A stretch of 30,944 nt of DNA from a virus: positions 1 to 30,944 of IMG/VR virus record IMGVR_UViG_3300044825_001453; one strand, written 5' to 3'. Numbering within the stretch: position 1 is the first letter of the stretch; every line of letters starts with the position of its first letter. Under the pieces are notes generated by a model. That model did not search any database and had not been told where the DNA came from. It saw only the letters and a program-made list of their open reading frames with translations. This document shows, piece by piece, positions 1 to 30,944 of the stretch. The translations under genes and the position numbers were made by a program.

Positions 1-357
1 AACATTGTCAGGGATATACTTAATGCAACGCTCTGCTTTGTCTACCTCTTTGTCTTTAACTACAATCTTACCTTCGTTAGCTTTAAAGAACTCAGCCTTA
101 GCCTCAAGTTCTGCTTTAGTTCTACCAAAGTCAGGCGATACAACAAACTTGCTACCGAACTCATGTGGTTCTAATATTAATGTATGGATAAGTGAACCAA
201 GTCTCATTGACTCGGTAGGCTCATCTTGTTCATACATAAGTTTGTTTGTTATCTCCCATTGGAATTTAGCAGGAGACTCTAATAAATTTTTTGCCGTTGA
301 GAAGGAAAGGCGGAACTCAGGTGAGCTCAGCCAATCCATAAATACTTGATTTGCCAT
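1..357 (-). CDS. RecE-like / DUF3799 PDDEXK exonuclease, partial
   Basis: The gene starts at the ATG at 357 and runs off the left edge, so only the N-terminal 119 residues are present. The protein begins MANQVFMDWLSSPEFRLS and contains FSTAKNLLESPAKFQW and MRLGSLIHTLILEP. I recognise these as the N-terminal pattern of the exodeoxyribonuclease VIII / YqaJ-like PDDEXK family, in which the GxxxH segment opens the nuclease fold. The catalytic D/E/K residues would lie beyond the edge. Its start codon shares one base with the stop codon of the ERF gene (TAATG), so the two are probably translationally coupled. By family knowledge it would resect double-stranded DNA ends to give single strands for the annealing protein next door. 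The family call is good; the exact activity is inferred. Confidence 0.75.
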   Translation of the reverse strand, partial: MANQVFMDWLSSPEFRLSFSTAKNLLESPAKFQWEITNKLMYEQDEPTESMRLGSLIHTLILEPHEFGSKFVVSPDFGRTKAELEAKAEFFKANEGKIVVKDKEVDKAERCIKYIPDNV

Positions 358-779
358 TAGAATGATAGGTCTTTTTTAGGGTTAAAACTTGCTTGACGAG
401 GTGTTGACGTTTGTTCTCCAGATGCATCAGTATCTTTATCGGTAACTAACCCAAGTGCTGATGACAATGCATACCTACGAATGTAGGTAATTGCTGAGCC
501 TAATACTTGGAAGTCGTTCATACCTTTAAGCTGAACACCTTGAGGAATGGTTGCTACTGAACTAATGTTCTCACCGCTTTCGCAATGGAAGATAGTTGTT
601 TGTAGTCCAATGTCTGTCATCATCTGCGTAAACCCTAAGCCATGCTTTTTCATTAATGGGTTAATGATGTTAAAGATTGCAGGTAGGTCAGCGTAGCTGT
701 AACCGTACCCTTGAGTACCCTTGTGGATTACAGGGACTTCTTGTTGGAAAGCTGCGAGAGCTTTGTACAGGTTTTTCAT
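357..779 (-). CDS. erf: ERF-family single-strand annealing protein
   Basis: This 140-aa protein has the conserved ERF core: YKALAAFQQEVPVIHKG near residues 5-21, then YGYSYADLPAIFNIINPLM, KHGLGFTQMM and SAITYIRRYALSSALGL. The family (essential recombination function of phage P22 and relatives) binds single-stranded DNA and anneals complementary strands in phage recombination and genome circularisation. It is short for the family but includes the whole conserved core and a disordered tail (residues about 120-140, SGEQTSTPRQ). It lies immediately upstream of the RecE-like exonuclease, the usual exonuclease-annealase pairing. A host-type promoter at 850-880 reads into it. The call is confident. 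Confidence 0.88.
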   Translation of the reverse strand: MKNLYKALAAFQQEVPVIHKGTQGYGYSYADLPAIFNIINPLMKKHGLGFTQMMTDIGLQTTIFHCESGENISSVATIPQGVQLKGMNDFQVLGSAITYIRRYALSSALGLVTDKDTDASGEQTSTPRQASFNPKKDLSF

Positions 780-813
780 AATCGGTTTTGTGTTTGTGTT
801 AAAAAATATTTTT

Positions 814-839
814 GGGGCAACGAGTTACTCAATTACCCC
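814..839 (-). terminator. Nested dyad between sigma factor and ERF genes (operator or terminator)
   Basis: On the minus strand the arms GGGGTAA and TTGCCCC pair (one T-G) around an inner GAGT/ACTC dyad, followed by AAAAATATTTTTT. This could be an intrinsic terminator for the sigma-factor gene, which ends at 892. However, the promoter at 850-880 would start transcription only a few bases upstream of it. It may therefore be a repressor operator or an attenuator in the ERF leader. The sequence alone does not decide. Confidence 0.5.
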
Positions 840-849
840 TAACCCAAAT

Positions 850-880
850 CAAAGGTAATGACTTATTTTCAAATAACAAA
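850..880 (-). promoter_or_regulatory. Bacteroidota-type promoter for erf-exonuclease
   Basis: On the minus strand a TTTG (880-877) is followed after exactly 19 bases by TACCTTTG (857-850). This matches the Bacteroidota primary-sigma consensus of TTTG about 19-23 bases before TAnnTTTG. The predicted start point is near 843, about 65 bases before the ERF start codon. It suggests that the recombination pair is transcribed early by host polymerase, independently of the upstream sigma gene. Confidence 0.65.
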
Positions 881-891
881 ATTTTTGTGGA

Positions 892-1779
892 TTATTTTAA
901 AGATTTTTTTAGGTGAGAAATTGTTTGATTCACAAATTCATTTCCTTCTGTATCTGATATATTGTAGTCATTACATACTGATATAAATTCTTCATCAGAG
1001 ATTGCGTATTTAGCCAGCAGTAGCCTTTGGGTTTTGGTATTCAAATCATTTATAATTTCGTATAGCAGTTCAATATCCATAGCGTTGTCTAACTCAACAA
1101 CAAAACTATTCTTATCCGATATAGTATCTTCTACATATATCTCACTACTATCGCCATCTCCAATTGGAGACGATAAAGAAACCAATGGGCTGTTAATATC
1201 TATTGCTCCTTGTATTTCCATTCTGCTTGAAGACTCCAGCATATACTCATAAGGGATATGGCATTCATTAACTTCAAACTCTTTAACAGCAGCTTCTATT
1301 AACTTCTTTATCTTTTGTGCAGCCCTTAGTGGTCTGCGTGTAAATCTAATTGATGAGCTATTAGTTTCTATGTACATTAGCACATACTTCTTAGCGTAGA
1401 AGAAAGCAAAGGAGCTTATCTTTGTCTTACCATCTGTAGTAGTGGCTTTCTCCTCATCATACTTTTCTATTCCCTTTAAGAAACCTATACAAGCTTCTTG
1501 AAATAGGTCACTAATATACATGCCAGGTATCCAGCTCTTCATACATAGATGAAGCATTAGCTTTATGTTACCCTCAAGTATTTCGTTTAGGTATTTAACA
1601 TTTTGTTCTTTCTTGTACTTCTTTAATAACTTTAAGGCATCTTCATTGGATAGATACGTTTTAGATTTTAGGGACGGTTCTTTAAGTAGAGAAAGTAAAC
1701 TTTCGTCCATTGCAAAGTCATAAGACTCATGACCCTTAGCTAATATATTATCCCATATGTTTTTCTTAAAGTTTGCCAC
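892..1779 (-). CDS. Phage-encoded sigma-70-like RNA polymerase sigma factor
   Basis: This 295-aa protein has a sigma region 2 signature at about residues 70-150: NIKLMLHLCMK, then DLFQEACIGFLKGIEKYDEE, then ISSFAFFYAKKYVLMYI and IRFTRRP. These correspond to the core-binding helix (DLxQE.xIGLxxAxxxFD in cellular sigmas) and the start of the -10 recognition helix. A region-3-like helical part follows (about 150-215). The C-terminal end (about 230-295) has ELLYEIINDLNTKTQRLLLAKY and ISHLKKSL, which is at best a degenerate region 4. It presumably redirects host RNA polymerase to phage promoters; a candidate target motif is reported below. Its start overlaps the end of the 123-aa gene upstream, so they are co-transcribed. 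Confidence 0.8.
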   Translation of the reverse strand: MANFKKNIWDNILAKGHESYDFAMDESLLSLLKEPSLKSKTYLSNEDALKLLKKYKKEQNVKYLNEILEGNIKLMLHLCMKSWIPGMYISDLFQEACIGFLKGIEKYDEEKATTTDGKTKISSFAFFYAKKYVLMYIETNSSSIRFTRRPLRAAQKIKKLIEAAVKEFEVNECHIPYEYMLESSSRMEIQGAIDINSPLVSLSSPIGDGDSSEIYVEDTISDKNSFVVELDNAMDIELLYEIINDLNTKTQRLLLAKYAISDEEFISVCNDYNISDTEGNEFVNQTISHLKKSLK

Positions 1780-2137
1780 GGCCTTTCTGTTTTATTTTCC
1801 ATTCAGACCATACAGCTAAGAACTCGTCAAAGTACACACCTACTACAACAGAGTCATAAATAGAGGATTTAAAATAAACTTCAGTTAAATTAAAAATATC
1901 ACAGCCAACTATATGGCCTGTTATCTTTATCATTTGCACAGATGACAAGTCAATAACTCCGTCCATCCATAGTGCTGTTTGTACATTCTTAGGTTTGATA
2001 CCTATAGCTTCAAACAATTCATCTTGAGATTCGTCATGGCAATATATATCACAAAGCAATAAACTTGCTTCCCTTTCGTTCCCTATTAACATATAGTTCT
2101 TAGGGTTAGGTTCTGTTCTTACTATTTCTTTATTCAT
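1766..2137 (-). CDS. Unknown 123-aa protein upstream of the sigma factor
   Basis: I do not recognise this protein. It is soluble-looking, with an acidic N-terminal half and a basic tail (WKIKQKGRGKL). It overlaps the sigma-factor start by 14 bases, which points to translational coupling and perhaps a related role, such as a sigma accessory protein; that is speculation. The start is supported by the recurrent A-rich leader just before it (AACGCTTTAAAAACAAAG on the coding strand). Confidence 0.7.
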   Translation of the reverse strand: MNKEIVRTEPNPKNYMLIGNEREASLLLCDIYCHDESQDELFEAIGIKPKNVQTALWMDGVIDLSSVQMIKITGHIVGCDIFNLTEVYFKSSIYDSVVVGVYFDEFLAVWSEWKIKQKGRGKL

Positions 2138-2163
2138 TGCTTTGTTTTTAAAGCGTTATTAAT

Positions 2164-2679
2164 TTAGCCTTGGCCATGTTCAAACTCTACATCATGGACA
2201 TTGACAATATCTATCTTAGTTGGTTTAACAAGTATAGTTATCGGTTCGTATCCATCAAATACTAAAAAGTCATATGCCTTATGGTATCCGTTCTTCTCAA
2301 AGAAGTTTATAGCCCTTGAGTTTATAGAGTACAAATAAATAAATACATCTCCACCTATTAACCTTTCTACTGTCTTTAACCAATCCAATAATACGTTTTT
2401 ATTTCTATACTTAGGATCAATACCAAAACTATAAACCCAGTTATGAGCAGGTATAGTACAAGTAAAACCTATTGTTTTCCCTTCATAGACTATTGCATAA
2501 TATTTTACCCCCAAAGATTTATCTATTGTGGATATCGTATCGTAGGTATGGTTAATCATATCTTGATAGTTATCCGAAGGGGATATATGGTAGTCTTTTA
2601 ATTCATCATCACCATTGAAGGCTACTGATATTGCTTCTTTTAAGAAGGCTTTGTTTTTAAAGGGTTTTAGTTGTATCAT
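2164..2679 (-). CDS. GNAT-family N-acetyltransferase
   Basis: This 171-aa protein carries the GNAT pattern. KYYAIVYEGKTIGFTCTI forms the beta2-beta3 hairpin, VYSFGIDPKYRNKNVLLDWL is the beta4-motif A region where acetyl-CoA normally binds, and YSINSRAINFFEKNGYHKAY is the motif B end typical of the fold (N.xAxxFFEKxGF). The Q/RxxGxG/A loop of motif A is not canonical (PKYRNKNVLL), so acetyl-CoA binding or substrate use may be unusual. Phage GNATs are known to modify host proteins or antibiotics-like small molecules, but the substrate cannot be read here. The start overlaps the stop of the next gene upstream (ATGA). Confidence 0.72.
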   Translation of the reverse strand: MIQLKPFKNKAFLKEAISVAFNGDDELKDYHISPSDNYQDMINHTYDTISTIDKSLGVKYYAIVYEGKTIGFTCTIPAHNWVYSFGIDPKYRNKNVLLDWLKTVERLIGGDVFIYLYSINSRAINFFEKNGYHKAYDFLVFDGYEPITILVKPTKIDIVNVHDVEFEHGQG

Positions 2680-2951
2680 TGTATCATTTGGGTTATAGGC
2701 ATATCAAATGCATCTTTGAATAATTTAATTGCTCTTGAGTAATCTGTGTTAATATAGACAGCTTTTAATAGGTCAATTAGTTTATCATTTACAGTTGCTT
2801 CTCGCAAAATTACATCATTGTTATTTAAAATAACGATTTTGTTAATAATTATTTTTCCGTCAACAATTTCTGCGTCATGGACTTTAATGTATAGCTGCTC
2901 CATATTAAAACTTAGATTCATTGTCAAACCATCTTGGTATAACTTTATCAT
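2676..2951 (-). CDS. Unknown 91-aa protein
   Basis: I do not recognise it. The N-terminal half is predicted beta-rich (LYIKVHDAEIVDGKIIINKI) and the C-terminal half helical (KLIDLLKAVYINT, SRAIKLFKDAF). It overlaps the 69-aa gene upstream by 47 bases and the GNAT start by 4 bases. A second in-frame ATG at 2921 would shorten the protein by ten residues and reduce the upstream overlap. Confidence 0.6.
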   Translation of the reverse strand: MIKLYQDGLTMNLSFNMEQLYIKVHDAEIVDGKIIINKIVILNNNDVILREATVNDKLIDLLKAVYINTDYSRAIKLFKDAFDMPITQMIQ

Positions 2952-3114
2952 ACCATCTACCTTTTCTTACTACATTAGTCTCATCTTCTTTACCCTCGTA
3001 GTGTTCCTTAGCAATCTTACAGATGTTATCTGTTATCCTATCGGTTACCTCAGGGTTGGATATGTTAGCCATCTTGAGTAGGTGTTCTACTTCCCAATAT
3101 ATTAGTTGTCTCAT
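2905..3114 (-). CDS. Unknown 69-aa protein
   Basis: This is a small protein with a helical, charged composition (WEVEHLLKMANISNPEV, ICKIAKEHYEGKED). No family is recognised. Its start codon overlaps the stop of the 24-aa membrane peptide upstream (ATGA), supporting a coupled operon. The 3' end overlaps the following gene by 47 bases in another frame. Confidence 0.6.
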   Translation of the reverse strand: MRQLIYWEVEHLLKMANISNPEVTDRITDNICKIAKEHYEGKEDETNVVRKGRWYDKVIPRWFDNESKF

Positions 3115-3185
3115 AGTTTACGTTTTTTTAGCCCTAAGTAAATGCATAGGGCTATGTAAAAGGATAGTGTTATTAGTGCTGTCAT
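3111..3185 (-). CDS. Putative 24-aa single-span membrane peptide
   Basis: The coding strand reads MTALITLSFYIALCIYLG followed by LKKRKL: one hydrophobic helix of about 17 residues and a basic tail. The stop overlaps the start of the 69-aa gene as ATGA, the arrangement seen at several real junctions here. It fills what would otherwise be a 70-base gap. Such short reading frames arise by chance, so confidence is limited. Confidence 0.4.
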   Translation of the reverse strand: MTALITLSFYIALCIYLGLKKRKL

Positions 3186-3186
3186 A

Positions 3187-3432
3187 TTAATTAGGGTTTA
3201 CTTCTGGTCCTTCAGCTTCTCCTCTAAGGATATCTTGTATTACTTCTCCTGTTCCGAGAGCTCCATCTTGAAACCCTGCTTTGTAACATAACTCTATTAA
3301 GCTGTCTATCATGTCTATAGCAAGTATTTCATGAACTTCTTTATTAGCTAATTCAAGTAGGTGTTCTTTAAACTCTTTTAATTTGTTATCCATTAATTCA
3401 GTTGCATTAATCTCGTAGATTTTCTTTTTCAT
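3187..3432 (-). CDS. Unknown 81-aa helical protein
   Basis: The start MKKKIYEINATELMDNKL is preceded by the block's usual A-rich leader (TATAAAACCAAATCAAATG). The protein is almost entirely helical and acidic (LKEFKEHLLELANKEVHEIL, IDSLIELCYKAGFQDGALG). No catalytic motif is visible and no family is recognised. Confidence 0.65.
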   Translation of the reverse strand: MKKKIYEINATELMDNKLKEFKEHLLELANKEVHEILAIDMIDSLIELCYKAGFQDGALGTGEVIQDILRGEAEGPEVNPN

Positions 3433-3443
3433 TTGATTTGGTT

Positions 3444-3767
3444 TTATAGTTTATTAATATTTAATCTTGTTTGTACTTCTAATTGTTTCCTATCTTCGTA
3501 ACCCTTACCTCTAAACTGAGGGTTAGTTTCTTTTAACTTACGAGCAGCCCTTGTAATAGAATCAGATGATGCTAACAAACTATTGCTATACATCGTTAAG
3601 AAGTTCTCAAAAGTTACATCACCTTGGTTACTTGCTCGTACTTGTTTGTGCCATACAACACAACAAAGATAGTTGTCATTATCCCTTGCTTGTGGATAGT
3701 TCAATAGGATATCTTCTACGAAGTCCTTGATTGCTTTAATTTTAGTTATCGGATTTGCCATTTTCAT
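3444..3767 (-). CDS. Conserved phage protein of unknown function, 107 aa
   Basis: The pattern of a helix ending in NYPQARDNDNYLCCVVWHK, then SSDSITRAARKLKETNPQFR and a charged tail (RGKGYEDRKQLEVQTRLN) resembles a small protein recurrent in phages of Gram-negative hosts (RDSDxxL...W....SxxSITRxRRKxQExxPxLRG). That family has no assigned role as far as I know. The start (3767, or the second Met at 3761) overlaps the end of the 85-aa gene upstream. Confidence 0.65.
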   Translation of the reverse strand: MKMANPITKIKAIKDFVEDILLNYPQARDNDNYLCCVVWHKQVRASNQGDVTFENFLTMYSNSLLASSDSITRAARKLKETNPQFRGKGYEDRKQLEVQTRLNINKL

Positions 3768-3999
3768 ATTTGTTTATAGCTATCTCTAAGTTAGCCTCGT
3801 TAACAATCTTGTTATAAAACCCTGACCAGAATGGGTAACCCATAATAGAATCTGACCAATTAAATACACCTAAGAAGTGTTCAAATTCATCGTACTCAGA
3901 AGTAAGATACGATACAGGGTTATCTAATTCAGCTACTTCTCGTAGCCAATGCTGTTGCATATGGGTTGATAATGTGTTTAAGTAATTAATTCCATTCAT
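3742..3999 (-). CDS. Unknown 85-aa protein
   Basis: This soluble protein is rich in aromatic residues (FEHFLGVFNWSDSIMGYPFW). No family is recognised. It is the first gene after the 0.4-kb structured non-coding stretch, so its expression may depend on that RNA if the stretch is its leader. The last 26 bases overlap the 107-aa gene. Confidence 0.6.
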   Translation of the reverse strand: MNGINYLNTLSTHMQQHWLREVAELDNPVSYLTSEYDEFEHFLGVFNWSDSIMGYPFWSGFYNKIVNEANLEIAINKYENGKSDN

Positions 4000-4019
4000 A
4001 ATATATAATTTATAGGGTT

Positions 4020-4405
4020 AAAAATATGGCAGGGCTTAAACTTTAAAGATTGAAATTATAGGAAGACGAGTATCTGCGAATCACAATCCCTGCTCCAAAA
4101 GTTTTAAAAGGTAGTCTAATACTACATTGTGGACAATATACTCTATTAAAACACCGAACATCTAACGACTCGTGCTGAGAGTATCCCATAGATTAAAGAC
4201 CATATAGGACGATAGGTCTAAAACAAAAATGGCTAATCGCTATAGGTGAGAAGAGGTCACCGTCAAGCAAAAAGCCATCAAAATTTTTATTTAAAAGATT
4301 ATTAGTTCCTCTTCAACTACTAATCTATACTTATATATTATGCTCGGTTTTAGACAACAAAGACACCAACAAGAAGACCCGATAAACTTCCTATGCGTTG
4401 ATGTC
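4020..4405 (-). ncRNA. Candidate structured non-coding RNA (or long structured leader)
   Basis: No gene longer than 48 codons fits in 4000-4470. On the minus strand a TATCTTTG box (4418-4411) predicts a start near 4405. There the first stem begins: GACATCAAC (4405-4397) pairs with GTTGGTGTC (4370-4362), one G-U included. A second domain is closed by GTCTAAAAC (4355-4347) with GTTTTAGAC (4224-4216). It encloses ATGGCT (4278-4273) with AGCCAT (4234-4229), which encloses GGTGA (4261-4257) with TCACC (4249-4245). Further on, ATACTCT (4184-4178) pairs AGAGTAT (4144-4138), and GCAGGG (4093-4088) pairs CCCTGC (4034-4029), followed by ATATTTTT. No Rfam family is recognised, and tRNA, tmRNA and RNase P features are absent. 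Confidence 0.5.
4043..4189 (-). CDS. Possible 48-aa Cys-containing peptide within the structured region
   Basis: An ATG-to-TAA frame on the minus strand reads MGYSQHESLDVRCFNRVYCP followed by QCSIRLPF and a basic tail. The spacing C13, C19, C22 (CPQC) suggests half of a zinc finger, but a fourth ligand is missing. It overlaps the 3' half of the candidate RNA, so it may be a chance frame or a leader peptide. Confidence 0.25.
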   Translation of the reverse strand: MGYSQHESLDVRCFNRVYCPQCSIRLPFKTFGAGIVIRRYSSSYNFNL

Positions 4406-4410
4406 TATTG

Positions 4411-4418
4411 CAAAGATA
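4411..4418 (-). promoter_or_regulatory. Putative -7 box (TATCTTTG) for the non-coding RNA
   Basis: TATCTTTG on the minus strand matches the Bacteroidota TAnnTTTG element. No TTG is present 19-23 bases upstream, so it is a half-match. The predicted start coincides with the first base of the first RNA stem, which is what makes it worth noting. Confidence 0.45.
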
Positions 4419-4470
4419 CAAAATGTTATATTATATTTCCTAATTAAGTTATCCTTGACTTATCCACAGG

Positions 4471-4755
4471 TTACTTCTTCTTCTTTCCTCTTGCTCTTTT
4501 ATCTCCAGCACTATCGTTCTTATCGCCTCTATTCTTTGAAGCAGACTTGAAACCTACAATCTTCTTACCTTTATGGGCTGCATCTAAACCATCACCATTA
4601 CCATAAGTCTTTTTCTTTCTATTGTATTGGTTAAGTTCTTCTCTTTTATTTACAGCAGCAGGTTTCTTGTTAGCTTTCTTACTTGAAGCTATATGTTTAG
4701 CCCTTGCTTCGGGGTTAGATTGATAAAATTTAGCTGTTCTTGATTGTCCTTTCAT
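4471..4755 (-). CDS. Conserved small basic phage protein (YGNGDG / SKNRGDKND type)
   Basis: This 94-aa, strongly lysine-rich protein has RTAKFYQSNPEARAKHIAS, NKKPAAVNKREELNQYNRK, TYGNGDGLDAAHKG and SKNRGDKNDSAGDKRARGK. I recognise this order of motifs from small basic proteins in many marine and Bacteroidota phages, sometimes listed as structural; the function is not established. The N-terminal third resembles the DNA-contacting half of some HNH-type proteins, but no HNH triad is present. The start overlaps the stop of the DnaA-like gene (ATGA). Confidence 0.68.
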   Translation of the reverse strand: MKGQSRTAKFYQSNPEARAKHIASSKKANKKPAAVNKREELNQYNRKKKTYGNGDGLDAAHKGKKIVGFKSASKNRGDKNDSAGDKRARGKKKK

Positions 4756-5168
4756 AAGTCTATAATACGCCTAAGTTGCTTGCTCTTGGGTAAGCCATAC
4801 CCTTCATTACGGGTTATCATCTTCTTTCTAATACCATTTGTTCTAATAAATATCTTCTTCTTAATATCTTCAACCCATTGCTTATCTTCTTTCTTTCCTT
4901 TAATCTTCTTATTGATTACCCCTAAGTGATAGTCAATAGTCTTTATATCATATCCATATTCTTCGGCTGTCTTCCCAGAGCTGTAGCCACTTAGTATTCT
5001 CATTAGGTAAAATGCTATACGTCTTGCATTAGTATACTTTCTTTCTTTTGTATCTGCAAATAGTCTATCTACTTCTATGTCAAAGTATTCACATGATGCC
5101 CTGACTATTACATCAGGGCTTATGTTCATGTTGGTTCTCACTCCAAATTTACTCTTTAACTTAGCCAT
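4752..5168 (-). CDS. DnaA domain IV-like DNA-binding protein
   Basis: Residues 10-95 follow the DnaA C-terminal domain: VRASCEYFDIEVDRLFADT, KERKYTNARRIAFYLMRIL, SGYSSGKTAEEYGYDIKTID and YHLGVINKKI. In DnaA this helix-turn-helix (domain IV) reads the DnaA box through a DHxT motif; here that loop is DIKTID, so the sequence read must differ. Domains I-III, including the AAA+ ATPase, are absent, and a basic tail follows. It may help start replication, act as a transcription regulator, or compete with host DnaA. I chose the ATG at 5168 because the upstream GTG lacks leader features. The gene overlaps both neighbours. Confidence 0.65.
   Translation of the reverse strand: MAKLKSKFGVRTNMNISPDVIVRASCEYFDIEVDRLFADTKERKYTNARRIAFYLMRILSGYSSGKTAEEYGYDIKTIDYHLGVINKKIKGKKEDKQWVEDIKKKIFIRTNGIRKKMITRNEGYGLPKSKQLRRIIDL
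4761..4770 (-). promoter_or_regulatory. GCGTATTATA motif copy on the minus strand
   Basis: This is an exact copy of the motif found before the late genes. It lies inside the 3' end of the DnaA-like gene and ends 5 bases before the ATG of the 94-aa basic protein. It may be coincidental coding sequence (RRIID) or a real promoter giving a leaderless transcript. Confidence 0.3.
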
Positions 5169-5322
5169 CACGTCTCTTTAATGGATCATCATTCATATCA
5201 TCAGCTAATGATATAGCTAATGCTTCTGCTTCATAATGTTTGTCAAGTAATTCAGAGTACTTAATGTGGAGTTCTGTAAACTTAACTAATAAATCTTCGT
5301 ACATTTTTTTGTAGTCTGTCAT
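5161..5322 (-). CDS. Unknown 53-aa acidic helical protein
   Basis: The protein begins MTDYKKMYEDLLVKFTELHI and continues as a single amphipathic, probably coiled-coil helix, ending DDMNDDPLKRRDG. The stop codon TAA overlaps the start of the DnaA-like gene (ATGGCTAA), and the start is preceded by an A-rich leader. It fills the gap between two genes exactly. No function is recognised; a partner or regulator of the DnaA-like protein is possible. Confidence 0.6.
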   Translation of the reverse strand: MTDYKKMYEDLLVKFTELHIKYSELLDKHYEAEALAISLADDMNDDPLKRRDG

Positions 5323-5333
5323 AATTTTAAATT

Positions 5334-5639
5334 TTATCTTAATACATGAATTGTTGTGTCTCCGTAGCGTATGCCACCTTGTGGCCTACCATCTTCGTAA
5401 TACCTTTTACAGAATGCATCTGCATCAAAGTATCCACGTTCATTTACAGGTAGTGGTTCGTCATGGCTTGGTGCGACTAAACCCTTAGTATGTTTATGTG
5501 GTTGGCAGCCCTTACGACAATATATAGTTGTCTTATTAGGGGTTACAAAGTCCTTTAAACAATCAGGGTTAGCACAAATTCTTTCGTACACTTTACGCTC
5601 GCGTTTTACAGGGTGGGGTTTACCCAATTGAATCATCAT
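5334..5639 (-). CDS. Zinc-ribbon protein, 101 aa
   Basis: The segment RICANPDCLKDFVTPNKTTI then YCRKGCQPHKHTKG gives C-x4-C ... C-x3-C with nearby histidines, a probable single zinc-binding site near residues 22-48. The C-terminal half (ERGYFDADAFCKRYYEDGRP) is mixed alpha/beta and unrecognised. Such small zinc proteins in phage early regions often bind nucleic acid or host proteins; the role here is unknown. Two adjacent ATGs make the start uncertain by one codon. Confidence 0.65.
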   Translation of the reverse strand: MMIQLGKPHPVKRERKVYERICANPDCLKDFVTPNKTTIYCRKGCQPHKHTKGLVAPSHDEPLPVNERGYFDADAFCKRYYEDGRPQGGIRYGDTTIHVLR

Positions 5640-5650
5640 AATGGTATAGT

Positions 5651-5920
5651 TTATTCGTTAATAATATCTCTTCTAATAAATTCCAATTCATCAGCATGCA
5701 TCTGTTCTAATTCCTCATCACTATAATAACGTGGCTCAGTATGGGCATTAGGAAATAAGGTACACAGCTTAACACCTTCAGCATGGGACTGCATTAATAC
5801 ATCATTGTACAAAATATTAAGCATATCGCTACACATTGCAGACTTGTGGCATGCTTCTAAAATAGTTGTCATCATAGCCAATCTTTTAAGATGGTCAGGT
5901 AAGTGGGATAAATTTTCCAT
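5651..5920 (-). CDS. Unknown 89-aa protein
   Basis: I place the start at 5920 (MENLSHLPDHLKRLAM) because it follows the AT-rich leader. The longer upstream frame would run through the small membrane gene. The protein is helical with several cysteines and a very acidic end (YSDEELEQMHADELEFIRRD). No family is recognised. A weaker late-motif-like CGTATTATAT lies about 100 bases upstream. Confidence 0.6.
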   Translation of the reverse strand: MENLSHLPDHLKRLAMMTTILEACHKSAMCSDMLNILYNDVLMQSHAEGVKLCTLFPNAHTEPRYYSDEELEQMHADELEFIRRDIINE

Positions 5921-5922
5921 AA

Positions 5923-6039
5923 TTAAAAATTTAAAAGTGAAACAATAAAAAGGGTTAAAACTGAAATTAGCCAATAAACCAATGGTGCGTTTAGAACCAC
6001 AGGCATTACGCAAATTAAATATATAATACGTTTAATCAT
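5923..6039 (-). CDS. Small membrane protein, 38 aa
   Basis: The frame begins MIKRIIYLICVMPVVLNAPL and continues with a second hydrophobic stretch, YWLISVLTLFIVSLL. This gives two predicted membrane spans with a basic N-terminus. The ATG at 6039 is preferred over the upstream ATG at 6114 because the 23-bp repeat at 6051-6073 lies between them, and an identical repeat precedes another small envelope gene. The function is unknown; membrane peptides of this kind can act in superinfection exclusion or lysis control. Confidence 0.45.
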   Translation of the reverse strand: MIKRIIYLICVMPVVLNAPLVYWLISVLTLFIVSLLNF

Positions 6040-6050
6040 ACAAAAGAAGA

Positions 6051-6073
6051 AAGATGAGTGTGAACAAGAAAGA
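6051..6073 (-). repeat. 23-bp direct repeat, copy 1
   Basis: This stretch is identical over 23 bases to 12349-12371. On the minus strand it reads TCTTTCTTGTTCACACTCAT then CTT. It lies 11 bases upstream of the start of the 38-aa membrane protein. The second copy lies 38 bases upstream of a lipoprotein gene, which suggests a shared regulatory or recombination site. Confidence 0.75.
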
Positions 6074-6126
6074 TTTAAGAAGGGGAGCATTACACCCCCC
6101 AACTCATCAATCAAAACAAAACATCT

Positions 6127-7122
6127 TTATTTAAATTCAAACAAATCAAAGCAATCTTTACAAACCATTGCGTTGAAATCAGCAACCAAACGTAAGTCCT
6201 CACTATTATGGGATACACCACAACCCTCACAATAAGATGAACTAATGCCAAACGACTTGTTGTAATCATCAAGCTCCCAATCATAATAAGGGTTATGATA
6301 TGACTTAACAGGAGGCAGGTTAAAAGAACTACGATAACCTATATCACTATACTTTTTATACGGTTTGGTTACAGATACAAAGTTATAATCATTCTTATGT
6401 AACTCATGGATAATATCTAACACCATATCTAATGTAACAAACACATCATTGATAATAACATACTCGTTATCCATATGGGGATTGTAATAACCACAGCTCA
6501 TATTAGCCATACTACATTGTATGCCTAACTCTTTGAGTGCCATAACATCTGTCATTGCACCATGGGCAAAGCTATAACCATACTTAGTGACGATAGGTAA
6601 CACATCGGATTGAAACAAATCATTGGACAACTGAACACCACTTGCATTGGTAACAAAGTCGCTATTGCCACGTCTGTCACATTGCAATACAAATCTACAA
6701 TCGGTAAAGAAATCTACATCGGCCTCATAACTACCACCACAACCAACTTCCTCATCTCTAAAGAAAGCAGCCTTGATGTTATCGTTATGCTCTAATGCTT
6801 GTAAACATATGAACACACCAACTTTATCATCACCACCAATACCAGACTGAGTCATAGTATATCTATTGAAACCTGTAAGCACACCGTCAATCTCTAACAC
6901 AGTCAAGTCCTCACCGATATCGTGGACAGTATCCATATGGGAAACAACACACGGATATTTGTCAGCAATACCCTTGGTTGCATACAAGTTACCATTGTGG
7001 GAATAATAAGTACAGCCTAAGCGTTTAAGTTCCCTAACTATGTAGGCGAACATTCTATATTGATTGTAACTCTCTGATTGTACAGATAGTACATCTATTA
7101 ATTTGTGTTTTCTGTTGTCCAT
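6127..7122 (-). CDS. M20/PepT-like zinc metallopeptidase with C-terminal zinc ribbon
   Basis: This 331-aa protein has a full two-metal peptidase site. VVSHMDTV supplies H62 and D64, GIGGDDKVG supplies D98/D99, FFRDEEVGCGG supplies E124 and E125, QCDRRG supplies D149, and GYYNPHMDNEY supplies H216. The order matches peptidase T and related M20 di-zinc aminopeptidases, but the usual lid (dimerisation) domain is very short. Residues about 298-324 add CEGCG ... CKDC, a separate zinc ribbon. By family it would trim short peptides or cleave amide bonds in the cytoplasm; in a phage it might process a peptide, peptidoglycan fragment or small-molecule defence signal. It is preceded by an A-rich leader. 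Confidence 0.78.
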   Translation of the reverse strand: MDNRKHKLIDVLSVQSESYNQYRMFAYIVRELKRLGCTYYSHNGNLYATKGIADKYPCVVSHMDTVHDIGEDLTVLEIDGVLTGFNRYTMTQSGIGGDDKVGVFICLQALEHNDNIKAAFFRDEEVGCGGSYEADVDFFTDCRFVLQCDRRGNSDFVTNASGVQLSNDLFQSDVLPIVTKYGYSFAHGAMTDVMALKELGIQCSMANMSCGYYNPHMDNEYVIINDVFVTLDMVLDIIHELHKNDYNFVSVTKPYKKYSDIGYRSSFNLPPVKSYHNPYYDWELDDYNKSFGISSSYCEGCGVSHNSEDLRLVADFNAMVCKDCFDLFEFK

Positions 7123-7145
7123 TGTTTTGTTTTTTATAAGTTAAA

Positions 7146-8414
7146 TTATACTAATTCTTCCACCTCGTCTTTGTGGTAGATGACATCTTTTACCTTTACG
7201 GCATTCTCAAGAAGTATCCAACCTCTACTATCGTGGTACACTAAATCATCGGTAAGGTGATATTCATAATCACATTCGCAATATGCAATACTTTCATCGT
7301 CAGTACGATACCAATCTCCATCAATCTCAACTATATAGTCATCATCTTTGGTATACCAAGTGCCATCAACCTCAATGATATCATTGTCATCAACCCACCA
7401 CCAATCACCATTGATACATACAGCGTGGTCAATATGGGTTGTTTGACCTCTATATCTACCTTGGTCAATGTTTATTACATCGTCATAGCAACTAATTCTA
7501 CAATCATTGATATCGTCCCAATATCCACCATCTCTATCGCCACCTGTGTTTTGATAGGTATACATTACATCGTTTGAGTCATTTGATAGAAACCCATCAC
7601 CACCATAACACAATGTGTCAATGTATGGATATGAATCAAAATCGGTATCAAGATTAACCCTAAGCACTAAATCTTCCTTCTCGCCATCAGGGTTAAAGAA
7701 CTGTTGTATGTTGCTGCCATTCTTGTAATTGACTTTGTAATACCACTTCTTGTCAATCGCATAACGAACAAACATCTCAAACATAAAGTCATCAGATACA
7801 TAAACCCTATCCATAAATGTTATGGTTCTACTTGGGTTGCCATTGACAATAACATTGTGCCATACTAAAGCACGACCACACAACTCGCCACGCTCATTGA
7901 CTAATGCAAGTATCTGCATACTACGGTTGGACTCATACATTTCCATATAGTCACCGTCGCCATTCATACAGCTATTGTCCAGCGTACCACCATTCTCATA
8001 CCTATCCATATTATACACATTGCCAATTGCATCGCAGTCATGGAGAATGAATTGCAACCCTTGGTCATTGAACTCGGAGCGATACAGATTAGTAAAGTCC
8101 TCAAAGTCTTTGTCAGTTAGATAGCGAGATATAAACCTGCTATCAAATAACTTACGGATAACTCTACCTGCACGGCCTGACTCTCTACCCTGACGAGACC
8201 AAGTATAGTCTTCGTTCATAATGTGAGGACGATTGCTCGGCAGGTAACTGATTAACCCCTCTTTACGATTGGTTATATAGTTGATATCCTTAGTTGTTAC
8301 GATAGACGATGGTCTATCTTTAAGGTCAAGCCTGTGTAAGATGTTACAGATGCGGCTGTCTGACTCAGACAAGAACTTCTTGAATGAGTTGGAGTAAATC
8401 GGTTTTGCGTTCAT
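7146..8414 (-). CDS. Conserved phage protein with GRALVW domain and C-terminal 15-residue repeats
   Basis: This 422-aa protein has two parts. Residues about 100-260 carry NGGTLDNSCMNGDGD, then ILALVNERGELCGRALVWHN and FMDRVYVSDDFMFEMFVRYA. I have seen this arrangement (N-SCM ... GRALxW ... MDRxY) in uncharacterised phage proteins, and it has a distant GNAT-like look. The C-terminal 93 residues contain at least three consecutive 15-residue units, NGDWWWVDDNDIIEV, DGTWYTKDDDYIVEI and DGDWYRTDDESIAYC, probably a beta solenoid or hairpin stack. It is strongly acidic overall. It may be internal to the host cell rather than structural, as it lies in the early block. Confidence 0.65.
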   Translation of the reverse strand: MNAKPIYSNSFKKFLSESDSRICNILHRLDLKDRPSSIVTTKDINYITNRKEGLISYLPSNRPHIMNEDYTWSRQGRESGRAGRVIRKLFDSRFISRYLTDKDFEDFTNLYRSEFNDQGLQFILHDCDAIGNVYNMDRYENGGTLDNSCMNGDGDYMEMYESNRSMQILALVNERGELCGRALVWHNVIVNGNPSRTITFMDRVYVSDDFMFEMFVRYAIDKKWYYKVNYKNGSNIQQFFNPDGEKEDLVLRVNLDTDFDSYPYIDTLCYGGDGFLSNDSNDVMYTYQNTGGDRDGGYWDDINDCRISCYDDVINIDQGRYRGQTTHIDHAVCINGDWWWVDDNDIIEVDGTWYTKDDDYIVEIDGDWYRTDDESIAYCECDYEYHLTDDLVYHDSRGWILLENAVKVKDVIYHKDEVEELV

Positions 8415-8458
8415 GATTGTTGTATTTAAAGTTAAGAAATAAATTACAATTTACCAAA

Positions 8459-8908
8459 TTATTCTTCGCCTCTTGTTAGAAGCATTTTACCTGACAACTT
8501 ATTCATATGTTTGAATATCAACTCAACAGTATAAAAATCTAATTCACATAACAAGTCACCACCATTCTTATAGATTAAGGTAGTGTTAGCATTGACGGTA
8601 GCTGAGAACATAGGGGTAATATCATCTTCTTCTAACCCAAATGTAATCGTTACATCTTTAGGCTTACGGGATACCACTTTGAGACAAGCAGGATGCCAAC
8701 ACCAATGTTCATCTTCATGAAGACCAACATGATTTTCGTTTACTTCTTTTACTTGGTAAGTTTTACCTATATACTTATCCATATCATCATTCCACCCATA
8801 GGTTACACCTAAGTAGAAGGCAGGAACTCTATGGGTTATTTGTACAACATCACCTACTTGTAAGTTAAGTACATCAAAATGCATCTGCAATAAATCTTTC
8901 TGTGTCAT
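8459..8908 (-). CDS. Small phage protein with YIGKxY SH3-like domain, 149 aa
   Basis: Residues 15-80 contain VGDVVQITHRVP, GWNDDMDKYIGKTYQV and HPACLKVV. This resembles a small beta-barrel domain common in phage accessory proteins. The 393-aa protein next door has the same domain near its C-terminus, with the order VGDTVRVTHKVP, CWSDSMDSYIGREYKI and YSLELV. The two genes are therefore related, probably by duplication. The C-terminal half (LEEDDITPMF, FYTVELIFKHMNKLSG) also matches the end of the neighbour. Confidence 0.65.
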   Translation of the reverse strand: MTQKDLLQMHFDVLNLQVGDVVQITHRVPAFYLGVTYGWNDDMDKYIGKTYQVKEVNENHVGLHEDEHWCWHPACLKVVSRKPKDVTITFGLEEDDITPMFSATVNANTTLIYKNGGDLLCELDFYTVELIFKHMNKLSGKMLLTRGEE

Positions 8909-8960
8909 AATTTATATTGTTTTGTTAGTGAGAAAATATTAATTGTAATTATATTTAGCT

Positions 8961-10142
8961 TTATATCTTTGCAGATACATTATATTTTTTATCAACCCCT
9001 GCCAGTTCTAACAACTTAACTAACCAATACACATCATTACCTGATAACTTTGTGATTGGGCTACTAAAGTTTACAAATTCACCGCCATCTTCCATACTTC
9101 CGCTTGCCCCAGTAAAAGATAATGTGTGGGTACGGATAGTTTCTTTTCTTCTGACAAGCTCTAAGCTATAGATTGGAAACTTGTAACCATCAGTATATTC
9201 TAATTGAATACCTGTTTCAAAAATTCCTTGTATCTTGTACTCTCTGCCAATGTAACTATCCATACTATCAGACCAACAGTTTTGCCAACCATTATAGTGG
9301 TCAGGTACTTTATGGGTTACCCTAACTGTATCACCTACTTCAAAGGCAAGTAAGTCTACGGTCATTTGATATAAACCCTGAGGTGTCTTAGGATATTGCT
9401 TTGTTTCTTGTGGTGCGTCTTGTGGCATAGTTTGAGGTTTGTTTAATACTTGGTTATAAAATTGTTCATCTGTTATTAATGTGTATTCATGGTAATCATT
9501 AAGAGTCATTACACTAAATCCACGATTGTTAGGAAGGCTATGGCTTCTATTTTCTGGTATGTCACATAGTATGTAACCATCAGTAGAGTCAATTCTAAAG
9601 GCTCTCCATTCTATAAGGTCTTGCATGTTTGAAGGGTTAATCTTGATTGCCCATTTAGTTGGTAAGCTACTTACTACATCATCTACTAATCTAACGCCAG
9701 ATGCGTTAATCAAACACTCATTACGATAACTATCTCTTACCCCAAGTATAACTGTTCCGCTACTTGCCTTAGAAATAGCAAACACTACACCTTCCGTACC
9801 ATTAGACCACAATTCATTTCGTTCTTTGTTTATAAACCCTAATCGTTTAAACATAGTTGTATATGTTGAATAGGTTTCTAAATTACATTGAATAACTACA
9901 GCCATACCTCTTCGTATCCCATTGTATTCTTCAATGTATTCGTATACATCTTCAGGGTTATAGAAATAACCTCCCAATCCTGATGCATTTTTACCAAACA
10001 TATGCTTACCTTCATCATTTGTACCTTTGTAATATATAAAGTCTAAACTTTGCCTTACAAATGTTGAGTTAATAAAGTCATCGCCTATTGTTTTTTGAAA
10101 AGGCACATACTTGTTACCGATAATTAATTGTTCTGCTGTCAT
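8961..10142 (-). CDS. Fusion protein with duplicated SH3-like domain, 393 aa
   Basis: The N-terminal 240 residues form a unit with FYNPEDVYEYIEEYNGIRRG, VILGVRDSYRNECLINASG and TDEQFYNQVLNKPQTMP; no family is recognised. After a proline/glutamine linker (QTMPQDAPQETKQ), residues about 250-393 repeat the domain of the 149-aa protein downstream, including LYQMTVDLLAFEVGDTVRVT and MDSYIGREYKI. It looks like a fusion of an accessory domain with this barrel. The gene is preceded by the common leader AACCCTATAAAATAAAACCC. Confidence 0.65.
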   Translation of the reverse strand: MTAEQLIIGNKYVPFQKTIGDDFINSTFVRQSLDFIYYKGTNDEGKHMFGKNASGLGGYFYNPEDVYEYIEEYNGIRRGMAVVIQCNLETYSTYTTMFKRLGFINKERNELWSNGTEGVVFAISKASSGTVILGVRDSYRNECLINASGVRLVDDVVSSLPTKWAIKINPSNMQDLIEWRAFRIDSTDGYILCDIPENRSHSLPNNRGFSVMTLNDYHEYTLITDEQFYNQVLNKPQTMPQDAPQETKQYPKTPQGLYQMTVDLLAFEVGDTVRVTHKVPDHYNGWQNCWSDSMDSYIGREYKIQGIFETGIQLEYTDGYKFPIYSLELVRRKETIRTHTLSFTGASGSMEDGGEFVNFSSPITKLSGNDVYWLVKLLELAGVDKKYNVSAKI

Positions 10143-10161
10143 AGGGTTTTATTTTATAGGG

Positions 10162-10440
10162 TTAATTAATGTAATTAAATTCATATGATACTTCTGTTAT
10201 ATAAAATGTTGAGCCATCAAAACTTGCATTTTTTTGTATTAAATAATATATATCAACATCTAAAAACAAATCATCTGTATCTATATTGAAACAATAGTTA
10301 TAGTCTGGACTTTCATAATCTGATTTGAACAATTCAACTTTACAATCAAAGAACTCAGACAATTCATTGGCTAAAAATTCTTCATTAAATCTGCAATGCA
10401 CCAAAGAATTAAGGAATTTTATAATATCTGCTTGTGACAT
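10162..10440 (-). CDS. Small acidic protein, 92 aa
   Basis: This protein is strongly acidic, with FEFFDCKVELFKSDYE-like and FNIDTDDLFLDVDIYYL stretches and almost no basic clusters. That composition is shared by many phage DNA-mimic and anti-defence proteins, but also by ordinary small phage proteins, so no function is assigned. It has the leader TAAACCCTATAAAACAAAAC before its start. Confidence 0.62.
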   Translation of the reverse strand: MSQADIIKFLNSLVHCRFNEEFLANELSEFFDCKVELFKSDYESPDYNYCFNIDTDDLFLDVDIYYLIQKNASFDGSTFYITEVSYEFNYIN

Positions 10441-10467
10441 TTTGTTTTGTTTTATAGGGTTTAAAGA

Positions 10468-10827
10468 TTAAATTTCTGCGTCAAAATTACATTCACCATT
10501 TTCTTTGATACAATCTCGTATCTCTCTGCCGAGTAATAGGTCGGCATATTCTTTCAAATCATAATTTGTAACACCAAGTTTGTACAAATCATCATCTCTG
10601 TAGCCACTTGCTTCACTAAAGAACTTGTCTAATATGGCAATCTTATCACCTAAAAATTGCTCAATGTCAAGTATCTCTGCCTCGCAGGCTGGCAATTCAT
10701 GAGTAGAGTATGAATAGCATACATAGTTTGGCTCGTAAAAACGTGAACCAAATCTGTCGGCAGCTGTTGATGATTGCACAGCGAACCAAAATTTTCCGTT
10801 GATGTCTCCTGAATAGTAGCGTCCCAT
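10468..10827 (-). CDS. Conserved MGRYYSGDI phage protein, 119 aa
   Basis: The start MGRYYSGDINGKFWFAVQSS followed by ADRFGSRFYEPNYVCYSY is a pattern I recognise from uncharacterised phage proteins of the MGRYYxGDIxGKFWF type. The rest is acidic and helical (EILDIEQFLGDKIAILDKF). The function is not known. It sits between small acidic accessory genes. Confidence 0.68.
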   Translation of the reverse strand: MGRYYSGDINGKFWFAVQSSTAADRFGSRFYEPNYVCYSYSTHELPACEAEILDIEQFLGDKIAILDKFFSEASGYRDDDLYKLGVTNYDLKEYADLLLGREIRDCIKENGECNFDAEI

Positions 10828-10831
10828 AGTT

Positions 10832-11113
10832 TTAGCTTTGTTTTTTAGTGTAGTAATTTAATTCTTCAACCCATACTGCGTTTTTTTCAATGGTAAAATC
10901 GTACCAACCATCTACATGTTTATCACCTAAATTTGTATTGAATTCAATCTTCCCTTCTCTATGTTGTTTTAACGCAGACATGATATTAATATACACATCA
11001 AGTTGAGCTGATTCAGCATCTTCTTCGCTTTCATATGCTGAATGCACAAGTTCTCGTTGGTCATCGTATTCGCCTACTGAATACTTAACTAAGTAAATTG
11101 TTTTTTGTTCCAT
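10832..11113 (-). CDS. MEQKTIY paralogue A, 93 aa
   Basis: The N-terminus MEQKTIYLVKYSVGEYDDQ matches that of the next gene (MEQKTIYSVMYDTGEQYDGQ), and a looser form appears in the third (ETKKVYQINFSLEKEDY). A beta strand at the N-terminus, a helix (EDAESAQLDVYINIMSALKQ) and a C-terminal strand are predicted. It is a small acidic protein of unknown role in a tandem paralogue array. Confidence 0.62.
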   Translation of the reverse strand: MEQKTIYLVKYSVGEYDDQRELVHSAYESEEDAESAQLDVYINIMSALKQHREGKIEFNTNLGDKHVDGWYDFTIEKNAVWVEELNYYTKKQS

Positions 11114-11119
11114 AGTTGT

Positions 11120-11482
11120 TTAGTTTTGAGGTGTAAAAATTGTTTCTAATGTATTTTCTATTATAAAAATTGCATTGTAATCAGGGTTAAAATTATTCAA
11201 AGGGTTTTTCTTATACCACGCATCTAATTCATTTTCCTTTTCAGATAAAAGATTTGAGTATTCATCATCATCTAAATGTTCAGGCTGAAACGCTTCTAAT
11301 TGTTGGATATCCCTTTCTAAATGTATAACACCAGTAACGTGCTTTATTACTTGGTCATATAGCCAAGTTACACACCTTGAGGCTTGGATAGGATTGTCAA
11401 ACATTTTGTAGATGTGAGAGTCTTGACCATCGTATTGTTCTCCTGTATCATACATTACTGAATAAATTGTTTTTTGTTCCAT
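11120..11482 (-). CDS. MEQKTIY paralogue B, 120 aa
   Basis: It shares MEQKTIYxVxYxxGExxDGQ with paralogue A, then diverges into a longer helical middle (HLERDIQQLEAFQPEHLDDD) and the ending NPDYNAIFIIENTLE, comparable to the ending KNAVWVEELNYY of paralogue A. The protein is acidic. No family is recognised. Confidence 0.62.
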   Translation of the reverse strand: MEQKTIYSVMYDTGEQYDGQDSHIYKMFDNPIQASRCVTWLYDQVIKHVTGVIHLERDIQQLEAFQPEHLDDDEYSNLLSEKENELDAWYKKNPLNNFNPDYNAIFIIENTLETIFTPQN

Positions 11483-11504
11483 CTTGTTTAATTTTAAAGG
11501 TTAA

Positions 11505-11846
11505 TTAATTACAAATCATATCTATTTCTGAAACATTAATTCGGTTAAAGGGATAATGCATTAGATATATGTCATTTTCACTTATTGCCAAGTCAGGTAC
11601 AGGGCACTCAATTGATAATAAATGCTCATGTAAGGATTGCCTTCTTGAAATGTCTAGTTCTTTGCCTAATTCTCTTAATAGGTCAATCATTGTCTGTTTG
11701 TAATATCCCATACGCACACCTATATTATGTGCATATTTATACGCATGTAATTCGTTTTCATATAGGTTGCCATATATTGTTTCATGGCTATAATCTTCTT
11801 TTTCAAGAGAAAAATTAATTTGATAAACTTTTTTAGTTTCTTGCAT
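11505..11846 (-). CDS. MEQKTIY-related paralogue C, 113 aa
   Basis: It begins MQETKKVYQINFSLEKEDYS, a divergent version of the N-terminal strand in paralogues A and B, followed by a helical middle (RMGYYKQTMIDLLRELGKEL) and an ending LAISENDIYLMHYPF that parallels their C-terminal strand. The architecture (strand, helices, strand) is shared, but identity is low, so the relationship is likely rather than certain. Confidence 0.6.
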   Translation of the reverse strand: MQETKKVYQINFSLEKEDYSHETIYGNLYENELHAYKYAHNIGVRMGYYKQTMIDLLRELGKELDISRRQSLHEHLLSIECPVPDLAISENDIYLMHYPFNRINVSEIDMICN

Positions 11847-11857
11847 CTTGTTTTGTT

Positions 11858-12145
11858 TTAAGCGTTAGTTAATGAAATTTCTGTCCAAGTTGTATTGTGG
11901 TCTATTTGCCAGTACCAACAATCGTTATGGCTTTCCCAAGCACCACCTTCGGATTGGTCTATTTCAAGTATATAGGTACCAAAATACTCATATACTTGAT
12001 AGCAAACATCATTTTTCTCATCTACCTCTAAATGAATAGGGTTTAAATCTTCCCAATGGAAGTCTTTGCCTAATATGTTCTCTAAAAATGATACAGGTTC
12101 GCCTAATGGACGAAATTCGGGCAGTTTTTTGCAAGTAATTTCCAT
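11858..12145 (-). CDS. Unknown 95-aa acidic protein
   Basis: The protein contains several aromatic and acidic residues (HWEDLNPIHLEVDEKNDVCY, SEGGAWESHNDCWYWQIDHN). The ending WYWQIDHNTTWTEISL resembles the final strand of the MEQKTIY paralogues (YDFTIEKNAVWVEEL), so it may be a fourth, more distant member. It directly follows the lipoprotein gene. Confidence 0.6.
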   Translation of the reverse strand: MEITCKKLPEFRPLGEPVSFLENILGKDFHWEDLNPIHLEVDEKNDVCYQVYEYFGTYILEIDQSEGGAWESHNDCWYWQIDHNTTWTEISLTNA

Positions 12146-12148
12146 AAT

Positions 12149-12310
12149 TTAGTTAAAATTTGAGGGTAAATGATTAGATTTTAAGCCTGTGCAAGACACA
12201 TTCATGCCATTACCTTTACCCCAAGATGCTCTCGGAGTGGTACAAGACAACAAAGCCATGCAAGTTAATGCAATGGCAAAAGCAATTTTGACAATAGTTG
12301 CGTAAGTCAT
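12149..12310 (-). CDS. Small lipoprotein, 53 aa
   Basis: The frame begins MTYATIVKIAFAIALTCMAL and continues LSCTTPRASWGKGNGMN. This is a short basic N-terminus, a hydrophobic helix and the lipobox LLSC, with cysteine 23 as the predicted acylated residue. The mature peptide would be about 31 residues (CTTPRASWGKGNGMNVSCTG and LKSNH...). The lipobox is strong evidence that it is a real gene despite its length. By analogy, small phage lipoproteins often block superinfection at the envelope; that role is inferred. A 23-bp repeat precedes it. Confidence 0.65.
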   Translation of the reverse strand: MTYATIVKIAFAIALTCMALLSCTTPRASWGKGNGMNVSCTGLKSNHLPSNFN

Positions 12311-12348
12311 AAGCCAAAAAAGGATTTGATTTTTAGGGATAAAAGAAA

Positions 12349-12371
12349 AAGATGAGTGTGAACAAGAAAGA
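12349..12371 (-). repeat. 23-bp direct repeat, copy 2
   Basis: It is identical to 6051-6073. It lies between the end of the 59-aa membrane protein gene (12373) and the start of the lipoprotein gene (12310), so it could be a promoter, operator or RNA-processing site for the lipoprotein. Confidence 0.75.
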
Positions 12372-12372
12372 G

Positions 12373-12552
12373 TTAGCCCTTCATATTAAGATACACATGA
12401 TGTATGACTAACAGGTTCATGCATAAAATTGCCAGAAGCATTTGAGTCATGAAGTCATGGCGATACACAGGGTTAAATCGCATAAGCAAGGCAACGAACA
12501 AAGCCCCAAGGATAGATACGATGGGGTATAGGTTTAGCAAAAATTTATTCAT
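12373..12552 (-). CDS. Small two-span membrane protein, 59 aa
   Basis: The frame reads MNKFLLNLYPIVSILGALFV then ALLMRF, a short charged loop (NPVYRHDFMT) and a second span QMLLAILCMNLLVI. Two transmembrane helices with a short connecting loop are predicted. The start is preceded by the block's leader (AACCTATAAAACCAAATCAA). It neighbours the lipoprotein, suggesting a small envelope module. The function is unknown. Confidence 0.58.
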   Translation of the reverse strand: MNKFLLNLYPIVSILGALFVALLMRFNPVYRHDFMTQMLLAILCMNLLVIHHVYLNMKG

Positions 12553-12579
12553 TAGGTTTTGATTTGGTTTTATAGGTTA

Positions 12580-12858
12580 TTAAATAGCTTCAATTTCATA
12601 CATTACTTCCCACTTTCTCCCGAACTTGATGTTAGATTTGTACTTCTTAACACCTTGTACTGAAGCATAGGGATTGAAACCCTCAAGGCAAGAGGATTTG
12701 CTATACTCGGTAAGAGCATCAGCGAAACCCATGATTTTCGGATTAGATACATTAGCCCTACGGCGAGCATCTTCCATACGTTTTTGCTTATCCGTTACTT
12801 CTAAAGAACGGAAATCTTTAGCAATTGATTGCAATTTGTCAGCCCATAAGTTTGACAT
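12580..12858 (-). CDS. Unknown 92-aa basic protein
   Basis: I choose the ATG at 12858 (MSNLWADKLQSIAKDFRSLE) because the recurrent leader AAAACCCTATACCT lies just before it. The frame stays open to 12960 but the extra part has no leader. The protein has a helical N-terminal half (EVTDKQKRMEDARRRANVSN) and a basic C-terminal half (VKKYKSNIKFGRKWEVMYE). No family is recognised. It is the last well-supported ordinary gene before the hairpin-rich region. Confidence 0.6.
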   Translation of the reverse strand: MSNLWADKLQSIAKDFRSLEVTDKQKRMEDARRRANVSNPKIMGFADALTEYSKSSCLEGFNPYASVQGVKKYKSNIKFGRKWEVMYEIEAI

Positions 12859-13023
12859 AGGTATAGGGTTTTGGTGAGAGGTAAATGGGGATAAGCGAGT
12901 CCCTTGGACATAGTTTGCCCAACAATGCTGAATTACACTTACCTTTGATTTGGGTTGCACTACATTTATTGCAACTTGTTTATGCTAATTCAGTATGGGA
13001 AACCTACAACATCTTGCATAGAA

Positions 13024-13530
13024 ATGCATAGTTGTAACTATAGGTCATTTAATACCTATTGCTCCCATAGTTCATCATATCATTGAAGTTGCTTCGTTTC
13101 TTATGCATTTATAATCATGAGTTGCTCACGAAAGGTTGCATAAGTTATGATATAACTATAGCATAAAGGAGTTGCATAAAGCGTAGTCCTTTATAGACAA
13201 GATAGTACTTGGACTTCTTTGCCTGTTTATTTTGTCATCTGTTAAACTAACAGCCAGTAGTGAATGGATTACACCCACATTTACCCTTGCTTTCGCAAGG
13301 CACAACCTCAATTTGACTACTATTGACTTCGTCAATCTTGCCCTTTTGGATAGGTAAAAACTTTGTTTTTCGGCAAGAAGTTGTGAGTTATGAAATAACT
13401 GCAAGATACCAACAGCGTTTCGCTGTTACTGAGTTGCTCAATTTTGGCACTTGACTTCGTCAAGCCTAAGGACGAAGTACTTTAGTACTTGGGTGAGTGG
13501 CGAAACCCTTGACCTACTACGAAGTAGTAG
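13024..13530. repeat. Non-coding array of short perfect hairpins
   Basis: Between 12961 and 13551 I see no convincing gene, but many short perfect inverted repeats (arm positions; loop). ATAGTT 13028-13041 (2). ATAGGT 13040-13059 (8). AGTTAT 13143-13157 (3). ATAAAGGA 13163-13194 (16). CTGTTA 13239-13253 (3). CCTTGC 13285-13300 (4). ATTGAC 13322-13336 (TTC). AAAAAC 13356-13370 (3). AGTTAT 13386-13400 (GAA). AACAGCG 13411-13427 (3). CTTGAC 13450-13464 (TTC). AAGTACT 13475-13490 (2). CTACTAC 13514-13530 (GAA). Loops of GAA or its complement TTC, closed by C-G, recur. This is dense and regular beyond what terminators or single operators would need. Confidence 0.8.
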
Positions 13531-13540
13531 TCCCCAAGTA

Positions 13541-13566
13541 AAGAAAGGTAATTACTTACCTTTCTT
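13541..13566. repeat. 11-bp perfect hairpin centred on a stop codon
   Basis: The arms AAGAAAGGTAA (13541-13551) and TTACCTTTCTT (13556-13566) are exact reverse complements around the 4-base loop TTAC. The stop codon of the 198-aa gene lies in the loop on the minus strand. There is no T-run after it on either strand, so it is not a classical intrinsic terminator. Confidence 0.85.
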
Positions 13567-14148
13567 GAAAGTTGCTTTAGCAACTTGAGCATCGTTATAC
13601 TTCTTAACGAAGTATCTTTCAGTCAAGTTGTTTATCGTACCGATTGAAAATCGGATACGAGGCATCGGTTTGCCTTGCTCATCAAACGAAACTTTAGTTT
13701 CGTAAGTGCCATCGGCTAACTCAAATCTTTGAGTTAGGTACTTTTCAGTATCTTTCGCTACTGAAAGTAGGTTTTTCGGAGTCAATTCAATTGCATTGAA
13801 TGATACCAATTTACTTGTAAATTGTTTTCCTTCGGAAGAAGATAAAATAAATTTTATCATTTCGGAGATGCTACCGATTAAATCCTTATAGGATTTAGTT
13901 ACTGCTGTTTTGCATTGACGAAACTCCTTTTTGTTAGTTGTACTAACAAGATGAGCAGGTACTGGAGTTGCTTTAGCAACTTTAGGAGTTTCAGTTGCTT
14001 TAGCAACTTCCTTCATTGATACTCTTGCTACTGAAGTAGCAATTTTAACTGAAGCACCTTTGGTGCTGTTAGTAGCAACTTTAGTTGCTTTAGAAGTTTT
14101 TACTGCTTTAGCAGTAGCGATTGGGGTGTTTTTGTTTGACATAGTCAT
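13552..14148 (-). CDS. Unknown 198-aa basic protein encoded by hairpin-packed DNA
   Basis: I do not recognise the protein. Residues 1-75 are low-complexity and rich in Ala, Lys, Thr and Val (SKATKVATNSTKGASVKIAT, with VAKAT repeated), like a disordered histone-H1-type tail. Residues 75-198 look folded: KKEFRQCKTAVTKSYKDLIG, EMIKFILSSSEGKQF, LLSVAKDTEKYLTQRFELAD and PMPRIRFSIGTINNLTERYF. It ends VAKATFKKGK. DNA or RNA binding is plausible from the charge. The coding DNA is packed with short perfect inverted repeats, listed separately. The start may be 14148 or the second ATG at 14142. It is the first leftward gene after the divergent control region. Confidence 0.6.
   Translation of the reverse strand: MTMSNKNTPIATAKAVKTSKATKVATNSTKGASVKIATSVARVSMKEVAKATETPKVAKATPVPAHLVSTTNKKEFRQCKTAVTKSYKDLIGSISEMIKFILSSSEGKQFTSKLVSFNAIELTPKNLLSVAKDTEKYLTQRFELADGTYETKVSFDEQGKPMPRIRFSIGTINNLTERYFVKKYNDAQVAKATFKKGK
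13569..14116. repeat. Array of about 18 short perfect inverted repeats inside the 198-aa gene
   Basis: Perfect arms (span; stem length) are: 13569-13586 (7), 13597-13615 (7), 13640-13654 (6, extended by TCGTA/TACGA with one bulge), 13686-13703 (8), 13716-13737 (10), 13743-13766 (8), 13785-13801 (7), 13807-13824 (8), 13827-13837 (4), 13841-13858 (8), 13879-13897 (8), 13931-13949 (8), 13966-13981 (6), 13993-14008 (6), 14025-14042 (8), 14053-14067 (6), 14074-14089 (7) and 14101-14116 (6). Loops are mostly 2-4 bases. The element AGTTGCTTTAGCAACT occurs three times. No other gene in the window shows this by eye. Confidence 0.85.
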
Positions 14149-14274
14149 TTGGATTTTGAGTGAGAAAAATGATTAATTTCACTAACCGACCAACAATGCT
14201 GAAAACCAATACCACATTGAGTTTGAGGCAAATTTTACCCCAAAAAAAACCCACTATAAAGCAAAGGTCGGCGA

Positions 14275-14468
14275 TATACCATAGGTATAAAGAAGTTTTC
14301 GTTACCATAGGAAAACCTACGGTTTCGCGTAAGTAACTGATATACAAGCAAGTAGGTATGTGTCCCTACTCACCAACAAGCGTAAAAGCTTATCCCATAC
14401 CTTAACTTTCAGTTAAAAAGGGATATAATAGGGACTAAATAGGGAGAACCTAACTATAAAATAGTTAG
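14275..14468. repeat. Further short hairpins upstream of the 198-aa gene
   Basis: Perfect arms continue into the non-coding control region: TATACC 14275-14289 (loop ATA), GTTTTC 14295-14316 (loop 10), AGTAGG 14351-14370 (loop 8, itself inside GGTATG 14355 with CATACC 14396-14401 overlapping), TTAACT 14402-14416 (loop TTC) and CTAACTAT 14450-14468 (loop AAA). They lie in what would be the leader of the leftward gene. Confidence 0.7.
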
Positions 14469-14687
14469 TGACCATGGTTTGATAGTAAAAAAATTTTCAA
14501 TTTTTCATACCCACCCCTGTATGTGCTCGGGTTCGCCCCTGCGTGTGTGTGTGCGTTTTGTGTTATAGTACCCCACCCAATATATCAATCCCTCCTGTTT
14601 CAAATTACCCCTATAATTTAACCTCTCTTATTATATAAGAAAGGAGATAATATAAGTACTTGGTACTCAATATAGCAATTTTCCAAA
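14469..14687. other. Non-coding divergent control region
   Basis: No gene is seen. The stretch holds an A/T tract (14488-14504), a short GC-richer patch with a GT run (GCGTGTGTGTGTGCG near 14541-14555), a 6-bp hairpin TCTTAT/ATAAGA (14626-14640) and AGTAC/GTACT (14655-14667). A replication origin or promoters for the leftward block could be here, but I cannot point to a leftward TAnnTTTG box. Confidence 0.5.
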
Positions 14688-14718
14688 TTAGTCAAAATTT
14701 TGACTAAAATGGTCAAAA
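14688..14718. promoter_or_regulatory. 20-bp perfect palindrome plus extra half-site (operator)
   Basis: TTAGTCAAAATTTTGACTAA (14688-14707) is a perfect 20-bp palindrome made of two GTCAAAA half-sites. A third half-site, GTCAAAA, follows at 14712-14718. The palindrome covers the TTTG (-33) element of the promoter for the winged-helix gene, so a bound dimer would block polymerase. The obvious candidate ligand is that winged-helix protein itself. Confidence 0.7.
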
Positions 14719-14733
14719 AGTATTGTATCTTTG
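14699..14733 (+). promoter_or_regulatory. Bacteroidota-type promoter of the winged-helix gene
   Basis: TTTG (14699-14702) is followed after 23 bases by TATCTTTG (14726-14733), matching the Bacteroidota primary promoter. The start codon at 14738 is only four bases after the box, so the transcript would be leaderless or nearly so. Confidence 0.65.
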
Positions 14734-14737
14734 TACA

Positions 14738-15139
14738 ATGGAAAAGAAAGGTATTACACGGGTTGCCGTAAAAGGTAAAGAAAGAGTTGTCGTAGATAAC
14801 TCCACAGGTGAGGTGTTAGAGTTAAGTGATGTTGCCGAAGTTAAGAAGGTTGATAGCTTACCCTTTATAAAGGTATATACTGAGGGTATAATGGCTCTTA
14901 TGGGTTTGAATACTTCTGGGTTAAAAGTATGGGGTTATATAGCACTTAACCTTAGAAAGCATCAGGAACGATTCTATGTGCCAATAGAGCTCTGTAGAGA
15001 AGCAATAGGGTATAAGAGTAACCGTGATGTATATAAGGGCTTAAATGAACTCCTACGGGCTAATATGGTTATTGACAATGGTGATGGTAGTTATAGTATC
15101 AACCCTAATATGTTTTATAATGGTAAGCGAATTAAGTAG
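14738..15139 (+). CDS. RepL-like winged-helix protein, 133 aa
   Basis: After a basic N-terminus (MEKKGITRVAVKGKERVVVD), residues 45-133 follow the RepL / plasmid-replication winged helix: LPFIKVYTEGIMALMGLNTS, SGLKVWGYIALNLRK, IELCREAIGYKSNRDVYKGL, NELLRANMVI and SYSINPNMFYNGKRI. The INPNMFYNG wing is characteristic. Such proteins start plasmid or phage replication or regulate transcription by binding repeats near their own gene. The hairpin-rich region and palindrome directly upstream fit either role. I use the ATG at 14738; the open frame from 14723 begins with TTG inside the promoter box. Confidence 0.7.
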   Translation: MEKKGITRVAVKGKERVVVDNSTGEVLELSDVAEVKKVDSLPFIKVYTEGIMALMGLNTSGLKVWGYIALNLRKHQERFYVPIELCREAIGYKSNRDVYKGLNELLRANMVIDNGDGSYSINPNMFYNGKRIK

Positions 15140-15140
15140 G

Positions 15141-15150
15141 GCGTATTATA
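15141..15150 (+). promoter_or_regulatory. Late-type motif GCGTATTATA before the LRR gene
   Basis: An exact GCGTATTATA lies 21 bases before the start codon, directly after the stop of the winged-helix gene. The same motif precedes the scaffold gene, with close variants before portal and endolysin. Confidence 0.5.
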
Positions 15151-15171
15151 TTGGAAATAAACTAAATAATA

Positions 15172-16944
15172 ATGGCAGGTAATAATTTTACAAACCAATG
15201 GAACAACCAAGCGTTACAAGCTAAAAGAGTAGAAGATGTAATAGGTTGGGACTATAATACTCAAACACAACAAATTATAGCAACAGATGTAACTGTTCCT
15301 TTTAATGTTAATTGGAATACTCCAGAATATGGCAACCAATTTTGTGGTGGCATTAGAATTGAAGAAACAAATGGTAATGAATTTAAGCTTTTAAAAGTAA
15401 TTTTAGTTGGTGCTTCAAGTCCTATTGAATTTAAAGTTAAAACAGGAGACTATTTAGATGTGCAAGCTACTTCAATATTAACATCAGAAGGGTTTAAAGG
15501 AATTACTGTGTATATGGGTCAAGCAAGCGAACAACCGTTTGAACCATTCTACAATAACTTATTCCAACCTTATTATAATTTTGATGTAGTTGCTGATTGG
15601 AGAGCAATAACTGGTGCTACTCCTTTTACTCAATCAGATTTTGAAGGCTGGTTAACTTCAAATTTAAATTTTAGTATAACTTCTATTGGTAATTTCATAT
15701 ATGAAGCTGTTATTGATGACCCTTTAAATGGTGTTCATATAGGAAGAGTTAAATGTAGATTGCAAGTAGATTGTCAAGGTAATAAATGGAGTTTAAATAC
15801 TTATTTTTTTGAAATTAACGGATTAGGAGATTTTACAAAATGTAATACTATTGAAATAAATAATAATGATCAAATATGGAATTACCCTCAAATAAATGTT
15901 TTTTTACAAGGGTTAAAGGAAATTAATTTTAAATACTATTCTCAATTAAATAGTAAACTTGAAAAATTAGACATTGCTAAAAATGATTATCTAGAAAATA
16001 TAGATTTGAGTTTTTTACAATTTTGTACTTATGGAGATTTTAAAGATTTCTTTATAGGTAATACTTCATTGGTTAATCAGTTTTCAAATTTTGTTTTGAT
16101 GCCAGATTCAACTATAAATTTTGGAATGTCTGAAATGTATGGTTTTAGAAGATTTGAATATGATTTAACTAATACTAATTTAAATACATTTGGTTTTACT
16201 GATAGTTCAAATTTTACTCCTGATGGAGCGCAAAGATTAGGTTTAGAATATATCAATACATCATTACTTCCTGACACAATACAGTATTTGTATTTATCTA
16301 ATAATAATTTAAATGTAATGACTGCTGGATATACTAAGTTTCCAGCAAATTTAATAGATTTGCAATTAAATCTTAATGGAATGATTAATTTTAACCCAGA
16401 ATGTCAATTGCCAGCTCCATTACAAAGCTTACAACTTTCAGATAATTTGTTGTACGAGTTTGATTTAAATTATCCATTGCCAACTGGTTTAGGTAATATA
16501 TACTTAGGTAATAATTTGATTCAATCATTTAATACCACATGTAATCCAGGTTTGTTCCAATTAGACTTAATTAACAACCAATTAACAAAAGCTAACTTTT
16601 TTAATTTATTAAACCCTTCTTTATATATTTTAAATTTAAGTTTTAATGCATTTAGTGAGTTTGTAGTTAATGCTCCATTGCCTGCAAATTTGAATGTATT
16701 ATATTTAAATAACAACAACATGTCAAGATGTTTGTTAAAAGGAACTACTGGACCAGTAAATATATTTTTATACGCTAATAATATGAGTGTAGCTAGCTGG
16801 ACAGAAATGAATACTTGGGCTACTGGTATAGCAGGTTCAGGACCTGGAAGCAAATTTCTTTATGCTTATGCTAATCCTGGTTCAATATCAGCTTCACCAA
16901 CAAATGCAACATTAATTTCTAAAGGATATAACGTATTCCCATAA
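15172..16944 (+). CDS. Leucine-rich-repeat protein, candidate tail/receptor-binding protein
   Basis: This 590-aa protein has an N-terminal beta-rich part (residues 1-230). A run of leucine-rich repeats follows at about 365-530, for example LPDTIQYLYLSNNNLNVM, PANLIDLQLNLNGMINF, PAPLQSLQLSDNLLYEF, PTGLGNIYLGNNLIQSF, LYILNLSFNAFSEFVV and LPANLNVLYLNNNN. The repeat is about 23 residues with the LxxLxLxxNxL core; earlier weak repeats begin near 245. It ends in a Gly/Ser/Ala-rich tail. It has no signal peptide. It is followed by two small helical proteins and the lysis cassette, a position where tail-fibre or receptor-binding genes are common. Binding a surface carbohydrate or protein is inferred from the LRR fold. 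Confidence 0.68.
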   Translation: MAGNNFTNQWNNQALQAKRVEDVIGWDYNTQTQQIIATDVTVPFNVNWNTPEYGNQFCGGIRIEETNGNEFKLLKVILVGASSPIEFKVKTGDYLDVQATSILTSEGFKGITVYMGQASEQPFEPFYNNLFQPYYNFDVVADWRAITGATPFTQSDFEGWLTSNLNFSITSIGNFIYEAVIDDPLNGVHIGRVKCRLQVDCQGNKWSLNTYFFEINGLGDFTKCNTIEINNNDQIWNYPQINVFLQGLKEINFKYYSQLNSKLEKLDIAKNDYLENIDLSFLQFCTYGDFKDFFIGNTSLVNQFSNFVLMPDSTINFGMSEMYGFRRFEYDLTNTNLNTFGFTDSSNFTPDGAQRLGLEYINTSLLPDTIQYLYLSNNNLNVMTAGYTKFPANLIDLQLNLNGMINFNPECQLPAPLQSLQLSDNLLYEFDLNYPLPTGLGNIYLGNNLIQSFNTTCNPGLFQLDLINNQLTKANFFNLLNPSLYILNLSFNAFSEFVVNAPLPANLNVLYLNNNNMSRCLLKGTTGPVNIFLYANNMSVASWTEMNTWATGIAGSGPGSKFLYAYANPGSISASPTNATLISKGYNVFP

Positions 16945-16955
16945 ACTATATAGCA

Positions 16956-17111
16956 ATGAAAGAAAATAAAATAATGAATCCGTACGAAAATATAATTAAA
17001 TCTTTTGAAGAAACTAAATTAACAGCTCCTGAAGAAGCAATTGAATCTTTAGATGCTTTGATTTCAGAATATAAAACAAAAGCAGCTGAATACGAAGCAA
17101 GTAAAAACTAA
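16956..17111 (+). CDS. Unknown 51-aa helical protein
   Basis: The frame begins MKENKIMNPYENIIKSFEET and continues APEEAIESLDALISEYK, a mostly helical acidic peptide. A second in-frame ATG lies seven codons in. It starts 12 bases after the LRR gene and is followed by a typical leader (ACACAAACTAT) for the next gene. It may be a tail-fibre accessory or chaperone; the role is unknown. Confidence 0.58.
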   Translation: MKENKIMNPYENIIKSFEETKLTAPEEAIESLDALISEYKTKAAEYEASKN

Positions 17112-17130
17112 AACCAACAACACAAACTAT

Positions 17131-17274
17131 ATGGAACAATTAGTATTAAACGCTGAACAAATTAAAGCTTTAGATGCTTACTTACAAGAGTTGCCAATGA
17201 AATATGGCTCACCAATTGTAAACTTTCTTAACGAAGTAATTAAGCTTCAACAAGAAGAGCCTAAGGCAGAATAA
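17131..17274 (+). CDS. Unknown 47-aa helical protein
   Basis: The frame reads MEQLVLNAEQIKALDAYLQE followed by LPMKYGSPIVNFLNEVIKLQ. It is a compact helical peptide of a type I have seen next to phage tail genes. It has a clear A-rich leader and is followed at once by a terminator, which closes the tail unit. Confidence 0.6.
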   Translation: MEQLVLNAEQIKALDAYLQELPMKYGSPIVNFLNEVIKLQQEEPKAE

Positions 17275-17276
17275 TT

Positions 17277-17303
17277 AAAAGGGAGATTAAGTTCTCCCTT
17301 TTT
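17277..17303 (+). terminator. Intrinsic terminator after the tail-fibre unit
   Basis: The arms AAAAGGGAGA (17277-17286) and TCTCCCTTTT (17293-17302) pair perfectly around TTAAGT and end in a T-run. The A/T-rich base means it could act in both directions. Confidence 0.85.
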
Positions 17304-17316
17304 AAAACTTAGACTT

Positions 17317-17598
17317 ATGAAAAAACTAATAAACTTTATTGCAGGTTTCTTTTTAGATAAACCTGATGCTCCTTCAATGAAGCGTTTAATCGCTTTATTC
17401 TTAGGTATCCTTTTAGGTGTAACCCTATATCACAACTCATTTAGTGAGGCTCATGTAGCTCCTTCTGAGGCTTTAGTATATTCAGTAACTTTATTGATTG
17501 CTGCCCTATTAGGGTTGAAAGTAGTTGAGAAAGCTATTGATGGATATTTTGGAAAGAAAAACGGAACTGATGGCGACAACGAAGAAACCAGTAACTAA
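17317..17598 (+). CDS. Holin-like membrane protein, 93 aa
   Basis: There are two predicted membrane spans, RLIALFLGILLGVTLY (about 23-40) and VYSVTLLIAALLGLKVV (about 54-70), with an amphipathic N-terminus (MKKLINFIAGFFLDK) and a charged tail (GKKNGTDGDNEETSN). This is the topology of class II holins, which form the membrane lesions that release endolysin. The position just upstream of spanin-like genes supports it. No family signature is certain. Confidence 0.6.
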   Translation: MKKLINFIAGFFLDKPDAPSMKRLIALFLGILLGVTLYHNSFSEAHVAPSEALVYSVTLLIAALLGLKVVEKAIDGYFGKKNGTDGDNEETSN

Positions 17599-17872
17599 GA
17601 AGACAGCTACAAAAAAAGTAGTAGATACTGCTTCAAGCACAGTTAAGTTACCTGTTAGTTTTAACCAGTTTAGAAAGTACCCAATAGCTGCGGTAGCTTT
17701 CCTTTGTGTATTTGGTATTATCTATGTATACAAGGATATGAAGGCTGGTTCAAGTAAAGGTATAGATAACTGTATAGAAGATAACCGTACACTACAAAAA
17801 ACAGTAGATAAGAAAGATTCTATTATTTATAATATTATTGCACAACAAGCTATTATCAATGCAACCAAATAA
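17570..17872 (+). CDS. Single-span membrane protein of the lysis cassette, 100 aa
   Basis: I place the start at 17570 (MATTKKPVTKKTATKKVVDT), 29 bases inside the holin gene in another frame. A basic N-terminus is followed by one span (YPIAAVAFLCVFGIIYVY, about 45-62) and a short helical periplasmic part (CIEDNRTLQKTVDKKDSII). This type II topology with a coiled coil fits an inner-membrane spanin subunit or a second holin/antiholin. Confidence 0.58.
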   Translation: MATTKKPVTKKTATKKVVDTASSTVKLPVSFNQFRKYPIAAVAFLCVFGIIYVYKDMKAGSSKGIDNCIEDNRTLQKTVDKKDSIIYNIIAQQAIINATK

Positions 17873-18215
17873 AGTAGGACTAATAATTATTTTAACTATA
17901 CTGGGGTTAATATTTATAATGTTAACTTCTATTGTAGCACAGAAAGCTATTAGGCCTCACCCTGTAAAAGGTTGGCATTCTATAAACATTGACTCTATGG
18001 TTACTGTAACGGTAAAGAAGAATAGTCAGTTTATAGAAAAACGTGTAGGTGAATTAAAACACGCAGAGAAAGCTTGCGATAGCTTTAAGGAAGTAGTAAC
18101 TGAATTAAAACAAGAAAATAAAAAATTAAATGAAAAGGTTAACGGTACTGATGATGATGCTATTGGTGAGCCATTTGAGCTTAAGCCAATCGTATCCAAA
18201 GACAAAGATAATTAA
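17859..18215 (+). CDS. i-spanin-like protein, 118 aa
   Basis: From the ATG at 17859 the protein has an N-terminal anchor (KVGLIIILTILGLIFIMLTS) followed by a long charged helix (FIEKRVGELKHAEKACDSFK, EVVTELKQENKKLNEKV), the layout of Rz-type inner-membrane spanins. It overlaps the preceding gene by 14 bases. The next gene starts 86 bases before its end in the +1 frame, as Rz1 genes do within Rz. Confidence 0.6.
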   Translation: MQPNKVGLIIILTILGLIFIMLTSIVAQKAIRPHPVKGWHSINIDSMVTVTVKKNSQFIEKRVGELKHAEKACDSFKEVVTELKQENKKLNEKVNGTDDDAIGEPFELKPIVSKDKDN

Positions 18216-18528
18216 CGGAGACACGGTCGTATTATTATTGAAGTCACAGGCTGATGACATCAATACTAAATTTTATAACTACAATGAAAAAATTAATACT
18301 CAAAAAAATCAAATTGATAGCCTCTTCTTATTTATCAAAGCTTCTGAATCTGATAAAATAGATAGCTTGAAAGAACAGTTGAGTATAGCTATTACTGCTA
18401 ATAATCAATTGTTTGGATATAACGAAGGGCTGAGAAAAGCATTTGAAGATATGAGTAATTCATTGGATAGTGCATTGATAAGAAGAGCAAGATATATAAA
18501 ACGCAAATACATATTTGACAATTACTAA
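18130..18528 (+). CDS. Secreted coiled-coil protein, o-spanin-like, 132 aa
   Basis: The N-terminus MKRLTVLMMMLLVSHLSLSQ is a signal peptide with a likely signal-peptidase I site near residue 20. There is no lipobox cysteine, which classical outer-membrane spanins have. The rest is coiled-coil (NTKFYNYNEKINTQKNQIDS, DKIDSLKEQLSIAITANNQL) with a basic tail (RRARYIKRKYIF). Its first 86 bases overlap the i-spanin-like gene in another frame. It probably works in the periplasm or at the outer membrane to complete lysis. Confidence 0.58.
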   Translation: MKRLTVLMMMLLVSHLSLSQSYPKTKIINGDTVVLLLKSQADDINTKFYNYNEKINTQKNQIDSLFLFIKASESDKIDSLKEQLSIAITANNQLFGYNEGLRKAFEDMSNSLDSALIRRARYIKRKYIFDNY

Positions 18529-18530
18529 TT

Positions 18531-18794
18531 ATGACACAAGAACAATTTGACCAAGCTAAAGCAATACTTGAAAAAATATCAGACCTTGAAAAGAAGCGTG
18601 CTGATAAAAGCGAGTATAATACCGTTAAAGTAATGGTGTCAAGTAATGGCGTTTACTTTACTGAACTTGCTTCTATTATAGGAGTTGAAAATGCCGATAA
18701 AACAAAAAGCGGTATTATAGAAAGTAGTAATAACTATAAGAAAGGAATTGAAGAAGAAATTAATAACTTGCGTAAAGAATTTGACAATATATAG
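18531..18794 (+). CDS. Unknown 87-aa coiled-coil protein
   Basis: The protein is two helical segments (MTQEQFDQAKAILEKISDLE and SNNYKKGIEEEINNLRKEF) around a short central part (YNTVKVMVSSNGVYF). It lies between the lysis cassette and the small basic proteins with almost no spacer. No family is recognised. Confidence 0.6.
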   Translation: MTQEQFDQAKAILEKISDLEKKRADKSEYNTVKVMVSSNGVYFTELASIIGVENADKTKSGIIESSNNYKKGIEEEINNLRKEFDNI

Positions 18795-18796
18795 TA

Positions 18797-18988
18797 ATGG
18801 CAACATCTAAATCTAAACCTAAATCTAAAGTTAACGAAGCAGGTAACTACACTAAACCTTCTATGAGAAAGTCTTTATTTGAAAAGATTAAGGCAGGAAG
18901 TAAAGGTGGTAACCCTGGTCAATGGTCTGCTCGTAAAGCTCAGATGCTTGCTAAAGAGTATAAAGCAAAAGGAGGAGGGTATAAGTAA
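18797..18988 (+). CDS. Small basic phage protein (MRKxLFEKIKAGSKGG type), 63 aa
   Basis: The protein contains NYTKPSMRKSLFEKIKAGSK followed by GGNPGQWSARKAQMLAKEYK. I recognise this pattern from small conserved phage and prophage proteins of unknown function; it looks like a mini DNA-contacting domain. The composition is strongly basic. Its stop overlaps the start of the next gene (TAATG). Confidence 0.68.
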   Translation: MATSKSKPKSKVNEAGNYTKPSMRKSLFEKIKAGSKGGNPGQWSARKAQMLAKEYKAKGGGYK

Positions 18989-19257
18989 TGGCTATTGCAA
19001 AATCACAGAAGTCTTTAAAAGATTGGACAGAACAAAAGTGGATGACATCTGGCACTCATGCTAATAAGAAGAAAGGTTCATCTAAAGAAGTAAAGTCAAA
19101 AGGAAAGAAAAGATATTTACCAGAAGCTGCTTGGTCTTCTTTAAGCAAAGGTGAAAAGGCAGCAACTAACAAAGCTAAAGCAGCAGGTACTAAGAAAGGC
19201 AAACAATTTGTAGCACAACCAAAATCAATTAAAGAAAAAACAAAAAAATTTAGATAA
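18988..19257 (+). CDS. DUF5872-like small basic protein, 89 aa
   Basis: The order SLKDWTEQKWMTSGTHANKK, RYLPEAAWSSLSKGEKAATN, KAKAAGTKKGKQFVAQPKSI and KEKTKKFR matches a short conserved family in phages and marine bacteria that I know as DUF5872. The function is unknown. It is highly basic and may bind DNA in the virion or cell. The stop overlaps the next start (TAATG). Confidence 0.7.
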   Translation: MAIAKSQKSLKDWTEQKWMTSGTHANKKKGSSKEVKSKGKKRYLPEAAWSSLSKGEKAATNKAKAAGTKKGKQFVAQPKSIKEKTKKFR

Positions 19258-19466
19258 TGACAACAATCCACGAGTTTCAATCTACAATATGGGTTGATAC
19301 TCCCCACGGAGAAGGTTTAGCAATATTAATGATAGACTATGGAATACATCAAAATACAATATGGGTTGTGGCCGATAAGAACGATGGAAGAGTTCGTCAT
19401 TATGATTCAAATGATATTAAACTAACTATTAACAATACAATCCATTTAAATGATAAACAAAGGTAA
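19257..19466 (+). CDS. Small beta-barrel-like protein, 69 aa
   Basis: The segment STIWVDTPHGEGLAILMIDY followed by NTIWVVADKNDGRVRHYDSN suggests a five-strand SH3-like barrel, similar to small proteins found in Bacteroidota phages (TPxGxGxAxxxIDYG). Unlike its neighbours it is not basic. It overlaps both neighbours by a few bases. Confidence 0.65.
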   Translation: MTTIHEFQSTIWVDTPHGEGLAILMIDYGIHQNTIWVVADKNDGRVRHYDSNDIKLTINNTIHLNDKQR

Positions 19467-19719
19467 AGAAAAGTTTGCAGGTTACAACAAACCTAAAAGA
19501 ACTCCAGGTCATCCAAAGAAAAGCCATGCAGTACTTGCTAAAGAAGGCAATAAAGTTAAACTTATTCGTTTTGGTCAACAAGGTGTTAGTGGTGCTGGTA
19601 AAGCTCCTAAGACTGCTTCTGAAAAAGCAAGAAGAGCTTCATTTAAAGCTCGCCATGCTAAGAACATTTCTAAAGGTAAAATGAGCGCTGCTTATTGGGC
19701 AAACAAAGTAAAGTGGTAA
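19450..19719 (+). CDS. Small basic phage protein (RRASFKARHAKNI type), 89 aa
   Basis: It contains KKSHAVLAKEGNKVKLIRFG, QQGVSGAG and ARRASFKARHAKNISKGKMS followed by AAYWANKVKW. I recognise this ending (RxSFKARHxK...SAxYWAxKxxW) from a widespread family of small basic phage proteins of unknown function. Its position next to DUF5872-like and other basic proteins is common. It overlaps the 69-aa gene by 17 bases. Confidence 0.7.
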   Translation: MINKGKEKFAGYNKPKRTPGHPKKSHAVLAKEGNKVKLIRFGQQGVSGAGKAPKTASEKARRASFKARHAKNISKGKMSAAYWANKVKW

Positions 19720-19723
19720 TAAA

Positions 19724-20959
19724 ATGGCAAATAAATTATCTAAAAAACAGATTAAAACATTATTGGCAAATATGCCTAAACCCAAACAAGGTGTTAATAT
19801 TGAAGATAATACAAGTAAATCAAAACCAAGACCTGAAGAAAATCCAGCGTCCAAAGAAGCGTATAAAATGTTTCTTGGCCAATTGCAAAGAAAGCAAGAA
19901 AGTCAAAAAAGATATATTAATGATGCGGGACCTGCACCTGTTTATAAAAATGTAGGTGAAAAAGTTAGGGCAGATTTAGAAAGAGAATCAAGGCAAAGAG
20001 ATTTGGAATCATCTATTCCAAACGAAAAATTAAATGCTTGGGCAGAAAATGTTGGTATTCCTGTAGCTGATATAGCAGCTGTATTAGAAGCTCCTGGAGC
20101 AGGTAAAGCATTGTTAAGATTATTTGAAGAAAAAGGTGCACCTGAAACTTTAAAAAATATTGTTAAAAACAATATTGAAAATGAAGTTAAAGATGAATTA
20201 GTTCAAAAAGATTTATTTGGTAATAAAGTATTTGTTCCTAATAAATTACCAGAAGATGTAAGAGCATTAGCAGATGCAAATAGAGATGCATTGACATTTT
20301 CTAATTCTCCATATAATAAAGCTAAAATGCAAAAATTTAGACCTGGGCAAACATTTGATTTAACTAATACAGAAGCAATGTTTGTAAACAATCCTAAGGC
20401 TAAACAATTATATGAAGTATTACAAAAAAACGATAAAGATTTAAAAGGCAAAACGCTTGAATCTTTAGTTGGTAAAGAAGGGTCAGAAGGAAGATATCTT
20501 GCTGAAGACATGGGTGATTTAAATGATTTAGCAATAGTTAGAAAAGGTCAAGATTATAGAAAAACATATGATGCTGCAATTCATGAATTAGGCCACAGTA
20601 GAAGTCTTAGGAATCCATCTACACCTGAAGAAAGAAAAATATTAAAAGATGCTTGGTCAGGGTTAAATACAGACCAAGAGTTAGAGCAAGAAGCAGTTCA
20701 ACATGAACTTAGAATGAGACTTGGAGATAAGCTTGGCAATAGAACATATACAGAAAAAGATATACCTGAAATAAAAAGTATTATGACTAATTTTGCTAAA
20801 GAAGACCATCCATATATTAAAGATGCAAATAAGTTTGATTATAGTAAAATTGTAAACTCTTTAAATAAAATAGGTGCTGCTGCTGTTACAGGAGCAACAA
20901 CTAAAAAATTACTTTCAGATAAAACAGTTCAAACATTAAAGAAAAAAACTAATGGCTAA
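19724..20959 (+). CDS. HELGH zinc-metallopeptidase-like protein, 411 aa
   Basis: The segment TYDAAIHELGHSRSLRNPS has the zinc-binding HExxH motif at residues 287-291. Glutamates at 319-328 (DQELEQEAVQHELRMRLG) could supply the third ligand, as in gluzincins. The first 120 residues are disordered and basic to acidic (KPKQGVNIEDNTSKSKPRPE), and a small Ala/Gly helix (VADIAAVLEAPGAGKALLRL) lies near residue 115. The end is basic (LSDKTVQTLKKKTNG). It may be a virion-carried or maturation protease. A processing role for head proteins is possible, because I see no other protease between the terminase and capsid genes. Confidence 0.6.
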   Translation: MANKLSKKQIKTLLANMPKPKQGVNIEDNTSKSKPRPEENPASKEAYKMFLGQLQRKQESQKRYINDAGPAPVYKNVGEKVRADLERESRQRDLESSIPNEKLNAWAENVGIPVADIAAVLEAPGAGKALLRLFEEKGAPETLKNIVKNNIENEVKDELVQKDLFGNKVFVPNKLPEDVRALADANRDALTFSNSPYNKAKMQKFRPGQTFDLTNTEAMFVNNPKAKQLYEVLQKNDKDLKGKTLESLVGKEGSEGRYLAEDMGDLNDLAIVRKGQDYRKTYDAAIHELGHSRSLRNPSTPEERKILKDAWSGLNTDQELEQEAVQHELRMRLGDKLGNRTYTEKDIPEIKSIMTNFAKEDHPYIKDANKFDYSKIVNSLNKIGAAAVTGATTKKLLSDKTVQTLKKKTNG

Positions 20960-21074
20960 ACAAATTAGTAATTCAAACAAAGTAACTTTTGGTGTTCGTA
21001 AAAAAGGAAAAGCCCAAAAGTCATACAATAAACATACCCCACGCCCTAAACAGTATCGTGGTCAAGGACGCTAA
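20952..21074 (+). CDS. Small basic protein (TFGVRKKGKAQKSYNKH type), 40 aa
   Basis: The frame reads MAKQISNSNKVTFGVRKKGK followed by AQKSYNKHTPRPKQYRGQGR. I recognise TFGxRxKGKAxKSxNKHxxxxKxYRGQGR as a tiny protein recurrent in Bacteroidota phages near the terminase genes. The function is unknown. The start overlaps the stop of the metallopeptidase-like gene in another frame. Confidence 0.7.
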   Translation: MAKQISNSNKVTFGVRKKGKAQKSYNKHTPRPKQYRGQGR

Positions 21075-21093
21075 CAAATAAAACAAATATAAA

Positions 21094-21291
21094 ATGGAAA
21101 AGAAAAAATCAACCAAAGTAGGATTCAAAGCATTAGCAAAAGGTGCAGCAAAAGAGTACATGAAAAAAGGTAAGTCTGCTGCTAAAGCAAAAGAAATAGG
21201 TGCAGCAATTGCAGCTAAAGTAGGAATGAAAAAATATGGCAAAGCTGGTATGATGAAAAAAGCTATGGCTGGCCGTATGAAAAAGAAATAG
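21094..21291 (+). CDS. Lysine-rich small protein, 65 aa
   Basis: The protein is almost entirely Lys, Ala, Gly and Met (MEKKKSTKVGFKALAKGAAK, KYGKAGMMKKAMAGRMKKK), like a DNA-condensing or internal head peptide. Similar KYGKAGMMKK-type peptides occur in Bacteroidota phages. The leader ACAAATAAAACAAATATAAA precedes it. Confidence 0.65.
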   Translation: MEKKKSTKVGFKALAKGAAKEYMKKGKSAAKAKEIGAAIAAKVGMKKYGKAGMMKKAMAGRMKKK

Positions 21292-21298
21292 TATAATA

Positions 21299-21319
21299 AC
21301 GGATATTTCCGTATATTTG
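21299..21319 (+). promoter_or_regulatory. Weak TATATTTG promoter with a flanking dyad
   Basis: TATATTTG (21312-21319) matches the -7 element and lies 23 bases before the start of the 200-aa gene. ACGGA and TCCGT arms (21299-21312) abut it and could form an operator. There is no TTG at the -33 position, so it may need another factor. Confidence 0.4.
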
Positions 21320-21341
21320 CGAACCAACACAACACAACACA

Positions 21342-21944
21342 ATGGAAACACAATCTACATTAAAACCTGTAGGGTCAACTGTATTTGTTACTCTACCTGA
21401 AGCATTGCAATCTAAAATTAAAATGGAAAGCGGTGTGGAATTATACATAGACCCATCGTTTGAACCAGAACAATGGGCAGTCACTAAGGGTATCGTTCAT
21501 TCCGTAGGGGATAGATACCCTTTTGATATTAAGCCAGGCGAAGAAGTAATGATTAGCTATATGTTAGTTGCTGACTACTGGACTGTTGACGGAGAAAGAA
21601 AGTTCAACAGGGTTAAAAGATACAATAATGAAATAGTTTGGGAAGCAGATGATTGGATGATTATGGCTGTACTCAGAGATGGGGAATGGCAGGGAATCGG
21701 ACAATGGGTAGTATTAGATGATGCTAAAGTAGAAGAAGTGCAATCATCTTTAATTATAATACCAGAAGCATATCAAGCTAAGGTAAGACCAGGTTGTGGT
21801 GTATTTGTATCAGGAGACTTACCAATACCAAAAGGCAACATAGCTTACTTTAATGAGCAATATAGAAGTTATTATAACTTTCCAAATGGAAAGAAAAGAA
21901 TGGTTATGAAAAAAGAATTAATACTTGCACATGGCACAGAATAG
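21342..21944 (+). CDS. GroES-like (co-chaperonin fold) protein, 200 aa
   Basis: Residues 5-105 follow the GroES layout: LKPVGSTVFVTLPEALQSKI, then GIVHSVGDRYPFDIKPGEEV, MISYMLVADY and NNEIVWEADDWMIMAVLRD (GxVxxVG...xKxGDxV...IxAV). Residues 110-200 repeat the outline (SSLIIIPEAYQAKVRPGCGV, FVSGDLPIPKGNIAYF, KELILAHGTE), so it may be a tandem of two GroES-like domains. Phage co-chaperonins such as T4 gp31 help fold the capsid protein in the host GroEL chamber. The place before the terminase genes fits a head-assembly helper. Confidence 0.55.
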   Translation: METQSTLKPVGSTVFVTLPEALQSKIKMESGVELYIDPSFEPEQWAVTKGIVHSVGDRYPFDIKPGEEVMISYMLVADYWTVDGERKFNRVKRYNNEIVWEADDWMIMAVLRDGEWQGIGQWVVLDDAKVEEVQSSLIIIPEAYQAKVRPGCGVFVSGDLPIPKGNIAYFNEQYRSYYNFPNGKKRMVMKKELILAHGTE

Positions 21945-22512
21945 ATATTCAAAAGAACAAGTAAAAGCAATGATAGTTAACCCTATGGTTGAGAAGCCAA
22001 TGTTGGAAGCTTATCCAATGTTAGAAACTATTATGCCTGCTACGTTTCAAGGCACAGCTGATGTAGACAAACAATTAAGATTTCTTTCTTGGGTTTACGA
22101 CTATAACTCTCCAGCAGTAAAAGAATACAGCGATGTAACAAGGAGAAAAATATGGGCAAAGAAAGAAGTAGGTTTAACAGGGGCTTTAAGCTATGAGTTA
22201 ACAATTAACTTTTTAACAAGAGTAGTTAACAATAGGGTTTGGAGTTTAATCTGTAGTTTAGAATCTACCTTTATAGAGTATACCGAAAGGGTAAATAAAA
22301 AGATTGAAGATGATGATACGGGAAAAGAAATAGATATCCTTAAAGCGGTAGAAATTAAAAATAAACTACTAACTCAAATGCACGATATGATTGAAAAGAT
22401 TGATAATCTTTATTCAAGGCTATTTGCAGGAGACGATGACTTGAAAGATGAGTTTGATGAAAGAAACATATTTACTCCTGAGAAAGTAGCACAACAATTT
22501 AAGAAACGATGA
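21931..22512 (+). CDS. Candidate terminase small subunit, 193 aa
   Basis: I start it at ATG 21931 (MAQNRYSKEQVKAMIVNPMV), overlapping the previous gene by 14 bases. It is helical throughout: KQLRFLSWVYDYNSPAVKEY, TRRKIWAKKEVGLTGALSYE and a coiled-coil-like LTQMHDMIEKIDNLYSRLF. There is no obvious helix-turn-helix, so the call rests mainly on its position: it overlaps the large terminase start by 4 bases. Small terminase subunits are typically diverged, helical and of this length. Confidence 0.55.
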   Translation: MAQNRYSKEQVKAMIVNPMVEKPMLEAYPMLETIMPATFQGTADVDKQLRFLSWVYDYNSPAVKEYSDVTRRKIWAKKEVGLTGALSYELTINFLTRVVNNRVWSLICSLESTFIEYTERVNKKIEDDDTGKEIDILKAVEIKNKLLTQMHDMIEKIDNLYSRLFAGDDDLKDEFDERNIFTPEKVAQQFKKR

Positions 22513-24527
22513 TAAAAAATACAGGCGGACAGCTTTATAATATACAAGGGTTAGATTGTTATGTGCCAAGAAAAGGGTACATCTATAATCCTTTTACCAA
22601 GAAGGAAGAATACTTTGGAATAGAGAAAAGGTCTACTCAAAGTCAATATTGCTATTGGGAAGTAGATAAGCGTTTTGCCGAATACCAAAAGTGGGAACAA
22701 GAAGAAAAAGACAAAAGAAAGAAAGACCCACAATATATTCACCCAGACTTAGCTGAATTTAAAGAGTATTGTTGGATACGCAGACTTAGTGGTCATTGGT
22801 ATCAAAACAATAATGAAGCAGTATACATAACTGGAGTCCATTGGTTTTACTTATCGTGTTACCATTTAGATATTGGGTTACCTAAATACAGAGATGTAGA
22901 TAGGGAGTTTTTCTATGCATGGGAATATGCAGTAGAAGATGATACAGCATTTGGATTAACCGAGGTTACTAAACGTCGTAGTGGTAAAACATATAGGGCT
23001 GGTTGTATTGCATTAGAGGCTGCTTCTCGGTCTGAAAACTTTTGGGCAGGTATACAATCCAAAACAGACGATGATGCCAAGGCTGTGTTTAGAAAGGCTA
23101 TTGTTAACCCATATAGAAAGTTACCATCATTCTTTAGACCTGTAAGTGATTTGCCTAATACGGGTAAAGTTCCAGCAACAGGTTTAAGATTTAATAGTGG
23201 TAGAATTGAAATAGACGGTGATGAGTTAATGAGTGGTATAGATTTTAAAGCATCAGTAGAAGGTGCATATGACGGACAGAAGCTTGGTATATACATTGGT
23301 GATGAGGTTGGTAAAACTGTAAACGTAGATGTAAACAAGCGATGGGATGTTGTAAGGTTTTGTTTAATGGACGATGAGGGTAGAATTATTGGTAAAGCAC
23401 TCCATACTACAACGGTAGAGGAAATGGAAAGTGGTGGTGCTGAGTTTTTTGAAATGTGGAAAGGTTCTGACCAATTGAATAAGATAGGTAAACGTACCAA
23501 AACAGGCATGTATAGATTCTTTACTCCTGCTGATAGAACAAGGTTTATTGACCAATATGGTAGAGCAAACCAAGAAAAAGCAAGAGAAGATATATTGCAA
23601 GAACGATTAGCATTACGAGAAGACCCAAGGGCTTTATCATCTGCTAAAAGAAAAGAACCGTTAGACGAAAAAGAAGCATTCCAAGTAGATAGTTCTATTT
23701 GTGTGTATAACCCTATTAAGTTAAATGACAGGTTAGATATATTAAAGTGGACGGACACTAAAGTTAAACGAGGTAACTTTGGTTGGGAAAATGGCATTAG
23801 AGATACCAAAGTGGTATTTACAGAAAACCCCAATGGTAAGTTCTTAGTTAGCTATTTACCAACAGGTTCTCAAGCTAATCAATTCAAACCATCAAGAGAT
23901 GGGTTTACGCCATTGAATAACCAAAACTTTACAGCAGGTATTGACCCTTATGACCATAAAGAAGTATCGGACTCTCACAGGTCTCGTATGTCTATGGGTA
24001 GTCTTTGTATAATGAAAAAGTACAACCCGTTAAATGAATCACCTGTAGATAACGGTCCGTGTTTGCTTTATGTAAACAGACCTGATAGCCCTGAGGTGTT
24101 TTATGAAGATTGTCTAATGGCATTAGCTTATTATGGAGTCCATGCACTAATAGAAAATCAGAAACCAGGTATTATCCATTACTTTGAAAGAAGAGGGTAT
24201 AAACCTTTCTCTTATTTTATTCCTGGCAATAAAGAACCAGGTATAGCTGCAACAAATAGAAACAATACATATATATCTGAGGTTACAGACCAATTCATTA
24301 ATGACCATATAGACACGGTTTATTTTGAAGAACTAATAGAAGATTGGTTACAGTTTAACCCAGAGAAAACAACTAAATACGATGCTGCCATGGCTTTTGG
24401 CTATGCTTTAACAATGATGGTTAATATTAACTTCTCACCAGATAAAGTAAAGCAAGAAGCTAAGATAGAAGACTATTTACCTTTCTTTAGGAAAAGTAAC
24501 GGTAAAGGGTTATTCGGTAGATATTAA
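22509..24527 (+). CDS. terL: Terminase large subunit
   Basis: This 672-aa protein has an ATPase with a Walker A-like loop TEVTKRRSGKTYRAG (K/R-rich, GKT at 159-161), a Walker B strand LGIYIGDEVG (D265, E266) and a later coupling segment HTTTVEEMESGG. The C-terminal nuclease begins at TAGIDPYD (Asp 479) and includes GIAATNRNNTYISEVTDQFI and KYDAAMAFGYALTMM (Asp near 640), the expected acidic residues of the RNase H-like nuclease. It drives ATP-powered DNA packaging and cuts concatemers. It is longer than many terminases because of an N-terminal extension (residues 1-110). It is followed by the late motif and the portal. Confidence 0.85.
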   Translation: MIKNTGGQLYNIQGLDCYVPRKGYIYNPFTKKEEYFGIEKRSTQSQYCYWEVDKRFAEYQKWEQEEKDKRKKDPQYIHPDLAEFKEYCWIRRLSGHWYQNNNEAVYITGVHWFYLSCYHLDIGLPKYRDVDREFFYAWEYAVEDDTAFGLTEVTKRRSGKTYRAGCIALEAASRSENFWAGIQSKTDDDAKAVFRKAIVNPYRKLPSFFRPVSDLPNTGKVPATGLRFNSGRIEIDGDELMSGIDFKASVEGAYDGQKLGIYIGDEVGKTVNVDVNKRWDVVRFCLMDDEGRIIGKALHTTTVEEMESGGAEFFEMWKGSDQLNKIGKRTKTGMYRFFTPADRTRFIDQYGRANQEKAREDILQERLALREDPRALSSAKRKEPLDEKEAFQVDSSICVYNPIKLNDRLDILKWTDTKVKRGNFGWENGIRDTKVVFTENPNGKFLVSYLPTGSQANQFKPSRDGFTPLNNQNFTAGIDPYDHKEVSDSHRSRMSMGSLCIMKKYNPLNESPVDNGPCLLYVNRPDSPEVFYEDCLMALAYYGVHALIENQKPGIIHYFERRGYKPFSYFIPGNKEPGIAATNRNNTYISEVTDQFINDHIDTVYFEELIEDWLQFNPEKTTKYDAAMAFGYALTMMVNINFSPDKVKQEAKIEDYLPFFRKSNGKGLFGRY

Positions 24528-24539
24528 CAATGATAATGA

Positions 24540-24550
24540 GCGTAATATAT
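24540..24550 (+). promoter_or_regulatory. Late-type motif GCGTAATATAT before the portal gene
   Basis: ATAATGAGCGTAATATAT lies 36 bases before the portal start, just after the terminase stop. It shares ATAATGAGCGTA with the copy before the scaffold gene. Confidence 0.5.
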
Positions 24551-24586
24551 TGATAATTTTAAACGCCGAGAGGGCAAAAATAAAAT

Positions 24587-27121
24587 ATGGAATCACCGCA
24601 ATTAATGGGTTCAGTAGGAATTAGTTTCCCTGATGAAAATGTTGACCCTAAAGTAAAAAGAGAAAAACCTTGGTTATTACAATATGCTCGTGCAGCATTT
24701 GCAGCTTATGGAGATACTCCATTTGGCTCAATTGGTTGGAGAAGCCGTGATAAGTACGAATGGGTTAAAACTTATGCTCAAGGCCGACAATCAACAGATA
24801 GGTATAAAAGAATCCTAACTCCTGACCAAGACCCTACAAATAATACATTAGTTGTAGACTGGTCCGTATTGCCTATTATCCCCAAGTTTAGAAGAATTGC
24901 ATTAAGTCTTTTAGAAAAGCAAAACTACAGTATTCAAATAGACCCTGTAGATGCTTTTGCTTCTACGGAGATTGATGCTAAGTTGCAAGCAATCAAAACA
25001 AAGATTCAAGTTAAAGACGCATTGAAAGATGTAGGTCTTGATGAATTAACCCAATCTCCATTGCTTACACAAGAACCAGGAGAACCAGATGACTTAGATG
25101 GTTTACAAGTGTTAGAACTTGGTATTCGCCATAGAACTTCAATGGAAGCTGAACAAGCAGTTGAATTAACATTTGACCAAAATGATTTCCCTGAAATGAG
25201 AAGACAAGTAATTCAAGACTTGTTTGATTATGGGGTTGGTGTATATAAAGATTACAGAGATGGTAATTTAGTAGGAACTCGTAGAGTTGACCCTCGTAGA
25301 TTAATTATCAGCTATTGTACTTATCCTGACTTTAGAGATTTAAGATATGTAGGTGAGATTATGGAATGTCCTGTATCTCAACTTATTGCTATGAGTAATG
25401 GCGAGCTTACTAAAGCTGATATTGAGTTTTTATATCAATATGCTGTTACTTATCAATGGAGAACATCTCAACCAGTAGGTAATGCTTACTATGGTAGTTA
25501 TTCTGATTTTTGGAATAAAGGTAAAGTACAGGTATTAGATTTAGAAATTTATTCTACTGATGATATCGTAAGAGAAGAAAGAATTGACAAACGAGGTAAT
25601 GTTATTTTTGGTAAAGCATCATTTGATGATTACAATAACAAGAAAGATAAATACAAAAGAAAACAAATCCAAGGTGGTTATAGAATCAAATGGGTTGTAG
25701 GTACTGACATTTGTTTTGACTATGGTCGTATGTATGATATGAAAAGAGACCCGTTAAATGTAGCTCGTATTAAATCAAGCTACCATATTAACGCTTGTGA
25801 TTTCTTTGATATGAAAACATTTAGCCGTATGGAAGCTATTATCCCATACGCAGATGCTATACAGCTATCATATGCAAGATTGCAACACGAACTCAACACA
25901 GCCGTACCTAAAGGGTTTATGGTTGACTTATCTGCTTTGGAAGAGGTAAGTTTATCTGGTGGGGGAGAGAAAATGACACCACGAGATATTCTTGACTTAT
26001 ATTTCCAAAGGGGGGTTTTAGTTACTCGTTCTACTACGTTTAACGGACAAACCAATAGGATGAAAGCAGTTGAAGAATTGCAAGGAGGAGTTGGGTCAGC
26101 TATCCAAGAGTATTGGACTTTAATCAATCAGAACATTGACATGATTCGTCAAACCCTTGGGTTAAATGAATTAACAGATGGTTCAACTCCTAATCCTAAA
26201 TTATTAACAACTGTAGCTAATTTAGCTGCTACAGGTACTAATAACGCATTAGGTGATATTAACAACAGCGATAGATTCCTAACAGAAAGCCTTGCTGAGT
26301 CAGTTATTATTAGAGTTCAAGATATTATTAAAAATGGTTATGGCGAAGACTTTGCTAAATCATTAGGAGCAGGAACTGTAGAGTTCTTAAAAATATCTCC
26401 TGAAATTTCTAAATATACATATGGTATTCAAATAGTAGATAAACCTACTGCTGAAGAAAAAGCTAAGTTAGATGAACTAATGAAGGTGGCTTTACAGTCT
26501 GGTCAAATTACTATTGATGACGTTATCCGTATGAATAACATTCAGAACTTAAAACAAGCTGAATTATTCTTAGCTTATAAAGTTAAAAAGAACAACGAGA
26601 AGAGACAAAAAGAAGCATTAGAAGCTCAACAACAAAATGGTCAGATACAACAACAATCTGCTATGGTTGCTGAACAAGCTAAACAACAAACTGCTCAAAT
26701 GCAAAACCAATTAGAGATTCAATTAGTTCAAGCTAAAGCTGAAATGGAAGCTAAGCTTATCCAATTGAGAGGTGAATTTGAATTAGAAAGAGAAAGAATA
26801 GCAGCAAGCGGTAGAGTAGAATCTTCTTATGTACAAGCTAAAGAAAGAGATACTGCAAATATAAGAGATAATAAAACTAAGCTATTGAAAGAAAACTTAG
26901 ATGGTAAAATGGGTGCTATTGATATTGAAGCAGATTTAAAATCTACTGTAGAGCCACAAACTCAACAAGGTCAACAACTACCTATTAACTTAAATGCTTT
27001 TTCTTTCATGCCTAAAGGGCCTCAACAACAACCTCAAATGCAGCAACAGCAACCTGAAGCTGCACCTGAGGAAGAAGGACCAGCAACAGGTATTGAAGCT
27101 TTAGAACAAGCATCTGCTTAA
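24587..27121 (+). CDS. Portal protein
   Basis: This 844-aa protein has the layout of large portal proteins. The N-terminal wing contains WLLQYARAAFAAYGD, IIPKFRRIALSLLEKQNY and EAEQAVELTFDQNDFPEMRR. A clip/stem region includes DNA-facing helices (RQVIQDLFDYGVGVYKDY), and the crown ends in a long Gln-rich coiled coil (about 690-760, EKRQKEALEAQQQNGQ and TAQMQNQLEIQLVQ) with a Pro/Gln tail. Portals form the dodecameric DNA entry ring at the head vertex. Being next to the terminase supports the call. The length and Q-rich tail are like portals of some Bacteroidota phages; I cannot give the exact family. Confidence 0.75.
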   Translation: MESPQLMGSVGISFPDENVDPKVKREKPWLLQYARAAFAAYGDTPFGSIGWRSRDKYEWVKTYAQGRQSTDRYKRILTPDQDPTNNTLVVDWSVLPIIPKFRRIALSLLEKQNYSIQIDPVDAFASTEIDAKLQAIKTKIQVKDALKDVGLDELTQSPLLTQEPGEPDDLDGLQVLELGIRHRTSMEAEQAVELTFDQNDFPEMRRQVIQDLFDYGVGVYKDYRDGNLVGTRRVDPRRLIISYCTYPDFRDLRYVGEIMECPVSQLIAMSNGELTKADIEFLYQYAVTYQWRTSQPVGNAYYGSYSDFWNKGKVQVLDLEIYSTDDIVREERIDKRGNVIFGKASFDDYNNKKDKYKRKQIQGGYRIKWVVGTDICFDYGRMYDMKRDPLNVARIKSSYHINACDFFDMKTFSRMEAIIPYADAIQLSYARLQHELNTAVPKGFMVDLSALEEVSLSGGGEKMTPRDILDLYFQRGVLVTRSTTFNGQTNRMKAVEELQGGVGSAIQEYWTLINQNIDMIRQTLGLNELTDGSTPNPKLLTTVANLAATGTNNALGDINNSDRFLTESLAESVIIRVQDIIKNGYGEDFAKSLGAGTVEFLKISPEISKYTYGIQIVDKPTAEEKAKLDELMKVALQSGQITIDDVIRMNNIQNLKQAELFLAYKVKKNNEKRQKEALEAQQQNGQIQQQSAMVAEQAKQQTAQMQNQLEIQLVQAKAEMEAKLIQLRGEFELERERIAASGRVESSYVQAKERDTANIRDNKTKLLKENLDGKMGAIDIEADLKSTVEPQTQQGQQLPINLNAFSFMPKGPQQQPQMQQQQPEAAPEEEGPATGIEALEQASA

Positions 27122-27127
27122 TAATGA

Positions 27128-27137
27128 GCGTATTATA
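27128..27137 (+). promoter_or_regulatory. Late-type motif GCGTATTATA before the scaffold gene
   Basis: An exact GCGTATTATA lies 23 bases before the start codon of the 367-aa gene, right after the portal stop, in the context AATAATGAGCGTATTATAAA. Confidence 0.5.
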
Positions 27138-27160
27138 AAACTAAACACAAACTAAATACA

Positions 27161-28264
27161 ATGGAAAACACTACACAAGAAACAGCTCAAGTAGTTGAAC
27201 AAACTGCTGAGCAAACGGTTCAACAACCCGTAGAACAACCAATACAAGCTGCTGAAGTTGCACCTGCTGCAAATGACAAGATTGTATTAAAAGGAGTGTC
27301 ATCAGGGATTGAATATAAAGAACCAGAAAGTATTTTTAATCAAGCTCCACAAGAGCAAGTGCAAGAACAACCTCAAGTAGAACCACAACAAACTGCAAGT
27401 GAGCCTGTTGTGGAAAATGAGGGCGTAATATATAGAGACGAGCCAAAAGAGGAAACTGCAAAAGTTGAAGTTGACCCTTATGACTTGTTAGGAGTAAAAG
27501 AAGATGAGTATTTTAAGAAGTTAGTAGAAGCATATAAAAACCAATCTTTAGATGAGTTTTTAATTGCAACAAACATTGATTATGATGCTATGAGTGATGA
27601 GGAGATTTATGGTATGGAATTGCAAAAACAATTCCCTTCTTTAGATCCAGATGATTTTAATCTTTTACTTGAAAAGAAACTACAAAGAGAATTTAATTTG
27701 GGTTCGGGTGACGAATCTGATGAAAGGGTAGGTAAGTTGTTATTGAAACAGCAAGTTGACAGAATCCGAGAGGGATTAAAAGCTGAGCAGGCTCAATACC
27801 AACCAAAGTTCAACCCTAATAGTATAGAGGCAAAATTGCAAGAGCAACAAGCTCAACAGCAAAAGTTAGTGGAAGAATTTAACGGGTATGTTTCTGAACA
27901 CCCAGCAACTAAACAACTTGAGACAAGTAGATTGTTGCAGTACGGTGTAGGGGATACAAAGTTAAATTACGAAGTTAACCAAAACGTAGACTTAAAAAGT
28001 TTAGCTGTAGATAGCAATAAGTTTTTTTCTATGTTTGTTGGCGAAGATGGAAAAGTGGATATGAACAAATTCTATAAGGTAGCTAATTATGCTGCAAGTA
28101 TGGAAGGGGTTGAAAAAGCACTAATCAATCTTGGTCGCTCTCAAGGAGAAAAGAGAATCTATGATGAGTTAAAAAACACAAAAGTGTCAGATAACATTTC
28201 TATTCCATCAGCAGGTAATCCACTTAAAATTAAATCAATAGATGGGAAACCATTTTCATTTTAA
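27161..28264 (+). CDS. Candidate scaffolding protein, 367 aa
   Basis: The first 110 residues are acidic and very rich in Gln, Glu, Val and Pro (EQTAEQTVQQPVEQPIQAAE), disordered. The middle and C-terminal parts are helical (IYGMELQKQFPSLDPDDFNL, KLLLKQQVDRIREGLKAEQ, EAKLQEQQAQQQKLVEEFNG). The place between portal and capsid, the acidic helical composition and the lack of cysteine all fit a scaffolding protein, which shapes the procapsid and is then lost. It could also be a minor head protein. A copy of the late motif lies inside its gene at 27423. Confidence 0.6.
   Translation: MENTTQETAQVVEQTAEQTVQQPVEQPIQAAEVAPAANDKIVLKGVSSGIEYKEPESIFNQAPQEQVQEQPQVEPQQTASEPVVENEGVIYRDEPKEETAKVEVDPYDLLGVKEDEYFKKLVEAYKNQSLDEFLIATNIDYDAMSDEEIYGMELQKQFPSLDPDDFNLLLEKKLQREFNLGSGDESDERVGKLLLKQQVDRIREGLKAEQAQYQPKFNPNSIEAKLQEQQAQQQKLVEEFNGYVSEHPATKQLETSRLLQYGVGDTKLNYEVNQNVDLKSLAVDSNKFFSMFVGEDGKVDMNKFYKVANYAASMEGVEKALINLGRSQGEKRIYDELKNTKVSDNISIPSAGNPLKIKSIDGKPFSF
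27423..27434 (+). promoter_or_regulatory. Late-motif variant GCGTAATATATA inside the scaffold gene
   Basis: It has the same core as the portal copy but lies within coding sequence, about 870 bases before the capsid start. It could give extra capsid transcript or be chance. Confidence 0.25.
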
Positions 28265-28291
28265 ACAATAACTTTTTAAAAACTAAACAAA

Positions 28292-29746
28292 ATGCCAAGT
28301 ACACCAATTACAGGTAGCAACCTACCTTTCGGTTATTCAACTTCTGGTGCTGTAGATAAACCTTACGTCTCCCAGAGTAATTCAAGCTTAATCACTTCTA
28401 CGTCTTTATTAGACCAACGTGATATTTACAAACAATTAGTAGACACTCAAGACGATGCTGAGTGGTTAGATTTCTTATGGTTAGCTGGTAAAAAAGAAAC
28501 TACTTCTATGCCAATCTACTACAGCATGTATAATGACAAATTGTACAACTTGTTAGATTTAACAGGTGCTACAGTTGCTGGTTCTGGTACTACTACTTTA
28601 ACTATTACTTTTGCTAACACTACAGCAGGTAACGCATCTTATAACTTTATCTTAAACCGTGACTTAGTTAAAACAACTAACGGTAATGTAGGTCAAGTTT
28701 CTCAAAAAGGTCTTGCTCCTCGTCAAATTACTGTTACTTCAGTTGATGGTAGTAACTTAACTGCTGCTGCTGGTAACAAACTATCTGCGTTCTCAAATGC
28801 TCAACCTGAGGGTTCTGATGCTCCTGAACAACGTCGTTGGTTAGTTAACAAATTAACAAACCAAACTCAGATTTTCAGAAATACAATGAGAATTACTGAC
28901 GTTCAAAACATGTCAAAAATTGAATTAGAATTCCAAGGTAAACCATATATCTTACCTTACGAAAACATTCAATCTTTACAAAAACACCGTGGTGATATTT
29001 CATTAGCATTGTGGTTAGGTCAAGCATCTTCTGCTACTTTCCAAGGTACTGCTTCTGTAAACTATCCTACACCTCAAACATATGCTACCCAAACTACTCG
29101 TGGTATGGATAGTTATATTACAAGCTATGGTATCAATGGTAGTACTGCTACTGCTGGTGCATTCACTTTAGCTGACTTAACTAACATTGAAGCTCAGTTA
29201 ATTGCTGCTCGTTCTCCAATGGAGTATATGATTGCAGGTTCTAATGCAACTGTTGCTACTATCTCTGACTTCTTGAAAAACTTACCTTCTTCTGGTGTTG
29301 CTACAAGTACTCCAGTAGTTGGTGGTCCTTCTTATCAAAATGGTATCCAATCAGGTCGTATCATGATTGATGGTCGTGAAGTTGACTTAGAAGTTGAGAA
29401 ATTCAAACATGGTGGATTTACTTTCAACTTAAAAGCGTTCAAAGTATTATCTAACCAAGATGTTATGGCTTACACAGGTTCAAGCGTAATTACATCTGCT
29501 TACTTCATGCCAATGGGTAAAGTTAAAACTGTTGGTGGTGGAATGGCTGATTACTTCCGTTATCGCTACCAACCACAACCTACTCCAGGTTTAGGTTCTG
29601 CGGAAACTGCTGAAGTTATGACTGGTGCTCTTGCTCCAACTCCAACTAACCAAGAAATGAGTTTAACTACTACTTGGACTTCAAACATTGGATTGGAAGT
29701 ATTTGCTCCTAACCGTTTTGCTAAAATCCAAGTTAACGGATTCTAA
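28292..29746 (+). CDS. Candidate major capsid protein, 484 aa
   Basis: Composition and position indicate the major capsid protein. It follows portal and scaffold, has its own terminator, and codon use shifts to a strongly preferred set (TTA Leu, GGT Gly, GCT Ala, CGT Arg) as in highly expressed genes. It is rich in Thr, Ser, Ala, Asn and beta-strand. Segments include QPEGSDAPEQRRWLVNKLTN, EFQGKPYILPYENIQSLQ, HGGFTFNLKAFKVLSNQD and LGLEVFAPNRFAKIQVNG-like endings (NIGLEVFAPNRFAKIQV). An HK97 fold is expected but cannot be shown by reading. There is no leader or protease domain in frame. Confidence 0.7.
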   Translation: MPSTPITGSNLPFGYSTSGAVDKPYVSQSNSSLITSTSLLDQRDIYKQLVDTQDDAEWLDFLWLAGKKETTSMPIYYSMYNDKLYNLLDLTGATVAGSGTTTLTITFANTTAGNASYNFILNRDLVKTTNGNVGQVSQKGLAPRQITVTSVDGSNLTAAAGNKLSAFSNAQPEGSDAPEQRRWLVNKLTNQTQIFRNTMRITDVQNMSKIELEFQGKPYILPYENIQSLQKHRGDISLALWLGQASSATFQGTASVNYPTPQTYATQTTRGMDSYITSYGINGSTATAGAFTLADLTNIEAQLIAARSPMEYMIAGSNATVATISDFLKNLPSSGVATSTPVVGGPSYQNGIQSGRIMIDGREVDLEVEKFKHGGFTFNLKAFKVLSNQDVMAYTGSSVITSAYFMPMGKVKTVGGGMADYFRYRYQPQPTPGLGSAETAEVMTGALAPTPTNQEMSLTTTWTSNIGLEVFAPNRFAKIQVNGF

Positions 29747-29756
29747 TAAAAACAAA

Positions 29757-29793
29757 AGAAGAAAAGGGGATAGAAATATCCCCTTCTTTTCTT
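29757..29793 (+). terminator. Intrinsic terminator after the capsid gene
   Basis: AAGGGGATA (29764-29772) pairs with TATCCCCTT (29777-29785) across a GAAA loop. The outer AAGAAGA and TTTTCTT continue the stem with mismatches. It ends the capsid transcript, as expected for a very highly expressed gene. Confidence 0.85.
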
Positions 29794-29826
29794 ACCTTTA
29801 ACACAAACTAAAACACAAACAATTAT

Positions 29827-30705
29827 ATGGCACTTAAACATGTGGGCATCTACAATAATATTCCAGCGGAATATATGCCTAAATTACCTAAAAGAGGAAC
29901 TATAGTAACTTATCGTTTCCTTGATTATTATAACGACCCTTTATCCGAGACAGATTTACCTGTATTTAAAGCAAAACTAATGATTCCTTGCTTTTCTCGT
30001 TTTTTTGATAAAGCAAATAACGACTGGATTGAAATAGGGTTAGTATCTGGTGTTGATGCTTTTGGCAATCCAATTCCTAACATGGTTAGAAGAGTATGGG
30101 TTGAACCACAAGCTAATGCAGGATATTTAAATTTAACAATTGGTAATGCTGCTGATGATGAATTATTTCAATATTTGGAATTAGCATCATTTAATTTAGC
30201 TAATCCAAATAGAGATGAAAATGTTCATCCAATACTTGAAAGAGTTGACTTTGAGGCTGAAGCAAGAGAAGCTCGTAATGACTTGAAAAATAAAATGGAA
30301 GCTATTAAGATTGCAGGTAATATTGCAAAAGAAGACTTACCTCGTTTCTCATCATTATTAGGTTATGAATATGAAGGCTTAACAGAAGAAGAAGTACGTT
30401 TTAATATTGAAAGTTTTGCTCATGAAGAATCTGATGCTTTCATGGATAGAATTAAAGATAAACACTTTGATATTAAATCATATATATCATTAGCATTAGA
30501 TAAAGATGTTGTATATATAGATGAAGATGACAGAAAGTTAAAATGGTCTGATTCTAAAGGGGATATCATGAGATTAGTTGATATTGACCAAGATGAAGTA
30601 ATTGACGCTTATGCTGCTTGGGCATCTAAAGAAAAAAATGGTAAAGACGTACACCAAGAGTTGTTGTCTTTATTAAGTAAAACTAAAGCTAAAGCTAAAG
30701 CTTAA
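29827..30705 (+). CDS. Candidate head-completion or neck protein, 292 aa
   Basis: The protein starts MALKHVGIYNNIPAEYMPKL with a beta-rich half (YRFLDYYNDPLSETDLPVFK, MVRRVWVEPQANAGYLNLTI) and a helical, acidic second half (RVDFEAEAREARNDLKNKME, ELLSLLSKTKAKAKA). No family is recognised. It follows the capsid gene and is closed by terminators on both sides, so it is probably a separately dosed virion protein. A basic Ala/Lys tail ends it. Confidence 0.6.
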   Translation: MALKHVGIYNNIPAEYMPKLPKRGTIVTYRFLDYYNDPLSETDLPVFKAKLMIPCFSRFFDKANNDWIEIGLVSGVDAFGNPIPNMVRRVWVEPQANAGYLNLTIGNAADDELFQYLELASFNLANPNRDENVHPILERVDFEAEAREARNDLKNKMEAIKIAGNIAKEDLPRFSSLLGYEYEGLTEEEVRFNIESFAHEESDAFMDRIKDKHFDIKSYISLALDKDVVYIDEDDRKLKWSDSKGDIMRLVDIDQDEVIDAYAAWASKEKNGKDVHQELLSLLSKTKAKAKA

Positions 30706-30725
30706 GATTGTGTTTGTGTTGAAAT

Positions 30726-30758
30726 CTTGAACGGGGGAGTTTCTACTTCCCTTTCAAG
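30726..30758 (+). terminator. Imperfect hairpin before the main terminator
   Basis: The arms CTTGAA (30726-30731) and TTCAAG (30753-30758) enclose a G-rich/C-rich inner pairing (GGGGGAG and CTTCCC, with mismatches). There is no T-run, so it is probably an accessory stem or RNA stabiliser just before the terminator at 30777. Confidence 0.4.
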
Positions 30759-30776
30759 TATTTCAATTAAAATTAT

Positions 30777-30807
30777 CCCTATATGAGATGTCATATAGGG
30801 TTTTTTT
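30777..30807 (+). terminator. Strong intrinsic terminator
   Basis: CCCTATATGA (30777-30786) pairs perfectly with TCATATAGGG (30791-30800) over a GATG loop and is followed by seven Ts. The endolysin gene starts right behind it and therefore needs its own promoter. Confidence 0.9.
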
Positions 30808-30811
30808 ATGG

Positions 30812-30821
30812 GCGTATTATT
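30812..30821 (+). promoter_or_regulatory. Late-type motif GCGTATTATT before the endolysin
   Basis: The motif lies between the terminator T-run and the ATG at 30826, where a new promoter is required. Only four bases separate it from the ATG, so the transcript would be leaderless, or the true start lies further on. Confidence 0.45.
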
Positions 30822-30825
30822 TACT

Positions 30826-30944
30826 ATGTTTGATAAACTTAAAGGTATTGTGCCTCAGGAACTTATTGACCAAATGCCAGCTAATGGCATTGATACCCCA
30901 TTAAGGGCTGCTCATTTTTTAGCGCAAGTTGCTCACGAATCAGG
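30826..30944 (+). CDS. GH19-type endolysin (chitinase-like lysozyme), partial
   Basis: The 39 visible residues, MFDKLKGIVPQELIDQMPAN and GIDTPLRAAHFLAQVAHES, match the start of GH19-family phage lysozymes. In these TPLRxAHFLAQxAHES leads into the first catalytic glutamate, seen here as the E in AHES at residue 38. The enzyme would cut peptidoglycan at the end of infection. The gene runs off the right edge. An in-frame ATG at 30808 would add six residues (MGVLFT), but it sits next to the terminator T-run and the motif, so I prefer 30826. Confidence 0.75.
   Translation, partial: MFDKLKGIVPQELIDQMPANGIDTPLRAAHFLAQVAHES

Follow-up and report, generated by a model that had tools for sequence, protein, structure and literature searches.

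A locus-specific array of short perfect hairpins overlies a protein gene beside a RepL-type initiator gene in a phage of Bacteroidota affinity

Why should a phage carry a whole protein gene that is built from short perfect hairpins? This question is raised by a leftward gene of 198 codons in a virus record of 30,944 bases, analysed over its full length and hereafter called the window, in which the open reading frames run leftward up to ~14.1 kb and rightward from ~14.7 kb. A preliminary description had counted about 18 perfect inverted repeats in this gene, mostly 6-10 bp long in the stem and 2-4 nt in the loop. With a count limited to non-overlapping perfect hairpins (stem 6 bp or more, loop 2-8 nt), we found 17, which cover 304 of the 597 bases of the gene and of which 15 have stems of 7 bp or longer; the earlier count and the stem and loop sizes given with it were right. 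However, the feature is not limited to the gene, as had been described, but runs on at both sides, with 12 hairpins against 1.1 expected in the noncoding DNA at 12961-13551, and eight against 1.4 expected at 14149-14722 on the other flank. The array comprises ~30 short perfect hairpins over ~1.3 kb beside a replication-initiator gene, with one whole protein gene included. Its parts and immediate surroundings are as follows.

12961-13551, no strand: noncoding continuation of the array downstream of the gene, stems mostly 6-7 bp
13239-14116, no strand: dense array core of perfect hairpins with centres ~33 bases apart, extending over noncoding DNA and, past the stop codon, the gene itself
13285-13300: core hairpin CCTTGC-TTTC-GCAAGG
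13514-13530: core hairpin CTACTAC-GAA-GTAGTAG
13541-13566, no strand: longest stem of the array, 11 bp with a 4-nt loop, straddling the stop codon
13552-14148, minus strand: hairpin-built 198-aa gene, the first of the leftward block, family not matched
13569-13586: core hairpin AAGTTGCT-TT-AGCAACTT
13686-13703: core hairpin ACGAAACT-TT-AGTTTCGT
14117-14274, no strand: gap without hairpins, where the hairpin gene has its 5' leader and start codon
14275-14640, no strand: divergent intergenic region with hairpins of this class at lower density, at 14275, 14402, 14450, 14489 and 14626
14688-14707, no strand: perfect 20-bp palindrome TTAGTCAAAATTTTGACTAA, just upstream of the repL-like gene
14723-15139, plus strand: replication-initiator-like protein of the RepL family (PF05732), encoded divergently next to the array (E 5.8e-9, 36 bits against a cut-off of 20.3)

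The 20-bp palindrome appears operator-like and stands outside the hairpin class, having no loop.

Permutation of synonymous codons within the 198-aa gene, a check that the preliminary description had proposed, gave 3.7±1.6 hairpins with a maximum of 10 (n=2000), and a control on genome codon usage gave 3.7 with a maximum of 11 (n=300), compared to the 17 observed. Chance and codon bias are thus excluded. The 17 other genes examined in the window have 0-6 hairpins each, near their own shuffles, in agreement with the earlier remark that neighbouring genes lack such hairpins. Outside the locus the rest of the window shows no enrichment (hairpins with loops of 2-3 nt: 22 found, 17.6 expected). A mobile palindromic repeat is excluded by the differing stem sequences, and clusters of terminators or operators were rejected as well, with three terminator-like sites against 1.9 expected; no tRNA was found. 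A spacing periodicity near 30.5 nt in the array is weak.

The hairpins form one narrow geometric class, with stems of 6-8 bp and inner loops mostly of 2-3 nt, despite differing in sequence. Among window-array stems that enclose 2 or 3 nt, those of 4 bp (12 against 10.3 expected) and 5 bp (five against 2.9) are at chance, as are stems of 2-5 bp in general, whereas 6 bp (12 against 0.7), 7 bp (nine against 0.2) and 8 bp (eight against 0.1) are in large excess; beyond that there is none of 9 bp and one of 10 bp. Pairing past the stem ends is at chance level, and the stems in the noncoding parts are not longer than those in the gene. Three-nucleotide loops, on stems of 6-8 bp, occur in 18 of the 33 window hairpins whose loops are no longer than 5 nt, while loops of 0, 1 and at least 5 nt are near chance and 4-nt loops at most slightly raised. 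Pairing in the stems is strictly Watson-Crick, and variants with a G·U or a single mismatch are almost absent: the window core holds eight perfect 8-pair arms and none with a single internal mismatch or G·U. A folding threshold of about 6 bp would explain why stems of 4-5 bp and stems with one mismatch are both missing. The flanks share no consensus and the stems are unrelated, GTTGCTTTAGCAAC and TTGACTTCGTCAA being the only hairpins that recur.

Analysis of the loops revealed further regularities. The closing pair of triloops is 5'-pyrimidine..purine in 26 of 29 cases, compared to 43% in background hairpins (P 2e-7), and loops of 2 nt are closed by T..A in 16 of 19 cases, compared to 40% (P 1e-4). 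GAA/TTC triloops make up 8 of 29 against a background of 2.8% (P 9e-7), with a strand split of 4:4 over the two phages that carry the array, and GNA/TNC triloops 11 of 29 against 14%. In DNA hairpins, two-base loops closed by T..A and closing pairs of the C/T-G/A kind are favourable, according to older NMR work. To judge from the sequence, these loop features are those of hairpins that really fold.

The 198-aa protein has a basic N-terminal tail rich in Ala, Lys, Thr and Val, and a better conserved C-terminal part. Searches of Pfam, PHROG and PDB gave no relative at a usable E-value, and structure prediction yielded no usable model (mean pLDDT 47). The protein admits 30 synonymous 7-bp hairpin sites, compared to 13±2.9 for shuffled amino-acid order, and its C-terminal part admits 21, compared to 9.0±3.3. 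Possible sites are realised at 43%, against about 0-12% in control genes. The protein sequence itself is thus skewed towards hairpins. In the window gene no non-overlapping hairpin site is left unused, a saturation that is partly expected because hairpins already occupy half of the gene.

The terminase, portal and SU10-type capsid proteins place the window, by sequence comparison, among the phages of Bacteroidota. Among named phages, the closest are the elemo phages of Flavobacterium, phages of Cellulophaga and the Maribacter phage Panino (~24-30% identity). Further IMG/VR contigs carry terminases that are 77-100% identical, but the region of the hairpin gene is covered by one relative alone, L014 (IMGVR_UViG_3300021952_000031), which is a separate metagenome contig. 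Elsewhere in the window, the second half of the gene at 21342-21944 matches GroES/Cpn10 (PF00166, 6.5e-6), and this gene shortly precedes the terminase, the same placement as in elemo, phi38:1 and Panino. The gene at 892-1779 encodes a sigma-factor-like phage protein (phrog_351, 6e-21), for which Pfam Sigma70_r2 scores slightly below its cut-off. A leucine-rich-repeat-like protein of 590 aa is encoded at 15172-16944, where the genes of L014 are different and look unrelated.

At the same locus L014 encodes a homologue of the 198-aa protein (8774-9391; ~34% identity, BLASTP E 3e-21), which is the most divergent of the 12 proteins compared between the two phages (34% against 45-94%). Homologues had been suggested earlier as a further check, and this one also has an excess of hairpins: 10 in all, of which nine reach a stem of 7 bp or more, compared to 1.4 such hairpins in shuffles (maximum five, n=1000). 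Neither of the two outcomes that the preliminary description would have counted against the feature was thus observed. The L014 flanks are enriched as well, with eight and seven hairpins against 1.9 and 1.5 expected, and stems with 2-3 nt loops again cluster at 6 bp (four), 7 bp (10) and 8 bp (two); five to nine possible sites in its gene are left unused. The stem sequences largely differ from those of the window. An assembly artefact is unlikely, as another metagenome contig shows the excess with stems of its own. Window hairpin pairs are still complementary in L014 in 46% of cases, compared to 31% for slid partners, a comparison of two sequences in which the helices are mostly displaced; individual hairpin positions thus seem weakly conserved. 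The array persists and its members turn over, as L014 keeps an array with mostly different stems and a diverged protein. That a distant relative keeps the array in different letters suggests that folding itself matters. By contrast to the diverged gene, the block TGAAAACCAATACCACATTGAGTTTG at 14200-14225 in its 5' leader (minus strand CAAACTCAATG..GTATTGGTTTTCA) has hardly changed between the window and L014 and is possibly a promoter or operator. An identical 14-base element (minus strand TTCAGCATTGTTGG) lies at 12919-12932 and 14190-14203, ahead of two neighbouring leftward gene starts, as a putative shared leader or promoter element.

Scans of viral contigs by protein, alignment, neighbouring genes and pattern, together with a genome scan, gave L014 as the only further homologue, so that two array-bearing phages were found, the window phage and L014. 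No array occurs in the stretches examined of elemo, phi38:1, Panino and MW202828, and a profile search of the stretches examined from these four named relatives found neither RepL nor the hairpin protein. The array is real, conserved as a property and confined to one locus.

The RepL-like gene may truly start at the ATG at 14738. L014 also has a RepL-family gene (10007-10417; PF05732, 1.6e-7), and the closest plasmid match of the window protein is on a 2.7-kb Elizabethkingia plasmid. A plasmid-type RepL initiator is thus present in a tailed-phage genome. The pSN2 family of plasmids, defined by RepL and classed as rolling-circle, frequently carries a small basic open reading frame (PMC5703833); a RepL-family initiator adjoins the array here too, and single-stranded intermediates of such replicons, which have dso/sso hairpins (PMC5703833), would fold. 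However, no such array was present in the RepL loci examined, which comprised eight RepL plasmid stretches and 11 other RepL phage contigs. RepL therefore does not need an array, and the array as a standard feature of RepL replicons is excluded; the link between the two is suggestive, not general. Moreover, the array is densest over the 198-aa gene, not beside repL. Some Bacteroidota RepL plasmids show a milder hairpin excess, made up of terminators and iterated dyads before repL. In two Hymenobacter RepL plasmids (L061, 2428-2570; L071, 2720-2860) the dyad atttaccaNNNtggtaaat is repeated upstream of repL, probably as a RepL binding site.

We tentatively propose, with somewhat less than even confidence, that selection maintains the array as a DNA-folding element in a replication or control region linked to RepL, where it would be active in single-stranded or supercoiled DNA. 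Either a single-stranded state, such as might arise when the RepL-like protein drives initiation or displaces a strand, or strong negative supercoiling would let the stretch fold into a string of ~30 mini-hairpins with stems of 6-8 bp and loops of 3-4 nt. Selection would act on the folding ability of each piece rather than on its sequence or exact place, so that hairpins turn over and the array stays. The 198-aa gene inside the array would have adapted its codons, and even its amino acids, to it. Most likely, the hairpins would serve as structure-specific, sequence-independent landing sites for a DNA-binding protein; as a guess, the reader could be the basic protein encoded in the array, the host SSB, a primase or an RNA polymerase. 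The single-stranded DNA origin raised in the preliminary description fits the adjoining RepL initiator, which falls short of proving it. That DNA is the form that matters, that it is selected, and that it has a role in replication or its control is what we infer.

The preliminary description had left two options, a selected structure or a mutational process such as template switching; our data partly support this and sharpen the picture, the choice between the two being not fully decided. In the mutational version, polymerase template switching at hairpins and quasipalindrome correction would, without any function, perfect imperfect inverted repeats where DNA is often single-stranded or replication stalls, an explanation that we regard as somewhat unlikely. 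It would account for the all-or-none perfection, with no excess of imperfect stems, for a loop chemistry of stable hairpins as expected of folding intermediates, and for the distorted amino-acid sequence and fast divergence of the hairpin protein. For nematomorph mitochondria, Mikhailov and co-workers read all-or-none perfection as indicating that repeats are actively converted (PMC6649704), and template switching can rewrite codons (PMC8604942). However, a conversion process should extend stems, and here they stop near 8 bp with no residual pairing, being shorter in the noncoding parts than in the gene. These sharp lower and upper limits, noncoding DNA included, favour selection over run-away conversion. 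Furthermore, the rest of the genome lacks enrichment, arms and spacers evolve alike (54% against 51% identity), and the array is kept at one locus in two diverged phages.

Selection might instead act on RNA, with the leftward transcript (the gene and a ~590-nt trailer) forming a hairpin chain that protects the message, slows translation, or serves as a decoy or binding RNA. Computed on 120-nt pieces, predicted RNA folding exceeds that of synonymous shuffles, with z-scores of -6.8 for the sense and -5.5 for the antisense strand, and -5.3 for the L014 sense strand, so that sense folding is strong and slightly above antisense. The array also coincides with the first leftward gene plus its trailer, leaves the start codon free, and has A-rich sense-strand loops inside the gene. 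Nevertheless, G·U pairs are essentially absent although RNA stems tolerate them; GAA and TTC triloops are balanced between the strands, noncoding parts included; loops of 4-8 nt, which suit RNA well, are hardly enriched; hairpins are present in the divergent intergenic DNA too; and Rfam models at gathering thresholds matched neither the window nor L014. Strict Watson-Crick stems and equal loop preferences on both strands indirectly favour DNA over RNA structure, and an array across coding and noncoding DNA is not solely a property of the translation of one mRNA. Owing to this span, pairing, loop symmetry and the stem limits, the transcript protection or regulated translation considered earlier is less probable than an element that works as single-stranded or supercoiled DNA, and we judge selected RNA structure distinctly unlikely. 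Hairpin promoters of the N4 kind, extruded under supercoiling and read by a phage RNA polymerase, are highly improbable. N4 early promoters form a hairpin with a 3-base loop containing a sheared G:A, extruded at physiological supercoiling (PMC4496689). The array shares this structural class, a short DNA hairpin with a stem of 5-7 bp and a 3-nt loop, in that its stems measure 6-8 bp and many of its loops 3 nt, GNA/TNC triloops of the G:A type among them. But in N4 there are three early promoters, whose stem and loop bases are conserved (PMC4496689), compared to ~30 sites in one gene region here with unrelated stems and no common flank, and the large late proteins (1315 and 1188 aa) in the incomplete genome of the close relative L032 contain no RNA polymerase domain.

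Comparison with other systems revealed partial likenesses. Like the array, the coding palindromes of nematomorph mitochondria consist of many perfect, all-or-none inverted repeats in coding genes, at places partly shared between relatives (PMC6649704), and their origin is unexplained (PMC6649704). They differ greatly in size: nematomorph stems, counted from 15 bp, average 43 bp and reach 142 bp, with a mean arm distance of 37 bp, in many genes (PMC6649704), whereas the present array has short hairpins of fixed geometry (arms of 6-11 bp, loops of 2-5 nt) at a single phage locus. Rickettsia palindromic and REP-type elements also place palindromes inside coding DNA (PMC6649704), but as copies of one mobile sequence, while nearly every hairpin here has its own. 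At quasipalindrome template-switch hotspots imperfect hairpins are made perfect (PMC7202029, PMC8604942), but these are isolated sites, and no array with bounded stem and loop lengths is described there. As the preliminary description had supposed, the array is unlike any described system found in the open literature searched. It could represent an undescribed kind of element, namely an array of DNA mini-hairpins with fixed geometry but free sequence, in which folding alone is selected. Such an element would overlie a gene whose protein sequence it has reshaped and would act in replication control with the basic protein encoded inside; this fuller claim is possible but more doubtful.

If the array is mutational in origin, it would reveal a sharply bounded, locus-specific palindrome-making process that is open to study in a phage. 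If it is selected, the same DNA would code at once for a protein and for modules that fold as single strands and are defined by their geometry, not by their sequence. Protein sequence would then be dictated by structure to an extreme degree, and a reader of DNA hairpins in phages would be implied.
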